Positions 1 through 64,000 of a stretch of 64,000 nucleotides of DNA are shown piece after piece. The first letter of the stretch is position 1. Each line of letters opens with the position of its first letter. The position numbers and the translations under genes are program-made. Source of the DNA: Bosea sp. RAC05 (GTDB lineage Bacteria; Pseudomonadota; Alphaproteobacteria; Rhizobiales; Beijerinckiaceae); assembly GCF_001713455.1 (NCBI RefSeq), contig NZ_CP016464.1:1412001-1476000 (forward strand), read 5' to 3'. A model generated the notes under the pieces. The model was not told the DNA's origin. It saw only the letters and a list, made by a program, of their open reading frames with translations, and did no database searches.

Positions 1-1144
1 TGCGGACGGGGCCATTCGCGAGGGCGTCCGCTTCCGACAGGCCGACACGGGCGATCGCCGGAAAGGTGCGCGTCGCCTGGGGCGCCGCCAGGGGCGTGAA
101 GGCGCCCGGCTGCCGGAACAGGGCGTTGCGCAGCACGAGCCGGGCCTGCTCCTCGGCGACATGACCGCCCCCGACCGAGCCGGGAGCGCCGCCGGCACAG
201 TCGCCGATCGCATAGACGCGGCGGTTCGTGCAGCGCAGGCCGCGATCGACCTGGATCCCGTCCGGCCCGCGGCGAATGCCGGCGAGCTCGAGGTCGAGCC
301 CGTCGATGGCGGGCTGGGCGGGACCGGCAAGCAGAAGATGCGTGCCCTCGATCGTGCGTTCGGAGCCGCTGGCGCCATCGCCGATCACGAGTCGCACGCC
401 GCCCTTCGCGCGCTCTGCGCGCTTGATCGTGGCGCGCTCGTGCAGCGCCACCCCTTCGCGCAGGAGGGTCCGGCGCAGGATGGCGACCGCCTCCGGATCC
501 TCGCGCCGCAGCAGATCGCCCTCGTCGACCAGCGCCACCTGGCTGCCGAGGCGCCGCATCGCCTGCGCGATCGCGACGCCGCTGGCCTGGCCGCCGAGCA
601 CGATCAGCCGCTCCGGCCGGCGCGTCAGGGAGGCCAGATCTGAAACCGAGAGATGCGGGATGCCATCGAGGCCGGGAAGGGCCGGCACGGCCGTACGGGC
701 GCCGGTGGCGATGACGAAGCGCCTCGCCTTGATGGCCTGGTCGGCCACCATCACCGTGCTGCGGCTGACGAAGCGCGCGTCCCCCCGGAGCACGGTCGCG
801 CCCAGCGCGGTCAGGCGCTCGGCCGAGACGTTGGGGGCCTGTGCCGTCAGCACGCGCTGGATGTGGTCATGCAGTTGCGCGTCGTCGATCTCGGGCTCCG
901 CCGCGACGATGCCGAACCGCCTCGCCTCGCGGACGGCCTGGGCCCGCGCTCCGGCGGCCGCCAGCGCCTCGATGACGGTGTCGCCGACATCGCCGCCCAT
1001 CCGGCCTCGCTCGACGACGACGATGGCGACACCGAAGGCCGCGGCAGCGGTCGCGAAGGCGAGGCCGCCGGTCCCGGCGCCGATCACGCAGAGGTCCGGC
1101 GTCAGGGGCGCGGACCGAGGGGGGGGCGTCGCAGGGTCGCTCAA
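1..1144 (-). CDS. FAD/NAD(P)-binding oxidoreductase of the disulfide-reductase fold, partial
   Basis: The gene runs off the left edge, so the C-terminus is missing; about 381 codons are visible. It begins with a dinucleotide-binding motif (VIGAGTGGLAFA, from about residue 20), has a second Rossmann motif (VLGGQASGVAIA), the FAD motif ending YAIGDCAG, and the start of a dimerisation domain (RTFPAIARVGLSEAD). This is the layout of dihydrolipoamide dehydrogenase and mercuric reductase. The redox motif CxxxxC is absent: the stretch after the first Rossmann fold reads RMGGDVGDTVIEAL with no cysteine. It cannot therefore work as a dithiol reductase; a quinone or other NAD(P)H-dependent reduction is possible but unproven. 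I chose the TTG start at 1144 because GGGAG lies 7 bases upstream and no ATG or GTG is in frame there. The family is secure; the substrate is unknown. Confidence 0.8.
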   Translation of the reverse strand, partial: MSDPATPPPRSAPLTPDLCVIGAGTGGLAFATAAAAFGVAIVVVERGRMGGDVGDTVIEALAAAGARAQAVREARRFGIVAAEPEIDDAQLHDHIQRVLTAQAPNVSAERLTALGATVLRGDARFVSRSTVMVADQAIKARRFVIATGARTAVPALPGLDGIPHLSVSDLASLTRRPERLIVLGGQASGVAIAQAMRRLGSQVALVDEGDLLRREDPEAVAILRRTLLREGVALHERATIKRAERAKGGVRLVIGDGASGSERTIEGTHLLLAGPAQPAIDGLDLELAGIRRGPDGIQVDRGLRCTNRRVYAIGDCAGGAPGSVGGGHVAEEQARLVLRNALFRQPGAFTPLAAPQATRTFPAIARVGLSEADALANGPVR

Positions 1145-1370
1145 GCAGACGCTCCCATGCGCAGCCAAATCATGCGCGGCGCGCGCTCGGGCAGCGATGC
1201 GAAGGGGGCGTCGGATGCGATCATGCCGTCTCCCTGGCTGGCAGATGAAAGGCCATTGTCGCTGATGCGTCGTCGCTGGAGCAGAATCAAGGCGGCTCTG
1301 TCGCGCGGGCCGCTTTCTGCGCTGTGGCGAAGGGTCGGGGAACCGTGCCCATTCGTCACGCCCTGACCGT

Positions 1371-3695
1371 TCAGGCCACGTGACGGCCCTTTTCCATCAG
1401 GGCGGCCAGCGGCGCGGGCTTGCCGAAGAGATACCCTTGCGCCCGCTGGGCCCCGAGAAGCTGGACGGCGATGCGCTGCTGCTCGGTCTCGATGCCCTCG
1501 ACCACGACATTCATCGAGAGCCGGCGTGCCAGCTGGCACACGGCCTCGATGATCGCCTTGGACGCCTCGCTGGAGTGGACTGTCCGCGTGAAGCTCTGAT
1601 CGATCTTCACCTGGGCGAAGGGATAGGTCGAGAGATAGGCGAGCGAGGAATAGCCGGTGCCGAAATCGTCGAGCGCGAAGGTCACGCCGAGCGTGCGCAA
1701 CTCGTCGATGACGCTGAGCGTCGTCTTGTTGTCCTCGATCAGGAGTGATTCGGTCACTTCCAGCGTCAGCCTGTGCGATGGCAGGCTGGATGTGATCAGG
1801 GCCAGCTTCACCGCTTCGATGATGCGGCGCGGCTCGCGGAACTGCAGGGGCGAGATGTTGACGGAGACGCCGACATGCTTCTCCCAGGAGGCGGCGTCCT
1901 TGCAGGCCTGCCGGATCGCCCAGTCGCCGATCGTGGCGATCAGGCCGGACTGTTCGGCGATCGGGATGAACTGGCCGGCGGGAACCATGCCGCGCGTCGG
2001 ATGGCGCCAGCGCATCAGCGCCTCGCGTGAGACCACCTCGCCCGTGCGCAGGTCGATGATCGGCTGGTAGAACAGCTCCAGCGAGCCCTCCTCACAGGCC
2101 TTGCGCAAGTCGACCTCGAGTTCGTGGCGCTCCAGCATCTCCTCGGCCATCGCCGGATTGAAGAACATCAGCGTGTTGCGGCCGGCGGCCTTGGCCTTGT
2201 AGAGCGCGGTGTCGGCGTGGCGCAGCAGATCCGCCGGATTGGCGCCATCGGCTGGCGCCATCGCGATGCCGATGCTCGCCGTGACGTAGACCGTCTTGTT
2301 GTCGAGGGTGAACGCGCCCGTCATCGAATCGATCATGCGCTGGGCGATCGCGGTGACGATGCTGTGGTTCGCGGCCGGCAGGATCAGCAGGAACTCGTCG
2401 CCTCCGAAACGCGCCAGCTGGTCGCTGCTGCGGACGGCGCCGCGCAGCCGCTCGGCCGTTTCCATCAGCACGCGGTCGCCGATGTCGTGACCGAGGCTGT
2501 CATTGACCTGCTTGAAGCCGTCGAGATCGACATAGAGCAGGGCGAAGGGCTCGCCGGTCCGCTCCAGCCGCCCGAAGGCATCGGTGATGGTGCGGTTGTA
2601 CTCGAAGCGGTTGGCGAGGCCCGTCAACTCGTCGAAGCGGGCCATCTGCTCGATCCGCGCCTCGGTCGCCTTTCGCTCGGTGGCATCCTCCGTCGACATC
2701 AGCACGCCACCTTCGGCGGCCGGCGCGAAGGTCACGACCAGAACCCGGCCGTTGCGCGTCTGGATTTCCCGGCTCGTCGTCTGCTGCGTCGCCTGGATTT
2801 CCGCCAGCGCCTCGCGCAGATCGCGCAGTTGGCCGGCGGCGACCACCTGCCGCTCGACCAGGAAGCGCGCGATGGCGGAGATCGGCGTGCCCGGCAGGGC
2901 GAGGGTTTCCGGCAGGCCGTAGAGCGCGAGATGCGGCGCGTTGCTGACGGCGAGCTTGAGATCGCGGTCGAACATCGCCAGCCCGTGAATCATGGTGTTG
3001 AGGGCGGCGTCGAGCGTCAGGTTCTGCGAATGCAGCGCCGAGGCCAGGGCCTTGGACTGCTTGGTCGCATCGCTCAGCGCAAGCAGGTTGCGGTGGAGCG
3101 AATTGGTGATGGCGATGTTGGCCGCCACGTACAGGAAGGCGAAATAGCCGATGTACTGATAATAGGGGTTGTGGGCCTGGATCAGGCCGAAGGCCATCGG
3201 CACGCAGAAGGTCAGCAACTGGACGGCGACGAATTTCGGCCGGCCGGCATTGCGCGAGACGTAGCCCGAGGCGATGGCGATGGTCGAGGCGACCGAGGTG
3301 ATGTGGGCCGCGGGGTCGTCCGTATGCGTCAGCGCGGCGTAGCAGCTGTAGCCGAGCACGGCGCTGAAGGCGGTGGCTCCGAGAAAATAATCGCGGTCCC
3401 AGCGACGGGTTTCCTCATAGCCGTCCCGGGAATGGTCGCTTTTGCGATAGGCGACGAAGTTGGCCAGACGCAGCAGCACGATCAGCGCGACCACGATCGT
3501 GAGCGTTTCGAACAGGGGCAGGCCGGTGGAAATCCAGCACAGGAACGGGGTCAGGATTCCCGCGACGCCGCCGGGAATGATCGAGGCCGGCGACGAGAAC
3601 AGGGAGCTGACCAGCAGGGCGTAGCTGGGCTGATCGAAGCCCTCGCCCGGGCGCCGCTGCCTGGCATTCCACCAATCCCTCAGCCCGAGCGCCAT
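1371..3695 (-). CDS. Membrane PAS-GGDEF-EAL cyclic-di-GMP protein
   Basis: A protein of 774 residues predicted to make and/or break down cyclic-di-GMP at the inner membrane. Residues about 20-200 hold several hydrophobic segments, followed by a PAS-like domain (about 225-340). The GGDEF domain has an intact active site (GGDEF, residues 431-435) and an RxxD inhibitory site (RSSD, 422-425). The EAL domain keeps the usual catalytic set: EAL at 558-560, then NISPLQF, EVTES, DDFGTGYSS, KIDQSF, EGIET and QGYLF. Both activities look possible from sequence; which one dominates cannot be read. I prefer the ATG at 3695, preceded by AGGCGGG, over a TTG at 3722. It lies 134 bases downstream of the RpfF-like gene on the same strand, which suggests a signal synthase and sensor/output pair. 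Confidence 0.9.
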   Translation of the reverse strand: MALGLRDWWNARQRRPGEGFDQPSYALLVSSLFSSPASIIPGGVAGILTPFLCWISTGLPLFETLTIVVALIVLLRLANFVAYRKSDHSRDGYEETRRWDRDYFLGATAFSAVLGYSCYAALTHTDDPAAHITSVASTIAIASGYVSRNAGRPKFVAVQLLTFCVPMAFGLIQAHNPYYQYIGYFAFLYVAANIAITNSLHRNLLALSDATKQSKALASALHSQNLTLDAALNTMIHGLAMFDRDLKLAVSNAPHLALYGLPETLALPGTPISAIARFLVERQVVAAGQLRDLREALAEIQATQQTTSREIQTRNGRVLVVTFAPAAEGGVLMSTEDATERKATEARIEQMARFDELTGLANRFEYNRTITDAFGRLERTGEPFALLYVDLDGFKQVNDSLGHDIGDRVLMETAERLRGAVRSSDQLARFGGDEFLLILPAANHSIVTAIAQRMIDSMTGAFTLDNKTVYVTASIGIAMAPADGANPADLLRHADTALYKAKAAGRNTLMFFNPAMAEEMLERHELEVDLRKACEEGSLELFYQPIIDLRTGEVVSREALMRWRHPTRGMVPAGQFIPIAEQSGLIATIGDWAIRQACKDAASWEKHVGVSVNISPLQFREPRRIIEAVKLALITSSLPSHRLTLEVTESLLIEDNKTTLSVIDELRTLGVTFALDDFGTGYSSLAYLSTYPFAQVKIDQSFTRTVHSSEASKAIIEAVCQLARRLSMNVVVEGIETEQQRIAVQLLGAQRAQGYLFGKPAPLAALMEKGRHVA

Positions 3696-3754
3696 CTCAT
3701 CCCGCCTAGGTGGCCGCCGCAAGCGCTGCTGCAGCGCCTACAATAACTCCCCGA

Positions 3755-3768
3755 TTAAAAGCTTTTAA
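3755..3768. promoter_or_regulatory. AT-rich 14-bp palindrome TTAAAAGCTTTTAA
   Basis: A perfect inverted repeat in the 134-base space between the RpfF-like gene and the GGDEF-EAL gene. It stands out in GC-rich surroundings and is about 60 bases upstream of the GGDEF-EAL start. It could be an operator or part of a promoter. There is no following T-run that would make it a terminator. Function is inferred only from position. Confidence 0.35.
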
Positions 3769-3829
3769 AGGCCGAGAGGTAAATGTTTGGTGTTGCTGCG
3801 CGAGCCCGTCGCCATGACGGCAGCCCGGC

Positions 3830-4795
3830 TCAAAGCCCGAGCTGAAGGCCTCCGGCCGCCGGTCGCTGATACATCCGAGCCAGCATCCGGTCTTGCGTCT
3901 GGGCGATCCGCTGCAGCTTCGAGATCGCGCTCGGTGTCAGGCGCAGCATGCAGTCGGTCCAGATCCGGCCGAGCTCGTCGAGCTCCTGCTGCAGGTCCCC
4001 CGCACGCCGGTTGAAGGCCGAAAACAGCGCCGTCTTGGCCGCGTGCATGGGCAGCAAATCCTGGGCGTATTTCCGGATCCAGGCCTCGCCCGTGCCGGTC
4101 GGCACCACCGCTTCCAGCCCGCCGGCCTCGAAGAAGGCCTGCGCGCTCATCTCCTCGCCCGACATCAGCATCCGTTCCGCCGCTCGCGCGCCCATCCGCC
4201 GCGACAGGATGGCGACGGCGGTGATCGGGAAGTGGTTGAACTTGATCTCGGGGTAGACGAACGAGGCCTGCTCTTCGGCAATCATCACGTTGCAGGAACG
4301 CGGCGCGTCGATGCCACCGCCGATCGCCTTGGCGTGGATCGTCGAGAGCGTGACGACCAGGCCGTTGAGGCCGCTCGCATTCAGCACCGCGCCGGCCGCC
4401 GAAAGCCTGGCATACTCGGCCAGCGCCGCGCGGTCGTTCTTGGCCAGGCAGTCCAGATAGAAATCGAGATCACCGCCGAGCGTGAAGAACGGGCCCCGGC
4501 CGCGGAAGGCCAGGAACCGGACCGGCGCCCGGTGATACTGGTCCGGCGCGCCCCAGAGCGCGACGATCGCCGACTGGATCTTCACCAGGCTGTCGAGCAG
4601 CTGCAGCGTGAAGACCGGCTTCAGCTCCGGCCGGATCGTGACCCACAGCGTCTGGATCGCGGGCTCGTAGGCCAGTTGCGTCTCCGGCAGGAAGCCGGCC
4701 CGGCGGCGGATCGCGTCGATGACCTCGCAGCTGTCGAGCTGGGCTGCGGGAGGGAAGTCCATGACCGAAGCAACTGGCTGAAACATGCTGCTCAT
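3830..4795 (-). CDS. RpfF-like crotonase, candidate DSF signal synthase
   Basis: A crotonase-fold protein of 321 residues. It resembles RpfF, the enzyme that makes cis-2-unsaturated fatty acid signals (DSF) from acyl-ACP, more than ordinary enoyl-CoA hydratases. Seen here: the oxyanion segment FFTLGGDLDFYLDCLAKND (compare the NLGGDLALF segment of RpfF as I remember it), then AIGGGIDAPRSC, then VYPEIKFNHFP, and a long helical C-terminus. RpfF uses two glutamates 20 residues apart; here the same positions are Asp163 and Glu183, exactly 20 apart. The first is thus an Asp-for-Glu change. The gene lies upstream of a membrane GGDEF-EAL gene on the same strand, which matches the known link between DSF and cyclic-di-GMP turnover. 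An ordinary hydratase is the alternative. Confidence 0.75.
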   Translation of the reverse strand: MSSMFQPVASVMDFPPAAQLDSCEVIDAIRRRAGFLPETQLAYEPAIQTLWVTIRPELKPVFTLQLLDSLVKIQSAIVALWGAPDQYHRAPVRFLAFRGRGPFFTLGGDLDFYLDCLAKNDRAALAEYARLSAAGAVLNASGLNGLVVTLSTIHAKAIGGGIDAPRSCNVMIAEEQASFVYPEIKFNHFPITAVAILSRRMGARAAERMLMSGEEMSAQAFFEAGGLEAVVPTGTGEAWIRKYAQDLLPMHAAKTALFSAFNRRAGDLQQELDELGRIWTDCMLRLTPSAISKLQRIAQTQDRMLARMYQRPAAGGLQLGL

Positions 4796-5047
4796 CCCGT
4801 ATCGCCGAGCGTCTGGTGCGATGCCGACAACGTACGTGAAGTTAACAAACTGTAAATGAAATCTCGGTCGAATGGTTAATTACGTTAATCTTTATTACCT
4901 AACGTCAGGTTCTGATCTTCCAGGCGTCCCGGGACGGGGCACGCGACGCCGCCGTGAGCGAGGCCGAGCAATCGGCATGCCGCGCCGCCGTCCTGCTTGT
5001 CCAAAGCGGCGCGGGCGGCTAACGATGCGCCGCGAATTCGCCGCGAT
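4796..5047. promoter_or_regulatory. AT-rich divergent intergenic region with TTAA motifs
   Basis: About 250 bases between the RpfF-like gene (minus) and a small plus-strand gene. The stretch 4840-4905 is markedly AT-rich and holds TTAA at 4842, 4876 and 4885. TTAACAAACTGTAAA (4842-4856) is one base away from the CtrA-box pattern TTAA-N7-TTAA; the pair at 4876/4885 has only five bases between. It probably holds the promoter of the RpfF-like gene. Assignment to CtrA is speculative. Confidence 0.3.
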
Positions 5048-5245
5048 ATGAGCGTTCAACCCCGGTACCGAGTTGTTGCCGTGAACCGCCAGACAGCCGC
5101 AGATGAGGAGAAGAGGGCGCGCCTCGCCGCCGCCCTCCGGGAGAACCTGAAGCGCCGCAAGGCTCAGGCCCGGGCTCGTCGCGCGGAGGAGGCGCCCGCG
5201 CAGGACGAGGCGCCACGAGCCCAGGCCGACTCCAACCGGTCCTGA
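5048..5245 (+). CDS. Small conserved basic protein upstream of murA
   Basis: A 65-residue, highly charged protein. Its core, DEEKRARLAAALRENLKRRKAQARAR, looks like one amphipathic helix with a basic face and is followed by an acidic, Ala-rich tail. Similar short proteins of the form DEEKR..L..ALR.NL.RRKAQ.R are, as far as I recall, common next to murA in Hyphomicrobiales; their role is unknown. The ATG at 5048 is my choice; the frame is open back to a TTG at 4997, and a GTG at 5081 would also keep the core. The 51-base gap to murA suggests co-transcription. Confidence 0.6.
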   Translation: MSVQPRYRVVAVNRQTAADEEKRARLAAALRENLKRRKAQARARRAEEAPAQDEAPRAQADSNRS

Positions 5246-5296
5246 ACACAGACATTCCTCGCCACCGGTGATCGCCGGGCGGCTCAGCAGGACTTC

Positions 5297-6589
5297 ATGA
5301 TGGACAAGATCCGCATCACCGGCGGCCAGCGCCTCGACGGCGCCATTCCGATCTCCGGCGCCAAGAACGCCGCCTTGCCGCTGATGATCGCGAGCCTGCT
5401 CACCGACGAGACGCTGACCCTGGCCAACGTGCCGCGCCTGTCGGATGTCAGCGCGCTGTCGCGCATCCTCTCGAATCACGGCGTCGACCGCTCGATCGCC
5501 GGCAAGCGTATCGGCCAGTCCGCCGAGACGGGCCAGACGATCGCGCTGACAGCGCGCCAGATCGTCGACACCTGCGCGCCTTACGAACTCGTCTCCACGA
5601 TGCGCGCCAGCTTCTGGGTGATCGCGCCGATCCTCGCCCGCATGGGGGAGGCCAAGGTCTCGCTGCCGGGCGGCTGTGCCATCGGCACGCGCCCGGTCGA
5701 TCTGCTTCTGATGGCGCTCGAGAGGCTCGGCGCCGAGATCGAGATCGAGAACGGCTATGCCATCGCCCGCGCCCCCCGCGGGCTGAAGGGAGCCGAGATC
5801 GTCTTCCCGAAGGTCACCGTCGGCGGCACGCATACGGCCCTGATGGCCGCCGTCCTGGCTCAGGGCACCACGGTCATCGAGAACGCGGCCCGCGAGCCCG
5901 AGGTCACCGATCTCGCCGCCTGCCTCACCAAGATGGGCGCGAAGATCGAGGGCGCCGGGACGAGCCGCATCGTCGTGACCGGCGTCGCGCGCCTGGGCGG
6001 CGCGCATCACGCCGTCCTGCCCGACCGGATCGAGACCGGGACCTATGCCATGGCCGTCGCCATGACCGGCGGCGACGTCTTGCTCGAAGGGGCGCGGGCG
6101 GACCTGCTGCAGTCGGCGCTCGACGTGCTGGTCAAGGCCGGCGTCGAGGTGTCCTCGACCAACGAGGGCATCCGGGTGCGCCGCAACGGCCAGCCGCTCG
6201 AGGCGGTCGATGTCGAGACCGACCCCTTCCCTGGCTTCCCGACCGATCTGCAGGCCCAGTTCATGGCGCTGATGACCAAGGCCAGGGGAACCTCCCGGAT
6301 CCGGGAGACGATCTTCGAGAACCGCTTCATGCACGTGCAGGAACTCGCCCGCCTCGGCGCGAAGATCCGGCTCGAAGGCGATTGCGCCCATGTCGAGGGC
6401 GTCGCCAAGCTCACCGGCGCGCCCGTGATGGCGACCGACCTGCGCGCCTCGGTGTCGCTCGTGATCGCCGGTCTGGCGGCCGAGGGCGAGACCACGATCA
6501 ACCGGGTCTACCATCTCGACCGCGGCTTCGAGGCCCTCGAGGCCAAGCTGACGCGCTGTGGCGCCCTGGTCGAGCGTCTCAGCGGTTGA
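5297..6589 (+). CDS. murA: UDP-N-acetylglucosamine 1-carboxyvinyltransferase
   Basis: The first committed step of peptidoglycan synthesis in the cytosol: transfer of enolpyruvate from PEP to UDP-GlcNAc. The protein has 430 residues, normal for the family. It starts [15 protein letters not shown], has the substrate-binding SGAKNA motif (Lys23), and carries the loop [14 protein letters not shown] with catalytic Cys127 (Cys115 in E. coli numbering). That cysteine is the fosfomycin target, so the usual sensitive form is present. A second ATG directly follows the first at 5300; AGCAGGA lies just upstream. It is followed at 32 bases by the DUF2948 gene, the standard rhizobial order. Confidence 0.98.
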
Positions 6590-6621
6590 CGTCAGGGGAT
6601 GCCACGGCCAAGAACACCGCC

Positions 6622-7068
6622 ATGTCGGATGACGCCGCAGACCCGTTGAAGCTGATCGCGCTCGATGCCGATGATCTCGCGATCCTCTCGGCCCACCTCC
6701 AGGATGCCGTCCTGAAGGTGGCGGATATCGTTTGGCTGCCTGCGGATAGGCGCTTCGCCCTCGCCGCGAGGCGGTTCGACTGGGAAGGTGCGGCGCGGGG
6801 TCAGCACCGGCGGCGGCTGGCGGCCCTGCATTTCGACCGTGTGATGTCGGTGCGCAGCACGGGGATCGACAAGGCGATGAGCGACCGGGTGCTCAGCCTG
6901 CTGGCGATGGGCTTCACCGCGGGCGAGGCGCCGACGGGCGAGATCACCCTGCACTTCTCGGAAGGCGCGGCGATCAGGCTCACGGTCGAGTGCATCGAGG
7001 CGCAGATGAAGGATCTCGGCCCGGTCTGGGAAGCGCTCGGCAAGCCGGAGCATCCCGAGGACGCCTGA
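6622..7068 (+). CDS. DUF2948 family protein
   Basis: A 148-residue soluble protein starting MSDDAADPLKLIALDADDL. The pattern KLIALDAEDL.ilSAHLQDAVLKV.D..WLP..RRFAL..RRFDWE is typical of DUF2948, a family found between murA and hisD in alphaproteobacteria. No catalytic motif is visible and the function is unknown. The start is the first ATG that gives the family N-terminus; the same frame is open upstream into murA, which is only a shadow. It lies 32 bases after murA and 67 before hisD, so all three are probably transcribed together. Confidence 0.9.
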   Translation: MSDDAADPLKLIALDADDLAILSAHLQDAVLKVADIVWLPADRRFALAARRFDWEGAARGQHRRRLAALHFDRVMSVRSTGIDKAMSDRVLSLLAMGFTAGEAPTGEITLHFSEGAAIRLTVECIEAQMKDLGPVWEALGKPEHPEDA

Positions 7069-7135
7069 GGCGCTTCGCCGCGGACGCGTCGACCACCAGC
7101 CACCACCAGCCGAACAGCACCAGCCGGGGACAGCG

Positions 7136-8428
7136 ATGCCGATCAGGCTCGACGACAGCAAGACCGCCTTCGAAGCGGCGTTTCGCGATCTGCTCTCGGC
7201 CAAGCGGGAAGTCTCCGAAGAGGTCGACCGCATCGTCGCCGACATCATCGCCGAGGTGCGCGAGCGGGGGGATGCCGCCGTCATCGACTACACCCGCCGC
7301 TTCGACGCTCTCGACGTCACGGCCGCCACCCTGCGCGTCTCGGCCGAAGAGATCGACGCCGCCGTCGCCGCCTGCACACCGGCACAGATCGCGGCGCTGG
7401 AGACCGCTAGGGCGCGCATCGAGGCCTATCATCTCCGCCAGAAGCCACAGGACGCCTGGTTCACCGACGAAGCCGGCGTCAGCAGCGGCTGGCGCTGGAG
7501 CGCGATCGAAGCGGTGGGCCTTTACGTGCCCGGCGGCACGGCGAGCTACCCGTCCTCGGTTCTGATGAACGCCGTCCCCGCCAAGGTCGCCGGCGTCCCG
7601 CGCGTGGTCATGGTGGCGCCGACGCCGCGGGGAGAGAGCAACCCCCTCGTCCTCGCCGCGGCGCGGCTGGCCGGCGTGGACGAGATCTATCGCATCGGCG
7701 GGGCTCAGGCCGTGGCGGCGCTGGCCTATGGAACGCAAACGATCGCGCCCGTCGCCAAGATCGTCGGCCCGGGCAATGCCTATGTCGCCGCGGCCAAGCG
7801 CCGGGTCTTCGGCCAGGTCGGCATCGACATGATCGCCGGCCCCTCCGAAGTGTTGGTCATCGCCGACGGGACAGCCAATGCCGACTGGATCGCCGCCGAT
7901 CTGCTGGCCCAGGCGGAGCATGACGTCTCGGCCCAGTCGATCCTGATGACGGACGATGCCGATCTGGCGGAGCGGGTCGAGCGTGCGGTCGAAGCGCAGC
8001 TGCGGACGCTGCCGCGCGCCGTGATCGCCGGCCGCAGCTGGGAGGATTTCGGTGCGATCCTGCTGGTGGCCGATCTCGAGGCGGCGGTGCCGCTTGTCGA
8101 TCGGCTGGCGCCCGAGCATCTCGAGATCATGACGGCCGATCCGCACCGCCTGTCTGGGATGATCCGCAATGCCGGCGCGATCTTCCTCGGCGGCCATACG
8201 CCGGAGGCGATCGGCGATTATGTCGGCGGCCCCAACCACGTCCTGCCGACCGCGCGCTCGGCCCGGTTTTCCTCGGGGCTGGGCGTGCTCGATTTCATGA
8301 AGCGGACATCGCTGCTGCAATGCGGGCCCGAGGCGCTGCGCGCGCTGGCGCCGGCCGCGACGGAACTCGCGCAGGCCGAGGGCTTGCAGGCGCACGGCCG
8401 TTCCGTGACCATCAGGCTGAACCTCTGA
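7136..8428 (+). CDS. hisD: Histidinol dehydrogenase
   Basis: A zinc enzyme for the last two steps of histidine synthesis: NAD-dependent oxidation of L-histidinol to L-histidine. The protein has 430 residues, the usual length. Zinc ligands Gln259 and His262 (LLAQAEHD) fall at the same numbers as in E. coli. The catalytic Glu327-His328 pair is in LAPEHLE, and [10 protein letters not shown] and [10 protein letters not shown] are family signatures. ATG at 7136 follows an AGCCGGGGACAGCG stretch. It sits between DUF2948 and UPF0262 genes; no other his gene is in view. Confidence 0.98.
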
Positions 8429-8478
8429 GGGCCCGTGCCCAGGGAGGCATGGCCGCCCCCGTTGCAACCGGAGGAACG

Positions 8479-8967
8479 ATGCCCCAGTCCGACACGACCG
8501 CGACCCAGTGCCTGGTCGGCGTGACGCTCGATCCGTCCTCGCTCGGAGGCGGGTCGCCCGATCAGGAGCATGAGCGCGCCGTCGCCATCTACGATCTGAT
8601 CGAGCGCAACCGATTCGTGCTGCCGGGGCATGCTGGCGGCCCCTATCTCGCCCATCTCGCCATGGTCGAGCGCCGCCTGGTCTTCGAGATCCGGGAGGCG
8701 GATGGAGCCCCGGTGATCACGCATCACCTGTCGCTCACGCCCTTTCGCGGCATCGTCAAGGACTATGCGATGGTCTGCGAGAGCTATTACGCTGCCATCC
8801 GCACCGCGACGCCGTCGCAGATCGAGGCGATCGACATGGGCCGCCGGGGGCTTCACGACGAGGCGGCGGGAATCCTGGTCGAGCGGCTCGCCGGCAAGGT
8901 CGAGATCGATTTCGACACCGCCCGGCGTCTCTTCACCCTGATCTATGCGCTGCATTGGAAGGGGTGA
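8479..8967 (+). CDS. UPF0262 family protein
   Basis: A 162-residue soluble protein, the usual length for UPF0262. Typical segments are [58 protein letters not shown] and [19 protein letters not shown]. The start at 8479 has a strong GGAGGAA just upstream; an in-frame ATG at 8449 has almost no spacing to its AGGGAGG and is less likely. The 3' end overlaps the next gene's start region (GGTGAGC). Function unknown; the position after hisD is conserved in the order. Confidence 0.92.
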
Positions 8968-8969
8968 GC

Positions 8970-9416
8970 TTGGAGCCGCCATCCTCGCGCAAGGTCCAGA
9001 GCGTGCTCTTCATGTGCGCACAGAACGCCGTGCGCTCGCCGATGGCGGAGGCTATGGCGAAGCATTTCTTCGGCAAATCGGTCTATGTCCAGTCGGCCGG
9101 GGCACGGCGCGGCGAGGTCGATGCCTTCGCGCTGGCGGTGCTCGACGAGATCGGCATCGATGCGCACAAGCACAAGCCGAAATCGATCCAGGAACTGGAG
9201 GAGTGGGAGGGCCTCAACTTCGACCTCATCGTCTCGCTCTCCCCGGAAGCGCATCACAAGGCGCTGGATCTCACCCGGACCGTTGCGGCGGATGTCGAAT
9301 ACTGGCCGACGGTGGACCCCACGGCCGTGCAGGGATCGCGCGACCAGGTCCTGGATGCCTACCGCGCTGTCCGGGATGGCCTGATGCGTCGCATCAAGGA
9401 CCGCCTGACGACCTGA
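8970..9416 (+). CDS. Low-molecular-weight phosphatase family protein
   Basis: About 148 residues of the low-molecular-weight tyrosine phosphatase/arsenate reductase fold. The phosphate-binding loop C-x5-R is CAQNAVRS near the N-terminus, after the usual hydrophobic strand (VQSVLFM). An aspartate in the C-terminal WPTVDPTAVQG is a candidate general acid (inferred). The substrate is unknown. The start is uncertain: TTG at 8970 has GGAAGGGG at ideal spacing, GTG at 8964 overlaps the preceding stop, and TTG at 8955 is also open. Any of these implies translational coupling to the UPF0262 gene. In relatives the next gene is usually infA; here it is not. Confidence 0.9.
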   Translation: MEPPSSRKVQSVLFMCAQNAVRSPMAEAMAKHFFGKSVYVQSAGARRGEVDAFALAVLDEIGIDAHKHKPKSIQELEEWEGLNFDLIVSLSPEAHHKALDLTRTVAADVEYWPTVDPTAVQGSRDQVLDAYRAVRDGLMRRIKDRLTT

Positions 9417-9722
9417 GCGGCGATGCGACAGGCTGTCACGCCGAGGCATCGGGGTCCGGTTGTGGGAGGGCTGTCGTCTCACGCCAGAGGTTGTGGGGAT
9501 GCCCCGAACCGGTCGTGATCAGCGTTGCGGCGATAAACTCAGTCCTGATTCTGCAACTCTAAATAGAGTGCGGCCACGGTACGGCGCGCCACCCGCTCGC
9601 GTCGAGCGATCGCGCTGAGGTGGCTGGCGTTCGCCAGTGTAGCGAAGCCTTAACCCGAGCCGGCCCATCGTCACGCGTCTGCTGGGGGGCTTGCGGGCGG
9701 TCGTCTAACCTTCGGGTCATCC
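9417..9722. other. Intergenic space without recognised gene
   Basis: About 300 bases between the phosphatase gene and the small gene at 9723. No open frame with coding character, tRNA or clear terminator was seen. There is a short hairpin CTGGCGTTCGCCAG at about 9622-9635 and a locally AT-richer patch near 9535-9570 that may hold a promoter. Confidence 0.5.
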
Positions 9723-10100
9723 ATGCATTCGACTACGGTGTCTCCCCCGGCGCGCCGAGGCCTGCTGCCTGCTGGTGACGGGATTGCCCTGTCGCTGATC
9801 GCGCTCGCCAGCCCTCTCGTCGGCCTGCTGGCCGCCGCAGGCGGCGGCGAAGCGGTGCGCGCCGCACCCACGGCCATCGTCTTTTCCCCCTGGACCTCGG
9901 CCGAACAGGCCTTCGATCGCAGCCTCGCGGCGGGGCACCGCGTGGTTCGGTCCGGGCCCCTGGACTTCGTCGTCATCGTCGCTCCGCGTGACGAAGGGGA
10001 GGCGCCTGCGCAACGGCCCGAAGGCGCGCTCCTGCTGGCGACGCTGGCCGGCCTGGCCGGCTGCTTCGACATCGCCGGCGAGCGGGAGGCGCGGTCGTGA
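9723..10100 (+). CDS. Small protein of unknown function, coupled to a chemoreceptor
   Basis: A 125-residue product that I do not recognise. Residues about 15-45 form a hydrophobic segment rich in Ala, Leu and Gly that could be a signal peptide or membrane anchor. Then comes a soluble part ([24 protein letters not shown], then a strand DFVVIVA) and a second hydrophobic patch near the C-terminus ([14 protein letters not shown]). The stop codon overlaps the GTG start of the chemoreceptor gene (GTGA), so the two are almost certainly translated together. A sensory or assembly role with that receptor is plausible but inferred only from this. Confidence 0.6.
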
Positions 10101-11554
10101 CCTGGACCCTCGACGCCATCCGCCAGCGCGTGGCCTGGGTCCTGCTGGGGCTCGGTTTCATGCACGTGCCGCTGCTGGCCCTGATCTACTGGCTGCGGGG
10201 GGATGACGGGCTGCTGCCGGTCACGCTGGCCTTCTTCATGGCGGCCGCCGCCATGCTGCTCCATGCGCGCCGGGGCGCGACCGTCGTCACGCAGATCGGC
10301 ATCGCCATCGTCCTGATCGCCCAGGTGTCGATCATGGTCGCCAGCCTTGCCGGCCACCCGTGGCAGCCCGACATGCACATGTACTATTTCGCGGTGCTGG
10401 CCCTGCTCGCCGGCTTCTGCGACTGGCGCCCGATCGTGATGGGGGCGGCCCTCACCGCGGCCCATCATCTCGTTCTGCAGGTCCTCCTGCCATCCGCCGT
10501 GTTCTTCCAGGGTGGCAGCGTGCTGCGCGTCCTGCTGCATGCGGTCATCGTGGTCGTGGAGACGACGTTTCTGGCCATCATCGCCGTCATCATGGAGCGG
10601 ATGTTCCGGATGAACGCGGACAGCCTCGCCCGGGCCCGGGAGATCGCCGAGCGGGAGCGGGCCGCGGGCGAGCGCGAGAAGCGCCTGGCCGACGAGATTC
10701 GTCAGCGCTCGGAGGCGCTGCGCGAGATCGTCGCCGGCTTCCACATCCGCATGGAGCAGGAGATGGCGGTGCTCGACCGCTCCGCCGATGACATGCACGG
10801 CGAAGCCATGGCACTGACCGACACCTCCGATCAGGCGAGGCGGAAGACCATTCTGGTCTCGGACGCGTCCTCGGAGACGATGCTGAGCATCGACCATCTC
10901 TCAGCGGCGAGCGACGAACTGGCCCTGTCCATTTCGGAGATCGGCCGCAGCGTGACGCATTCCGCCCAGGGCTCGACGACGGCCGCCGAACTCGCCCGCA
11001 AGGCCAGCAGCGAGATCGAGGTCCTGGCGCGCAACAGCGAGACGGTCGGGACCGTGGTGGAGCTGATCCGCAGCATCGCCGCACAGACCAGCCTGCTCGC
11101 GCTCAACGCGACGATCGAGGCGGCGCGCGCCGGCGAGATGGGGCGCGGATTTGCAGTCGTCGCCAGCGAGGTGAAGACGCTGTCAGCCCAGACGGCGAAG
11201 GCGACCGACGACGTCTCGGCCCAGATCGGCGCGATGCAGGATGCCACACAGCGATCCCTGAAGGCGATCCGAGACATTGTCACGGCGATCGGCGATGTCG
11301 AGCGCGTCGCCGAGACGATCTCGGTCTCGGTCCAGCAGCAGGGGCAGGCGACCTCGGAAATCGCACATCAGGTCCGGATGTCGTTCGAGGGCGCCAGGCG
11401 CAGCGCCGACATCGTGGCCAGCTTCGAGGCGATGACCGAGGGCGCCCACCATGCCGCACAGCAGGTGCAGGGCTCCGCCGAGGCGCTGGCCGGGCAGGCA
11501 CGCGAGATCCGGGCCGAGGTCGCCGCTTTCTGCGAGCGGGTCGCGGCCGCCTGA
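10097..11554 (+). CDS. Methyl-accepting chemotaxis protein with multi-spanning membrane sensor
   Basis: A chemoreceptor of 485 residues. The first 190 residues contain about six hydrophobic segments rather than the usual two with a periplasmic ligand domain, so sensing is probably within the membrane. A charged linker ([26 protein letters not shown]) leads directly to the signalling helices; no HAMP domain is apparent. The conserved tip that binds CheA/CheW is [33 protein letters not shown]. The GTG start at 10097 overlaps the previous stop, with GGGAGG 7 bases upstream. No che genes are in the window. Confidence 0.9.
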
Positions 11555-11555
11555 G

Positions 11556-12773
11556 CTACCAGCCGCGGCCGGGCCCGACCGGGCCTATTCCGAGCCAGTG
11601 CCCGAGCGTCGCGGCGATGTCGGCGAAGCTCTCGCGCCGGCCGATCGGCTCCGGCGCGATGCCGGGGCCGAAGGCGAGGATCGGCACGTGCTCGCGCGTG
11701 TGGTCGGTGCCCGGCCAGGTCGGGTCGTTGCCGTGATCGGCAGTGAGGATGGCGAGATCGCCGGGGCGCAGCGCCGCTTCGAGCCGCGGCAGCATCGCGT
11801 CGAAGGCTTCGAGGGCCGCCGCATAGCCCGGCACGTCGCGGCGGTGCCCGAACTCGGTGTCGAAATCGACGAGATTGACGAAGCAGAACCCGCCATCGGG
11901 CAATCGCTCCCAGGCGGCGAGCGCGGCCTCGAACATGGCCGCGTTGCCGAACGGCTTGATCTCCTCGCCCGTGGCGCGATGGGCAAAAATGTCGCCGATC
12001 TTGCCGACGGTGACGAGCGGGCGGCCCTGTGCCGCGAGGCGGTCCAGGATCGTCTCCTCCGGCGGCGGAATCGCGAAGTCCTTGCGGTTGCCCGTGCGCG
12101 TAAAGCCCGTCTCCGGCGTCCCGACGAAGGGGCGGGCGATGACGCGCCCGATCCGCAGCGGATCGACCAGCACGCGCACCTTTCGACACAGGTCGTAGAG
12201 GCGTTCGAGCCCGAAATGCTGTTCGTGCGCGGCGATCTGCAGCACGGAGTCGACGGAGGTGTAGCAGATCGGCTTGCCGGTCGCGATGTGCTCAGCCGCG
12301 AGCTCGTCGATGATCGCGGTGCCCGAGGCGTGCCGGTTGCCGAGGACGCCGGGCAGGGCGCCGGCACGGATGATCGCGTCGACCAGCTCCGGCGGGAACG
12401 ACTGCTCGAGAGCGGTGAAGTACCCCCATGGGAACGAGACCGGGCAGCCAGCGATCTCCCAGTGTCCCGATGGCGTGTCCTTGCCCTGGCTGCGCTCGAC
12501 GCCGTAGCCGTACCGGCCCTCGGGCCTTGTCGGCTTTGCGATCCCCGCCAGCGGGGTCCCCGTGGAGGCCTCGCATGCATGGGCGAGCCCGAGTCGCACG
12601 AGATTCGGCAGGGCCAGCGCGCCGCTGCGCAGACCGGCGCGGTCGCCTCGCCCCTCCGCGCAGGCCAGGGCGATGTGGCCGAGCGTATCGGCGCCGTGAT
12701 CGCCGTAGAGATGCGCGTCCTCGGCGCCGCCGCAGCCGACCGAATCGAGCACGATCAGGATCGCCCGGGCCAT
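11556..12773 (-). CDS. deoB: Phosphopentomutase
   Basis: Interconverts (deoxy)ribose 1-phosphate and 5-phosphate in nucleoside catabolism. The protein has 405 residues, close to the family norm, in the alkaline phosphatase superfamily. Metal-site and phosphorylation motifs are visible: [16 protein letters not shown] at the N-terminus, KDTPSGHWE (nucleophile Thr), [12 protein letters not shown], and [20 protein letters not shown]. The start is only 2 bases after the stop of the upstream yejF-like gene on the same strand, so it appears to be the last gene of that operon, an unusual association. No other nucleoside catabolism gene is nearby. Confidence 0.97.
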
Positions 12774-12775
12774 CG

Positions 12776-14407
12776 TCAGTCCCGGACCGCGGCGCTCGAC
12801 GCCGGTTCGAGGTTCAGCGCGGCGGCGAGCAGCGCCTGGGTATAGGCCTCGCGGGGCTGCGAGAAGATCGTCTCGGCGGGACCTTCCTCGACCACCCGGC
12901 CGTTCTGCATCACCACCACGCGATGAGCCATCGCCCTGACGACCTTGAGGTCGTGGCTGATGAAGAGATAACCGAGCTGGCGCCGGGCCTGCAGATCGCG
13001 CAGCAATTCGACGATCTGCACCTGCACCGACATGTCGAGCGCCGAGGTCGGTTCGTCCAGCACGATGAAGCGGGGATCGAGCGCCATGGCGCGCGCGATC
13101 GCGATGCGCTGGCGCTGCCCGCCCGAGAACTCGTGCGGGTAGCGGTCCATCGCCGAGGGATCGAGGCCGACATCGGTCAGGGCCTGCGCCACCACCTCGC
13201 GACGCTGCGCATAGCTCTGCTGCTTCGCCTGGACCGTCAGACCCTCGGCGACGATCTCCGCAACCGACATGCGCGGCGACAGCGAGCCATAGGGGTCCTG
13301 GAAGACGACCTGCAGGTCCTTGCGCTTGGGCCTGACCTGGGCACTCGACAGTCCGTCGATCCGGTCGCCGAGAAAGACGATCGGTCCCTCCGACGAGATC
13401 AACCTGAGAATGGCTAGCCCGAGCGTCGTCTTGCCGGAGCCCGATTCGCCGACCACGCCGAGCGTCTCTCCCGCGCGGACCTTGACCGAAATGCCGTCGA
13501 CCGCCTTCACATGGCCGGTCGTCTTGCGCAGGAAGCCCGTCTTGATCGGGAACCAGACCTTGATCGGCCCCGCCTCGACCAGCGTCGCGGCATCGTCAGG
13601 CACCGGGGCAGGGCGGCCCTTGGGCTCGGCCGCCAGGAGGCGCTGGGTGTAGGCATGCTGCGGGCTGCCGAAGATCTCCGCCACGGGCCCCTGCTCGACG
13701 ATCTGGCCCTTCAGCATCACGCAGACCCGGTCGGCGATGCGCCGGACGATGCCGAGATCATGGGTGATGAACAGCATCGCCATGCCGAGCCGCTCCTGCA
13801 GTTCCTTGAGCAGCTTCAGGATCTGCGCCTGCACGGTGACGTCGAGCGCCGTGGTCGGCTCGTCGGCGATCAGGAGATGCGGCTCGTTGGCGAGCGCCAT
13901 GGCGATCATCACACGCTGGCGCTGGCCGCCGGAGAGCTGGTGCGGATAGGCGTCGAGCCGGCTGGCGGCGTCGCGGATGCCGACCAGTTCCAGCAGTTCG
14001 AGCGTGCGGGCCCGCGCGGCCTCGCCCCGCAGACCCTTGTGAAGCTCGAGGATCTCGCCGATCTGCCGCTGGATCGTGTGCAGCGGGTTGAGCGAGGTCA
14101 TCGGCTCCTGGAACACCATGGTGATGTCGTTGCCGCGCACCTTGCGCATCGCGTCCTCATCGGCCGCGATCAGGTCCTGCCCCTCGAACAGCACCTTCCC
14201 GGAGGGATGATGCGCGGACGGATAGTTCAGCAGCTTGAGGATCGACAGCGCCGTGACCGACTTGCCCGAGCCCGACTCGCCGACGATGGCGAGCGTCTCG
14301 CCCCGGGCGAGGTCGAAGGACACCCGATCGACGGCCAGCGTCTCGCGCCCGCCCTGGCGGAAGGCGACGGAGAGATCCTGGACGGAGAGGAGGGGGAGTG
14401 AGGTCAT
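12776..14407 (-). CDS. yejF: Peptide ABC transporter, tandem ATPase (YejF type)
   Basis: Two ATP-binding cassettes in one chain of 543 residues, powering uptake of oligopeptides through the YejB/YejE channel. Walker A motifs are GESGSGKS (43-50) and GESGSGKT (320-327). Both halves have an LSGGQRQR or FSGGQRQR signature and a DEPT Walker B. The start is ATG at 14407, which overlaps the stop of the permease gene (ATGA). The reading frame remains open for another 340 codons upstream, but that part is an out-of-frame shadow of the permease and should not be included. Confidence 0.95.
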
Positions 14408-15579
14408 GCGAACGTCTTCCGCGGGTCGAACGCATCCCGCACCGCCTCGCCGATGAAGATCAGCAGCGACAGCATCAGCGCGATCACGACGAAGCCCGAG
14501 AGGCCGAGCCAGGGGGCCTGCAGGTTGGATTTGCCCTGCGCCAGAAGCTCGCCCAGCGAGGGCGAGCCCGGCGGCAAGCCGAAGCCGAGGAAGTCGAGCG
14601 AGGTCAGGGTCGTGATCGAGCCGTTGAGGATGAAGGGCAGGAAGGTCAGGGTCGCCACCATCGCATTGGGCAGCAGGTGCTTGACCATGATGGCGCGGTC
14701 GGAGAGCCCGAGCGCCCGCGCCGCCCGGACATATTCGAAGTTGCGCGCCCTCAGGAACTCGGCCCGGACCACGCCGACCAGCGCGACCCAGGAGAACAAG
14801 AGCAGGATGCCGAGCAGCACGAAGAAGCTCGGCGTGATGATCGCCGCGACGATGATCAGCAGGTAGAGCGCCGGGATCGACGTCCAGATCTCGATCACGC
14901 GCTGGAAGATCAGGTCGGTCCAGCCGCCGAAATAGCCCTGGATGGCGCCGGCCGCGATGCCGATCACAGAGGAGATCCCGCACAGGATCAGCCCGAACAG
15001 GATCGAGATGCGGAAGCCGTAGATCAGCCGGGCGACGACGTCGCGGCCCTGGTCGTCGGTGCCGAGCCAGTTCCATTCGAGGTCGCGGCAGCCCGTCCCA
15101 CCGGTCCGCTGCGCGATGCCCTTGCACTGCTCGTCCTTGAGCATCCAGGTCGGCGGCGCCGGCGCGGGCACCGGCAGGTCGAGGTTGTGCGTGCGGTAGC
15201 TGTAGCGGATCGGCGGCCAGACCGCGAAACCGTTGGCGCCGATCTCCTTGGCGATGACGGGGTCGCGATAGTCGGTGGTCGCGAGGAAGCCGCCGAACTT
15301 CTCCTCCGGATAGTTCACCGCGACCGGGAACAGCCACTCGCCCTTGTAACGGACGATCAGCGGCCGGTCGTTGGCCAGGAACTCGGCGAAGAGCGACAGG
15401 ACGAACAGCGTCAGGAAGATCCAGAGCGACCACCAGCCGCGCCGGTTGGCCTTGAAGTTGTCGAGCCGGCGCCGGTTGATCGGCGAGAGCTTGAGCCAGC
15501 CCTGGGCAGCCTCGGCCGGGGCGAGCGGGGCCTCGCCACGCAGGGCGGCGGTTGGCGGGGCGGTCAGCGTGTCGCTCAT
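14404..15579 (-). CDS. yejE: Peptide ABC transporter permease (YejE type)
   Basis: An inner-membrane permease of 391 residues. A cytosolic N-terminus ends in SPINRRRLDNFKANRRGWWS, then the first membrane segment, a long periplasmic loop (about residues 70-185, including GTDDQGRDVVARLIYG), and further membrane segments. The EAA-type loop contacting the ATPase is EYVRAARALGLSDRAIMVKHLLPNA. The large loop with TDYRDPVIAKEI is typical of YejE rather than DppC. It sits one base after yejB and overlaps yejF by four bases. Confidence 0.94.
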   Translation of the reverse strand: MSDTLTAPPTAALRGEAPLAPAEAAQGWLKLSPINRRRLDNFKANRRGWWSLWIFLTLFVLSLFAEFLANDRPLIVRYKGEWLFPVAVNYPEEKFGGFLATTDYRDPVIAKEIGANGFAVWPPIRYSYRTHNLDLPVPAPAPPTWMLKDEQCKGIAQRTGGTGCRDLEWNWLGTDDQGRDVVARLIYGFRISILFGLILCGISSVIGIAAGAIQGYFGGWTDLIFQRVIEIWTSIPALYLLIIVAAIITPSFFVLLGILLLFSWVALVGVVRAEFLRARNFEYVRAARALGLSDRAIMVKHLLPNAMVATLTFLPFILNGSITTLTSLDFLGFGLPPGSPSLGELLAQGKSNLQAPWLGLSGFVVIALMLSLLIFIGEAVRDAFDPRKTFA

Positions 15580-15580
15580 C

Positions 15581-16678
15581 TCAGGTCTCCCGCGTCTCGA
15601 AATCGATGCGGGGATCGACCCAGGTATAGGTCAGGTCGGTGAGGAGATGCACGACGAGGCCGATCAGCGAGAAGATGTAGAGGTTGGCAAAGACCACCGG
15701 GTAGTCGCGGTTGACGATCGCCTCGAAGGAGAGGAGCCCCAGCCCGTCGAGCGAGAAGATCGTCTCGATCAGCAGCGAGCCGGCGAAGAGCGCGCCGACG
15801 AAGGCGCCGGGAAAACCCGCGATCACGATCAGCATCGCGTTGCGGAAGACGTGGCCGTAGAGCACGCCGCGCTCGGACAGCCCCTTCATCCGCGCCGTCA
15901 GGACGTATTGCTTGCGGATCTCGTCGAGGAAGGAGTTCTTGGTCAGGAGCGTCGAGGTCGCGAAGGCCCCGAGCGCCATCGCCGTGACCGGCAGGGCGAT
16001 GTGCCAGAGATAATCCGCGATTTTGCCGAAGAAGCTGAGCTGCGAGAAATTGTCGGAGTGCAGCCCGCGCAGCGGGAAGATCTGCCAGAACGACCCGCCG
16101 GCAAACAGCACGATCAGCAGGATCGCGAACAGGAAGCCGGGAATGGCGTAGCCGACGATGACCACGGCGCTCGTCCAGGTGTCGAAGCGCGAGCCGTCCT
16201 TCACCGCCTTGCGGATGCCGAGCGGAATCGAGATCGCATAGGACAGGAGCGTCATCCAAAGCCCGAGCGAGATCGAGACCGGCAGCTTCTCCTTGATCAG
16301 CTGAAGCACCGGGGCGTCGCGGAAATAGCTGCGGCCGAAATCGAAGCGGATGTAGTCGCCGAGCATCTTGAGGAAGCGCTCATGCGCCGGCTTGTCGAAG
16401 CCGAACTGCTTTTCCAGCTCCTTGATGAAGGCCGGGTCCAGGCCCTGCGCCCCGCGATAGGCCGAGCCGGCGTCGCCAGCCGCCTGCGCGCCGGCATCGC
16501 CGCCGGAGCCGCCGCCGACGCGGTCCGCCGCGCCGCCGCTATTGGGGTTCTGAAGCTGCGAGATGACCCGTTCCACCGGCCCGCCCGGGGCGAACTGCAC
16601 GATCACGAAGGAGATCAGCAGGATGCCGAACAGGGTCGGCACCATCAGAGCGAGGCGGCGCGCGATATAGCTCAGCAT
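15581..16678 (-). CDS. yejB: Peptide ABC transporter permease (YejB type)
   Basis: The partner permease of 365 residues. It starts [37 protein letters not shown], the classic DppB/YejB N-terminal membrane segment. A Gly/Ala-rich insert lies at about 48-75. The ATPase-contact loop is [25 protein letters not shown]. It is the second gene of the yejABEF-like operon, starting 6 bases after the substrate-binding protein. Confidence 0.94.
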
Positions 16679-16684
16679 GCCGGC

Positions 16685-18553
16685 TCAAGCCTTCCCGATC
16701 CGCTTCGCCTTGTCGGCGTCGTACCACCAGATCGACGGCGCGCCCGAGCCGAACTTGGGCTTGGTCTGCGGCCGGTCGAACATGTCCCAATAGGCGAGCC
16801 ACTCGGTCGGGTTCCACCACATCGGAATCCAGTAGCGCCCCGCGCGCAGCACGCGGTCGAGGCATTTGGCCGCGATGACGACCTCGGCATAGCTGTCGGC
16901 CTGGCCGATCGCGGCGATCATCGCATCGACGGCCGGATGGCTGACGCCGCCGACATTGCGCGAGCCGCGGGTCTTGGCCGCCTCCGAGCCATAGACGATG
17001 CGCAGGCTGTCGCTGGGGATGGAACTGCCACCCAGCGCCCGGCTGATGATGTCGAAGTCGAACTCGTCGAGGCGGCGCTGATACTGCGCGCCGTCGACGA
17101 TACGCGAGGTCGCGGTGATGCCCAGCCGCTTCAGATTGGCCTGGAAGGGCTGCGTGTGGGGCTGCAGCGCGCCCTGCGAATCGAGGAACTCGATCTCGAA
17201 GGGCTGGCCGTTCGGCAGCTTGAGGACATTGCCGTCGCGCTTGCAGCCGGCGGCGCGGAACATCTCGTCGGCGCGGCGCAACAGGGCGCGGTCGCTGCCC
17301 GATCCGTCGGAGACCGGCGGCAGGAAGGGCTCGCCGAAGACCTCGTCGGGCACCTGGCCGCGGAAGGGCTCGAGCAGCTTGAACTCGGCGGCAGACGGCA
17401 GGCCGACGGCCTTGGAATCCGAATTCTCGAAATAGGACGTCATCCGCGCGAAGGACGAGAACATGATGTTCTTGTTCGTCCATTCGAAATCGAAGCACAG
17501 GCCGAGCGCCTCGCGAATGCGCGGATCGGCGAATTTCTCGCGGCGCAGGTTGAAGATCCAGCCCTGCGAGCCTGTCGGGTCGGTCTTCGGCAGGCTCTCC
17601 TTCTTGACCTTGCCGTCATGCAGCGCAGGGAAGTCGTAGCCCGTCGCCCAGATGCGGGAGGTGAACTCCTCCTGGAAGGTGATGACGCCGCTCTTGAAGG
17701 CCTCGAACGCCACCTGCCGGTCGCGGAAATACTCCCAGCGCACCCGGTCGAAATTGTTGACGCCGATGTTCACCGGCAGGTCGCGGCCCCAATAGGTCGC
17801 CACGCGCTCGAACTCGATGAAGCGGCCCTGCTCGAATCGCCCGACGCGATAGGGGCCCGAGCCGAGCGGCGGCTCGAGCGTCGAGGCCTCGAAGTTGCGG
17901 GTCGACCAGAAGGCTTCCGAAAACACCGGCAGCCCGGCGACGATCAGGTGCAGGTCGCGGCTGCGCTTGGGCGAGAGTTGCGCGACGAAGATGTCGTCGC
18001 TCTCGGCCGTGGCGGAGACGAGCTCGTTCAGCATCAGCCGGTAGGACGGGTGCCCCTTGCTCTTCAGCAGGTTCATGCTGAAGGCGACGTCGCGGGCGGT
18101 GACGCGGCTGCCGTCATGGAAGCGCGCCTCCGGCCGCAGGCGGAACCGATAGGTCAGCTTGTCAGGGGAAATCGCGACACTCTTGGCCAGCAGCCCGTAG
18201 AGCGTGCCCGGTTCGTCGCCCGAGCCCGACATCAGGCTGTCGAAGCAGGAATCCATGCCCGCCGCGCCGTCGCCCTGCAGGACGAAGGTGTTCAGCGTGT
18301 TGAAGGTGTCGAAGCTCTGGTTGCCGCTGGCGCGCTTGATCTGGACGGTCAGCGTGCCGCCCTTGGGCGCCTTCGGGTTCACATAAGGGAAATGCGGAAA
18401 ATCGGCGGGCAGGCCGAGTTCGCCGAAGGTCGAGAGACCATGCGTCTCGACGCCTTGCGCGACCGCGCGCCCTCCCAGGCCCGGCAGCGCCGTGCCGCCC
18501 GCGAGGAGAGCAGCCCCCTCCAGAACCCGACGGCGCGTCATGCGGATCGTCAT
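16685..18553 (-). CDS. yejA: Peptide ABC transporter substrate-binding protein, Tat-exported (YejA type)
   Basis: A periplasmic binding protein of 622 residues of the dipeptide/oligopeptide family. The N-terminus MTIRMTRRRVLEGAALLAGG has a twin-arginine motif followed by a hydrophobic core, so export by the Tat route is likely. Family features include YRVGRFEQGRFIEFERV, the PKTDPTGSQGWIFNLRREKFADPRIREAL segment and a long C-terminal lobe. I place the start at 18553, where GAGGAG is about 10 bases upstream; the open frame extends 30 codons further. It is the first gene of the operon yejA-yejB-yejE-yejF-deoB. Confidence 0.93.
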   Translation of the reverse strand: MTIRMTRRRVLEGAALLAGGTALPGLGGRAVAQGVETHGLSTFGELGLPADFPHFPYVNPKAPKGGTLTVQIKRASGNQSFDTFNTLNTFVLQGDGAAGMDSCFDSLMSGSGDEPGTLYGLLAKSVAISPDKLTYRFRLRPEARFHDGSRVTARDVAFSMNLLKSKGHPSYRLMLNELVSATAESDDIFVAQLSPKRSRDLHLIVAGLPVFSEAFWSTRNFEASTLEPPLGSGPYRVGRFEQGRFIEFERVATYWGRDLPVNIGVNNFDRVRWEYFRDRQVAFEAFKSGVITFQEEFTSRIWATGYDFPALHDGKVKKESLPKTDPTGSQGWIFNLRREKFADPRIREALGLCFDFEWTNKNIMFSSFARMTSYFENSDSKAVGLPSAAEFKLLEPFRGQVPDEVFGEPFLPPVSDGSGSDRALLRRADEMFRAAGCKRDGNVLKLPNGQPFEIEFLDSQGALQPHTQPFQANLKRLGITATSRIVDGAQYQRRLDEFDFDIISRALGGSSIPSDSLRIVYGSEAAKTRGSRNVGGVSHPAVDAMIAAIGQADSYAEVVIAAKCLDRVLRAGRYWIPMWWNPTEWLAYWDMFDRPQTKPKFGSGAPSIWWYDADKAKRIGKA

Positions 18554-18687
18554 CGTGTCGCGTCTCCTCGTCGATGGCGGGGCGTCCGAATCGCCCGGTT
18601 TCATCTGGCCCGCCCTGTCGGCAGGCGCAACATCGCACATCATCGTGGCGGCAACACCGTGACCGGCGCAAGCGCCGGGCCGGCAAA

Positions 18688-18714
18688 GAAAAAGCCGGGC
18701 GGTGCGCCCGGCTT
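18688..18714 (-). terminator. Intrinsic terminator after the cytochrome c gene
   Basis: On the minus strand a 9-base-pair stem (AAGCCGGGC with GCCCGGCTT, five-base loop) is followed by a T-rich run. It lies 32 bases past the stop of the cytochrome c gene and upstream of yejA, so it separates the two transcription units. Confidence 0.85.
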
Positions 18715-18745
18715 CAAAGAAGCGTGACCGTCGAGACGCTGCGGT

Positions 18746-19285
18746 TCAGGGCTTGGGCAGCGGCTTGGGCGCGTCGGCAAGCGAGTTGAGATAGGCGACC
18801 ATGTCGGCGCGGGTGTCGGGGCGTCCGACGCCGGCATAGGCCATGATCGTGCCGGGCATGTAGGCCTTCGGGTTCTTCAGGAAGCCATCGAGCTGCTCGG
18901 CCTCCCACTTCTCGGCCGACTTGCCCTTCATCGCCGCCGAATAGGCGAAGCCGTCCACCGCGCCCTTGTTGCGGGCATAGACGTCATAGAGATGCGGGCC
19001 GATCTTGTTGGCGCCGCCCTTCTCGAAGGTGTGGCAGGCCTTGCAGGCGCCCATGGCCTTTTCGCCGCGGGCCACGTCGGCCTTGGCGAGGCGCACCGCG
19101 ATCGGCTCCTCGGCCGCAGCGGCGGGCCCTGCCGCGGCGGCCACCGGCTGGTCGCTCGGCAGGTCGAAGCCCGGCACGGCGGGCTTCTTCGGCGCGAACA
19201 CGATGCCGGCCGTCATGTTGAGGCCCATCACGACCAGCAGCGTCGAGAGAACGGCACCGGCGATCTTGTTGGTTTCGATATCCAT
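18746..19285 (-). CDS. Membrane-anchored c-type cytochrome (CycM-like)
   Basis: A class I cytochrome c of 179 residues. An uncleaved N-terminal membrane anchor (about residues 8-30, AGAVLSTLLVVMGLNMTAGIVF) and an Ala/Pro-rich linker lead to a periplasmic haem domain. Haem is attached at CKACH (81-85); the axial methionine is probably in AYMPGTIMAYAG. This is the layout of CycM/cytochrome c552, an electron carrier between the bc1 complex and terminal oxidases. I use the ATG at 19285 giving MDIETNKIAG; the frame is open 15 codons upstream. It is divergent from kdsB, a conserved arrangement. Confidence 0.9.
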   Translation of the reverse strand: MDIETNKIAGAVLSTLLVVMGLNMTAGIVFAPKKPAVPGFDLPSDQPVAAAAGPAAAAEEPIAVRLAKADVARGEKAMGACKACHTFEKGGANKIGPHLYDVYARNKGAVDGFAYSAAMKGKSAEKWEAEQLDGFLKNPKAYMPGTIMAYAGVGRPDTRADMVAYLNSLADAPKPLPKP

Positions 19286-19488
19286 CGTATCCGAACCCTC
19301 GGCCGCCGGCGCATCTGGCGCAGGAAGCAAGACAGCTTTGCGCGGACCCCGCAGGGGCCGACACCCGCGCGTTGCTTAACCGCTTTGCGCGCCTCATTGC
19401 AACTCGTATAAGCACGCTCCGCTTTGAGACCTTTTGACGCCTCACGGCGCGCCCACGCGCCGCTGCCACCGAGCTTCGCCCAGCCACC

Positions 19489-20226
19489 ATGTCGGACCCA
19501 CTGATCCTGATTCCCGCCCGCATGAGCGCGACGCGCCTGCCGGGCAAGCCGCTGGCCGACATCCACGGCGAGCCGATGATCGTCCGCGTCTGGCGCCGGG
19601 CCGTGGCGGCCGGCATCGGCCCGGTCGCGGTGGCGACCGACTCGGCCGAGATCCTCGCCGCCGTCGAGGCCGTCGGCGGCGTCGCGGTGATGACCAGCGT
19701 CGATCACCCCTCGGGCTCCGATCGCATCAAGGAAGCCGCCGACATCCTCGACCCCAATGGCCTCCACGATGTCATCGTCAACGTCCAGGGCGACTTCCCG
19801 ACACTCGAGCCCGTCGCCATCGCCGCCGCGATCACGCCGCTCGCCGACCCCGCGGTGCAGATCGCGACACTGGTCGGCCTGATCACCGATGACGAGGAGA
19901 AGACCGCGCCGAGCGTCGTCAAGATGGTCGGCAGCCCCGTGGCGCCGGGCCGCCTGCGGGCGCTCTATTTCACCCGCGCGACGGCGCCCTATGGCGAAGG
20001 CCCGCTCTACCACCATGTCGGCATCTACGCTTATCGCCGCCGCGCGCTCGACCGATTCGTCAGCCTGCCGCAGTCGACGCTGGAGAGGCGCGAGAGCCTC
20101 GAGCAGCTGCGCGCGCTCGAGGACGGCATGCGCATCGACGCCATGATCATCGACCACGTCCCGCGCGGTGTCGACACCCCCCCCGACCTCGACCGCGCCC
20201 GCGCGGTCCTGAAGACCAGCGCCTGA
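19489..20226 (+). CDS. kdsB: 3-deoxy-manno-octulosonate cytidylyltransferase
   Basis: Activates KDO as CMP-KDO for lipopolysaccharide core synthesis. The protein has 245 residues, the usual length. Recognisable motifs are [17 protein letters not shown] (nucleotide binding), [11 protein letters not shown] and NVQGDFP (metal-binding aspartate), then [14 protein letters not shown]. It is followed by pheA after 18 bases, a pairing seen across Hyphomicrobiales. Confidence 0.97.
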
Positions 20227-20244
20227 AGTCTGAGAGCCGCATTC

Positions 20245-21099
20245 ATGACCATCATCGTTTCCTACCAGGGCGAACCCGGCGCCTTCTCCTCCCAGGCCGC
20301 CCTGCAGGTCTTTCCCGATTGCGAGCTTCTGCCCTGCGCCACCTTCGAGGATGCGCTGGCGGCGGTCTCCGACGGCACCGCGCGCTACGGCATGATCCCG
20401 ATCGAGAACTCGATCGCCGGCCGCGTCGCCGACATCCATCACCTGCTGCCGCGCTCGGGGCTGCACATCATCGGCGAGCATTTCCTGCCGATCCGCTTCC
20501 ATCTGATGGCGGTCAAGGGCGCGACCCTGGCGACGCTGACGCGGGTGCAGAGCCACATCCACGCGCTCGGCCAGTGCCGCAAGATCATCCGCAAGCTCGG
20601 CCTCAAGGCCGAGGTCGCGGCCGACACCGCCGGCTCGGCCCGGCAGGTGGCGGAGGCGGCGGACGTCACCCGTGCCGCGATCGCGCCGCGCATCGCGGCC
20701 GAGGTCTACGGCCTCGAGATCCTGATGGAGGACATCGAGGACGAGAAGCACAACACGACGCGCTTCGTCATCCTCTCGAAATACCCCGAATTCACCCGCC
20801 AGGGCGCCGCGAAGACGGTGACGACGCTGATCTTCCAGGTCCGCAACCTGCCGGCCGCGCTCTACAAGGCGATGGGCGGCTTTGCCACCAACGGCATCAA
20901 CATGACCAAGCTCGAGAGCTACATGGTCGACGGCCAGTTCTCGGCGACGATGTTCTATGCCGATGTCGAGGGGCATCCGGACGACCCGGGCCTGCGCCGC
21001 GCGCTCGACGAACTCGCCTTCTTCTCGAAGGAGGTGAAGATTCTCGGCGTCTACCCGGCGAGCCCACTGCGCGAGAACTTCGCCGAGGCCGCGGAGTAG
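20245..21099 (+). CDS. pheA: Prephenate dehydratase
   Basis: Converts prephenate to phenylpyruvate in phenylalanine synthesis. The protein has 284 residues: a dehydratase domain (YQGEPGAFSSQAA, IPIENSIAGRV, and the catalytic NTTRF around residue 168) followed by an ACT domain with KLESYM, the phenylalanine feedback site. It is monofunctional, with no chorismate mutase domain. A separate chorismate mutase begins at 63760 in this window. It follows kdsB closely. Confidence 0.97.
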   Translation: MTIIVSYQGEPGAFSSQAALQVFPDCELLPCATFEDALAAVSDGTARYGMIPIENSIAGRVADIHHLLPRSGLHIIGEHFLPIRFHLMAVKGATLATLTRVQSHIHALGQCRKIIRKLGLKAEVAADTAGSARQVAEAADVTRAAIAPRIAAEVYGLEILMEDIEDEKHNTTRFVILSKYPEFTRQGAAKTVTTLIFQVRNLPAALYKAMGGFATNGINMTKLESYMVDGQFSATMFYADVEGHPDDPGLRRALDELAFFSKEVKILGVYPASPLRENFAEAAE

Positions 21100-21118
21100 G
21101 GACCTTGGACGGGGCGGG

Positions 21119-22075
21119 TCAGGCGCGCTCGCCCTCGACCGCCCAGGCCCGCAGCAGCGTGTTGGCGATGGCGAGATGCTGCGGGCTGGTGAAGCCCTCG
21201 GGATGGGTGCCGTCCAGCATCGCCAGCGCCTCGTCGCGGGTGAACCAGCGCCCGGCCTCGAGCTCGGTCATGTCGAGCACGATCTCGTCGTTCAGCGCGT
21301 CTGCGATGCAGCCGATCATCAGCGACCCGGGGAAGGGCCAGGGCTGCGAGGCGATGTAGCGGACGGTGCCGACGCGCAGGCCGGCTTCCTCCCAGCTTTC
21401 GCGGCGCACCGCGTCCTCGAAGGTCTCGCCGGGTTCGACGAAGCCGGCGATGCAGGAATACATCCCCGGTGCGAAACGCGCCTGGCGCGCCAGCAGGCAG
21501 GTCTCGCCGCGCGTCACCAGCATGATCACGACCGGGTCGGTGCGTGGGAAATGCTGGGCGCCGCAGGCGCTGCATTCGCGCTTCCAGCCCGACGCGCCGA
21601 GTTGGGTCGGCCCGCCGCACTGGGCGCAGCAGCGGTGGCGCGCATGCCAGTCGAGCAGCGCCTTGGCCTGGCCGAGCGGGCCGACCTCGTCCTCCGGAAC
21701 CAGCCGCTTCAGCGCGACCGAACGCAGATCGCTGACCACGAGCTCCGGTCGCGCCCGCAGCACCTCCGCCTGGGCCCGGTCCAGCAGCCGCCCGAAGCGC
21801 GGGGCGCCATCGGGCGCGAGACCGAGGAAGGCCTCCTCCAGCCCGTCGCCGAGGGACTGCGTCTCGCCATGGGTGAACCAGATCGAGAGCGCCTCGCCAT
21901 CGAGCCGCTTGAGAATCGGCGTCTCGCCGGCGACGACCGCGATGCGCGTATCGGAGCGGTGGCGCAGCGCGTTCACGGCATCGGTCTTGTCGCGCAGGTC
22001 CTCGCGACGGTCGAGCGTGTTGACGGCGAAACCCGTGAGGGCCGAGCGTTCGCGGGGACGTGAGGCGTCGTTCAT
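21119..22075 (-). CDS. nudC: NAD(+)/NADH diphosphatase
   Basis: A Nudix hydrolase of 318 residues that cleaves NADH (and NAD caps of RNA in characterised NudC) to NMNH and AMP. It contains the four-cysteine zinc ribbon (CAQC ... CSAC), the Nudix box GFVEPGETFEDAVRRESWEEAG, and the NudC hallmark SQPWPFPGSLM. The start at 22075 (MNDASRPRERSALTGF) fits the family; an upstream in-frame start at 22108 is less likely. It is 43 bases after mmsB on the same strand. Confidence 0.95.
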   Translation of the reverse strand: MNDASRPRERSALTGFAVNTLDRREDLRDKTDAVNALRHRSDTRIAVVAGETPILKRLDGEALSIWFTHGETQSLGDGLEEAFLGLAPDGAPRFGRLLDRAQAEVLRARPELVVSDLRSVALKRLVPEDEVGPLGQAKALLDWHARHRCCAQCGGPTQLGASGWKRECSACGAQHFPRTDPVVIMLVTRGETCLLARQARFAPGMYSCIAGFVEPGETFEDAVRRESWEEAGLRVGTVRYIASQPWPFPGSLMIGCIADALNDEIVLDMTELEAGRWFTRDEALAMLDGTHPEGFTSPQHLAIANTLLRAWAVEGERA

Positions 22076-22118
22076 GCCCTCCGTCCTAAACCCCGCTCCC
22101 GCCCCCACGCAAGCACGG

Positions 22119-23006
22119 TTATGTGGCGCTGCGGCCGCGCAGCAGATGGACGATGGCGGAGAAGTCCGCTCCGCCTTCGCCCCAGGCGTTGTGGAGCCCG
22201 TAGAGCTGCGTCGCCGCCGCGCCGAGCGGCGTCGAGGCGCCGGCCGCCTGGGCGGCCTCCTGCGAGAGCTTGAGGTCCTTCAGCATCAGGGCCGAGGCGA
22301 AGCCGGGCTTGTAGTCGTTGTTGGCCGGCGAGGTCGGCACGGGGCCGGGCACCGGGCAATAGGTCGTCAGCGACCAGCACTGGCCCGACGAGGTCGAGGC
22401 GACGTCGAACAGCGCCTGATGCGAAAGACCGAGCTTCTCCGCCAGGACGAAGGCTTCGGATACGCCGATCATCGAGATGCCCAGGATCATGTTGTTGCAG
22501 ATCTTGGCAGCCTGGCCGTTGCCGGCGGCGCCGCAATGCACGATGCGCCGGCCCATCGCCTTGAGGATCGGCTCGCCCAGCGCGAAGGCCGCCTCCGTGC
22601 CGCCGACCATGAAGGTCAGCGTGCCGCCCTTGGCCCCGCCCGTGCCGCCGGAGACCGGCGCGTCGAGGGAGAGGCAGCCGTGCTCGCCGGCCAGCCCATG
22701 CGCCTTGCGCGCGCTTTCGACATCGACGGTCGAGCAGTCGATCAAGAGGGCGCCGCTCTTCACGCGAGGCAGCACGTCGCCCCAGACGGCGAGCACATGC
22801 TTGCCGGCCGGCAGCATGGTGACGACGATATCGGCGCCCGCGACGGCCTCCTGCGCCGAGCCAGCGATCGCCACGCCGAGTTCGGCCGCGGCGTCCTTCG
22901 ACGCCTGAACCAGATCGAAGGCGCGGACCTCATGCCCCGCCTTGACGAGGTTCCCGGCCATCGGGCCGCCCATATTGCCGAGGCCGATGAAGGCGATGCT
23001 GGTCAT
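22119..23006 (-). CDS. mmsB: 3-hydroxyisobutyrate dehydrogenase
   Basis: NAD-dependent oxidation of 3-hydroxyisobutyrate to methylmalonate semialdehyde in valine breakdown. The protein has 295 residues. It has the N-terminal Rossmann motif (IAFIGLGNMGGPMAGNLVKAGH), the substrate loop DAPVSGGTGGAKGGTLTFMVGG, and the catalytic lysine segment GNGQAAKICNNM. The start at 23006 is backed by AGGAGAAACGACC just upstream. It is the third gene of the operon mmsA - acyl-CoA dehydrogenase - mmsB, separated from the second by a 108-base gap that holds a palindromic repeat. Confidence 0.96.
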   Translation of the reverse strand: MTSIAFIGLGNMGGPMAGNLVKAGHEVRAFDLVQASKDAAAELGVAIAGSAQEAVAGADIVVTMLPAGKHVLAVWGDVLPRVKSGALLIDCSTVDVESARKAHGLAGEHGCLSLDAPVSGGTGGAKGGTLTFMVGGTEAAFALGEPILKAMGRRIVHCGAAGNGQAAKICNNMILGISMIGVSEAFVLAEKLGLSHQALFDVASTSSGQCWSLTTYCPVPGPVPTSPANNDYKPGFASALMLKDLKLSQEAAQAAGASTPLGAAATQLYGLHNAWGEGGADFSAIVHLLRGRSAT

Positions 23007-23031
23007 GGTCGTTTCTCCTGTTGGTTGCGAC

Positions 23032-23106
23032 GTCATGGTCGGCCTTGAGCCGACCATCTCCTGGCAGAGATTCTCGGGTCTGCGCTTCGCTCCGCCCGAG
23101 AACGAC
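23032..23106. repeat. Compound palindromic intergenic element (copy A)
   Basis: Starts GTCATGGTCGG and contains two hairpin modules: ATGGTCGG/CCGACCAT, then TTCTCGGG/CCCGAGAA around a loop containing TGCGCTTCGC. It lies between the acyl-CoA dehydrogenase and mmsB genes and shares its left end with copies at 36383 and 46464. It could form a strong RNA structure between the two coding regions. Confidence 0.7.
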
Positions 23107-23114
23107 GCCGAATC

Positions 23115-24263
23115 TCAATTCCCCTTCGCCCGGCCGACCAGCCCGCGCGCGACGATCATCCGCATCACCTCGTTGGTGCCTTCGAGGATCTGGTGGACGC
23201 GCAGGTCGCGGACGATTTTCTCGATGCCGTAATCGGCGAGATAGCCATAGCCGCCATGGATCTGGAGGGCGTCGTTGGCGACGGTGAAGCCAGTATCGGT
23301 CGCGACGCGCTTGGCCATGGCGCAGAGCTTCGTGGCGTCCGGCGTCTTGGCATCCAGTGCCGCCGCGGCCCGCCAGAGCAGGCTGCGCGCTGCCTCCAGT
23401 TCCGTGGCCATGTCGGCGAGCTTGAACTGCAACGCCTGGAAATCCGCGATGCGTGAGCCGAAGGCTTTCCGCTCCTGGGCATAGGCCAGCGCCTTGTCGA
23501 GCGCGCTTTGCGCGCCGCCGAGCGAGCAGGCGCCGATGTTCAGCCGGCCGCCATCGAGCCCCGCCATCGCGATCTTGAAGCCGATGCCCTCGGGTCCCAG
23601 CCGGTTGGCGACGGGGACGCGACAGTTCTCGAAGATCACGGCGCGCGTCGGCTGCGCGTTCCAGCCCATTTTCTTCTCATTGGCGCCGAACGACAGCCCG
23701 GGCGTGCCCTTCTCGACGACAACAGTCGAGATGCCAGAGGGGCCGGCCTCGCCGGTGCGCACCATCACAACATAGAGGTCGGAGACGCCGGCGCCCGAGA
23801 TGAACTGCTTCTGGCCGTCGAGGATGTAGTGGTCGCCGTCGCGCACGGCTTTCGTCTTGAGCGCGGCGGCGTCCGAGCCGGCGCCGGGCTCGGTCAGGCA
23901 ATAGCTCGCCAGATGCTCCATCGAGCAGAGCTTCGGCAGGAAGGCCGCCCGCTGCTCGGCCGAGCCGTAGCGGTCGATCATCCAGGCGCACATGTTGTGG
24001 ATCGAGATATAGGCCGCCACCGTCGGGCAGCCGGTCGAGAGCGCCTCGAAGATCAGCGCCGCATCGAGTCGCGACAGGCCCGAGCCCCCGACATCCTCGG
24101 CAATGTAGATGCCGCCCATGCCGAGCGCCGCCGCCTGGCGCATTTCCGCGACCGGGAAATGCTTCTCCTCGTCCCAGCGCATTGCGTTGGGCGCGAGCGT
24201 ATCGGTGGCGAAGGCGGTGGCCATCTCCTGGATGGCGAGTTGGTCCTCGCTCAGCGCGAACAT
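23115..24263 (-). CDS. Acyl-CoA dehydrogenase, probably isobutyryl-CoA dehydrogenase
   Basis: A FAD enzyme of 382 residues that introduces the alpha-beta double bond into acyl-CoA. Motifs are [17 protein letters not shown] and [15 protein letters not shown] (FAD binding), and the catalytic glutamate in [12 protein letters not shown]. Placement between mmsA and mmsB argues for isobutyryl-CoA of the valine pathway as substrate. The ATG at 24263 has AGGAGGAGG five bases upstream; a GTG two codons earlier overlaps that site and is less likely. It starts 22 bases after mmsA. Confidence 0.93.
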
Positions 24264-24285
24264 GGCCACCTCCTCCTTGCTGGCC

Positions 24286-25782
24286 TCAACCCATCGTCGG
24301 GATGACGAAGCTCGCGCCGTCCTTGATGCCGCTCGGCCAGCGCGCCGTCACCGTCTTGGTCTTGGTATAGAAGCGGATCGAGTCGGGACCATGCTGGTTC
24401 AGGTCGCCGAAGGAAGAGCGCTTCCAGCCGCCGAAGGTGTAGTAGGCCAGCGGCACCGGGATCGGCACGTTGATGCCGACCATGCCGACCTGGACTTTCG
24501 AGGCGAAATCGCGTGCCGCATCGCCGTCGCGGGTGAAGATCGCGGTGCCGTTGCCGTATTCGTGGTCGTTGGTGAGCTTCAGCGCCTCGTCATAGCTCTC
24601 GGCGCGCAGCACGGAGAGGACGGGCCCGAAGATCTCCTCCTTATAGATCCGCATGTCCTTGGTGACGTTGTCGAACAGGCAGCCGCCGACATAAAAGCCG
24701 TTCTCATAGCCCTGCATGGTGAAGCCGCGTCCGTCGACAAGCAGGCTGGCGCCTTCCTGCACGCCGATATCGACGTAAGACTTGATCTTCTCCATGGCGG
24801 CCTTGGTGACGACCGGGCCGTAATCGGCGGTCACGTCCGTGGAGGGGCCGACCTTGAGGCTCTCGACCCGCGGGATCAGGCGCTTGACCAGTTCGTCGGC
24901 GGTGGCCTTGCCGACGGGCACCGCCACCGAGATCGCCATGCAGCGCTCGCCGGCCGAGCCATAGCCGGCGCCGATCAGCGCATCGACCGCCTGGTCCATG
25001 TCGGCGTCGGGCATGATGATCATGTGGTTCTTGGCGCCGCCGAAGCACTGCACGCGCTTACCGGCCGCGCAGCCGCGGGCGTAGATGTATTCGGCGATCG
25101 GGGTCGAGCCGACGAAGCCGATGGCCTTGATGTCGGGGTCGTCGAGGATGGCGTCGACCGCCTCCTTGTCGCCGTTGACGACATTGAGGATGCCGGGAGG
25201 GCCGCCCGCCTCGATGAACAGCTCGGCGAGGCGCATCGGCACGCCCGGATCGCGCTCGGAGGGCTTCAGGATGAAGGCGTTGCCGCAGGCGATCGCAGGG
25301 CCGAGCTTCCAGAGCGGGATCATCGCCGGGAAGTTGAACGGGGTGATGCCGGCGCAGACGCCGAGCGGCTGCCGCAGCGAATAGATGTCGATGCCGGGGC
25401 CGGCGCCGTCGGTGAACTCGCCCTTCATCAGGTTGGGCACGCCGAGCGAGAACTCGACCACCTCGACGCCGCGCTGGATGTCGCCCTTGGCGTCGGGAAT
25501 CGTCTTGCCGTGCTCGCGGGCGAGCAGTTCGGCCAGTTCGTCGTTGTTCTGCGCGATCAGGTCGAGGAACTTCATCAGCACGCGGGCGCGGCGCTGCGGG
25601 TTGACCGCGGCCCATTTCGGCTGCGCCTCGGCGGCGTTCTCGACGGCGGCGCGCAGCTCGGCGGCCGAGGCCAGCGCGACCTTGCCGATGACCGTCCCGT
25701 CCATCGGCTGGTAGATGTCGGCGCTGCGCCCCGAGGTGCCGGCGACATGCTTGCCGCCGATGAAGTGCCCAACCTGACGCAT
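24286..25782 (-). CDS. mmsA: CoA-acylating methylmalonate-semialdehyde dehydrogenase
   Basis: Oxidises methylmalonate semialdehyde to propionyl-CoA with NAD and CoA, the last step of distal valine catabolism. The protein has 498 residues. The catalytic cysteine is in [24 protein letters not shown] and [12 protein letters not shown] are typical of the MmsA branch of aldehyde dehydrogenases, as is the N-terminal [10 protein letters not shown]. The start ATG at 25782 has GGGGAGGA 5 bases upstream; the frame is open further but without a better start. First gene of the mms operon. Confidence 0.96.
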
Positions 25783-25908
25783 CGCGTCCTCCCCTACCAA
25801 TGGTGATGTCTCGAACCGGTGGTCTCCCCTACCATTCACGTTTGTGCACGGCTATAGCGACGTTGGACGAAGCGGCGTGCGGAAAAGCAAATACCGGGGA
25901 GCGTGGCG
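25783..25908. promoter_or_regulatory. Divergent mmsA/LysR control region with a repeated ribosome-site-like motif
   Basis: A 126-base region between divergent genes, expected to hold both promoters and the LysR binding site. TCCCCTACCA occurs at 25790-25799 and again at 25825-25834. On the mmsA strand this reads TGGTAGGGGA, the first copy being the ribosome binding site itself and the second a duplicate 35 bases upstream. Confidence 0.5.
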
Positions 25909-26835
25909 ATGGAGCGGTTCGACTGGGACGATCTGCGGTTCTTCCTCGCGGTCGCGCGGTCCGGGCGCCTGACGGCCGCTGCCCGCCGGCTCGGGGCCGA
26001 TCATGCCACGGTCTCTCGCCGGATCACCTCGCTGGAGGACTCCCTCAAGGCCAAGCTCTTCGAGCGCCGGCCACAGGGCTACACGCTGACGGCGCATGGC
26101 GAGCGCCTGCTGGCCCGCGCCGAAAGCATGGAGACCGATGCGCTCGCGATCCAGAGCGACATCGGCGGTGCCGACATGGTGCTGGCCGGCACCGTTCGCA
26201 TCGGCGCGCCCGACGGCTTCGGCACGGCCTTCCTGGCGCCGCGTCTCGCCAAGCTCGCCAGCGCCTATCCGGGCCTCGAACTCCAGCTCATCGCCATGCC
26301 GCGCCTGCTCTCGCTGTCGAAGCGCGAGGCCGATGTCGCGATCACGCTCGCGCCGCCCAAGGAGGGCAAGGTCGTGGCGCGCAAGCTCTCGGACTATCGC
26401 CTCGGTCTCTACGCCAGCCGCGATTATCTCGAGGCGATGCCCCCTGTGACGGCTCCGGAGGACCTCTTCGCCCATCGCATCGTCGGCTATATCGACGACC
26501 TGATCTTCACGCCCGAGCTGGATTATCTCGACGAGATCGCCAAGGGCCTGCGCGCCCAGGTCCAGAGTTCGAGCGTGCTCGCGCAGATGAACGCCGTGAT
26601 CGCGGGGGCCGGTATCGGCGTCATCCACCATTTCATGGCGGAGGGCGAGCCGCGCCTCGTGCCGGTGCTGCCCGAGAGCGTTTCGATCACGCGCTCCTTC
26701 TGGCTTCTCGTCCATGCCGATCTGAAGGACGTGGCCCGCGTCCGCGCAATCGTCGATTTCCTCGTGCGCGAGGCCAAGGCGAGCCGCGCCCTGCTGATGG
26801 GCGAGGTGCAGGCCGCACCCGTCGTTCAGCCCTGA
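25909..26835 (+). CDS. LysR-type transcriptional regulator, likely of the mms operon
   Basis: A regulator of 308 residues. The N-terminal winged helix-turn-helix is FDWDDLRFFLAVARSGRLTAAARRLGADHATVSRRITSLE, followed by the periplasmic-binding-protein-like effector domain from about residue 90. It is divergent from mmsA with 126 bases between, the usual LysR arrangement, so control of valine catabolism is likely but inferred. ATG at 25909 has GGGGAG at 7 bases; a GTG two codons earlier is possible. Its 3' end overlaps the converging gene at 26826 by ten bases. Confidence 0.93.
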   Translation: MERFDWDDLRFFLAVARSGRLTAAARRLGADHATVSRRITSLEDSLKAKLFERRPQGYTLTAHGERLLARAESMETDALAIQSDIGGADMVLAGTVRIGAPDGFGTAFLAPRLAKLASAYPGLELQLIAMPRLLSLSKREADVAITLAPPKEGKVVARKLSDYRLGLYASRDYLEAMPPVTAPEDLFAHRIVGYIDDLIFTPELDYLDEIAKGLRAQVQSSSVLAQMNAVIAGAGIGVIHHFMAEGEPRLVPVLPESVSITRSFWLLVHADLKDVARVRAIVDFLVREAKASRALLMGEVQAAPVVQP

Positions 26836-28124
26836 ATGCGGTTACGCCCGGCCTGCTTGGCGGCGTAGAGCGCCCGGTCGGCGTTGCGCAGCGCGACATC
26901 GAGGCTGTCGCGAGCCGAGATCTCGGCCAGTCCGATCGAGACCGTGAGACCGAGCGTGAGCGGACCGACCGCCATGGGGCGCTGGGCGATGCCGGCCCGG
27001 ATGGCGTCGGTCAGGGAGCCGGCTTCGCTCTTGTCCAGGCCGGGCAGGAGCAGGGCGAATTCCTCGCCGCCGAGCCTCGCCAGCAGATGGGGCCGGCCGG
27101 CTAGCGCCTCACCGAGCCCGGAGGCGAACACGCGCAAGGCCTCGTCGCCCGCATCATGGCCATGCTCGTCGTTGAGCCGCTTGAAGTGATCGATGTCGAG
27201 GATGGCGACGCAGGTCGGCTGCTCGGCCCGTCTCGCCTCGGCCATCATCTTCGGGCCGCGCTCGAAGAAATAGCGCCGGTTGAACAGGCCGGTCAGATAG
27301 TCGCGCCAGGCGAGGTCGTGAAGCTGACGCATCCGCAGCAGCGTCTCGGCATTCGACGCGATGCGGCATTGCAGCTCCTCGAGAATGAAGGGCCGCGAAA
27401 TGAAATCATGCGCGCCGGCCTTGAGGAATCCGGCTGAAATCGCCCGGTCGGTCGAGGAGGAGATGCCGATGACCCGGACCTGCTCGGCGGAATAGCGCCT
27501 GCGGATGCGGCGCGCGAGTTCGAAGCCGTCCATGTCCGGCATGTTGTAGTCGGACACGACCAGCCTGATGTCCTGGTCCTTCTCCAGCATCGTCAGCGCA
27601 TCGGCGCCCGAGCCGACCTCGACCACCGTGTATTGCTGGCTCGTCAGCATCTGGGCCAGCAGCCGGCGCGTGGTGGTCATGTCGTCGACCACGAGGATGC
27701 GCGTCTCGCGATTGGTCAGCGCACGCTTGACGGAGCCGACGAGATTGCCGAGCGCGAACTCGGAATCCTTCAGGACATAGTCGAACACCTCGCGTTCCAT
27801 GATGCGTGCGCGCGTCGCCGCATTGAAGGTTCCGGTGAACACGATGGTGGGAATGCCGTGGCTGACCGTCCAGTCCAGCGCCTCGCCATCGGGGGCGTCG
27901 GGCAGATTGAGGTCCACGACCGCGATCGCGTAGCCCTCCTGATCCTTCAGGATCGCGTTGCTCAGGTCCTTGAGGCAGGCGCAACTCGTGACCTTGAGGC
28001 CCGTCTCGGCCTCGATCATCTGGCGCAGCGCGATCGCGAACGTCTTTGAATCCTCGACGACCAGAACCCTGCGCCGGTCTTGCGGACGGAAGAGAGGCTG
28101 CCGTTCCGCGGTACGCTCGTTCAT
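26826..28124 (-). CDS. REC-REC-GGDEF response regulator (PleD-like diguanylate cyclase)
   Basis: A soluble protein of 432 residues with two receiver domains and a diguanylate cyclase domain, the arrangement of PleD. Receiver 1 (about 18-135) has ED, the phospho-acceptor Asp in VVDLNLP, FTGT and YVLKD. Receiver 2 (about 140-260) has VVDD and Asp in VSDYNMPDMDG, but the conserved lysine is replaced by arginine (ISRPF). The GGDEF domain has an active GGEEF, while the inhibitory RxxD site is missing (RPHL at that place). It should make cyclic-di-GMP on phosphorylation, probably without product inhibition. No histidine kinase is adjacent. Confidence 0.92.
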   Translation of the reverse strand: MNERTAERQPLFRPQDRRRVLVVEDSKTFAIALRQMIEAETGLKVTSCACLKDLSNAILKDQEGYAIAVVDLNLPDAPDGEALDWTVSHGIPTIVFTGTFNAATRARIMEREVFDYVLKDSEFALGNLVGSVKRALTNRETRILVVDDMTTTRRLLAQMLTSQQYTVVEVGSGADALTMLEKDQDIRLVVSDYNMPDMDGFELARRIRRRYSAEQVRVIGISSSTDRAISAGFLKAGAHDFISRPFILEELQCRIASNAETLLRMRQLHDLAWRDYLTGLFNRRYFFERGPKMMAEARRAEQPTCVAILDIDHFKRLNDEHGHDAGDEALRVFASGLGEALAGRPHLLARLGGEEFALLLPGLDKSEAGSLTDAIRAGIAQRPMAVGPLTLGLTVSIGLAEISARDSLDVALRNADRALYAAKQAGRNRIQG

Positions 28125-28272
28125 AGGCTAGTCCTGGCAGGCATGGGCCCGCGCAGCTGCCGTAACGTCATGGCCGGCTTGGGGATTTCAGCAGATGCGC
28201 GCCTCCAAGCTCTACCCGTGACAGGGTTAACGAGATGTTGCTGCCTTCTGCGGCACGCGCAGGGCGGTGCTG

Positions 28273-30018
28273 TCAGATTCGCCAGGGCAGGACGTTGTCG
28301 GGAAGCCGCTTCGCCAGCAGGTCGAGAACCAGCATCGCAGCCAGGATCACGCCGGAGGCACTGATCGCCACGGCCGCAGCCTCGCCCGCCAGGCCCGCCT
28401 CCTTCAGCGAGAACAGCACGACGCCCAGCGTCTCCGTACCCGAGGACCACAGCAGCGCCGAAACCGTCAGTTCGTTGAAGGCGACCAGAAACACCATCAG
28501 CGCGCTGACCATCGCCGCGGGCGCCAGGATCGGCGCGACGATGAAGCGCAGCATCTGCCAGAGCGTCACGCCGTCGAGCTTTGCGGCCTCCTCGTGATGC
28601 GCCTCGATCTGGGCCATCGCCGCCAGCGGGGCCTTCAGGGCGAGCGGCAGGAAGCGCGCCAGATAGGCGAAGAGGATGATGAAGGGCGTCGCGTAGATGC
28701 TGACGCCCAGCAGCGGCAGCGGCTTCAGGAACATCAGGATGCAGGCGATGGCGAGCACGACGCCGGGCAGTGCGTAGGGAAGCTCGATCACCGCCTCCAC
28801 GACGCGCCTCGCGCGACCCATCCGCCGCTCCAGCGCATAGGCGAAGGCGATCGCCGCGAGGGCGAGGATCACCGCGGCGCTGCCGGCGAAGAGGAAGGAG
28901 TTGCGGAACGCCCTGACCGTCACATCCTGCCGCAGCAGCACTTCCGCGAACTTGTCGAAGGTCAGGCTCTGCCAGCTGAGCGCGACGCCGAGCGCGGGCG
29001 TCAGAGCCTCCGCCAGCAGGGCGAGGAAAGGCAGGCCGAGCTTGATCGTCAGCAGCAGGAGAAGCCCGCCCAGCACGATCGGACGAGCCCGCCCGAGCGT
29101 CCAGAACGGCTCCAGGGGGCGCTCGATCTCGACCTTGCCGCCGGCCCGGCGCGTCGCCAGCATGCCGGCCGCGATGCCCACGGCCGCCACCAGCGCGACG
29201 AGGATCGACAGCGCCGCCGCATCGGGCAGGCCGGCGGGCCCGAAGCTCGACAGCCGGCGATAGATCAGTGTCGGCAGCGTCAGATAGTTGACCGGCAGGC
29301 CGAGCAGCGCCGGGATGCCGAAATTGCCGACGCCCGCCACGAAGGCCAGCAGCGCGGCTGCGATGATCTGTGGCCGCAGCACCGGCAGCAGGATGCGTCC
29401 GATGATGGTCGCGGGGCCCGCGCCCTCCATCTGGGCAGCTTCGATCAGCGAATGCGGCACGCTGCGCAGGCCGGTCCAGAGCGTGATCGCCACCAGAGGG
29501 GCGTGATGCAGCGCCATCACCAGCGCGATGCCGCCGCGCCCGAGCAGCGGGTTGGGCGTGCCGGGCGCCGGCGAGAGCCCGATGAAGGCGAGGATCGGGG
29601 AATGCGGCGCGAGCAGGCTGAGGAAGGCCAGCGCCGCCACCTGCGGCGCGATCATCATCGAGAAGACGAGCGCAAACGCGATCATCCGCTTGCCGCGCAC
29701 ATCGGTGACGGCGAGCAGGATGGCGGCCGAGCCGCCGATCAGCAACGCGCCGATCGCCGAGAGGCCTGCGGTCTCCAGCGTGTGCAGCGTCGCGTTGACG
29801 GCGGCCCGGCTGCCGATCTCCGCCAGTGCCGCCTCGGGCGAGAACTGCCAGCCCGGCGCAAAGGCCGCGGCCGCCAGCCGCAGGAAGGGCAGCCCACCCA
29901 GCAGGATCGCGCAGAGAGTAACCAGCAGCGGCAGGCCGAGACCGCCCGGCAGAGCGAGGCCTCGCCAGGAGGGGCGGGGCCGCGCCGCCTGCCAGCCGGG
30001 ATGGGCGGCGAGCGTCAC
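28273..30018 (-). CDS. ABC transporter permease, two fused halves (ferric/phosphonate type)
   Basis: An inner-membrane permease of 581 residues with about twelve membrane segments, formed by two fused permease domains. Two ATPase-contact loops are visible: EAAQMEGAGPATIIGRILLP and EEAAKLDGVTLWQMLRFIVAP. This fused form is typical of FbpB/SfuB and 2-aminoethylphosphonate-type importers. Its ATG overlaps the stop of the substrate-binding gene (ATGA). No ATPase gene follows: the next 148 bases are non-coding and then comes an unrelated gene. The ATPase must be encoded elsewhere or be shared. Confidence 0.9.
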   Translation of the reverse strand: MTLAAHPGWQAARPRPSWRGLALPGGLGLPLLVTLCAILLGGLPFLRLAAAAFAPGWQFSPEAALAEIGSRAAVNATLHTLETAGLSAIGALLIGGSAAILLAVTDVRGKRMIAFALVFSMMIAPQVAALAFLSLLAPHSPILAFIGLSPAPGTPNPLLGRGGIALVMALHHAPLVAITLWTGLRSVPHSLIEAAQMEGAGPATIIGRILLPVLRPQIIAAALLAFVAGVGNFGIPALLGLPVNYLTLPTLIYRRLSSFGPAGLPDAAALSILVALVAAVGIAAGMLATRRAGGKVEIERPLEPFWTLGRARPIVLGGLLLLLTIKLGLPFLALLAEALTPALGVALSWQSLTFDKFAEVLLRQDVTVRAFRNSFLFAGSAAVILALAAIAFAYALERRMGRARRVVEAVIELPYALPGVVLAIACILMFLKPLPLLGVSIYATPFIILFAYLARFLPLALKAPLAAMAQIEAHHEEAAKLDGVTLWQMLRFIVAPILAPAAMVSALMVFLVAFNELTVSALLWSSGTETLGVVLFSLKEAGLAGEAAAVAISASGVILAAMLVLDLLAKRLPDNVLPWRI

Positions 30019-31004
30019 TCGAAGATCGCGCTGAAGCGCTTGCGCGCGGCCGCCTCATCGGCGAGCGCCTTGGCAGCGTCGAACGGCATCAGCTTGATCG
30101 CGCTGCGGGCGGGGTAACCGGCCGGCAGGGCGACGTCGGGATGGGCCGCGACATAGCCCTGCTTGAGTGCCAGTTCCTGGCCGTCCTTGGACAGCAGGAA
30201 ATCGACGAAGGCTTTGGCGGCTTCGGGGTTCTTGCTGGTCTTCAGGATCGCGACCGGCTCGCTGACGGCCGAGACGCCCTCGCTCGGGAAGACGAACTCG
30301 ACGGGAGCGCCCTTGGCCTTCTCGCGGATCGGCATGAAGTCGACGATCATGCCGTAGAGCTTCTCGCCGGTCGCGACCTGGCGCAGGATGTCGCCGTTTG
30401 AGCCGGCGGCGAGCGCGCCATTGGCCTTCAGCGCCTCGTAGAAGGCCCAGCCGGTCGGCAGGTTGCCGGCCAGCGTGATCGTGTGGATCATCGCGGCGCC
30501 GGAGTTCAGCGGGCTCGGCATCGCTAGCAGGCTCTTGGCCTCCGGCTTGGTCAGATCGAGCCAGCTCGCCGGCTTCATCGGCGCCTTGGTATTGTAGACG
30601 ATGCCGGTGGTGATCAGCTTGGTCGCGAACCAGAACCTGGCGGGGTCGTGGATGCCGGCCGGATAGGCCGAGATGTCGGCCTTCTCATGGGCCAGCAGCC
30701 GGTTCTCCTTCTTGAGCCCCTCCATCGTCACGGCGTCGGCGATCAGGAGCAGGTCGGGCTGCGGGGCGCCGGCTTCGAACTCGGCGCGCAGCTTGGCCAT
30801 CACGCGCGGCGTTCCGTCGCGCACGAAGCTGATATCGACCTTGGGGTACTTCGCCTTGAACGCGTCGATCGTCTGCTGGGCGTCAGTGTTGGGCTGGCTG
30901 GTGTAGAGAACGAGCTTGCCTTCGACCGCCGCGGCCGGGCCGCTCAGCAGAAGGCCGGCGACGAGGCCGGCGCTCAGCACGGAAAAGGACGCCTTGAAGC
31001 GCAT
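30015..31004 (-). CDS. ABC transporter substrate-binding protein (iron(III)-family)
   Basis: A periplasmic binding protein of 329 residues. The signal peptide MRFKASFSVLSAGLVAGLLLSG ends at PAAAVEG. The mature part begins LVLYTSQPNTDAQQTIDAFKAKYP, typical of the FbpA/AfuA cluster. I do not see the adjacent tyrosine pair that binds iron in FbpA, so the ligand may be something else, such as a phosphorylated compound. The start at 31004 has AGGAGA upstream. It is co-transcribed with the fused permease and divergent from transaldolase. Confidence 0.88.
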   Translation of the reverse strand: MRFKASFSVLSAGLVAGLLLSGPAAAVEGKLVLYTSQPNTDAQQTIDAFKAKYPKVDISFVRDGTPRVMAKLRAEFEAGAPQPDLLLIADAVTMEGLKKENRLLAHEKADISAYPAGIHDPARFWFATKLITTGIVYNTKAPMKPASWLDLTKPEAKSLLAMPSPLNSGAAMIHTITLAGNLPTGWAFYEALKANGALAAGSNGDILRQVATGEKLYGMIVDFMPIREKAKGAPVEFVFPSEGVSAVSEPVAILKTSKNPEAAKAFVDFLLSKDGQELALKQGYVAAHPDVALPAGYPARSAIKLMPFDAAKALADEAAARKRFSAIFE

Positions 31005-31206
31005 GGTGGTCTCCTGGTGAGATGTCCTGGGCGGGTCTGCGCTGGCGGTAGTCTGCGCATATGACATATCCATGAAGCTCCCGTCATGATGGGGATGTCC
31101 GGGCGGATTGTCGCTTTGCACGGCTCCCCTGTGCCGGAGCGGGTTGACCCTCCCGTCCGGGCATCCCACCTTCCGGTCTCAAGCCTCCGCCTGCGACGGG
31201 ACCGCC

Positions 31207-32163
31207 ATGACCGCCTCCAAGCTCGACCAACTCCGCCAGATGACCACCGTGGTCGCCGATACCGGCGACATCGAAGCGGTGCGCCGGCTCGCCCCGGTCG
31301 ATTGCACGACGAATCCGACCCTGATCCTGAAGGCGGTCGAGACGCCGGCCTATGCCGATCTGGTCGACGAGGCGATCGTCTGGGGCAGGAAGGCCGGCCG
31401 GGGCGCCGACACGGTCCATGCCGTCTGCGACCGTCTCGCCGTCACCTTCGGGGCCGAACTGACCAAGATCGTGCCCGGCCGGGTCTCGACCGAGGTCGAT
31501 GCCGACCTGTCCTTCGACACCAAGGCCACGATCGACAAGGCGCGCGCGCTCATCGCCGCCTATCGGGAGCGCGGGATCGAGAAGGATCGCATCCTCGTCA
31601 AGATCGCCTCGACCTGGGAGGGCATCCAAGCGGCCAAGGTGCTGCAGGCCGAGGGCATCGACTGCAACCTGACCCTGCTGTTTTCCCTGCCGCAGGCGGT
31701 GGCCTGCGCGGATGCCGGCGCCTTCCTGATCTCCCCCTTCGTCGGCCGCATCCTCGACTGGCACGTCAAGGCCGGAGGCGGCCCCTACACCGCCGAGACC
31801 GACCCGGGCGTCGTCTCGGTGAAGAGCATCTACGCCTACTACAAGACCTTCGGCATTCAGACCGTGGTGATGGGGGCCTCGTTCCGCAACACGGGCGAGA
31901 TCGAGGCGCTGGCCGGCTGCGACCGCCTGACCATCGGCCCCTCGCTGCTCGACGAGCTGGCGGCGGCCAAGGGCGATCTGCCGCGCAGATTGTCTCCGGA
32001 TTCGGTGGGTGCGGCGCCCGCCAGGCTCGTTCTGGACGAAAACGCGTTCCGCTTCGCGCTGAACGAAGACGCCATGGCGACGGAGAAGCTCGCCGAAGGC
32101 ATCCGTGGTTTCGTCAAGGACCTCAGGAGCCTGCGCAAGCTGGTCGCCGCGCGGCTGGCGTGA
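31207..32163 (+). CDS. tal: Transaldolase
   Basis: Transfers a dihydroxyacetone unit from sedoheptulose 7-phosphate to glyceraldehyde 3-phosphate in the pentose phosphate pathway. The protein has 318 residues, subfamily 1. The Schiff-base lysine is Lys132 in [11 protein letters not shown], the same number as in E. coli Tal[25 protein letters not shown] and [10 protein letters not shown] are the other family signatures. The start ATG at 31207 is the obvious one. Monocistronic as far as can be seen. Confidence 0.97.
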
Positions 32164-32190
32164 GCCGAGAGCGGCCGGGCAGGCTGCGGA

Positions 32191-32706
32191 TCAGTTCGTC
32201 TTCGCCGCGGCCTGGGCGGTGACTGCCGGCTTCGGCGGCGCGGTGACGCTGTCGAAGAAGCTGCGGCCGCCGGCCGCAGCCATCTCGAGCTGCTGCTTCC
32301 AGCCCTTGCTGTCCTTGCCACCGCCGAGCGCGGTGAAGTCGGCACGGCGATTGTCGTCGCCTCCGCGCGCGCCCTGATAGACCATGACGCCCTGGGCCGT
32401 GACGACGATGTCGCCGCGGCGCAGAGTCGGGTCCTTCAGGTACCAGTTCGGGTCGGTGGCCGGGTCGAGCTGGACCACGGGCGGCTTCGGCTTCGACGAG
32501 ACCTCCGGCGCCTTCGCCTTGGGCAGGCGCTGCTGCGGTTCGTCATACTCGTAGATCGGGGTCGCCCGCAGGCGCGGGCCGCCGCCGAAAATGGCCCGGC
32601 CGAGCTCTTCGAACAGGTTCGCCGCCTGGACCGACGGCGCGCCCGAGACGGCCATCGCCGCCGCGAGCCCCAACATCGTTATCCGCCGCGCCGTCATCGT
32701 CGTCAT
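32191..32706 (-). CDS. Secreted protein of unknown function
   Basis: A 171-residue product with a clear signal peptide (about residues 5-29, ITMLGLAAAMAVSGAPSVQAANL). The mature part is Pro/Lys-rich in the middle (QRLPKAKAPEVSSKPKPP), then DPNWYLKDPTLRRGDIVVTAQGVMVYQGARG, which resembles a conserved rhizobial secreted protein of unknown role. It contains no cysteine or enzyme motif. It follows the ThDP enzyme on the same strand after about 100 bases and converges with transaldolase. Confidence 0.75.
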   Translation of the reverse strand: MTTMTARRITMLGLAAAMAVSGAPSVQAANLFEELGRAIFGGGPRLRATPIYEYDEPQQRLPKAKAPEVSSKPKPPVVQLDPATDPNWYLKDPTLRRGDIVVTAQGVMVYQGARGGDDNRRADFTALGGGKDSKGWKQQLEMAAAGGRSFFDSVTAPPKPAVTAQAAAKTN

Positions 32707-32807
32707 CCTCTGCCAATCGGCTGATCAACGAGGAATGGTCGCAAAAGGTTCAGCGCAGGTTCACCGATGCGGTTAACATTTTTTTCGCGATGCGGCGGCT
32801 GCCGCCA

Positions 32808-34484
32808 TCACCCTTTGGCCGCCAGCGCCTCCGCGCGGATCGTCGAGAGCGACTTGGCCGGCGTGATCACCTCCGGATCGAGCAGGCAGTGAATGATCGA
32901 GGGCTTGCCCGAGGCGACCGCACGCTCGAAGGCCGGGCCGAACTGCTCGGTCGTCTCGACGCGCTCGCCATGCCCGCCAAACGCACGCGCATACGCCGCG
33001 AAGTCCGGATTCTTCAGCGTCGTCGCCGAGATGCGGCCCGGATACTCCCGCTCCTGATGCATCCGGATCGTCCCATACATGCCGTTGTCGACGACGATGA
33101 CGATGACCGGGAGGTCATACTGGACGGCCGTGGCGAAATCCTGCCCGTTCATCAGGAAGCAGCCATCGCCGGCGAAGGCCACGACGGTGCGCTCCGGATA
33201 GAGCCGCTTGGCGCCGATCGCAGCCGGCACGCCATAGCCCATCGAGCCCGAGGTCGGGGCCAACTGCGTCGCGAATTTCGTGAAGCGGTGGAAGCGGTGC
33301 ACCCAGGTCGCGTAATTGCCCGCGCCATTGCACAGGATCGCATCGTCCGGCAGGTGGTTGCGCAGCCAGCGCACCATTTCGCCCGGGTGGAAGGTGCCGG
33401 CGACAGGGGCCGGCTGCTCGCTCCAGCCGAGATAGGCTTCATGCGCCGACGCGGCGGCACCGGCCCAGGCGATCTGCTGCGGCGGATGCACCGTCTCCAG
33501 CGCGGCGCAGAAGGCGGTCGGCGAGGCATTGATCGCCAGCGTCGGCCGGTAGACCCGCCCCAGTTCTTCCGGGTCGGGATGGACATGCACCAGCGGCCGG
33601 CCCGGATTGGGAATGCCGAACAGCGAGTAGGACTGGCTCGGCATCTCCGAGAGCCGCCCGCCGACAAGGATGACGAGGTCGCTTTCCTTGATCCGCGCCA
33701 GCAGCTTGGGATTGGGGCCAATGCCGAGATCGCCGGCGAAGTTCGGGTGGTCGGCCGGAAACAGCATCTGCCGCCGGAAGGAGACGGCGACGGGCAGGTC
33801 GAAGCGCTCGGCGAAGCGCTGGAAGCGCGCGATCGCCTGCGGGTCCCAGCGCGAGCCGCCGAGGATCGCGACCGGCGACTTGGCCGCCCAGAGCCGCTTC
33901 TGCAGGTCGATCGTCTGCAGCAGGGAGGGGTGGGTTTCGGTGACCTGATAGGGCTCGGCGTCGACCGCTTCGACGACGTCGGTCAGCATGTCCTCCGGCA
34001 GCGCGATCACCACCGGGCCGGGCCGGCCCGAGGTGGCGACATGGAAGGCGCGGCTGATGATCTCGGGGATGCGCTCGGCCTGGTCGATCTCGGTCGCCCA
34101 TTTCGTCATGGTGCCGAAGACGGCGCGGTAGTCGAGTTCCTGGAAGGCCTCGCGCTCGCGCATCGAGCGGTCGATCTGGCCGACGAACAAGATCAGCGGC
34201 GTCGAATCCTGATGCGCGATATGGACGCCGGGCGAGGCGTTCGTGGCGCCAGGCCCGCGCGTGACGAAGCAGATGCCGGGCTTTCCCGTCAGCTTGCCGG
34301 CGGCCTCGGCCATCATGCAGGCGCCGCCCTCGGCCCGGCAGATCGTGACCTTCAGCTTGGCGTCGTGCAGCGCGTCGAGCACGGCGAGATAACTCTCGCC
34401 CGGTACGCAGAACGCGTCGGTCGCGCCGTGGATCAGGAGTTGGTCGACGAGGATCTGCCCGCCGGTGCGCTTGGTCGTCGTCAT
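32808..34484 (-). CDS. Thiamine-diphosphate-dependent enzyme, acetolactate synthase-like
   Basis: A ThDP enzyme of 558 residues in the acetolactate synthase/pyruvate decarboxylase family. The catalytic glutamate is Glu52 (CRAEGGACMMAEA). The ThDP-Mg site is GDGCFLMNGQDFATAVQYDLP followed by VDNGMYG. The N-terminal TGGQILVDQLLIHGATDAFCVPGESYLAVLDAL is typical of the unassigned 'acetolactate synthase catalytic subunit-like' proteins. No small regulatory subunit (ilvN) is next to it, so a biosynthetic IlvB role is doubtful. Candidates include oxalyl-CoA-, sulfoacetaldehyde- or benzoylformate-type chemistry; none can be chosen from sequence. Confidence 0.9.
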   Translation of the reverse strand: MTTTKRTGGQILVDQLLIHGATDAFCVPGESYLAVLDALHDAKLKVTICRAEGGACMMAEAAGKLTGKPGICFVTRGPGATNASPGVHIAHQDSTPLILFVGQIDRSMREREAFQELDYRAVFGTMTKWATEIDQAERIPEIISRAFHVATSGRPGPVVIALPEDMLTDVVEAVDAEPYQVTETHPSLLQTIDLQKRLWAAKSPVAILGGSRWDPQAIARFQRFAERFDLPVAVSFRRQMLFPADHPNFAGDLGIGPNPKLLARIKESDLVILVGGRLSEMPSQSYSLFGIPNPGRPLVHVHPDPEELGRVYRPTLAINASPTAFCAALETVHPPQQIAWAGAAASAHEAYLGWSEQPAPVAGTFHPGEMVRWLRNHLPDDAILCNGAGNYATWVHRFHRFTKFATQLAPTSGSMGYGVPAAIGAKRLYPERTVVAFAGDGCFLMNGQDFATAVQYDLPVIVIVVDNGMYGTIRMHQEREYPGRISATTLKNPDFAAYARAFGGHGERVETTEQFGPAFERAVASGKPSIIHCLLDPEVITPAKSLSTIRAEALAAKG

Positions 34485-34502
34485 TGCGGCGTTTCCGTTA
34501 CT

Positions 34503-34517
34503 TGACTAAGTTGGTCA
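34503..34517. promoter_or_regulatory. Candidate operator of the toxin-antitoxin pair
   Basis: TGACTAAGTTGGTCA is a 15-base near-palindrome (six of seven pairs, centre G) starting 35 bases upstream of the antitoxin ATG. Antitoxins of the Phd/YefM family repress their own promoters through such sites. This is inference from position and symmetry. Confidence 0.45.
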
Positions 34518-34537
34518 TGTTGAATGAGGAGGCGGCC

Positions 34538-34792
34538 ATGACGCGCGTCACCGTCCACGAAGCTAAGACCCATCTTTCCCGCCTGCTCGAGGAGGTCGAG
34601 AAGGGCGGCGAAGTCGTGATCTCGCGACGCGACAAGCCGATTGCGCGGTTGGTGCCGATTGAAACGGTGCAGCCGGAGGTCAGGCCGGCGCGCCGGCCAG
34701 GTCGTATGCAGGGCCTGATCGATATCGGGCCGGAGTTTTTCGACCCGCTGCCGGACGATGAACTACGGCTTTGGGAAGGCCACGGCGATTGA
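34538..34792 (+). CDS. Phd/YefM-family antitoxin
   Basis: An 84-residue protein starting MTRVTVHEAKTHLSRLLEEVEKGGEVVISRRDKPIARLVPI, a textbook Phd/YefM N-terminal DNA-binding fold. The C-terminus (GPEFFDPLPDDELRLWEGHGD) is the acidic, probably flexible part that wraps the toxin. The ATG at 34538 has GAGGAGG at ideal spacing; the frame is open 18 codons upstream without a good start. Its stop overlaps the toxin start (TTGA), a typical toxin-antitoxin arrangement. Confidence 0.93.
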   Translation: MTRVTVHEAKTHLSRLLEEVEKGGEVVISRRDKPIARLVPIETVQPEVRPARRPGRMQGLIDIGPEFFDPLPDDELRLWEGHGD

Positions 34793-35172
34793 GGCTTCTG
34801 CTCGATACCTCGACGCTCATCTGGTGGGCGAATGACAGCGCGAGCCTGAGTCGCGCCGCACGGACAGCCATCACCCGCGCTGAAATCGTGTTCGTCAGCG
34901 CGATCACGGCCATGGAGCTTTCGACGAAGCTGCGGATCGGCAAATTGCCCGAGGCCGCTTTGCTGGTGGAGGAGTTCGACCGCCGCTGCGCCGATGAGAA
35001 CTTCGTGCTGCTGCCGCTGTCCCATCGCCATGCGCTGTTCGCGGGCTCGATCCGAGGAGAGCCGCGTGATCCCTTTGACCGCATGCTGGCGGCGCAAGCG
35101 ATCATCGAGGACCTGACAGTCGTCGCCTCCGACACCGCCTTCGACGCCCTCGGCGCGCGCCGCCTCTGGTGA
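34789..35172 (+). CDS. PIN-domain toxin (VapC type)
   Basis: A 127-residue PIN-domain ribonuclease, expected to cleave RNA when freed from its antitoxin. The acidic catalytic residues are visible: Asp in LLLDTSTLIWW, Glu in ITAMELSTK, Asp in DPFDRMLAAQA and Asp in VVASDTAFD. The start is uncertain: TTG at 34789 overlaps the antitoxin stop and gives the usual short N-terminus; a TTG at 34771 is also in frame. It is paired with a Phd-type rather than AbrB- or RHH-type antitoxin, a known mix. Confidence 0.92.
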   Translation: MRLLLDTSTLIWWANDSASLSRAARTAITRAEIVFVSAITAMELSTKLRIGKLPEAALLVEEFDRRCADENFVLLPLSHRHALFAGSIRGEPRDPFDRMLAAQAIIEDLTVVASDTAFDALGARRLW

Positions 35173-35177
35173 CGCGC

Positions 35178-36365
35178 TCACCGAGCGGCTCCGCCCCAGG
35201 CCGGATCGTTCAAAACCTCGTCGGCATGCTCGCCGAGACGCGGGCTTGGACGCGGCGAGACCTGCCGGACACCGTCCATGACGATCGGGGAGGCGACGGT
35301 CGGGATCGCCCCGCCCTTCGCTTCGGTGCTGGCGAGATCGACCCGGACGCCGCGGGCAATCACTTGCGGATCGGCGAAGACCTCATCGACGGCGTTGATC
35401 GGGCCGGCCGGGACACTGACCTTCTCCAGCGCGGCCAGCAGGTCGGCCTTGGTGTAGCGCTGGCAAAGGATGTTCAGCTGCTCGGTGAGCGCGACGCGGT
35501 TCTTCACCCGCGAGCGGTTGTCGAGAAAAGCGGGGTCGTCCGCCAGTGCCGGCTCGCCCAGCACCTGGCAGAGCTTGCGCCACTGCCCGTCATTGCCGGT
35601 TGCGATGATGATGTGCCCGTCTGTAACGGGGAACACGTCGTAGGGCACGATGTTGGGGTGCGCGTTGCCCAGCCGCGGCGGCAGTTGGCCCGAGACGAGA
35701 TAGTTCAGCGCCTGGTTGCCGAGCACGGCGATCTGGCTGTCGAGCAGCGCCATGTCGAGCGTCGCGCCTTCGCCGGTGGCGTCGCGCCGGCGCAGTGCCG
35801 AGAGGATGCCGATCGTGGCGTAAAGGCCAGTATAGATGTCCGCCGTCGCATAGGCTGCCTTCATCGGCGCGCCCTCGGGCTCGCCGGTGAGCGACATCAC
35901 GCCGCCCATGCCCTGGACCAGGAAGTCGTAGCCGGCGCGCGGCGCATAGGGACCGGTCTGGCCGAAGCCCGTGACCGAGCAATAGATCAGCCGCGGATAG
36001 GCGGCCCGCAGCGAGGCGGCGTCGAGCCCGTATTTCTCCAGTCCGCCGACCTTGAAGTTCTCGACCACGACATCGGCATGGGCAGCGAGCTTTCGCACCA
36101 GCGCCTGGCCTTCGGCTGTGCGGAAATCGGCGGTGATCGAACGCTTGCCGCGGTTGGCGGAGTGGAAATAGGCCGCAGACAGATGTTCATCGCCCGCGCC
36201 CTCGACGAAGGGCGGCCCCCATTTGCGGGTGTCGTCGCCCTCGGGCGCCTCGACCTTGACGACATCGGCGCCGAGATCGGCCAGGACCTGGCCGATCCAG
36301 GGCCCGGCGAGGATGCGCGCGAGTTCGAGGACGCGCAGGCCGGCGAGGGGAGGTGTGACGGTCAT
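35178..36365 (-). CDS. Family III CoA-transferase, probably glutarate CoA-transferase (SUGCT-like)
   Basis: A CaiB/BaiF-type CoA-transferase of 395 residues. These enzymes move CoA between carboxylic acids via an aspartyl-CoA intermediate; the likely nucleophile is Asp147 in AGYDFLVQGMGG. Other family marks are LAGLRVLELARILAGPWIGQVLADLGADVVKVE and GLYATIGILSALRRRDATGEG. It follows glutaryl-CoA dehydrogenase on the same strand, so the best guess is succinyl-CoA:glutarate CoA-transferase, as in human SUGCT. Other substrates cannot be excluded. A palindromic repeat fills the gap between the two genes. Confidence 0.88.
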   Translation of the reverse strand: MTVTPPLAGLRVLELARILAGPWIGQVLADLGADVVKVEAPEGDDTRKWGPPFVEGAGDEHLSAAYFHSANRGKRSITADFRTAEGQALVRKLAAHADVVVENFKVGGLEKYGLDAASLRAAYPRLIYCSVTGFGQTGPYAPRAGYDFLVQGMGGVMSLTGEPEGAPMKAAYATADIYTGLYATIGILSALRRRDATGEGATLDMALLDSQIAVLGNQALNYLVSGQLPPRLGNAHPNIVPYDVFPVTDGHIIIATGNDGQWRKLCQVLGEPALADDPAFLDNRSRVKNRVALTEQLNILCQRYTKADLLAALEKVSVPAGPINAVDEVFADPQVIARGVRVDLASTEAKGGAIPTVASPIVMDGVRQVSPRPSPRLGEHADEVLNDPAWGGAAR

Positions 36366-36382
36366 GGCGCCTTTGGCTCGAC

Positions 36383-36460
36383 GTCATGGTCGGGCTTGAC
36401 CCGACCATCTCCGGGGAAGTTCACGCGGGACGAGATGCCCGGGTCAAGCCCGGGCATGAC
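36383..36460. repeat. Compound palindromic intergenic element (copy B)
   Basis: Begins GTCATGGTCGGGCTTG and ends CAAGCCCGGGCATGAC. It consists of two 23-base palindromic modules, ATGGTCGGG/CCCGACCAT and ATGCCCGGG/CCCGGGCAT, with about 25 bases between. The outer ends are inverted GTCATG/CATGAC. It lies between gcdH and the CoA-transferase gene. Confidence 0.8.
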
Positions 36461-36475
36461 GGCTGCCGGATACGC

Positions 36476-37693
36476 TCAGAAGAACGCCTGCAGCCCGGTG
36501 ACGGCCCGGCCGAGGATCAGCGCGTGGACGTCATGCGTGCCCTCGTAGGTGTTCACCGTCTCGAGGTTCGCGGCGTGGCGCATCACATGATACTCGATCG
36601 AGATGCCGTTGCCGCCATGCATGTCGCGGGCCTGCCGGGCGATGTCGAGCGCCTTGCCGCAATTGTTGCGCTTCACGAGCGAGATCATCTCGGGGGCCAT
36701 CTTGCCCTCGTCCATCAGCCGGCCGACGCGAAGCGAGCCCTGCAGGCCGAGCGAAATCTCGGTGAGCATGTCCGCCAGCTTCTTCTGGAAGAGCTGCGTC
36801 TGGGCGAGCGGCTTGTTGAACTGCTTGCGGTCGAGCCCGTACTGGCGCGCGCGGTGGAAGCAATCCTCGGCCGCGCCCATCACGCCCCAGGAAATGCCGT
36901 AGCGCGCGCGGTTAAGGCAGCCGAACGGACCCTTCAGGCCGGAGACGTTGGGAAGCAGGTTCTCTTCCGGCACGATCACGCCATCCATGACGATCTCGCC
37001 GGTGATCGAGGCGCGAAGGGAAAGCTTGCCGCCGATCTTCGGCGCCGAAAGGCCCTTCATGCCCTTCTCGAGGATGAAGCCGCGGATCTGGTTGTCATGC
37101 GCGGCCGACTTCGCCCAGACGACGAAGACATCGGCGATCGGCGAGTTCGAGATCCACATCTTCGAGCCGGTCAGGCGATAGCCGTCGGCGACCTTCTCAG
37201 CGCGGGTCTTCATGCCCGCCGGGTCGGAGCCGGCATCGGGCTCGGTCAGGCCGAAGCAGCCGACCCACTCGCCTGAGCCCAGCTTGGGCAGGTACTTCTT
37301 GCGCTGGGTCTCGTCGCCATAGGCGTAGATCGGGTACATCACCAGCGAGGACTGGACCGACATCATCGAGCGATAGCCGGAATCGACGCGCTCGACCTCG
37401 CGGGCCACGAGCCCGTAGGACACGTAATTGGCGCCGGCGCAGCCATACTCTTCCGGGACGGTCACGCCGAGCAGGCCGAGTTCGCCCATCTCGTTGAAGA
37501 TCGAGCGGTCGGTCTTCTCGTCGAGATAGGCCTCCGAGATCCGGGGCTGCAGCTTCTCCTGCGCATAGGCACGCGCCGTGTCGCGGATCAGGCGCTCGTC
37601 CTCGGTCAACTGCTCGTCAAGCAGGAAGGCATCGTCCCAGGTGAACTCGGCCAGCTTGTGGCTGGTGCTGTGGCTGCGGGCGGCTTCGGCCAT
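36476..37693 (-). CDS. gcdH: Glutaryl-CoA dehydrogenase
   Basis: A FAD enzyme of 405 residues that oxidises and decarboxylates glutaryl-CoA to crotonyl-CoA in lysine and tryptophan breakdown. Features are [38 protein letters not shown] and the catalytic glutamate in [17 protein letters not shown]; the [14 protein letters not shown] segment is specific to this acyl-CoA dehydrogenase branch. The ATG at 37693 has GAGGGAGA upstream; an in-frame start at 37711 is weaker. Neighbours (CoA-transferase, aminoadipate-semialdehyde dehydrogenase) fit lysine catabolism. Confidence 0.95.
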
Positions 37694-37722
37694 GGTCGTC
37701 TCCCTCGTCATTCCTGCTCACC

Positions 37723-37809
37723 GTCATTGCGAGGAGCGTAGCGACGAAGCAATCCAGGGGGGCGTCGAGCGCGGCCGCTCCTGGATTGCTTCGCGATGCT
37801 CGCAATGAC
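37723..37809. repeat. Compound palindromic intergenic element (copy C, GTCATTGCGAGG type)
   Basis: An 87-base inverted repeat. The left end GTCATTGCGAGGAGCGTAGC and right end GATGCTCGCAATGAC are complementary over most of their length. Inner arms GAAGCAATCCAGG and CCTGGATTGCTTC are perfectly complementary. It lies between gcdH and the aldehyde dehydrogenase gene. The motif differs from copies A, B and D, so this is a second repeat type, and could fold as a long hairpin. Confidence 0.85.
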
Positions 37810-37833
37810 GGTGTGGTTCCTCGGCTTGGTTCG

Positions 37834-39354
37834 TCACGCACCCACATCGAAGCTGACGCCCTGCGCCAGCGGCAATGTCGTGCCGTAATTGAGCGTATTC
37901 GTGGCCCGGCGCATATAGGCCTTCCAGGCGTCGGAGCCGGCCTCGCGGCCGCCGCCGGTTTCCTTCTCGCCGCCGAAGGCCCCGCCGATCTCGGCGCCGG
38001 ACGGGCCGATATTGACGTTGGCGATGCCGCAGTCCGAGCCTTCGCCCGAGATGAAGGTCTCGGCCTCGCGCATGTCGAGCGTGAAGATCGAGGAGGACAA
38101 CCCGGCGCCCACCGCGTTCTGGATCGCGATCGCCTCGTCCAGCGTCTTGTACTTCATGACGTAGAGGATCGGCGCGAAGGTCTCGCGGGCGACCGGGCCG
38201 GTCTGCGCGGGCATCTCGACGATCGCCGGGCGGACATAGAAGCCCCCCGTCCCGACCGTGACGCGCTCGCCGCCATGGACGGTGCCGCCGGCCGCCTTGG
38301 CTTCCGACAGCGCCGCCTGCATGCCCTTGAAGGCGGCCTCGTCGACCAGCGGGCCGACCAGCACGCCGGCTTCGCGCGGATCACCGATTGTCACCGAGCC
38401 ATAGACCTTGATGAGCTTGGGGATCAGCGCGTCATAGACGCTCTCATGCACGATCAGGCGGCGCAGCGTGGTGCAGCGCTGGCCGGCGGTGCCCATGGCC
38501 GCAAAGGCGATGCCGCGCAGCGCGAGGTCGAGATCGGCCGACGGCGCCACGATCGCGGCATTGTTGCCGCCGAGTTCGAGGATGGCGCGGGCGAAGCGGG
38601 CGGCGAGCTTCTGGCCGACCTCCTGGCCCATCCGGGTCGAGCCCGTAGCCGAGACGACCGGCACGCGGTGATCCTGCACGAGAATGTCGCCGATCTCGCG
38701 ACCGCCGATCAGTACTTCCGACAGGCCGGCGGGCGCCTCGGGGCCGAAGCGCTTCATCGTCTTCTGGACGATCGCCTGGACGGCGAGCGCGGTCAGCGGG
38801 GTCTTCTCCGAGGGCTTCCAGACCACGCTGTCTCCGCAGACGAAGGCGAGCGCGGCGTTCCAGGACCAGACCGCGACGGGGAAGTTGAAGGCCGAGATCA
38901 CGCCGCAGACGCCGAGCGGATGCCAGGTCTCCATCATGCGGTGGTTGGGCCGCTCGGTCGCGATCGTCAGGCCGTAGAGCTGGCGCGACAGGCCGACGGC
39001 GAAGTCGCAGATGTCGATCATCTCCTGGACCTCGCCGAGGCCCTCGGACGTCACCTTGCCGGCTTCCATTGTCACCAGCAGGCCGAGATCGTTCTTGGCC
39101 GCGCGCAGTTCCTCGCCGAGCAGGCGCACGAACTCGCCACGGCGCGGCGCCGGCACCTTGCGCCAGGCCAGGAAGGCGGCGTGCGCCCGGCCGATCGCGG
39201 CCGAGGCCTCGGCGGCGCTCGTCTCCCGCAGCGTCGCGACGCTCTCGCCCGTGATGGGCGAGCGGGCGGCGAGACCGGCGGCGGCGAAGGCGGCATCCGT
39301 GACGCCGAGGCGCTTCAATAGCGCGAGCACGTCCTGGGGGAGGGGAGAGGTCAT
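37834..39354 (-). CDS. amaB: Aldehyde dehydrogenase, ALDH7 type (aminoadipate semialdehyde/piperideine-6-carboxylate dehydrogenase)
   Basis: An NAD-dependent enzyme of 506 residues of the ALDH7A1/antiquitin branch. It oxidises 2-aminoadipate 6-semialdehyde, formed from pipecolate or saccharopine, to 2-aminoadipate. The catalytic cysteine is in GTAGQRCTTLRRL and the general base glutamate in ILELGGNNAAI; MMETWHPLGVCGVISAFNFPVAVWSWNAALA and VNIGPSGAEIGGAFGGEKETGGGREAGSDAWK are strongly ALDH7-like. The start at 39354 (MTSPLPQDVLALLKRLGV) has an AGGAC upstream. It is the first gene of a run with gcdH and the CoA-transferase, divergent from a LysR gene. Confidence 0.92.
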   Translation of the reverse strand: MTSPLPQDVLALLKRLGVTDAAFAAAGLAARSPITGESVATLRETSAAEASAAIGRAHAAFLAWRKVPAPRRGEFVRLLGEELRAAKNDLGLLVTMEAGKVTSEGLGEVQEMIDICDFAVGLSRQLYGLTIATERPNHRMMETWHPLGVCGVISAFNFPVAVWSWNAALAFVCGDSVVWKPSEKTPLTALAVQAIVQKTMKRFGPEAPAGLSEVLIGGREIGDILVQDHRVPVVSATGSTRMGQEVGQKLAARFARAILELGGNNAAIVAPSADLDLALRGIAFAAMGTAGQRCTTLRRLIVHESVYDALIPKLIKVYGSVTIGDPREAGVLVGPLVDEAAFKGMQAALSEAKAAGGTVHGGERVTVGTGGFYVRPAIVEMPAQTGPVARETFAPILYVMKYKTLDEAIAIQNAVGAGLSSSIFTLDMREAETFISGEGSDCGIANVNIGPSGAEIGGAFGGEKETGGGREAGSDAWKAYMRRATNTLNYGTTLPLAQGVSFDVGA

Positions 39355-39463
39355 GATGCGTCCTGGGCGAGGCTCGGCCGGATGGATGTCAGGCCAGCGA
39401 GAATGCCCTCTTACGCCCTGCGCGGGCAACCGATATGTTCTCACGACTTGATGAGAAGGGCTC

Positions 39464-40378
39464 ATGAACCTCGAGATCGTGCCAGGGCGCCTCACCGTGC
39501 CGTCGCTGTCGGCTTTGGCGGCCTTCGAGGCCGCGGCGCGCCATGGCAGTTTCACCCGTGCGGCGGAGGAGCTGAGCCTGACCCAGGGCGCCGTCAGCCG
39601 GCAGGTCGCGCATCTCGAGACGGTGCTGGGTGTCGCCCTGTTCCAGCGCGCGAGACAGCGCGTTGCGCTGACGCCGGCGGGCGCCGCCTACGCCGCCGAG
39701 ATCCGCGACGGACTTTCGCGGCTGGCGGCGGCCACCGTCTCGACCATGGCCTTCCGGGGCGCGGGCGGTGTGCTGAACCTCGCCATTCTCCCGACCTTCG
39801 GCACGCGCTGGCTGATCCCGCGCCTGCCGCGCTTCACCGAGGCGCATCCCGGCATCACCATCAACTTCACCACGAAGCTCGTGCCCTTCGACTTCGCGCG
39901 CGAGCCGCTCGATGCGGCGATCCATTTCGGCGATCCGGTCTGGCCCGGCGCGCGGCTGCACCGCCTGATGGGCGAGGAGATCGTGCCCGTCGCGGCGCCC
40001 GGCCTGGTGGCGCGCCTGGGCTTGACGGAACCCGCCGACATGCTCAGGGGCTCCCTCCTGCAGCAATCGACGCGGCCCCGCGCCTGGGCGAACTGGCTGG
40101 AGCAGCAGGGGCTGCCGCCACAGCGGGCGCTGATGGGGCCGCGCTTCGAGCAGTTCGCCATGGTGTCCCAAGCGGCCGTCGCCGGTCTCGGGCTGGCCAT
40201 CGTGCCGCGTTTCCTGGTCGAGGAGGAACTCCGCTCCGGCTCGCTGGTCATTCCCTTCGATCGGCCTGTCACCGGCACGGAAGGCTACTACCTGGTCTAT
40301 CCCGAGACCCGCGCGGAACTGCCGGCGGTCGCGGCCTTCCGCGACTGGCTGCTGGCCGAATGCGAGATGGCAAGCTGA
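39464..40378 (+). CDS. LysR-type regulator (GcvA-like), likely of the lysine locus
   Basis: A regulator of 304 residues. The helix-turn-helix is LSALAAFEAAARHGSFTRAAEELSLTQGAVSRQVAHLE, and the effector domain begins near residue 95 (LNLAILPTFGTRWLIPRLPRF), typical of GcvA-type LysR proteins. The 109-base space to amaB, transcribed the other way, makes it the probable regulator of that operon. GAGAAGGG precedes the ATG. It could also control the FOXRED1-like gene that follows after 88 bases on the same strand. Confidence 0.93.
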   Translation: MNLEIVPGRLTVPSLSALAAFEAAARHGSFTRAAEELSLTQGAVSRQVAHLETVLGVALFQRARQRVALTPAGAAYAAEIRDGLSRLAAATVSTMAFRGAGGVLNLAILPTFGTRWLIPRLPRFTEAHPGITINFTTKLVPFDFAREPLDAAIHFGDPVWPGARLHRLMGEEIVPVAAPGLVARLGLTEPADMLRGSLLQQSTRPRAWANWLEQQGLPPQRALMGPRFEQFAMVSQAAVAGLGLAIVPRFLVEEELRSGSLVIPFDRPVTGTEGYYLVYPETRAELPAVAAFRDWLLAECEMAS

Positions 40379-40466
40379 CTCGACAAGTTTCGCCGGCCAC
40401 GCCATTCATGCGCAGCGTTCATCAACCGGGTCGCAGCGCGCACCCGTCTCTGGCTTGGGACCCGCC

Positions 40467-41690
40467 ATGTCGTCTTCGTCCGAATCCGCCGACGTCGTCA
40501 TCTGCGGCGGAGGTGCCCTCGGCTCCTCGGTCGCCTATCACCTCGCCGCCGATCCGGGTTTCAGGGGCAGGATCGTCGTCGTCGAGAAGGACCCGACCTA
40601 TCGCTACGCCGCCTCGGCGCTGTCGGCCGCGTCGATCCGCCAGCAATATTCGAGCGCGGTGAACATTCGCATCTCGCTGCACGGCATCGATTTCCTGCGC
40701 AACATCGGCACCCGGCTCGCCGTCGAAGGCGAGGCGCCGGTCATCGATCTGCACGAGGGCGGCTATCTCTATCTGGCGGGCGAGGAGGGGGCTCCCGTGC
40801 TCGCCGCCAACCAGGCGCTGCAGGCCGCTGAGGGCGCCGATATTGCACTTTATGCTGCACCCATGCTGCGCAGCAAATTTCCCTGGATGAACACCGAGGA
40901 CATCGCCTGCGGCAGCTTCGGCGTCAGCGGCGAGGGCTGGTTCGACGGCTGGGCCTTGTTGCAAGCGTTTCGCAAGAAGGCGCGGTCGCTCGGCGTCGAA
41001 TACCGCCAGGGCGAGGTGGCCCGGTACATGGTCGAGGACGGCCGTGTCACCGGCGTCGCACTCGCCGATGGCAGCCGCATCGCCTGCGGCGCGGCGGTCA
41101 ATGCGTCGGGCACGCATGGCGCCCGCCTCGCCGCCACGGCCGGCGTGACGATCCCCGTGCGGTCGATGAAGCGCTATGTCTTCTCCTTCCTCTGCAAGGG
41201 CGAGGTCGACAACTGCCCGCTGCTGATCGACCGCAGCGGCTCCTGGTGCCGGCCCGAGGGCAAGCGCGGCAGCGACGGCCAGCTCTTCATCGGCAGCTGC
41301 TCGCCGCTGACGCCCGAGCAGGACCGGGAGTGGATCGAGACCGACGTGGATGTCGAGGATGTCGACTGGGGCTTCTTCGAGGAGGTCGTCTGGCCGGCGC
41401 TCGCCCACCGTGTCCCGGCCTTCGAGCAGATCCGGCCCGGCCGGGCCTGGGCGGGCCCCTATGACATGAACGAGCTCGACCACAACGCCATCGTCGGCCC
41501 GGCGGTCGGCCTCTCGGGTCTCTACCTCGCCAACGGCTTTTCCGGCCATGGCCTGCAGCAGGCGCCGGCGGTGGGGCGCGGTCTCGCCGAGCACATCCTG
41601 CATGGCGGCTATCGCAGCCTCGACCTGTCCGATCTCGGTCATGAGCGTATCGTCGCCGGGCAGCCGCTGCTGGAAACCAACATTATTTGA
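40467..41690 (+). CDS. FAD-dependent oxidoreductase, FOXRED1-like
   Basis: A flavoprotein of 407 residues of the DadA/sarcosine-oxidase superfamily. Its N-terminal dinucleotide motif is VVICGGGALGSSVAYHLA. Several segments recall human FOXRED1 rather than bacterial amino acid oxidases: SIRQQYSSAVNIRISLHGIDFLRNI, LRSKFPWMNTEDIA, GEGWFDGWALLQAFRKKA, WAGPYDMNELDHNAIVGP, NGFSGHGLQQAPAVGRGLAE, and the extreme C-terminus ETNII. FOXRED1 is a mitochondrial complex I assembly factor whose catalytic role is unclear. Here it sits beside aminoadipate-semialdehyde and glutaryl-CoA dehydrogenases, so oxidation of an amino or imino acid of lysine breakdown, such as pipecolate, is a reasonable guess. Start ATG at 40467; ribosome site weak. 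Confidence 0.85.
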   Translation: MSSSSESADVVICGGGALGSSVAYHLAADPGFRGRIVVVEKDPTYRYAASALSAASIRQQYSSAVNIRISLHGIDFLRNIGTRLAVEGEAPVIDLHEGGYLYLAGEEGAPVLAANQALQAAEGADIALYAAPMLRSKFPWMNTEDIACGSFGVSGEGWFDGWALLQAFRKKARSLGVEYRQGEVARYMVEDGRVTGVALADGSRIACGAAVNASGTHGARLAATAGVTIPVRSMKRYVFSFLCKGEVDNCPLLIDRSGSWCRPEGKRGSDGQLFIGSCSPLTPEQDREWIETDVDVEDVDWGFFEEVVWPALAHRVPAFEQIRPGRAWAGPYDMNELDHNAIVGPAVGLSGLYLANGFSGHGLQQAPAVGRGLAEHILHGGYRSLDLSDLGHERIVAGQPLLETNII

Positions 41691-41701
41691 TCGGGCCTGC
41701 C

Positions 41702-42208
41702 ATGATCGACACGAGCTATGTCCGCACCATGGCGCGCTACAACGCCTGGCAGAACCGCAGCCTCTTCACGGCGGCAGCGACGCTCGACGACGCGGCGCGG
41801 CGGCAGGATCGCGGCGCCTTCTTCGGTTCGATCCACGGCACGTTCTGCCATCTGCTCTGGGGCGACCGGATGTGGCTTTCGCGCTTTGCCGGCACGCCCA
41901 AGCCGACCCAGCGCATCCATGAATCCGCCGACCTCGTCGCCGACTGGGACGATCTCGTCGCCCAGCGGCAGGCCTTCGACGGTACGATCGCTGAATGGGC
42001 GCGTGACCTGTCGGCCGAATGGCTGGCCGGCGATCTCGTCTGGTTTTCCGGCGCGATGCAGCGCGAGATGCGCAAGCCCCGCGCGCTGCTGGTCGTCCAG
42101 CTGTTCAACCACCAGACCCATCATCGCGGCCAGGTCCATGCCATGCTGACGGCGGCCGGCGCGAAGCCGGACGACACCGATCTGATGCTGCTGGAGCCGG
42201 AAGCCTGA
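41702..42208 (+). CDS. DinB family protein
   Basis: A 168-residue four-helix-bundle protein of the DinB/YfiT superfamily. Metal-binding histidines are in HGTFCHLLWGDRMW and in LFNHQTHHRGQVHAML. The aromatic-rich N-terminus MARYNAWQNRSLF is typical. Members include metal-dependent thiol transferases (bacillithiol, mycothiol and others), but this subgroup is uncharacterised; the name comes from a DNA-damage-induced Bacillus gene. It starts 11 bases after the FOXRED1-like gene and is probably co-transcribed, so a link to that enzyme is possible. Confidence 0.92.
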   Translation: MIDTSYVRTMARYNAWQNRSLFTAAATLDDAARRQDRGAFFGSIHGTFCHLLWGDRMWLSRFAGTPKPTQRIHESADLVADWDDLVAQRQAFDGTIAEWARDLSAEWLAGDLVWFSGAMQREMRKPRALLVVQLFNHQTHHRGQVHAMLTAAGAKPDDTDLMLLEPEA

Positions 42209-42352
42209 GCGGCGGCCGGGCTGGGCGCGCGCGCCGCGACGGCCGCTTGCAGCCAGGTGCCACCTGCCGCGCAAAGCAGCATGACGGCATGATCGACCTT
42301 TGCTACGATCCCGCAGCGTCAACCAGCGATGGTCGGCAGGGGAGGGTGGTCG

Positions 42353-45124
42353 ATGGCCTGCTCGTTCTCAAAGATCGCATCGCTCGCCGCGCTGCCGCTG
42401 GTCGCGGCCCTGTCCGTCTCTCCCACACAGGCCTTGGCCCAGAAGGCCGAGACCGTTACGCTCTGCAGGGCCGAGAAGACCGAGCGGGCGATCGCCGCCT
42501 GCACCACGATCATCAAGGGGCGTGGGGACCGCAAGGTAAAGGCCTCGGCGCTGCTCAGCCGCGCCCAGGCCTACTGGGCCCTCAACCGCCTGGCCGAGGC
42601 CGAGAAGGATTACAGCGAGACGATCAAGCTCGCTCCCAGCGCGATGGCCCTCTATCGCGACCGCGCCCAGATCCGCTTCGGCTTGGGCAACACGGCAGGC
42701 GCGATGGCGGACTTCACCACAGCGCTCGAGATGGCGCCCTTCGACGCCGACAACTACGCCAATCGCGGCTATCTGAAGATGCTGCAGTATGACTTCGCCG
42801 GAGCGGGCGCCGATCTCCGGCAGGGCCTGTTCTGGCAGAAGGACCATCCCCGCAGCGCCTATACGCTTGGGCTGCTGCATTATTCGACCGGTCGCTATGG
42901 CGATGCCGTCGAGCAGATCGACAGGGCCCGCGCCGCCGGCTTTCGCGGCCCCGAGGCCTTCATCACCAAAGCGCGCAGCCTGTTTTATCTCGGCACCTTC
43001 GATCCAGCGATCCGCGAAGCGACGGAGGGGCTGCAGGCCTTTCCGACCCAGTCCAGCCTCACCGAAATCCGCGCCCGGGCGCGTCTGGCCCGGCGGGATC
43101 TCGAGGGGGCGCTGGCGGACGCCGACGCCGTCATTCAGGCCGCCCCGCGCTTTGGCCGTGCCTATGCCACGCGCGCCGCGATCCGGCTGGCGATGAAGGA
43201 TGTCGCCGCGGCGACCGCCGACGCCGACAAGGCGATCGAACTCGATCCGTCGCTGTTCGACGCCCATGAGCTCAAGGCCGACATCCTGCTGACGTCGGGC
43301 AACGAGGCGGCGGCCCGAGCGGTCCTTGCCGCCTCGGCCGCGCGTACCGATGCGAAGATGGGCTACGACATCGCCTCGCGTGCCCGCCACGCCGCCCGTG
43401 TCGCGGAACTCGACAAGCCCAAACCGATCCTCGTTACCGATCTGGGCGAGGCCGAACTGAAGGCGCGCTGTGACAAGCGCGACGATCCGCTGCGGCTCCA
43501 GAGTTGCAACCGGCTGGTCGAGACCGCGACGACGCCGCAGGAGCGGGCCGACCGGCTGATCCTGCGCTCGCGGGCGCGCCCTTTCGCCGAGCAGCTGGGC
43601 GATCTCGATCTCGCCGTCGCCGCGGCGCCGGATCACCTCCCGGCGACGATCGCCCGCGCCTACGCACACATGGCGACCTATCGCTACGATGCCGATCTGA
43701 AACCCTATGAGCGGGCCTGGGCGGACGCCGACAGCGCCGTGCGTCGTGCGTCCCCCGGGGCACCGGCGTACGAGGAAGCCCTGCTGACGCGTGCGACGGC
43801 GGCTCAGGGCAAGGGCGATTACGAGGCGGCCATCGCGGACCTGACCGAGATCCTGAAGCGCGAGGGGGCGGCTCCCTATGCCCTCGAAATGCGCGGGACC
43901 ATGCAGCTGATGGCCGGCCGCGCCGCAGCGGCGCTGGCCGACCTGAGAGAAATCCGGCGGGTGGTGCCCGATGACCGCCGCCGGTTTCTCAATGACGATG
44001 ATCTCGTCATCGCCCTCATCGAAACCGGCAACACCGATGAAGCGTTGGCCATGCTCGATGGCCAGCCGCAGGGCCATCTTGGCAACGAGACGACGCGTCA
44101 GGCGCTGCGCGCGCGGGCCCTGCTCGCTCGTGGCGATGCGGCTGCGGCACGTGAAGTCGCTTCGGCTGCCCTCACGGCCAATCGCGCCCACAGCGGCGCC
44201 AGCGCCGTCCGCGGGATCGCCTCCGCCCAACTTGGGAATGCCCTCGAAGCGGTTGCCGACCTGACCGCCGCAATCGACGAGACGGTCGCGATCCCTCTCA
44301 AAGCTGCGAGCATGGGCATCACGCCTGGGCACATGGCGAATCTGTTCCTGTATCGCGGGCTCGCGCGTGTTCAGCTGAACCAGTCCCGGGCCGCCCATGC
44401 CGATTTCGGCGAGGCGATCCGGCGCATGCCCGATCGCGCGCGCGCCTATGGCGAACGCGCCAGACTGTCCCTCGCCGCCGACAATCCTGCCGCACTGACC
44501 GATATCGCGATGGCGCTGCGCATCGAGCCCAATGAGCCGCGCTGGCTGGCGCTCGCCGCGCGCATCCATCTCGCGACGGGCGATCTCGCCGCGACCGAGC
44601 GGTTCGCCGGCCTGGCCCTGGCGGCTCCCGCCCCGGAGCCGGGCCTGCTTGTGCTGCGCGCGAAAGCCCGGCTCGGGCTGCGCAATTTCGGCGGCGCAGC
44701 GGAGGACACGACGGCGCATCTGGCTTTGCGCGCGACGGATACAGAAGCGCTGCTGATCCGGATCGAGGCACGGACGGGGCAGGGCGATCTGAAGGCGGCG
44801 CTGGCCGATGCGGAGGCGGCTCGCAATGTTCGCAGCGACGACGCCCGGATTCTGCTGGCGCTGGCCGAACTGAGACGCCGCAACGGTGACGCGCCGGGCG
44901 CCATCGGCGCGTTCGAGGATGCGGCAGGGAGGCCCGACGCCGCCCTGCTCGCCAACAAGCGGCTGGGCGATCTCTATGCCGAGATCGCCTCGGACCAACT
45001 GGCGCTGGGCTATTACGCCAAGGCGCTCGAACAGCCGGTCCGAACACCCGACGACGAGGCATTGCGTGCCCAGGCTCGCGCCGCGCGGGACGCGCTCATC
45101 CGGAAAATGGCGGCACCGAAATAG
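42353..45124 (+). CDS. Large secreted TPR-repeat protein
   Basis: A protein of 923 residues made almost entirely of tetratricopeptide-like helix pairs. It starts with a signal peptide (MACSFSKIASLAALPLVAALSVSPTQALAQ). Repeated units such as ALLSRAQAYWALNRLAEAEKDYSETIKLAPS, AMADFTTALEMAPFDADNYANRGYLKML and NLFLYRGLARVQLNQSRAAHADFGEAIRRMP are visible over the whole length. It is probably a periplasmic scaffold or assembly factor; no enzyme domain is seen. ATG at 42353 has GGGGAGG at good spacing; an ATG at 42329 is less likely. No obvious operon partner. Confidence 0.88.
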   Translation: MACSFSKIASLAALPLVAALSVSPTQALAQKAETVTLCRAEKTERAIAACTTIIKGRGDRKVKASALLSRAQAYWALNRLAEAEKDYSETIKLAPSAMALYRDRAQIRFGLGNTAGAMADFTTALEMAPFDADNYANRGYLKMLQYDFAGAGADLRQGLFWQKDHPRSAYTLGLLHYSTGRYGDAVEQIDRARAAGFRGPEAFITKARSLFYLGTFDPAIREATEGLQAFPTQSSLTEIRARARLARRDLEGALADADAVIQAAPRFGRAYATRAAIRLAMKDVAAATADADKAIELDPSLFDAHELKADILLTSGNEAAARAVLAASAARTDAKMGYDIASRARHAARVAELDKPKPILVTDLGEAELKARCDKRDDPLRLQSCNRLVETATTPQERADRLILRSRARPFAEQLGDLDLAVAAAPDHLPATIARAYAHMATYRYDADLKPYERAWADADSAVRRASPGAPAYEEALLTRATAAQGKGDYEAAIADLTEILKREGAAPYALEMRGTMQLMAGRAAAALADLREIRRVVPDDRRRFLNDDDLVIALIETGNTDEALAMLDGQPQGHLGNETTRQALRARALLARGDAAAAREVASAALTANRAHSGASAVRGIASAQLGNALEAVADLTAAIDETVAIPLKAASMGITPGHMANLFLYRGLARVQLNQSRAAHADFGEAIRRMPDRARAYGERARLSLAADNPAALTDIAMALRIEPNEPRWLALAARIHLATGDLAATERFAGLALAAPAPEPGLLVLRAKARLGLRNFGGAAEDTTAHLALRATDTEALLIRIEARTGQGDLKAALADAEAARNVRSDDARILLALAELRRRNGDAPGAIGAFEDAAGRPDAALLANKRLGDLYAEIASDQLALGYYAKALEQPVRTPDDEALRAQARAARDALIRKMAAPK

Positions 45125-45231
45125 GCGCTCCGCGCTTTTTGCGCAGCCCCGCTGGCAGCGATGCGCTTCCGATCTGCTGGCACGTTGTCTAAGGTCCAGA
45201 CTAGTCCCGTCCGGAACCATGAGAACGAGCG

Positions 45232-46440
45232 ATGAGCGCGATGACGCCCGAGGAAGCCAAGGTCACAGCCTGGCTCGCCGACCGCAAGGACGCGATGGTC
45301 GCGCTGCTGCGCGAGATGGTCGATACCGATTCCGGCTCCTACGACAAGGAGGGCGTCGATCGCGCCGGGCAGGTGCTCGCCCGTTTCCATGAGCGCAACG
45401 GGCTCGACGTCGAGATCATTCCCGATGGCCGCTATGGCGATGCGGTGAAGGCGCGCCTGCCGAACCCCACCGCCAATGACCAGCGCCCGGTGCTGCTGCT
45501 CGGCCATCGCGACACCGTCTTCCCCAAGGGCGAGCCGAGGCGACGGCCGTTCTCGATCAAGGATGGCCGGGCCTATGGGCCGGGCGTCGCCGACATGAAG
45601 GCGGGTCTCGTCATCGAGGCCTTCGTCGCTGCGGCCTTCGCCGAGTGCGGCGGCCTCTCCGCACCGCTGACGATGCTGACGACGAGCGACGAAGAGATCG
45701 GCTCGCCCTCCTCGCGCCCGGTGATCGAGGCGGCGGCGCGCGAATCACGCTGCGTCTTCAACGCTGAGCCCAGCCGCCTGCCGGTCGGCAGTGATTTCGC
45801 CCGCGACCGGCGCCAGTCGGTCACCAGCGGCCGCAAGGGCGGCGTCTTCATGCGGGCCGAGTTTACCGGCAAGCCCGCCCATTCCGGCGCGAATTACGAG
45901 AAGGGCGCCTCGGCCATCGTCGATCTCGGCCACAAGATTCCCAAGCTCCAGGGCCTCACCGATCTGGAGAAGGGCATCACGGTCAATGTCGGGCTGATCG
46001 GCGGCGGCCAGACGGTCAACACGGTCGCGCCCCATGCCTGGTGCGAGATCGACCTGCGCTATGTCACGGCTGCCCAGCGCAGCGCGCTGGTGGAGGCCAT
46101 CCGCAGCATCGTCGAGACGCCGATCGTTCCGGGCACGGGCGCCGTGCTCTCGATCAAGGGCGAGTTCCTGCCGCTGGAAGGAACATCGGAGTCGCAGAAG
46201 CTGTTCGAGACCTATCGTGCGGCGTCGGCCGGCCTCGGCATCGCGACGATCGCCGAGTTCACCGGCGGCTGCGCCGATTCCGGCTTCACCGCGGCGCAGG
46301 GCTGCCCGACGCTGTGCAGCGTCGGCCCCATCGGCGGCATGGCCCATACGCCCGACGAGTTCCTCGAGGTCGAGAGCATCGTGCCCGCGGCGCAGGTGCT
46401 GGCGCTGTCGGTGATGCGCGCGGCCAAGCTGATGGAGTGA
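45232..46440 (+). CDS. M20 family metallopeptidase (glutamate carboxypeptidase-like)
   Basis: A two-zinc hydrolase of 402 residues. Metal ligands and catalytic residues fit the carboxypeptidase G2 branch: GHRDTVF, then YGPGVADMKAGLV (bridging Asp), TSDEEIGS (catalytic Glu), FNAEPSR, and the C-terminal GGMAHTPDE His. The dimerisation lid is in GKPAHSGANYEKGASAI. It probably removes C-terminal glutamate or similar acyl groups in the cytosol; no signal peptide is seen. Start ATG at 45232. It stands alone between the TPR gene and a palindromic repeat. Confidence 0.93.
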   Translation: MSAMTPEEAKVTAWLADRKDAMVALLREMVDTDSGSYDKEGVDRAGQVLARFHERNGLDVEIIPDGRYGDAVKARLPNPTANDQRPVLLLGHRDTVFPKGEPRRRPFSIKDGRAYGPGVADMKAGLVIEAFVAAAFAECGGLSAPLTMLTTSDEEIGSPSSRPVIEAAARESRCVFNAEPSRLPVGSDFARDRRQSVTSGRKGGVFMRAEFTGKPAHSGANYEKGASAIVDLGHKIPKLQGLTDLEKGITVNVGLIGGGQTVNTVAPHAWCEIDLRYVTAAQRSALVEAIRSIVETPIVPGTGAVLSIKGEFLPLEGTSESQKLFETYRAASAGLGIATIAEFTGGCADSGFTAAQGCPTLCSVGPIGGMAHTPDEFLEVESIVPAAQVLALSVMRAAKLME

Positions 46441-46463
46441 GGCCGTTCGGGCACCTCTTCGTC

Positions 46464-46554
46464 GTCATGGTCGCCTTTGTGGCGACCATCCACGTCTTCG
46501 CTGGTCGAGCGCCGAGTTCAAGATGTGGATGCTCGGGACAAGCCCGAGCATGAC
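46464..46554. repeat. Compound palindromic intergenic element (copy D)
   Basis: Begins GTCATGGTCGCC and ends CCCGAGCATGAC. Two 23-base palindromic modules (ATGGTCGCC/GGCGACCAT and ATGCTCGGG/CCCGAGCAT) are separated by about 45 bases. It has the same architecture as copy B with diverged stems that keep base pairing. It lies between the convergent M20 and GH15 genes. Confidence 0.8.
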
Positions 46555-46580
46555 GGCGGTGGGCTGTGGGCTGACGGTCG

Positions 46581-48422
46581 TCAGAACGCCTCTTCCCAGT
46601 TGCGGCTCAGCCGCATCGCCGAGTTGATCAGCCCGACATGGGAGTAGGTCTGGGGAAAATTCCCCCAGAGTTCGCCGGTCTCCAGATCGGCGTCCTCCGA
46701 CAGCAGGCCGAAGCTGTTGCGTCGCTTCAGGATTCGGCCAAACAGCGCCTTGGCTTCCTCGGTCTTGCCGATGGCATGCAGTGCATCGACATACCAGAAG
46801 GCGCAGATCAGGAAGCCGGTGTGCATGAAGCCGAAATCGTCCTGCGTCGCGTAGCGCAGCAGCAGGTCGCCGCGCGTCAGGTCGCGGCCGATCGCCTCGA
46901 CGGTGGCGACGAAGCGCGGATCGTCGGGCTTCAGGAAGCCGAGCTCGGAAAACAGCAGGAGCGTGGCGTCGAGTTCGGTCCCGCCGAAGGTCGAGACCAG
47001 ATGGCCCTTGTCCTCGTTCCAGATGCGCTCGAGGATGACGGCCTTGACCCGCTTGGCCTCGCCCTTCCAGTAATCCCTGCGGTCGGCGCGGCCGAGCGTG
47101 CCGGCGATGCGGGCGAGACGGTCGCATGCCGCCCAGCACATCACGCTGGAGAAGGAATGCACCGCCTCCTTCTCGCGCAGTTCCCAGGGGCCGGCGTCGG
47201 GCTTGTCGAAATAGGCGATCGCCAGTTCGCCCATGCGTTCGAGCTGGCCGAACAGCGCTTCCTTCCCGGGCTTGATGAGGCGCTGGTCGAAGAAGGCATG
47301 CGTCGCCGCGAGCACGACGGCGCCATAGCCGTCGTTCTGGACCTGGATCGCCGCTCCATTGCCGAAGCGCACCGGCTGGTGGCCGCGATAGCCTGCGAGG
47401 TTGCCGGCCTCGAATTCGTCGAGCGTGCCGCCCCGCGTGATCGGATAGAGCGGCGGCAGATGCTCGGCGCCGCTTTCGGTGAAGCTGTCGACGATGTTGG
47501 TGATGAAGCCGAGATAATCCTCCATCGTTCGCGTTGTGCCGAGCCGGTTCAGGGCATGCACCACGAAATAGGCATCGCGCAGCCAGCAGAAGCGGTAATC
47601 CCAGTTGCGCTGCGTGCCCGGCGCCTCGGGGATCGACGTCGTCAGAGCGGCGACAATGGCGCCGGTCTCCTCGAAGGCGCACATCTTGAGCGTGATCGCG
47701 GCCCGGATGACCTCGCGCTGGTACTCGAAGGGCAAGGACAGCGAGCGCACCCAGTCGCGCCAGTAGTCGGTGGTCTTGTCGAGGAAGGCGCGCGAGGTTT
47801 CCTCGATCTCGGCCCGCAGCGCCTCGTCGGAGCCGATGAAGAACGAGAATGGCCGGTCGACCGCGAAGGCCACCCCATCGACGACATAGGAGATCGGCGC
47901 GTCCGTGGTCAGGCGGATGGTCTGGTCGGCGCCGACGAAGCGGACATGGTTGGAGCCGCGTGTGATCTCGGCGGGCTCCTCGCCGATGCCGAGGGAGGGC
48001 TTCACGACGACGCGGATCCGTGGCCGCCCGGAGATTCGGCGGACGCGACGGACGATCTGTGGCGGCCGGAAAAAGCGCTCATAGCGCACGAAGCGTGGCG
48101 CGAAATCGAGGACCTCGATGGCGTTGCCATGGTCGTCGGATAGTACCGAGGACAGGATCGCGGTGTTGTCGAGGTAAGACTGCTCGCAGCGCGTCATGCC
48201 GACCAGTTCGATCGCGAAGACGCCCTTGCGCGGCATCGCATCACCGTCGCCGGGCTGGTTGTCGATCAGCGCGCAGAAGACCGGGTCGCGGTCGAAGCGC
48301 GGGAAGCAACCCCAGACGATCCGGGCGCGCCGGTCGATGAGCGCCGCGATCGAGCAGTTGCCGATCACGCCGAGGTCGAGCGAGGCCGAATGCGGCCCCG
48401 CAGGCATCGTCGAAACAGTCAT
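46581..48422 (-). CDS. Glycoside hydrolase family 15 protein
   Basis: A protein of 613 residues with an N-terminal beta-sandwich region and a C-terminal (alpha/alpha)6 barrel of family GH15. Marks are GTQRNWDYRFCWLRDAYFVVHALNRLG, VQNDGYGAVVLAATHAFFD, MCWAACDRLARIA and the end GNFPQTYSHVGLINSAMRLS. Bacterial members act as glucoamylase-like enzymes or trehalases. It is four bases from otsB on the same strand, so a role in trehalose turnover is likely here. It has no signal peptide and is probably cytosolic. Confidence 0.93.
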   Translation of the reverse strand: MTVSTMPAGPHSASLDLGVIGNCSIAALIDRRARIVWGCFPRFDRDPVFCALIDNQPGDGDAMPRKGVFAIELVGMTRCEQSYLDNTAILSSVLSDDHGNAIEVLDFAPRFVRYERFFRPPQIVRRVRRISGRPRIRVVVKPSLGIGEEPAEITRGSNHVRFVGADQTIRLTTDAPISYVVDGVAFAVDRPFSFFIGSDEALRAEIEETSRAFLDKTTDYWRDWVRSLSLPFEYQREVIRAAITLKMCAFEETGAIVAALTTSIPEAPGTQRNWDYRFCWLRDAYFVVHALNRLGTTRTMEDYLGFITNIVDSFTESGAEHLPPLYPITRGGTLDEFEAGNLAGYRGHQPVRFGNGAAIQVQNDGYGAVVLAATHAFFDQRLIKPGKEALFGQLERMGELAIAYFDKPDAGPWELREKEAVHSFSSVMCWAACDRLARIAGTLGRADRRDYWKGEAKRVKAVILERIWNEDKGHLVSTFGGTELDATLLLFSELGFLKPDDPRFVATVEAIGRDLTRGDLLLRYATQDDFGFMHTGFLICAFWYVDALHAIGKTEEAKALFGRILKRRNSFGLLSEDADLETGELWGNFPQTYSHVGLINSAMRLSRNWEEAF

Positions 48423-48426
48423 GGGG

Positions 48427-49218
48427 TCATCCCTGGTGGAAATGTGAAGCCGTCAGGCTGCCGCGATCGGCGGCGTCGAGCAGGATCGCACGCAGCGCCG
48501 TGGGAGAGGCGATCCGCAGCCTGGCCCGCGTCTCGCCGTCGCCGATGCGGATCGACAGTCCTCCGAGCGCGTTGACCGCCTCGAAGCCGTGCTCGTCGGT
48601 GATGTCGTCGCCGATGAAGACCGGCAGCCGGCCGGCATAGGGGGGCTCCTGCATGAGCTGCGCGATCGCCGCGCCCTTGCTGGCCGAAGCCGGAACCAGC
48701 TCGGCGACCGCCTTGCCCTCCTGCAGGCGGACCGTGGGGCCCAGGCGCTCGGCCAAGGCACTCATCAGGGCGAGTGCCTCGTCCTTGAGCTGCGGTGCCA
48801 GGCGCCAATGCAGCGCGATCGAAAGGTCCTTGTTCTCGACGATGACGCCGACATGGCTGTTGGCGAAGCGCACCAGATTGCGCAGCGCGTCCCGCATCGG
48901 CGCCGATGCTTCCGTGTGGCTGTGAATCCGACCGCCGAGCCGGATCTCCGCCCCATGCAGCGCGGCCACATCGAACCGGTAGGGATCGAGCACGCCGTCG
49001 ATGAACGAGACCGGCCGTCCCGAGACGAGCGCGAGCGCACCCGACAGGCTGCCGCGCAGGGCCTCCAGCGCCGCCGGCACGCGCCGGTCGAGGCGCACAT
49101 CGGCGGGCGAGGGGGCGATCTCCACCAGCGTGCCGTCGAAATCGAGAAACAGCGCGATCGCGCGCCGGTCATCCGAAAGGGGGGCGCCGTTCGCTGGTTC
49201 GGGATGCGTCAGGGTCAT
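48427..49218 (-). CDS. otsB: Trehalose-phosphatase
   Basis: Removes phosphate from trehalose 6-phosphate. The protein has 263 residues of the HAD superfamily. The nucleophile Asp is in ALFLDFDGTLVEI, motif II in LVSGRP, the lysine in ASASKGAAI, and the magnesium aspartates in FIGDDITDEHGFEAV. ATG at 49218 gives the usual N-terminus; the frame is open upstream but not coding-like. Divergent from otsA and followed by the GH15 gene. Confidence 0.95.
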   Translation of the reverse strand: MTLTHPEPANGAPLSDDRRAIALFLDFDGTLVEIAPSPADVRLDRRVPAALEALRGSLSGALALVSGRPVSFIDGVLDPYRFDVAALHGAEIRLGGRIHSHTEASAPMRDALRNLVRFANSHVGVIVENKDLSIALHWRLAPQLKDEALALMSALAERLGPTVRLQEGKAVAELVPASASKGAAIAQLMQEPPYAGRLPVFIGDDITDEHGFEAVNALGGLSIRIGDGETRARLRIASPTALRAILLDAADRGSLTASHFHQG

Positions 49219-49445
49219 CGGGACAGTCCGGGTCGAATCCTGGTTCTGCTTCGGGTGAATGGCCTCTCTCCCCGCCTCGATCCTGGCATGGCGGCCCGGT
49301 GGCGCCGCCATGCGTCCGCCCGCCGCCGGGTGAGCGGCTGCCGGCCTGCGGAAACAATACGCCCCGCCGGGCGTTCTGTTCCTGCCCCTGTCGAATTTCG
49401 GGCGGCTGCGGCCGTCGGGCCGCGACAAAGGAGGGTTGTTCGGCC
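49219..49445. promoter_or_regulatory. Divergent otsB/otsA promoter region
   Basis: A 227-base space between the divergent trehalose genes, expected to contain both promoters. GGAGG (about 49430-49434) is the ribosome site of otsA, at a slightly long spacing. I cannot point to a confident promoter sequence. Confidence 0.35.
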
Positions 49446-51041
49446 ATGCGCCTCGTCGTCGTTTCGAACCGCGTCACGATTCCCGAGCGAAACGAAAAGG
49501 CGGCTGCGGGCGGGTTGGCGGTGGCGCTGCGCGAGGCGCTGGAGAAACGGGGCGGCCTCTGGTTCGGCTGGAGCGGCGAGGTGGCGGAGGCCAGCGCGCC
49601 GCCGCGCATCGCCGAGCGCGGCAACGTCACCTATGCCGTCACCGATCTGACCGAGGCCGAGCGCCAATCCTATTATCTCGGCTTCTCCAACCGCGCGCTC
49701 TGGCCGCTGATGCATTACCGGCTCGGGCTCACCGAGTTCTCGCGGGTCGATTATGCCGGCTATCTCGCGGTCAATCGCCGCTTCGCCAAGGCGCTGGTCG
49801 GCCTGCTCCGGCCCGACGACGTCATCTGGATCCACGACTACCACCTGATTCCGCTGGCGGCCGAATTGCGTCGCCGCGGCGTGACCAACCGGATCGGCTA
49901 TTTCCACCACATCCCCTGGCCGCCGGCCGAGATGTTCGGGGCGCTGCCCTTCGCCGCCACCCTCGCGAGCACGATCATGGCCTACGACCTCGTCGGCCTG
50001 CAGACGGCGACCGACGTCTCGAACCTGATCGGCTGTCTCTCGGCGATGAGCGGCGCCCGCAGCGACGGACGCAAGGTCCGGGTCGGACGGCGCGAAACCA
50101 TCATCCAGCCCTTCCCGATCGGCATTGATGTCGAGGCCTTCCGCAAGCTCGCCGCGGCCTCGGTCCGGTCCGCGACGACGCCACTGAAGACGACGCGCCA
50201 GTCGCTGGGCGAGCGCAAGCTGGTGATCGGGGTCGACCGCCTCGATTACTCGAAGGGCATCGTCCAGAGGCTGGAGGCCTTCGGTCACTTCCTGCGCAGC
50301 CATCCCGACCAGCGCGGCCGCGTCGGCCTGCTGCAGATCGCACCGCCCTCGCGCTCGGACGTGCCCGAATATGCCGAGCTCGACCGGCAGTCCGACGAGG
50401 TCGCGGGGCGCCTCAACGCGGCGCTGGGCGAGTTCGACTGGACGCCGATCCGCGTCGTGAAGAAGGCCTATTCGCGCAACGCTCTGGCCGGCTTCTACCG
50501 TCGCGCCCAGGTCGGCCTCGTCACGCCGATGCGGGACGGGATGAACCTCGTCGCGAAGGAGTACATCGCGGCGCAGGACCCGGCCGATCCCGGCGTTCTG
50601 GTGCTGTCGCGCTTCGCCGGCGCCGCCCACCAGATGGGCGAGGCATTGATCGTCAACCCTTACGACCTGCATGAGGTCGCCGAGGCCATCCGCACCGCAC
50701 TCGCCATGCCGAAATCGGAACGGATCCGACGCTTCGAGCGCCTCTATGCGACGATCGAGGCGACCGACATCGGCTGGTGGACGCAGCGCTATCTCGATGC
50801 GCTGTCGGACATCGAGGTCACGCCGTCCGATAGCCCGTCGCCGCGCAACGAGACCAGCACCGTCGTGACGTCGCGCCCTGCCGTGACCCCGGCTGCGAAA
50901 AGCGGCCGGCCCAAGCCGCCGCGCCGCAAGGCCGGCGCCCTTGATGACGCCCCAAAACCCGGCCAGGGGCGGGCCAGCCGGACTCCGGCGAAGACCGGTC
51001 GGGCACCCGCTTCCCGGCGGCCTGCGTCACCGTCCGGCTGA
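49446..51041 (+). CDS. otsA: Alpha,alpha-trehalose-phosphate synthase
   Basis: Joins glucose from UDP-glucose to glucose 6-phosphate, giving trehalose 6-phosphate. The protein has 531 residues; the GT20 core ends near residue 460. Motifs are [10 protein letters not shown], the glycine-rich [46 protein letters not shown], and [18 protein letters not shown]. The last 70 residues are a Pro/Ala/Lys/Arg-rich, probably disordered tail not needed for catalysis. It works with otsB next door. Confidence 0.96.
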
Positions 51042-51187
51042 GGCTGCCGCCCCGGCCCTTGCCGAACCCCGCGCGCGGTGGCTAGAACGCCCGCAAGGCA
51101 GGAGAGCTTGCGACTCGGCCATGACAGGTGTCAGGTCTGCGATGCATAGCGGCCGTGACGGCCAGGCTGGCGGAGGACGATAGATCG

Positions 51188-53455
51188 ATGCGAGGTGCTC
51201 TCGGAGGATCGGGCGTTCTGCTGCGCCGCCTTCGTGAGGTGATGGCGGCCTCGATCAGCCCGCAGGAGCGGCTCGACCGGCTCGTCGTCCTGATCGCCGG
51301 CAATCTCGTCGCCGAAGTCTGCTCCGTTTATGTGCTGCGTGAGGACGGCTCGCTCGAGCTCTACGCCACCGAAGGCCTGAACCGCGAGGCGGTCCATCTT
51401 ACCACCATGCGTGCCGGCGAGGGCCTCGTCGGCCTGATCGCGCGAGAAGCCGCGCCGCTGGCGCTGTCAGACGCGCAGAACCACCCCGCCTTCTCCTACC
51501 GGCCCGAGACGGGCGAAGAGGTCTATCGCTCCTTCCTCGGCGTGCCGATCCTGCGCGGCGGTGCGGTGATGGGCGTGCTCGTCATCCAGAACCGCGCCTC
51601 GCGCCTCTACAGCGACGAGGAGATCGAGTCGCTGCAGACCACCGCCATGATCATGGCGGAGATGATCGCGGCCGGCGGGCTGAAATCCCTGGCGCGGCCG
51701 GGCGCCTCGATCGGCCTCGACCGTCCGATCCATGGCGTCGGCGTCTCGCTCGCCGACGGCGTCGGCCTCGGCCATGCCGTACTGCACGAGCCGCGCGTCG
51801 CGATCACCAATCTCATCGCCGAGAACCCGGCCGCCGAGGTCAAGCGGCTGGAGGACGCCATCGCCGAGATGCGCGCCTCGATCGACGAGCTGATCGAGCG
51901 TGGCGACGTCGCCCATATCGGCGAGCATCGCGACGTCCTCGAGACCTTCCGCATGTTCGCCCATGACCAGGGCTGGCTGCGCCGCATGCGCGAGGTGGTG
52001 CTGACCGGCCTCACCGCCGAGGCGGCGGTCGAGCGCGTCCAGTCCGACACGCGCGCCAAGATGCTGCGCCAAACGGACCCCTATCTGCGCGAGCGCCTGC
52101 ACGATCTCGACGACCTGGCCAACCGGCTGCTGCGGACCCTCGTCGGCAAGGCCAATGGCGTCGCGCGCGAGGAGATGCCCGAGAACGCGATCCTGATCGC
52201 GCGCTCCATGGGCCCGGCCGCGCTGCTCGATTACGATCGCGCCCATCTGCGCGGCCTCGTTCTCGAAGAGGGCGGGCCGACCAGCCATATCGCCATCGTG
52301 GCCCGCGCGCTCGGCATTCCCGCTGTGGGCGAGATCGTCAACGCCACCGCGCTGATCCAGTCCGGCGACGCGGTCATCGTCGACGGCCAGGCCGGCGAGG
52401 TCCAGATCCGGCCCCAGCCCGACGTCGAGAACGCCTACAAGGACAAGGCGCGGCTGCGGGCCCGCAAGCAGGAGCAGTACCGCAAGCTCAAGAGCCAGCC
52501 GGGCGTCACCCGCGACGGCGTGCCGATCGTGCTCCAGATCAATGCCGGCCTGCTGGTCGACATGCCGAATCTGGAAGCGACGGCGGCGGCCGGCATCGGC
52601 CTGTTCCGCACCGAGCTGCAGTTCATGGTCGCCGAGCACATGCCGACGACGAGCGAACAGCAGGCGCTCTACACCGCCGTGCTCGACCACGCGCAGGGGC
52701 GCCCCGTGACCTTCCGCACGCTCGACATCGGAGGCGACAAGGTGCTGCCCTACATGGAGCGCGTCGAGGAGGAGAACCCCGCGCTGGGGTGGCGGGCGAT
52801 CCGGATCGGCCTCGACAAGCCGCGCCTGCTGCGCGCCCAGATCCGGGCCCTGCTGCGGGCGGGATCGGGCCGCGACATGAAGATCATGCTGCCGATGATC
52901 GCCACCGTCGACGAGTTCCAGCGCGCCCGCACGATCGTGCGGCGCGAGCAGGCGATGCTCGCCAAGCAGGGGCATGTGCCGCCGCTGAGCCTGCAGCTCG
53001 GCGTCATGGTGGAGGTGCCGTCGCTCCTGTTCGAGCTGCCGGAGATCGTGCGCGAGGCCGATTTCCTCTCGATCGGCACGAATGACCTGATGCAGTTCCT
53101 GTTCGCGGCGGACCGCGAGAACAAGCGCGTCGCCGACCGCTTCGACCCCCTCGGGGCCGGCGCCCTGCGCGCGCTGCGCAGCATCGTCGAGGCGGCGTCC
53201 AAGGCGAACTGCCCCGTCACGGTGTGCGGCGAGATGGGCGGCAAGCCGCTCGAGACGATGGCCCTGATCGGCCTCGGCTATCGCGCCTTCTCGATGTCGG
53301 CGGCCTCGGTCGGACCGGTCAAGGCGATGCTGCGCGCGCTCGACGTCGCCCGGCTGACCGAGCGGGTCGACTGGATGCTGGCCTCCGGCGACGGCGCCGC
53401 CAGTCTGCGTCCGCAACTCGCGGCCTTCGCCGCCGAATGCAAGGTGCCGGTCTAG
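51188..53455 (+). CDS. ptsP: Phosphoenolpyruvate-protein phosphotransferase, nitrogen PTS (EI-Ntr)
   Basis: The first enzyme of the nitrogen-related phosphotransferase system, passing phosphate from PEP to NPr. The protein has 755 residues, the exact usual length. An N-terminal GAF domain (about 20-165) is followed by the EI domains. The phosphorylated histidine is His367 in EEGGPTSHIAIVARALGIPAVG, and the PEP-binding barrel includes GIGLFRTELQFM, RTLDIGGDKVLPY and SIGTNDLMQFLFAADREN. The start ATG at 51188 is chosen by family length. Upstream, relatives usually have lysC; here it is otsA. Confidence 0.97.
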   Translation: MRGALGGSGVLLRRLREVMAASISPQERLDRLVVLIAGNLVAEVCSVYVLREDGSLELYATEGLNREAVHLTTMRAGEGLVGLIAREAAPLALSDAQNHPAFSYRPETGEEVYRSFLGVPILRGGAVMGVLVIQNRASRLYSDEEIESLQTTAMIMAEMIAAGGLKSLARPGASIGLDRPIHGVGVSLADGVGLGHAVLHEPRVAITNLIAENPAAEVKRLEDAIAEMRASIDELIERGDVAHIGEHRDVLETFRMFAHDQGWLRRMREVVLTGLTAEAAVERVQSDTRAKMLRQTDPYLRERLHDLDDLANRLLRTLVGKANGVAREEMPENAILIARSMGPAALLDYDRAHLRGLVLEEGGPTSHIAIVARALGIPAVGEIVNATALIQSGDAVIVDGQAGEVQIRPQPDVENAYKDKARLRARKQEQYRKLKSQPGVTRDGVPIVLQINAGLLVDMPNLEATAAAGIGLFRTELQFMVAEHMPTTSEQQALYTAVLDHAQGRPVTFRTLDIGGDKVLPYMERVEEENPALGWRAIRIGLDKPRLLRAQIRALLRAGSGRDMKIMLPMIATVDEFQRARTIVRREQAMLAKQGHVPPLSLQLGVMVEVPSLLFELPEIVREADFLSIGTNDLMQFLFAADRENKRVADRFDPLGAGALRALRSIVEAASKANCPVTVCGEMGGKPLETMALIGLGYRAFSMSAASVGPVKAMLRALDVARLTERVDWMLASGDGAASLRPQLAAFAAECKVPV

Positions 53456-53509
53456 CGGGCCGTCGTCCCGCGTGCACCGAGCCCTCCGATCGTCGTTTCG
53501 AGTTCCCCC

Positions 53510-54595
53510 ATGTCGCTTCAGCTCCCCCAGGATCGCCTCGACGCCATCGTCGCCCGCCACGCCGCGGCGTCCGCCGAGATCAACACCGCCACGGACGCGG
53601 TCCGAACGGTCGAGCTCGCCAAGGAACTCTCCGAGCTCGATCCGGTTGTGGCGGCGATCGCCGCCTGGCGCCAGGCACTGGCGAATCTGACCGAGGCCGA
53701 GGGATTGATCGCGGACCCCGCGACCGATGCCGAGTTCCGGGACCTCGCCTATGAGGAGCGCGACGCGGCCCGCACCGAGATCGACGCCCGCGCCCGCGAG
53801 ATCCTGATCGCGCTGCTGCCCAAGGATGCCGCCGACGAGCGCGGCGTCATCCTCGAGATCCGGGCGGGGACGGGCGGCGACGAGGCCTCGCTTTTCGCGG
53901 GCGATCTGTTCCGGATGTACCAGCGCTATGCCGCCCAGAAGGGCTGGAGCGTCGATCTGCTCTCCGAGAGCGAGGGCACGGTCGGCGGCTTCAAGGAGGT
54001 CATCGCCGAGATCTCGGGCCGCGGCGTGTATGCGAAGCTGAAATACGAATCCGGCGTGCACCGCGTCCAGCGTGTGCCGGATACGGAGACCAGCGGCCGC
54101 ATCCACACCTCGGCGGCGACCGTGGCGATGCTGCCGCTGGCCGGAGACGTCGACATCGTCCTCAACGACAGCGACATCCGCATCGACACGATGCGCGCCG
54201 GCGGTGCCGGCGGGCAGCACGTTAACAAGACCGAGTCGGCGGTGCGCCTGACCCATCTGCCGAGCGGCGTCGTCGTCGTGGTGCAGGACGAGCGCTCCCA
54301 GCACAAGAACAAGGCGCGCGCCTATGAACTGCTGCGCGCCAAGCTCTACGATCTGGAGCGCATGCGCCTCGATTCCGAGCGCTCGGCCGACCGGCGCTCG
54401 CAGGTCGGGTCCGGCGACCGCTCCGAGCGCATCCGCACCTACAACTTCCCGCAGGGGCGGATCACCGACCATCGCATCAACCTGACGCTCTACAAGCTGG
54501 ACGAGATGATGCAGGGGCTGGTGCTGGACGAGGTGATCGACGCCCTCACCGCCGAGCACCAGGCCCGCCTGCTGGCCAGCGAGGGCATCGCGTGA
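53510..54595 (+). CDS. prfA: Peptide chain release factor 1
   Basis: Recognises UAA and UAG stop codons and triggers peptide release on the ribosome. The protein has 361 residues. The catalytic GGQ motif is at 234-236 ([19 protein letters not shown]), and the codon-recognition loop is in [22 protein letters not shown]. It is 54 bases after ptsP. The GGQ glutamine is normally methylated by PrmC, whose gene follows after one small intervening gene. Confidence 0.98.
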
Positions 54596-54679
54596 CCGAT
54601 GATTCGGCCGGGGCGATGAAACCTCCCGTGACCTCCCGCGTTGTCGCTGCATCGACAGTGCAACAGGGGGGAGCCTCCT

Positions 54680-54958
54680 ATGATCAAGATTCTTTCGAGC
54701 GCGGCCATCGCGGGTCTGATGGCGACGATGCTCGTGGCGCCGGTGCAGGCCCAGGGTACGGCGGAGCGCGTCGAGCGCTCGATGGAGCGAGGCCTGAAGA
54801 GCATCACCAGCGGTCAGCCGGCGCGGATGAACAAGGCGATGACCCAGTCCCAGGCGCGCCGGGCCTGCCAGTCCGAGATGCGCGGCTCGCGCGAGAGCCG
54901 CTCCTCGATCCGGACCAAGATGCGCTTCTGCATCAACGAGAAGATGCAGGGCAACTGA
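54680..54958 (+). CDS. Small secreted protein between prfA and prmC
   Basis: A 92-residue product that I do not recognise. The signal peptide MIKILSSAAIAGLMATMLVAPVQAQ is followed by a basic mature part of about 67 residues with exactly two cysteines (RRACQ and RFCIN), which could form a disulfide. GGGGGGAG lies about 7 bases upstream of the ATG. It interrupts the prfA-prmC pair that is usually adjacent, and its stop codon overlaps the proposed prmC start. Confidence 0.7.
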   Translation: MIKILSSAAIAGLMATMLVAPVQAQGTAERVERSMERGLKSITSGQPARMNKAMTQSQARRACQSEMRGSRESRSSIRTKMRFCINEKMQGN

Positions 54959-55818
54959 CGGCCTCGTCCACCTCACCAGACGCCGCGTCTTCGTCATCGG
55001 AGGCGCGGCGTCACGCTGCGCGGCGCCTGCTGCAGGCGGGCATCGACAACGCGGCCCTCGAAGCGCGATGGCTGGTCGAGCATGTCACCGGGGCCAGCGA
55101 GACGCCGGGCTGCTGGACACCGGGGATGACCGCCGCCCTCGAAGAGGCCGTCGATCGTCGGCTCGCCGGCGAGCCGTTCTGGCGCATTCTGGGCGAGCGC
55201 GAATTCTGGGGCCTGCCCTTCCGCCTGTCCCCCGCGACCCTGGAGCCGCGACCCGACAGCGAGACGCTGATCGCGACCGCTCTGGAACTTCTCGGGGCGC
55301 GGCGGCAGGACCCGCTGCGCATCCTCGATCTCGGCACCGGCACGGGTTGCCTGCTGGTCACGCTTCTGAGCGAATGCCCTGCCGCAACGGGAATCGGCAT
55401 CGATCTGTTGGGCGAGGCCTGCGAGACCGCGCGCACCAACGCCGCCCTGAACGGCGTCGCCGGGCGCGCCCTGTTCCGGCAAGGATCCTGGACGGATGGC
55501 CTCGACGGGCGCTTCGATCTGATCGTCTCCAACCCCCCCTATATTCCCAGCGCCGACATCGCGACGCTCGACGCCGTGGTGCGCGATCACGATCCCCTGC
55601 TCGCGCTCGACGGGGGGCGCGACGGACTCGATCCCTACCGAATCTTCGCGGGGACGCTGCGCGGGCGGCTCGCCGATGGCGGCCATGTCCTGCTCGAGAT
55701 CGGCGCCGGGCAGGAAGAGGATGTGAAGGCGATCATGCGGGAAGGCGGCTTCATCTGGCTCGAATCGCGCTGCGATCTCGGCGGCCACCCACGTGCGCTG
55801 ATCTTTGCTCTGCACTGA
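54955..55818 (+). CDS. prmC: Peptide chain release factor N5-glutamine methyltransferase (probable CTG start)
   Basis: Methylates the GGQ glutamine of release factors using S-adenosylmethionine. The SAM-binding motif is RILDLGTGTGCLLVTLLSE and the catalytic NPPY is in LIVSNPPYIPSADI; RPDSETLI is also typical. Start: no ATG, GTG or TTG lies in frame between the last part of the preceding gene and a methionine well inside the conserved N-terminal domain. CTG at 54955 overlaps the preceding stop (CTGA), has AGGG five bases upstream, and gives 287 residues, the family length. The alternative, a GTG at 54592, would add 121 low-complexity residues overlapping the small secreted gene. Confidence 0.9.
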   Translation: MTASSTSPDAASSSSEARRHAARRLLQAGIDNAALEARWLVEHVTGASETPGCWTPGMTAALEEAVDRRLAGEPFWRILGEREFWGLPFRLSPATLEPRPDSETLIATALELLGARRQDPLRILDLGTGTGCLLVTLLSECPAATGIGIDLLGEACETARTNAALNGVAGRALFRQGSWTDGLDGRFDLIVSNPPYIPSADIATLDAVVRDHDPLLALDGGRDGLDPYRIFAGTLRGRLADGGHVLLEIGAGQEEDVKAIMREGGFIWLESRCDLGGHPRALIFALH

Positions 55819-56182
55819 AAAGCGAGGGCATCGGTGTGATTTTGCTTGGAGCGCCGGGTAAAATCCTCTATGCACCTGACTAGCCGACGCTGGTGTCGTC
55901 AGGCCGGAGCCGCGGGTCACGTCTGTGGCGACCGATCGTTTCTTCCGGACATGTCCGTGAATCGACGGAACTGACCAGCCAGATTGGACACCGAAGGCGC
56001 TGTGGCGCCCATCGGCTCATGGGGCCAAGAGGTCCCTTTTGGAAAGAGCGCGTGAAGACCAGGATCGGCGCTACGCCACTTCAGGTCAAATCTTCCCGGT
56101 GCAGCGCCGCAACCCGCTGTGCGCCGGCACACGCATGATGACCCCACGGTTGCCTTGAGCACAGAGCGCGAGATTCACGCGA
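55819..56182. other. Intergenic space before the DUF4167 gene
   Basis: About 364 bases with no gene recognised. TAAAAT at 55859-55864 resembles a -10 element; GTGATT 17 bases upstream is a weak -35. If real, this promoter would give the DUF4167 gene a long leader of about 310 bases, enough for a structured RNA, but no known RNA class was recognised in it. Confidence 0.4.
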
Positions 56183-57244
56183 ATGAGACCAGGTCAGAAC
56201 CGGCGCATGCGCGGCCGTAACAACAACAATAACAATAACAGCAACAACGGTAACCGGAAGGCGCCGAACCCGCTGCAGCGGAGCTACGAGTCGAACGGGC
56301 CGGACGTCAAGGTTCGCGGCACCGCTCAGCACGTTGCGGAAAAGTATCTGCAGCTCGCGCGTGACGCCCAGTCGTCGGGCGATCCTGTCTCGGCTGAGAA
56401 CTATTTCCAGCACGCCGAACATTATTATCGCATCCTGCTGGCCGCCCAGGAGCAGATGGCCCAGCAGTTCGGCCACAGCTTCCCGCCCAATCGCGCCTTC
56501 AACGAGGATGCCGATGACGGAGAGGAAGAGGGCGACGAGGACGGCCAGGGCATGCAGCCGGGCGGGCCTCAGCCTGACGGCCGCAACGCCCAGGGCGGCG
56601 CCATGAATGGCAACGGCTATAACGGCAATGGCGGAGCGCGGCACGAGGGCGAGGGCCAGGACGGTCAGCGCTTCGACCGTCCGCCCCGCACCAACGATCG
56701 CCAGCCGAACGACCGCTCCGGCAATGACCGGCCGGGCAATGACCGAAACGGCAACCGCCGCTTCGATCGCAACGACCGGCCCGAGCGCAACGACAGGCCC
56801 GCCCGTGATGGCGAGCGTCGCTTCGATCGGCCGGAGGGCGGCCAGCCCGTGCAGGGCGGCTATGCGCCGCGTCCCGACGCGCCGCGGTCCGACATTCCCG
56901 TGGGTGGCGAGCAGCCTGATCTGGCGCCGCAGCCCGTGCAGGGCGAGCGCCGCTTCGATCGCCCCGAGCGTGGCCCGCGGCCGGAACGCCGGCCCCGCCG
57001 CGAGCGGGATGCCGAGTTCGACGCGGACCAGCCGGGCGATGTCGCCGCGGCGCTTCCGTCCTTCCTGACGACGCCGGTTCGCGTGCCGTCGGCCGAGGTG
57101 GCGCCCGCCGCCGCCGATCCGGTCGGCCCGGAGGGTGGCGATGCCGCTTCGGCCGAGGGCGGCGTCAAGCGCCCGCGTCGCCGCCGTTCGCCCCGCGAGG
57201 TCATGGATGCGCTGGGGTCCGAGACGGACGGCTCTCCCGAGTGA
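56183..57244 (+). CDS. DUF4167 domain protein with long disordered tail
   Basis: A protein of 353 residues. The folded part is the N-terminal DUF4167 domain (about residues 25-110): NPLQRSYESNGPDVKVRGTAQHVAEKYLQLARDAQSSGDPVSAENYFQHAEHYYRILLA. Before it is a basic Asn-rich stretch with a run of seven Asn. After it is a low-complexity tail rich in Arg, Asp, Gly and Pro with repeated RFDRP-like units. The conserved core is found in most Hyphomicrobiales after prmC; function unknown. The composition, with RNA-binding-like basic and Asn/Gly-rich regions, would fit an RNA-associated or condensate-forming protein, which is inference. Confidence 0.92.
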   Translation: MRPGQNRRMRGRNNNNNNNSNNGNRKAPNPLQRSYESNGPDVKVRGTAQHVAEKYLQLARDAQSSGDPVSAENYFQHAEHYYRILLAAQEQMAQQFGHSFPPNRAFNEDADDGEEEGDEDGQGMQPGGPQPDGRNAQGGAMNGNGYNGNGGARHEGEGQDGQRFDRPPRTNDRQPNDRSGNDRPGNDRNGNRRFDRNDRPERNDRPARDGERRFDRPEGGQPVQGGYAPRPDAPRSDIPVGGEQPDLAPQPVQGERRFDRPERGPRPERRPRRERDAEFDADQPGDVAAALPSFLTTPVRVPSAEVAPAAADPVGPEGGDAASAEGGVKRPRRRRSPREVMDALGSETDGSPE

Positions 57245-57267
57245 GCCAACCCACTGATTGTCTAGAG

Positions 57268-57295
57268 AAAAGGGGCCCGCGAGGGCCCCTTTTTT
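57268..57295 (+). terminator. Intrinsic terminator after the DUF4167 gene
   Basis: AGGGGCCC (57271-57278), loop GCGA, GGGCCCCT (57283-57290), then a T-run, with a matching A-run before the stem. It is 24 bases after the stop. Being symmetrical, it may also stop the converging MOSC gene transcript. Confidence 0.93.
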
Positions 57296-57323
57296 GTTCC
57301 AGGAAGGATGAAGCCGGGCTGCG

Positions 57324-58109
57324 TCAGGTGATTCCAAGCGCCGCCGGCCTCTCGACGAGGTCGAAACGCTCGCCCTCGGCCACCCGGCCGCCCGCCATGA
57401 TCTGGCAGTAGATCCCGCAATCGACATGCCCGAAAGCGGTCATCAGCGCCTTGGGCACCTGCAGGTCGCGGGCCCCGCTCTGCGGATCGACATTCGTGGC
57501 CGCACAGCGTTCGATCCGCTTGATGACCTGCAGTCTCAGGCCGGACGCGGTGATCAACTCGCGGCCGACGAGATCGAGTTCGCTCCAGGGGGGCAAGCCC
57601 TCGATCATGATGTTGCCGCGGAACCGCAGCGGATCGACGGCCGAGCCGATGCGCTTCTCCAGATCGGCGACGCTGGCGAGGTTGATCAGAGAGACGAAGC
57701 CAGAGCGCGAATCGGTGAAACGGTAGCCCGCCGGCGCCCGCAGCAATCGCGGCTGGCCGCGCAGCGCCTCGGGCATGAATCCCTCGAAGAACGCGCTGAT
57801 GGCGCCTTGCCCCGCGGCCGTCGTCGTGTCGGCCTGCAGCACCTCCTGGCCGTCCCGGGCGATGACGAGATCGCCGCTGGGGTCGTTAAAGCGGGTGCGC
57901 AGCGTCGCCAGCGCCTCGTGCCGCATCAGCATCAGATACTTGATCTTGGGCTGATGGACCGGTTCGGCGGGGTCGAAGCCCGAAGGCCCGTTCTCGATCG
58001 CAAACAGCCGGTCGCCGGGAAAATAGCTGTTCGCCTCGAGCTGCGCCGAGGTCAGGCGTTCGGGCGACAGGCCCTTGACGGGATAGCGGTACAGCGAGGC
58101 GATGCGCAT
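57324..58109 (-). CDS. MOSC-domain protein
   Basis: A protein of 261 residues with an N-terminal MOSC beta-barrel (MRIASLYRYPVKGLSPERL) and a C-terminal MOSC domain. The conserved cysteine that would bind molybdenum cofactor is in IERCAATNVDPQSGARD. This layout is that of the YcbX/mARC family, which reduces N-hydroxylated compounds using the molybdenum cofactor; however, no ferredoxin domain is fused here. The substrate is unknown. The start ATG at 58109 fits the family. Confidence 0.92.
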   Translation of the reverse strand: MRIASLYRYPVKGLSPERLTSAQLEANSYFPGDRLFAIENGPSGFDPAEPVHQPKIKYLMLMRHEALATLRTRFNDPSGDLVIARDGQEVLQADTTTAAGQGAISAFFEGFMPEALRGQPRLLRAPAGYRFTDSRSGFVSLINLASVADLEKRIGSAVDPLRFRGNIMIEGLPPWSELDLVGRELITASGLRLQVIKRIERCAATNVDPQSGARDLQVPKALMTAFGHVDCGIYCQIMAGGRVAEGERFDLVERPAALGIT

Positions 58110-58191
58110 GGGGACGGCCCTGAAGCAAGACGGATCGCGAGACTAGCGCGCCCCCGGCGTGGAGAGCGATGAATTCCTGGCATGGCTGCGA

Positions 58192-58536
58192 TCAGCGCCG
58201 TGAGATGCGGGTCCGGATAGCCTCCTCCTCGACCTCGGGCAATTCGGCGACCGAGCGCTGGCAGCCCCAGCCGGCGAGCACGGAATCGGTCTCCTCCACG
58301 ACGAAGAAGCGGGCCGCTTCGCGGTCATAACCGTCGGCCAGCAACTGCTCATAGTCGGTGTGGACATGGCGGACATGGCTCCCCAGCGCGAGCCAGAGCG
58401 CGGTCGAGGGCGGCAGGTCCTTCATGTGCCGTCGCTCGGCCAGTTCCACCACGGCCTGCGCGTCGGCGAGCGGAATGCCCGGCGCCAGAGCCCGGAGCGC
58501 CCTGCGGATCGACTGCTGTCGCTGCGTTCCTGCCAT
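58192..58536 (-). CDS. DUF2293 domain protein
   Basis: A 114-residue basic/acidic protein. The core RRALRALAPGIPLADAQAVVELAERRHMKDLPPSTALWLALGSHVRHVHTDYEQLLADGYDREAARFFV matches the DUF2293 family as I remember it. Function unknown. The start at 58536 (MAGTQRQQSIRRAL) is the best available; the open frame continues 34 codons upstream with no better site. It is divergent from clpB. Confidence 0.85.
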   Translation of the reverse strand: MAGTQRQQSIRRALRALAPGIPLADAQAVVELAERRHMKDLPPSTALWLALGSHVRHVHTDYEQLLADGYDREAARFFVVEETDSVLAGWGCQRSVAELPEVEEEAIRTRISRR

Positions 58537-58584
58537 GCCCCATGGTGCCCGCGGGATTTGACCCAGGTCAATTCGGTTTCGCAG

Positions 58585-58617
58585 CCTCTTCCGTTGCGGG
58601 AATGCCACACTATCTAA
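58585..58617 (+). promoter_or_regulatory. Candidate heat-shock (RpoH) promoter of clpB
   Basis: ACTATCTAAG (58609-58618) fits the alphaproteobacterial RpoH -10 pattern CYTATNTnnG at nine of ten positions. CTTCCG at 58588-58593 is a weak match to the -35 CTTGAA with a 15-base spacer. It lies about 95 bases upstream of the clpB start. ClpB is a classic RpoH target, so the site is plausible but unproven. Confidence 0.35.
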
Positions 58618-58710
58618 GCCCTGAGGAGCGGCCCGCACGGGGGCTCCACCCTGACGAAAGGCGACCGGTCGACGCTGCTACGGGGCGAGCCGGTGGGCGG
58701 GAGTGACCAG

Positions 58711-61332
<2,622 letters not shown>

Positions 61333-61356
61333 ATGCAAACGACGAGCGGTGCGACC

Positions 61357-61728
61357 TCACCAGTGGCCGCGCCGCTTGTTCCAGGCGTAGAGCAGGTCGG
61401 CGAAACGATCATAGACGAACCGAGTGACCGGCTTGACGACCCGATTGCCGGTTAGTGTCGCGAGCCAGTGCTCGCCGGGTGTGCGCCGCCAGATTTCGAT
61501 CGCGACATCGGCGCCGACAACGAGCTTTCCGTTCTCGTCGATGACATGCAGCCGCCGCCTGATCTGGTCCAATGTCGCGCCGCAACTGGCGAGCGCCTCG
61601 GGTTCGTGGTTGATGTCGCGAAATTCGATCGCGCCCGCTTTCACCGCAGCGATCAGCCGGCGCTTCTGGTGCGTGATGCCGGCATCGCAGACCGGGCAGC
61701 GCGTGTTGTACCAGACAGTGAAGCTCAA
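61357..61728 (-). CDS. DCC family thiol-disulfide oxidoreductase-like protein (DUF393)
   Basis: A 123-residue protein with the N-terminal motif TVWYNTRCPVCDAGITHQKRRL; the CPVC pair gives the family its name (DCC). A thioredoxin-like fold is expected; activity is not established for most members. FRDINHEPEAL and VGADVAIEIWRRTPGEHWLA are typical of the family. It is on the minus strand, converging with clpB and located downstream of metW after 33 bases. Confidence 0.9.
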   Translation of the reverse strand: MSFTVWYNTRCPVCDAGITHQKRRLIAAVKAGAIEFRDINHEPEALASCGATLDQIRRRLHVIDENGKLVVGADVAIEIWRRTPGEHWLATLTGNRVVKPVTRFVYDRFADLLYAWNKRRGHW

Positions 61729-61761
61729 GGGGCGTCTCCGGGCGGTTGCGCGCCTGCTACC

Positions 61762-62385
61762 TTACCCCCGCTTCAGCAGGAACACCGCCTGCGCACCGAA
61801 CAGGTTCCAGAACCACCAGGGCGCGCTGACGCCGACGCGGCCGCCCGCCGCGTCGAGCGCCACCGCGCGCTCCTTTTCCGCGCCGATCGTGTCGCACAGC
61901 GTCACGAAATCGCGGATCGTGCAGAAATGGATGTTGGGCGTGTCCCACCAGGCATAGGGCAGGGACTCCGTCACCGGCATGCGGCCGAGGAAGAAGACCT
62001 GGCTGCGCATTTTCCAATGCCCGAAATTCGGGAAGGAGATGATCGCACGCCGGCCGATCCGCAGCATCTGCTCGAGTACGAAGCGCGGGTTGCGCGTCGC
62101 CTGGATGGTCTGGGACAGGATGACATAGTCGAAGGCGTCGTCGGGATATTCGGTCAGGTCCGTGTCCGCGTCGCCCTGGATCACCGAGAGCCCGCGCGCC
62201 ACGCAGCCGGCCACGCCCTCGCGCGACAATTCGATGCCGCGCGCATCGACATTGCGGGTTTCGGCGAGCAGCGCCAGCAATTGCCCGTCGCCGCAGCCGA
62301 CATCGAGCACGCGCGAGCCGGGCGTCACCATCTCGGCGACGAGCTTGAGATCAATGCGGCTGGTGTGGGGGTCGGTCAGCGCCAT
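61762..62385 (-). CDS. metW: Methionine biosynthesis protein MetW
   Basis: A class I methyltransferase-fold protein of 207 residues. The SAM-binding motif is RVLDVGCGDGQLLALL, followed by ARGIELSREGVAGCVARGLSVIQGDADTDL and PNFGHWKMRSQVFFLGRMPVTESLPYAWWDTPNIHFCTIRDF, both characteristic of MetW. MetW partners MetX and is needed for full homoserine acyltransferase activity in some proteobacteria. The start is at 62385, four bases after metX on the same strand. Confidence 0.96.
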   Translation of the reverse strand: MALTDPHTSRIDLKLVAEMVTPGSRVLDVGCGDGQLLALLAETRNVDARGIELSREGVAGCVARGLSVIQGDADTDLTEYPDDAFDYVILSQTIQATRNPRFVLEQMLRIGRRAIISFPNFGHWKMRSQVFFLGRMPVTESLPYAWWDTPNIHFCTIRDFVTLCDTIGAEKERAVALDAAGGRVGVSAPWWFWNLFGAQAVFLLKRG

Positions 62386-62389
62386 CGCT

Positions 62390-63559
62390 TCAGATCCCCC
62401 GCGCCCGTGCCGCCGCGCCGAGGAAGCCGCGCGTCGTCGCGAACAGGTTGGGCTCCTCCAGCAGGAAGGCGTCGTGGCCCTTGTCGCTCTCGAGCTCGAC
62501 GAAGGAGACCGAGGCGCCCGCCGCGTTGAGCGCATGCACGATCGCGCGCGAATCCGCCGTCGGGAACAGCCAGTCGGAGGTGAAGGACGCCACGCAGAAG
62601 CGCGTCTTCGTGCCCGCGAAGGCCTTGGCCAGCACGCCGTCATGGTCGGCGGCGAGGTCGAAATAGTCCATCGCCCGCGTCACGTAGAGATAGGAGTTGG
62701 CGTCGAAGCGCTCGACGAAGGAGAGCCCCTGGTAGCGCAGATAGCTCTCGACCTGGAAATCCGCATCGAAGGAGAAGGTCGGCGCCTCCCGGTCCTGCAG
62801 CTTGCGGCCGAATTTGCGGTGCAGCGCCGGCTCGGAGAGATAGGTGATATGCGCGCCCATCCGCGCCACGGAGAGCCCCTTGGAGGGCCGCGTCCCCGCC
62901 TCGAGATAGCGCCCGCCGCGCCAGTCGGGATCGGCCATCACGGCCTGGCGGCCGACCTCGTGGAAGGCGATGTTCTGGGCGGAATGCTTGGCAGCGGTCG
63001 CCAGTGGCAGCGCGGCGAAGACCCGGTCGGGATAGCTCGCCGCCCATTGCAGCACCTGCATCCCGCCCATCGAGCCCCCGGCGACGCAGAACAGGGTCTC
63101 GATGCCCAGGCTGTCGATCAGGTGCCGCTGGGCCCGCACCATGTCGCGGATCGTCACCATCGGGAAGCCGAGCCCCCAGGGCTGGCCCGTCTCGGGGTTG
63201 GTCGAGGCCGGGCCGGTCGTGCCCGTGCAGCCGCCGACGACATTGGCGCAGATCACGAAGAAGCGGTCGGTGTCTACAGGCTTGCCGGGGCCGACCATGG
63301 CCGTCCACCAGCCGCCCTTGCCGGTGATCGGGTTGCGGCTCGCGACATGCTGGTCGCCGGTCAGGGCATGGCAGACCAGGATGGCGTTCGAGCGGGCCTC
63401 ATTCAGAACGCCATAGGTCTGGTAGGCGATCTGCCAGTGGTCGAGGCTGACGCCGCAATCCATCGCGAGCGGCGTGTCGGGGCCGAAGCGGGCCACCGCG
63501 CTCGTCGGCTCGTTGGCTTCCTTCAGAGGGTCGGCCAGGCTCGCGGAAAAGTCGCTCAT
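62390..63559 (-). CDS. metX: Homoserine O-acyltransferase
   Basis: Acylates homoserine to start methionine synthesis from it. The protein has 389 residues of alpha/beta-hydrolase fold. The nucleophile serine is in [15 protein letters not shown]; the catalytic Asp and His are in [11 protein letters not shown] and [26 protein letters not shown] is the oxyanion region. Whether acetyl- or succinyl-CoA is used cannot be decided safely. It is divergent from a chorismate mutase gene. I looked for a SAM riboswitch in the leader and saw none. Confidence 0.96.
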
Positions 63560-63622
63560 TCTTGTCCGTTTCGACGCGATAATCTGGCTTGCCGGTCAGG
63601 TCGTTCGGAAGATCGAACCCTA

Positions 63623-63651
63623 GCGATGCCGCGACGCGTGCGTCATGTCAA
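63623..63651 (-). promoter_or_regulatory. Candidate promoter of metX
   Basis: On the minus strand a perfect -35 TTGACA (63646-63651) is followed after 17 bases by CATCGC (63623-63628), a poor -10. A small hairpin GTTCG/CGAAC (63603-63618) lies in the presumed leader. Supported only by the -35 match and position. Confidence 0.3.
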
Positions 63652-63759
63652 CGCGGCGTTGCGCCCCCGGCTTTGCCAAGGGCGGGTTGCGGCGCTAAGA
63701 GCCTCCATCTACCCCCGGTCCTCGGGACGAGGGCCGTTCCTCGCAATCGCGCTGCCATC

Positions 63760-64000
63760 ATGACCGAAGCCGCCCCGACCACGCTCGCTGCGCCAACGAC
63801 CCTTGCCGATCTGCGCGCGGAGATCGACCGCATCGATGCGCAGATGCATGGCCTGCTGATGGAGCGCTCCGCGATCATCGAGACGCTGATCTCGGTGAAG
63901 AAGACGCAGGTGTCGGGCTCGGCCTTCCGCCCCGGGCGAGAGGCGGACATGATGAAGCGCCTCGCGCTGCGCCATCAGGGCCTCCTGCCGCTCGACACGA
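63760..64000 (+). CDS. Chorismate mutase (AroQ type), partial
   Basis: The first 80 codons of a gene cut by the window end. TLADLRAEIDRIDAQMHGLLMERSAIIETLISVKK is the first long helix of an AroQ-fold chorismate mutase, with the conserved arginine near its start and a lysine in VKK; FRPGREADMMKRL follows the second-helix pattern. It converts chorismate to prephenate for phenylalanine and tyrosine synthesis. ATG at 63760, divergent from metX. This complements the monofunctional prephenate dehydratase at 20245. Confidence 0.92.
   Translation, partial: MTEAAPTTLAAPTTLADLRAEIDRIDAQMHGLLMERSAIIETLISVKKTQVSGSAFRPGREADMMKRLALRHQGLLPLDT

What the first reader, a model, noticed from the sequence alone, without database searches (positions are those of the whole stretch)
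40467..41690. FOXRED1-like flavoprotein encoded within a lysine-catabolism locus
Many segments including the C-terminal TNII resemble human FOXRED1, a mitochondrial complex I assembly factor of unknown enzymatic role. Its gene here lies beside ALDH7-type and glutaryl-CoA dehydrogenase genes. This raises the idea that the ancestral alphaproteobacterial enzyme oxidised an amino or imino acid in lysine breakdown, which would inform what FOXRED1 does. In Pseudomonas, a DadA-like pipecolate oxidase (AmaA) is partnered with AmaB in the same way.
Basis: partly seen in the sequence, partly recalled or inferred. Interest (0 to 1): 0.75.

Follow-up and report, generated by a model that had tools for sequence, protein, structure and literature searches.

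The report
FOXRED1-like flavoenzyme in lysine-breakdown locus
A soil bacterium carries a close relative of the human mitochondrial protein FOXRED1 inside a gene cluster for breaking down the amino acid lysine, but the human protein seems to come from a different branch of that family, so the cluster hints at, rather than reveals, what the human protein does.

Summary
Confirmed: ORF 40467-41690 (+) encodes a 407-aa FAD oxidoreductase, collinear with FOXRED1 to the C-terminal NII (42% identity) and by far the best FOXRED1 match in its genome (261 vs 51 bits). It lies beside an L-piperidine-6-carboxylate dehydrogenase (P6C DH, ALDH7 type), glutaryl-CoA dehydrogenase, a CoA-transferase, a TPP enzyme and a LysR gene.

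Among the nearest relatives the lysine link is real: 17 of 17 Bosea-level and 44 of 63 other named loci hold at least one of the four genes; it recurs on Burkholderiaceae plasmids. It is not the family rule: 6 of 84 loci from an even class sample. Mammalian FOXRED1 branches with relatives that lack lysine neighbours, but AU tests are mixed (p 0.674, 0.435, 0.018). The protein is not AmaA.

Most likely it is an FAD dehydrogenase of a lysine-derived imino or amino acid: L-pipecolate first, 2-aminoadipate close behind. The sarcosine-oxidase Arg52 position, a substrate-carboxylate anchor, is Arg in 199 of 200 bacterial rows (one gap) but Cys, Trp or His in 20 of 102 FOXRED1 rows with a letter there, human included. 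Human FOXRED1 may have lost the ancestral chemistry.

The parts
40467..41690 (+). FOXRED1-type FAD-dependent oxidoreductase (DAO family), 407 aa; the gene of the finding
   Evidence: AlphaFold2 model mean pLDDT 94
39464..40378 (+). LysR-family (GcvA-like) regulator, 88 bp upstream of the FAD gene on the same strand, divergent from the P6C dehydrogenase gene
   Evidence: NF008352 298 bits over cut-off 288; a match of 50% identity or more in 17 of 17 Bosea-level and 13 of 63 other named loci
37834..39354 (-). L-piperidine-6-carboxylate / 2-aminoadipate-6-semialdehyde dehydrogenase (ALDH7 type)
   Evidence: NF050084 813 bits over cut-off 730; solved antiquitin / alpha-aminoadipic semialdehyde dehydrogenase relatives; start codon placed
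36476..37711 (-). glutaryl-CoA dehydrogenase
   Evidence: 627.6 bits to 3gnc and 594.5 to human 1siq; no NCBIfam equivalog passes its cut-off
35178..36365 (-). family III CoA-transferase, probably acting on glutarate
   Evidence: best NCBIfam NF052585 succinate--glutarate CoA-transferase 589.8 bits, below its cut-off of 750; best solved relatives 4ed9 (CaiB/BaiF family, 475.8 bits), formyl-CoA transferase type 289.6 and succinate--hydroxymethylglutarate CoA-transferase 285.3 bits
32808..34484 (-). thiamine-pyrophosphate enzyme (PRK08199 type), function unknown; proposed 2-oxoadipate decarboxylase
   Evidence: NF006052 909.9 bits over cut-off 539; present within the fetched flanks in 48 of 80 named loci; substrate is inference

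Best explanation
The gene encodes an FAD-dependent dehydrogenase of the FOXRED1 type that works in lysine breakdown in this bacterium (Bosea-like). Most likely it oxidises a lysine-derived cyclic imino acid, L-pipecolate, to delta1-piperideine-6-carboxylate, which opens to 2-aminoadipate semialdehyde and is oxidised by the neighbouring P6C dehydrogenase to 2-aminoadipate. Electrons go to ETF or quinone rather than to oxygen. The remaining genes of the locus would carry the C6 skeleton through 2-oxoadipate and glutarate to glutaryl-CoA and crotonyl-CoA. Shown: sequence family, predicted fold, gene linkage, conserved Arg at a substrate-binding position. Inferred: substrate, electron acceptor, order of steps.
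Against: 17 named loci, all titled Microvirga, carry a saccharopine-dehydrogenase-domain gene between P6C dehydrogenase and FAD genes, perhaps lysine 6-dehydrogenase, which would already supply P6C; no NCBIfam model names it. AmaA-type pipecolate oxidation exists in alphaproteobacteria: loss of the 262-kb plasmid of Phaeobacter inhibens makes L-pipecolate pile up (PMC5653290, passages); the FAD oxidoreductase I found on part of that plasmid is 40% identical to AmaA and has no real match to the window protein (that it is the gene named in the paper was not shown). A paralogue elsewhere in the own genome matches the AmaA model at 341.5 bits (cut-off 600), not far below the Phaeobacter protein's 425. 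The gene stands beside GCDH, CoA-transferase or TPP enzyme without a P6C dehydrogenase close by in Stappia, Xanthobacter and Lutibaculum. Sarcosine oxidase Lys348 is Gln364 here. The missing Lys265 is weak evidence for a dehydrogenase, as AmaA and the other DAO rows of that alignment lack it too.
Confidence: 0.36

Rival explanations
1. It is an FAD-dependent L-2-aminoadipate dehydrogenase. It deaminates the product of the P6C dehydrogenase to 2-oxoadipate, in place of the aminotransferase of other lysine operons; the TPP enzyme then decarboxylates 2-oxoadipate to glutarate semialdehyde, which goes through glutarate, CoA-transferase and glutaryl-CoA dehydrogenase.
For: Rhizobial plasmid loci pair P6C dehydrogenase with an aminotransferase and HglS (NF049974 750.9 vs 550 bits for the one scanned). 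No match of 35% or more to that HglS lies in the 164 named and class-sample loci, and to that aminotransferase only in L155 and L191, which lack the lysine genes; other aminotransferase types were not sought. HglS was not found in the own genome (no positive control). FAD and TPP genes are neighbours in L071, L075, L081, L101 and L178, the last three without P6C dehydrogenase in the stretch. Microvirga loci may get P6C from another enzyme.
Against: The nearest folds act on secondary or tertiary amines (substrates recalled). The TPP enzyme has no known substrate. Bosea would need another P6C source; two families searched gave none, though an AmaA-type paralogue is a candidate.
Confidence: 0.3
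2. It oxidises another lysine-related N-substituted amino acid, such as saccharopine or another opine, as flavin-containing opine dehydrogenases and fungal saccharopine oxidases (recalled) do.
Against: The only Sacchrp_dh_C protein of the own genome is a homospermidine synthase; 7fgp ranks well below L-proline dehydrogenase and sarcosine oxidase beta subunits.
Confidence: 0.12
3. It is an ancestral respiratory (complex I) assembly or housekeeping flavoprotein, and its place beside lysine genes reflects shared descent of one gene order.
For: Most family members in the class sample have no lysine neighbours (6 of 84 do). An Mrp/NUBPL-type gene lies directly upstream in four MAG loci. TAL-TPP order is shared between Bosea and Microvirga, so part of the linkage is inherited.
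Against: The same gene types recur in unlike orders, also on Burkholderiaceae plasmids and in class-sample locus L176 outside the window clade; 211 of 289 class genomes lack the gene at E 1e-40, which is unlike a general complex I factor.
Confidence: 0.15

Closest known systems
Mitochondrial FOXRED1 (complex I assembly factor)
   Same: DAO fold, full-length collinearity, 38-45% identity by method and species, GFSGHGLQQ-type motif, C-terminal NII
   Different: Sits in another part of the family tree in all three trees, AU tests mixed; human and several other mammals lack the Arg58 equivalent; complex I role not testable here
AmaA L-pipecolate oxidase (Pseudomonas; relatives in Leisingera, Phaeobacter)
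   Same: DAO protein encoded next to a P6C dehydrogenase in P. aeruginosa and Leisingera
   Different: 25% identity and 28 bits to the window protein; window protein has no NF050086 match at E 0.001, the P. aeruginosa protein passes that model; Arg58 position is Asn, Gln364 position is Thr. One paper's legend gives the names amaA and amaB the other way round (PMC6667623)
L-proline dehydrogenase beta subunit PH1363 (1y56_B)
   Same: Top match by sequence and by Foldseek, IRQQ motif
   Different: 23-25% identity; partner-subunit genes were not sought
Monomeric sarcosine oxidase / human PIPOX
   Same: Arg52 equivalent kept; Tyr55 position, by eye from the alignment, Tyr or Phe
   Different: Lys348, Lys265 and Cys315 are not kept; PIPOX itself was not aligned here
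Pseudomonas gcdR-gcdH-gcoT glutarate module (PMC6667623, passages)
   Same: LysR gene, glutaryl-CoA dehydrogenase and CoA-transferase together
   Different: Here joined with P6C dehydrogenase, a TPP enzyme and the FOXRED1-type gene

Membership tests
FOXRED1 type (DAO subfamily) | DAO domain over the whole protein | tested here: met
   PF01266 residues 9-375, 170 bits
FOXRED1 type (DAO subfamily) | Best FOXRED1 match in the genome, far above other DAO paralogues | tested here: met
   261 vs 51 bits with P0173
FOXRED1 type (DAO subfamily) | Groups with FOXRED1 to the exclusion of other DAO subfamilies | tested here: met
   108 rows including FOXRED1 on one side of a 100* branch, five other DAO rows on the other (quick tree, long outgroup branches)
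Mitochondrial FOXRED1 lineage | Sister to, or inside, the eukaryotic FOXRED1 branch | tested here: inconclusive
   All three trees place FOXRED1 elsewhere; AU p 0.674, 0.435, 0.018. Only mammalian FOXRED1 was available
Mitochondrial FOXRED1 lineage | Role in complex I assembly | not testable with these tools
   Needs mutants
AmaA L-pipecolate oxidase | Sequence orthology to AmaA | tested here: not met
   28 bits, 25%; NF050086 not among the 10 families matched at E 0.001; seven stretches elsewhere in the genome score 65 bits or more with AmaA
AmaA L-pipecolate oxidase | Gene beside a P6C dehydrogenase | tested here: met
   NF050084 neighbour over cut-off
AmaA L-pipecolate oxidase | Oxidises L-pipecolate | not testable with these tools
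   Needs an assay
Monomeric sarcosine oxidase / PIPOX | Arg52, Lys348, Lys265, Cys315 (sarcosine oxidase numbering) | tested here: not met
   Arg kept; the others Gln, Phe, Gly
L-piperidine-6-carboxylate dehydrogenase (neighbour) | NCBIfam NF050084 cut-off | tested here: met
   813 vs 730 bits
Succinate--glutarate CoA-transferase (neighbour) | NCBIfam NF052585 cut-off | tested here: not met
   589.8 vs 750 bits, still its best match

The most novel reading that the evidence does not exclude
FOXRED1-type flavoproteins began as amino- or imino-acid dehydrogenases, and one bacterial branch is the missing deaminating enzyme of an undescribed lysine route (P6C dehydrogenase, FAD-dependent 2-aminoadipate dehydrogenase, TPP-dependent 2-oxoadipate decarboxylase, glutarate CoA-transferase, glutaryl-CoA dehydrogenase). 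Human FOXRED1 keeps the fold and FAD but has lost the substrate-carboxylate Arg, as have other mammals, and now acts in complex I assembly without that chemistry.
Probability: 0.2. Interest if true: 0.75.

Novelty: new variant of a known kind. Interest (0 to 1): 0.5.

Why it matters
[quoted passage not shown] A bacterial relative with a short list of likely substrates, encoded with its pathway, gives a testable starting point. The comparison also raises a simple question about the human protein: can it still bind an amino-acid carboxylate after the change of a residue that is Arg in every bacterial row with a letter there? Apart from FOXRED1, the locus suggests a lysine route with a TPP enzyme of unknown substrate.

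Tried and rejected
Rejected or weak: AmaA orthology; L-2-hydroxyglutarate oxidase, as no such NCBIfam model is among the 10 matches (that it is a DAO enzyme is recalled); an HglS module in the own genome (no positive control). The Mrp/NUBPL-type gene upstream of the gene in four MAG loci looked like a complex I link, but it is one clade and a housekeeping family (recalled), so I give it little weight. Neighbours of the FOXRED1-side gene L157 (GlnD, MurJ, a class I tRNA synthetase, Nfu) look like housekeeping order. ETF genes in L179, L181, L187 sit among beta-oxidation genes (scanned in L181), so their link to the FAD gene may be loose. The AU value of 3e-60 is void: I had left a row of the window's own genus (L274) out of the held group; one search repeats it correctly (p 0.018).

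The 84 class loci come from 77 genomes; several are cut by contig ends and one FAD gene is partial (L224). Neighbour calls rest on tblastn floors that I chose (ALDH7 55, GCDH 60, CoAT 50, TPP 48% identity, 30% of the length). Only mammalian FOXRED1 could be had; some of the 120 rows are isoforms or unnamed, and the lists show the best 120 of 7991 and of 7297 proteins. The window clade is mostly Hyphomicrobiales by record title, with a few others (for example L065, L067, L082). The 113-, 76- and 66-row trees are sets I picked; the first left out many near-copies and some class loci.

Literature: searches, of which I saw listings of up to 30 rows. I saw no paper linking FOXRED1-type proteins to lysine breakdown, but only seven papers were opened, by passages. 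Lemire's 2015 paper on FOXRED1 evolution was seen only as a reference. A 2015 proposal that FOXRED1 is a dual-function protein of complex I assembly and amino acid metabolism was likewise seen only through PMC6723710, so the general idea of amino-acid chemistry in FOXRED1 is already in print.

Full report
WHAT IS THERE. The stated ORF exists (40467-41690, +, 407 aa from the ATG). It is a DAO-family FAD oxidoreductase that none of the 10 NCBIfam models it matches claims at its cut-off (best soxB, 48 of 529 bits). Its likeness to FOXRED1 runs over the whole length: 42% identity to human FOXRED1 typed from recall, borne out by database records (P0122 Homo sapiens isoform 8, P0173, P0218, P0230). 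In its genome it is the clear FOXRED1 match (261 bits, next 51) among 52 DAO-domain matches. JGI gives the FOXRED1 name to 12 of the 120 listed homologues. The nearest named relatives are Bosea.

THE LOCUS. On the minus strand lie, in the direction of transcription, P6C dehydrogenase (NF050084, over cut-off; the only one in the genome over it), glutaryl-CoA dehydrogenase, a CoA-transferase whose best model is succinate--glutarate CoA-transferase though below that cut-off, and a TPP enzyme (PRK08199 type); a Phd/PIN gene pair sits between the last two on the other strand. Divergent from these is a GcvA-like LysR gene, with the FAD gene 88 bp behind it.

HOW FAR THE LINK GOES. A scan of named genomes gave the 80 best relatives with flanks of up to 10 kb. 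With the floors, 17 of 17 Bosea-level loci hold all four lysine-type genes; of the 63 others 44 hold at least one (P6C dehydrogenase 39, TPP enzyme 31, glutaryl-CoA dehydrogenase 15, CoA-transferase 12), 35 two or more, and 19 none. Leaving out the 17 Microvirga loci, which have an extra saccharopine-dehydrogenase-domain gene, 27 of 46 hold at least one. Orders differ: ALDH7-TPP-FAD in Azorhizobium, ALDH7-GCDH-CoAT-TPP-FAD (with small genes between) in Chthonobacter, ALDH7-GCDH-FAD in Pseudovibrio, CoAT-FAD in Xanthobacter, FAD-TPP in Lutibaculum. ALDH7-FAD pairs also stand on two Burkholderiaceae plasmids, one followed by a GntR gene and ETF genes. In an even draw from the class 78 of 289 genomes hold a family member; of the 84 loci fetched outside the window genome 6 hold any of the four genes, one holds two or more. 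Of the 4 with P6C dehydrogenase, L141 and L142 fall in the window clade, L144 is the contig of named L083, and L176 lies outside that clade. P6C dehydrogenase occurs in 70 of 289 genomes and both in 27 (odds ratio 2.1, Fisher p 0.02). Some other family members sit with oxoprolinase or with ETF and beta-oxidation genes. The lysine link is thus a property of some branches, not of the family.

WHERE FOXRED1 FALLS. Quick tree, 113 rows: the family including mammalian FOXRED1 is separated from five other DAO proteins (100*); FOXRED1 groups with 11 rows without lysine genes (82), and the window's clade of 43 rows is separate (99*). Careful tree, 76 rows: FOXRED1 with L150, L157, L174, L190 (95/98*), window clade of 30 rows 100/100*. 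Careful tree, 66 rows, after a phylum-wide search with echidna FOXRED1: FOXRED1 with L150, L157, L159, L174, L189, L254 (81/86, not starred); a 96/93* branch parts these from the window clade. The rows next to FOXRED1 differ among trees (L189/L197 in the first, L190 in the second), so that detail is unstable. AU tests of FOXRED1 plus window clade: p 0.674, where the held tree was even better than the free one, 0.435 and 0.018. By score, echidna FOXRED1 matches other bacterial genes better (345 bits in G041, 339 in G091, 338 in G528) than the window gene (285); but of these G041 and G528 lie on the window's side of the 96/93* branch, which speaks against a simple split. My reading: a different branch, likely but not shown.

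WHAT IT PROBABLY DOES. Two substrates fit. Pipecolate: fold neighbours, position beside P6C dehydrogenase, and two families searched for another P6C source in the own genome gave none, while DpkA-family proteins are there. Against it: a paralogue in the same genome matches the AmaA model at 341.5 bits, and AmaA-type proteins are tied to pipecolate in Phaeobacter (PMC5653290, passages). Aminoadipate: a possible lysine 6-dehydrogenase already in the Microvirga loci, neighbourhood with the TPP enzyme without P6C dehydrogenase in three loci (L081, L101, L178), and no rhizobial-type aminotransferase beside it in lysine-type loci. The replaced Lys265 and ETF neighbours suggest a dehydrogenase, weakly.

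VERDICT. The step from there to human FOXRED1 is weak: a different branch in the trees, mostly non-lysine neighbourhoods in the family, and a lost carboxylate Arg in human.

Noticed in passing
window 40638-40640 (codon of Arg58), compared with FOXRED1 rows P0121-P0240: Arg58 (sarcosine oxidase Arg52 position) is Arg in 199 of 200 bacterial rows, one gap, but Cys in Old World monkeys and apes with human, Trp in several rodents and a possum, His in some other primates and a sengi.
   Followed up: partly
window 34484-35172 (+): A Phd/YefM antitoxin gene and a PIN-domain gene lie between the TPP and CoA-transferase genes on the opposite strand.
   Followed up: no
window 32808-34484 (-): TPP enzyme of the PRK08199 type, best solved relatives acetolactate synthases, within the flanks of 48 of 80 named loci; substrate unknown.
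   Followed up: partly
L041, L047, L049, L062, directly upstream of the FAD gene: An Mrp/NUBPL-type P-loop NTPase gene; NUBPL is a complex I assembly factor in mitochondria (recalled). One clade of MAGs, perhaps chance.
   Followed up: partly
17 Microvirga loci among L039-L064: Saccharopine-dehydrogenase-domain protein (392 aa in L055) between P6C dehydrogenase and the FAD gene, perhaps lysine 6-dehydrogenase; no NCBIfam model names it.
   Followed up: partly
window 41717-42208 (+): DinB-family gene directly downstream of the FAD gene, found in the 17 Bosea-level loci and in L037.
   Followed up: no
L222 and L223 (genomes of 1.2-1.3 Mb): Small genomes keep a shortened family member of about 367 aa with odd composition.
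   Followed up: no
window 46584-51038: A glycoside hydrolase family 15 gene, a trehalose-phosphatase and a glycosyltransferase family 20 gene (trehalose-6-phosphate synthase type, recalled) lie together.
   Followed up: no
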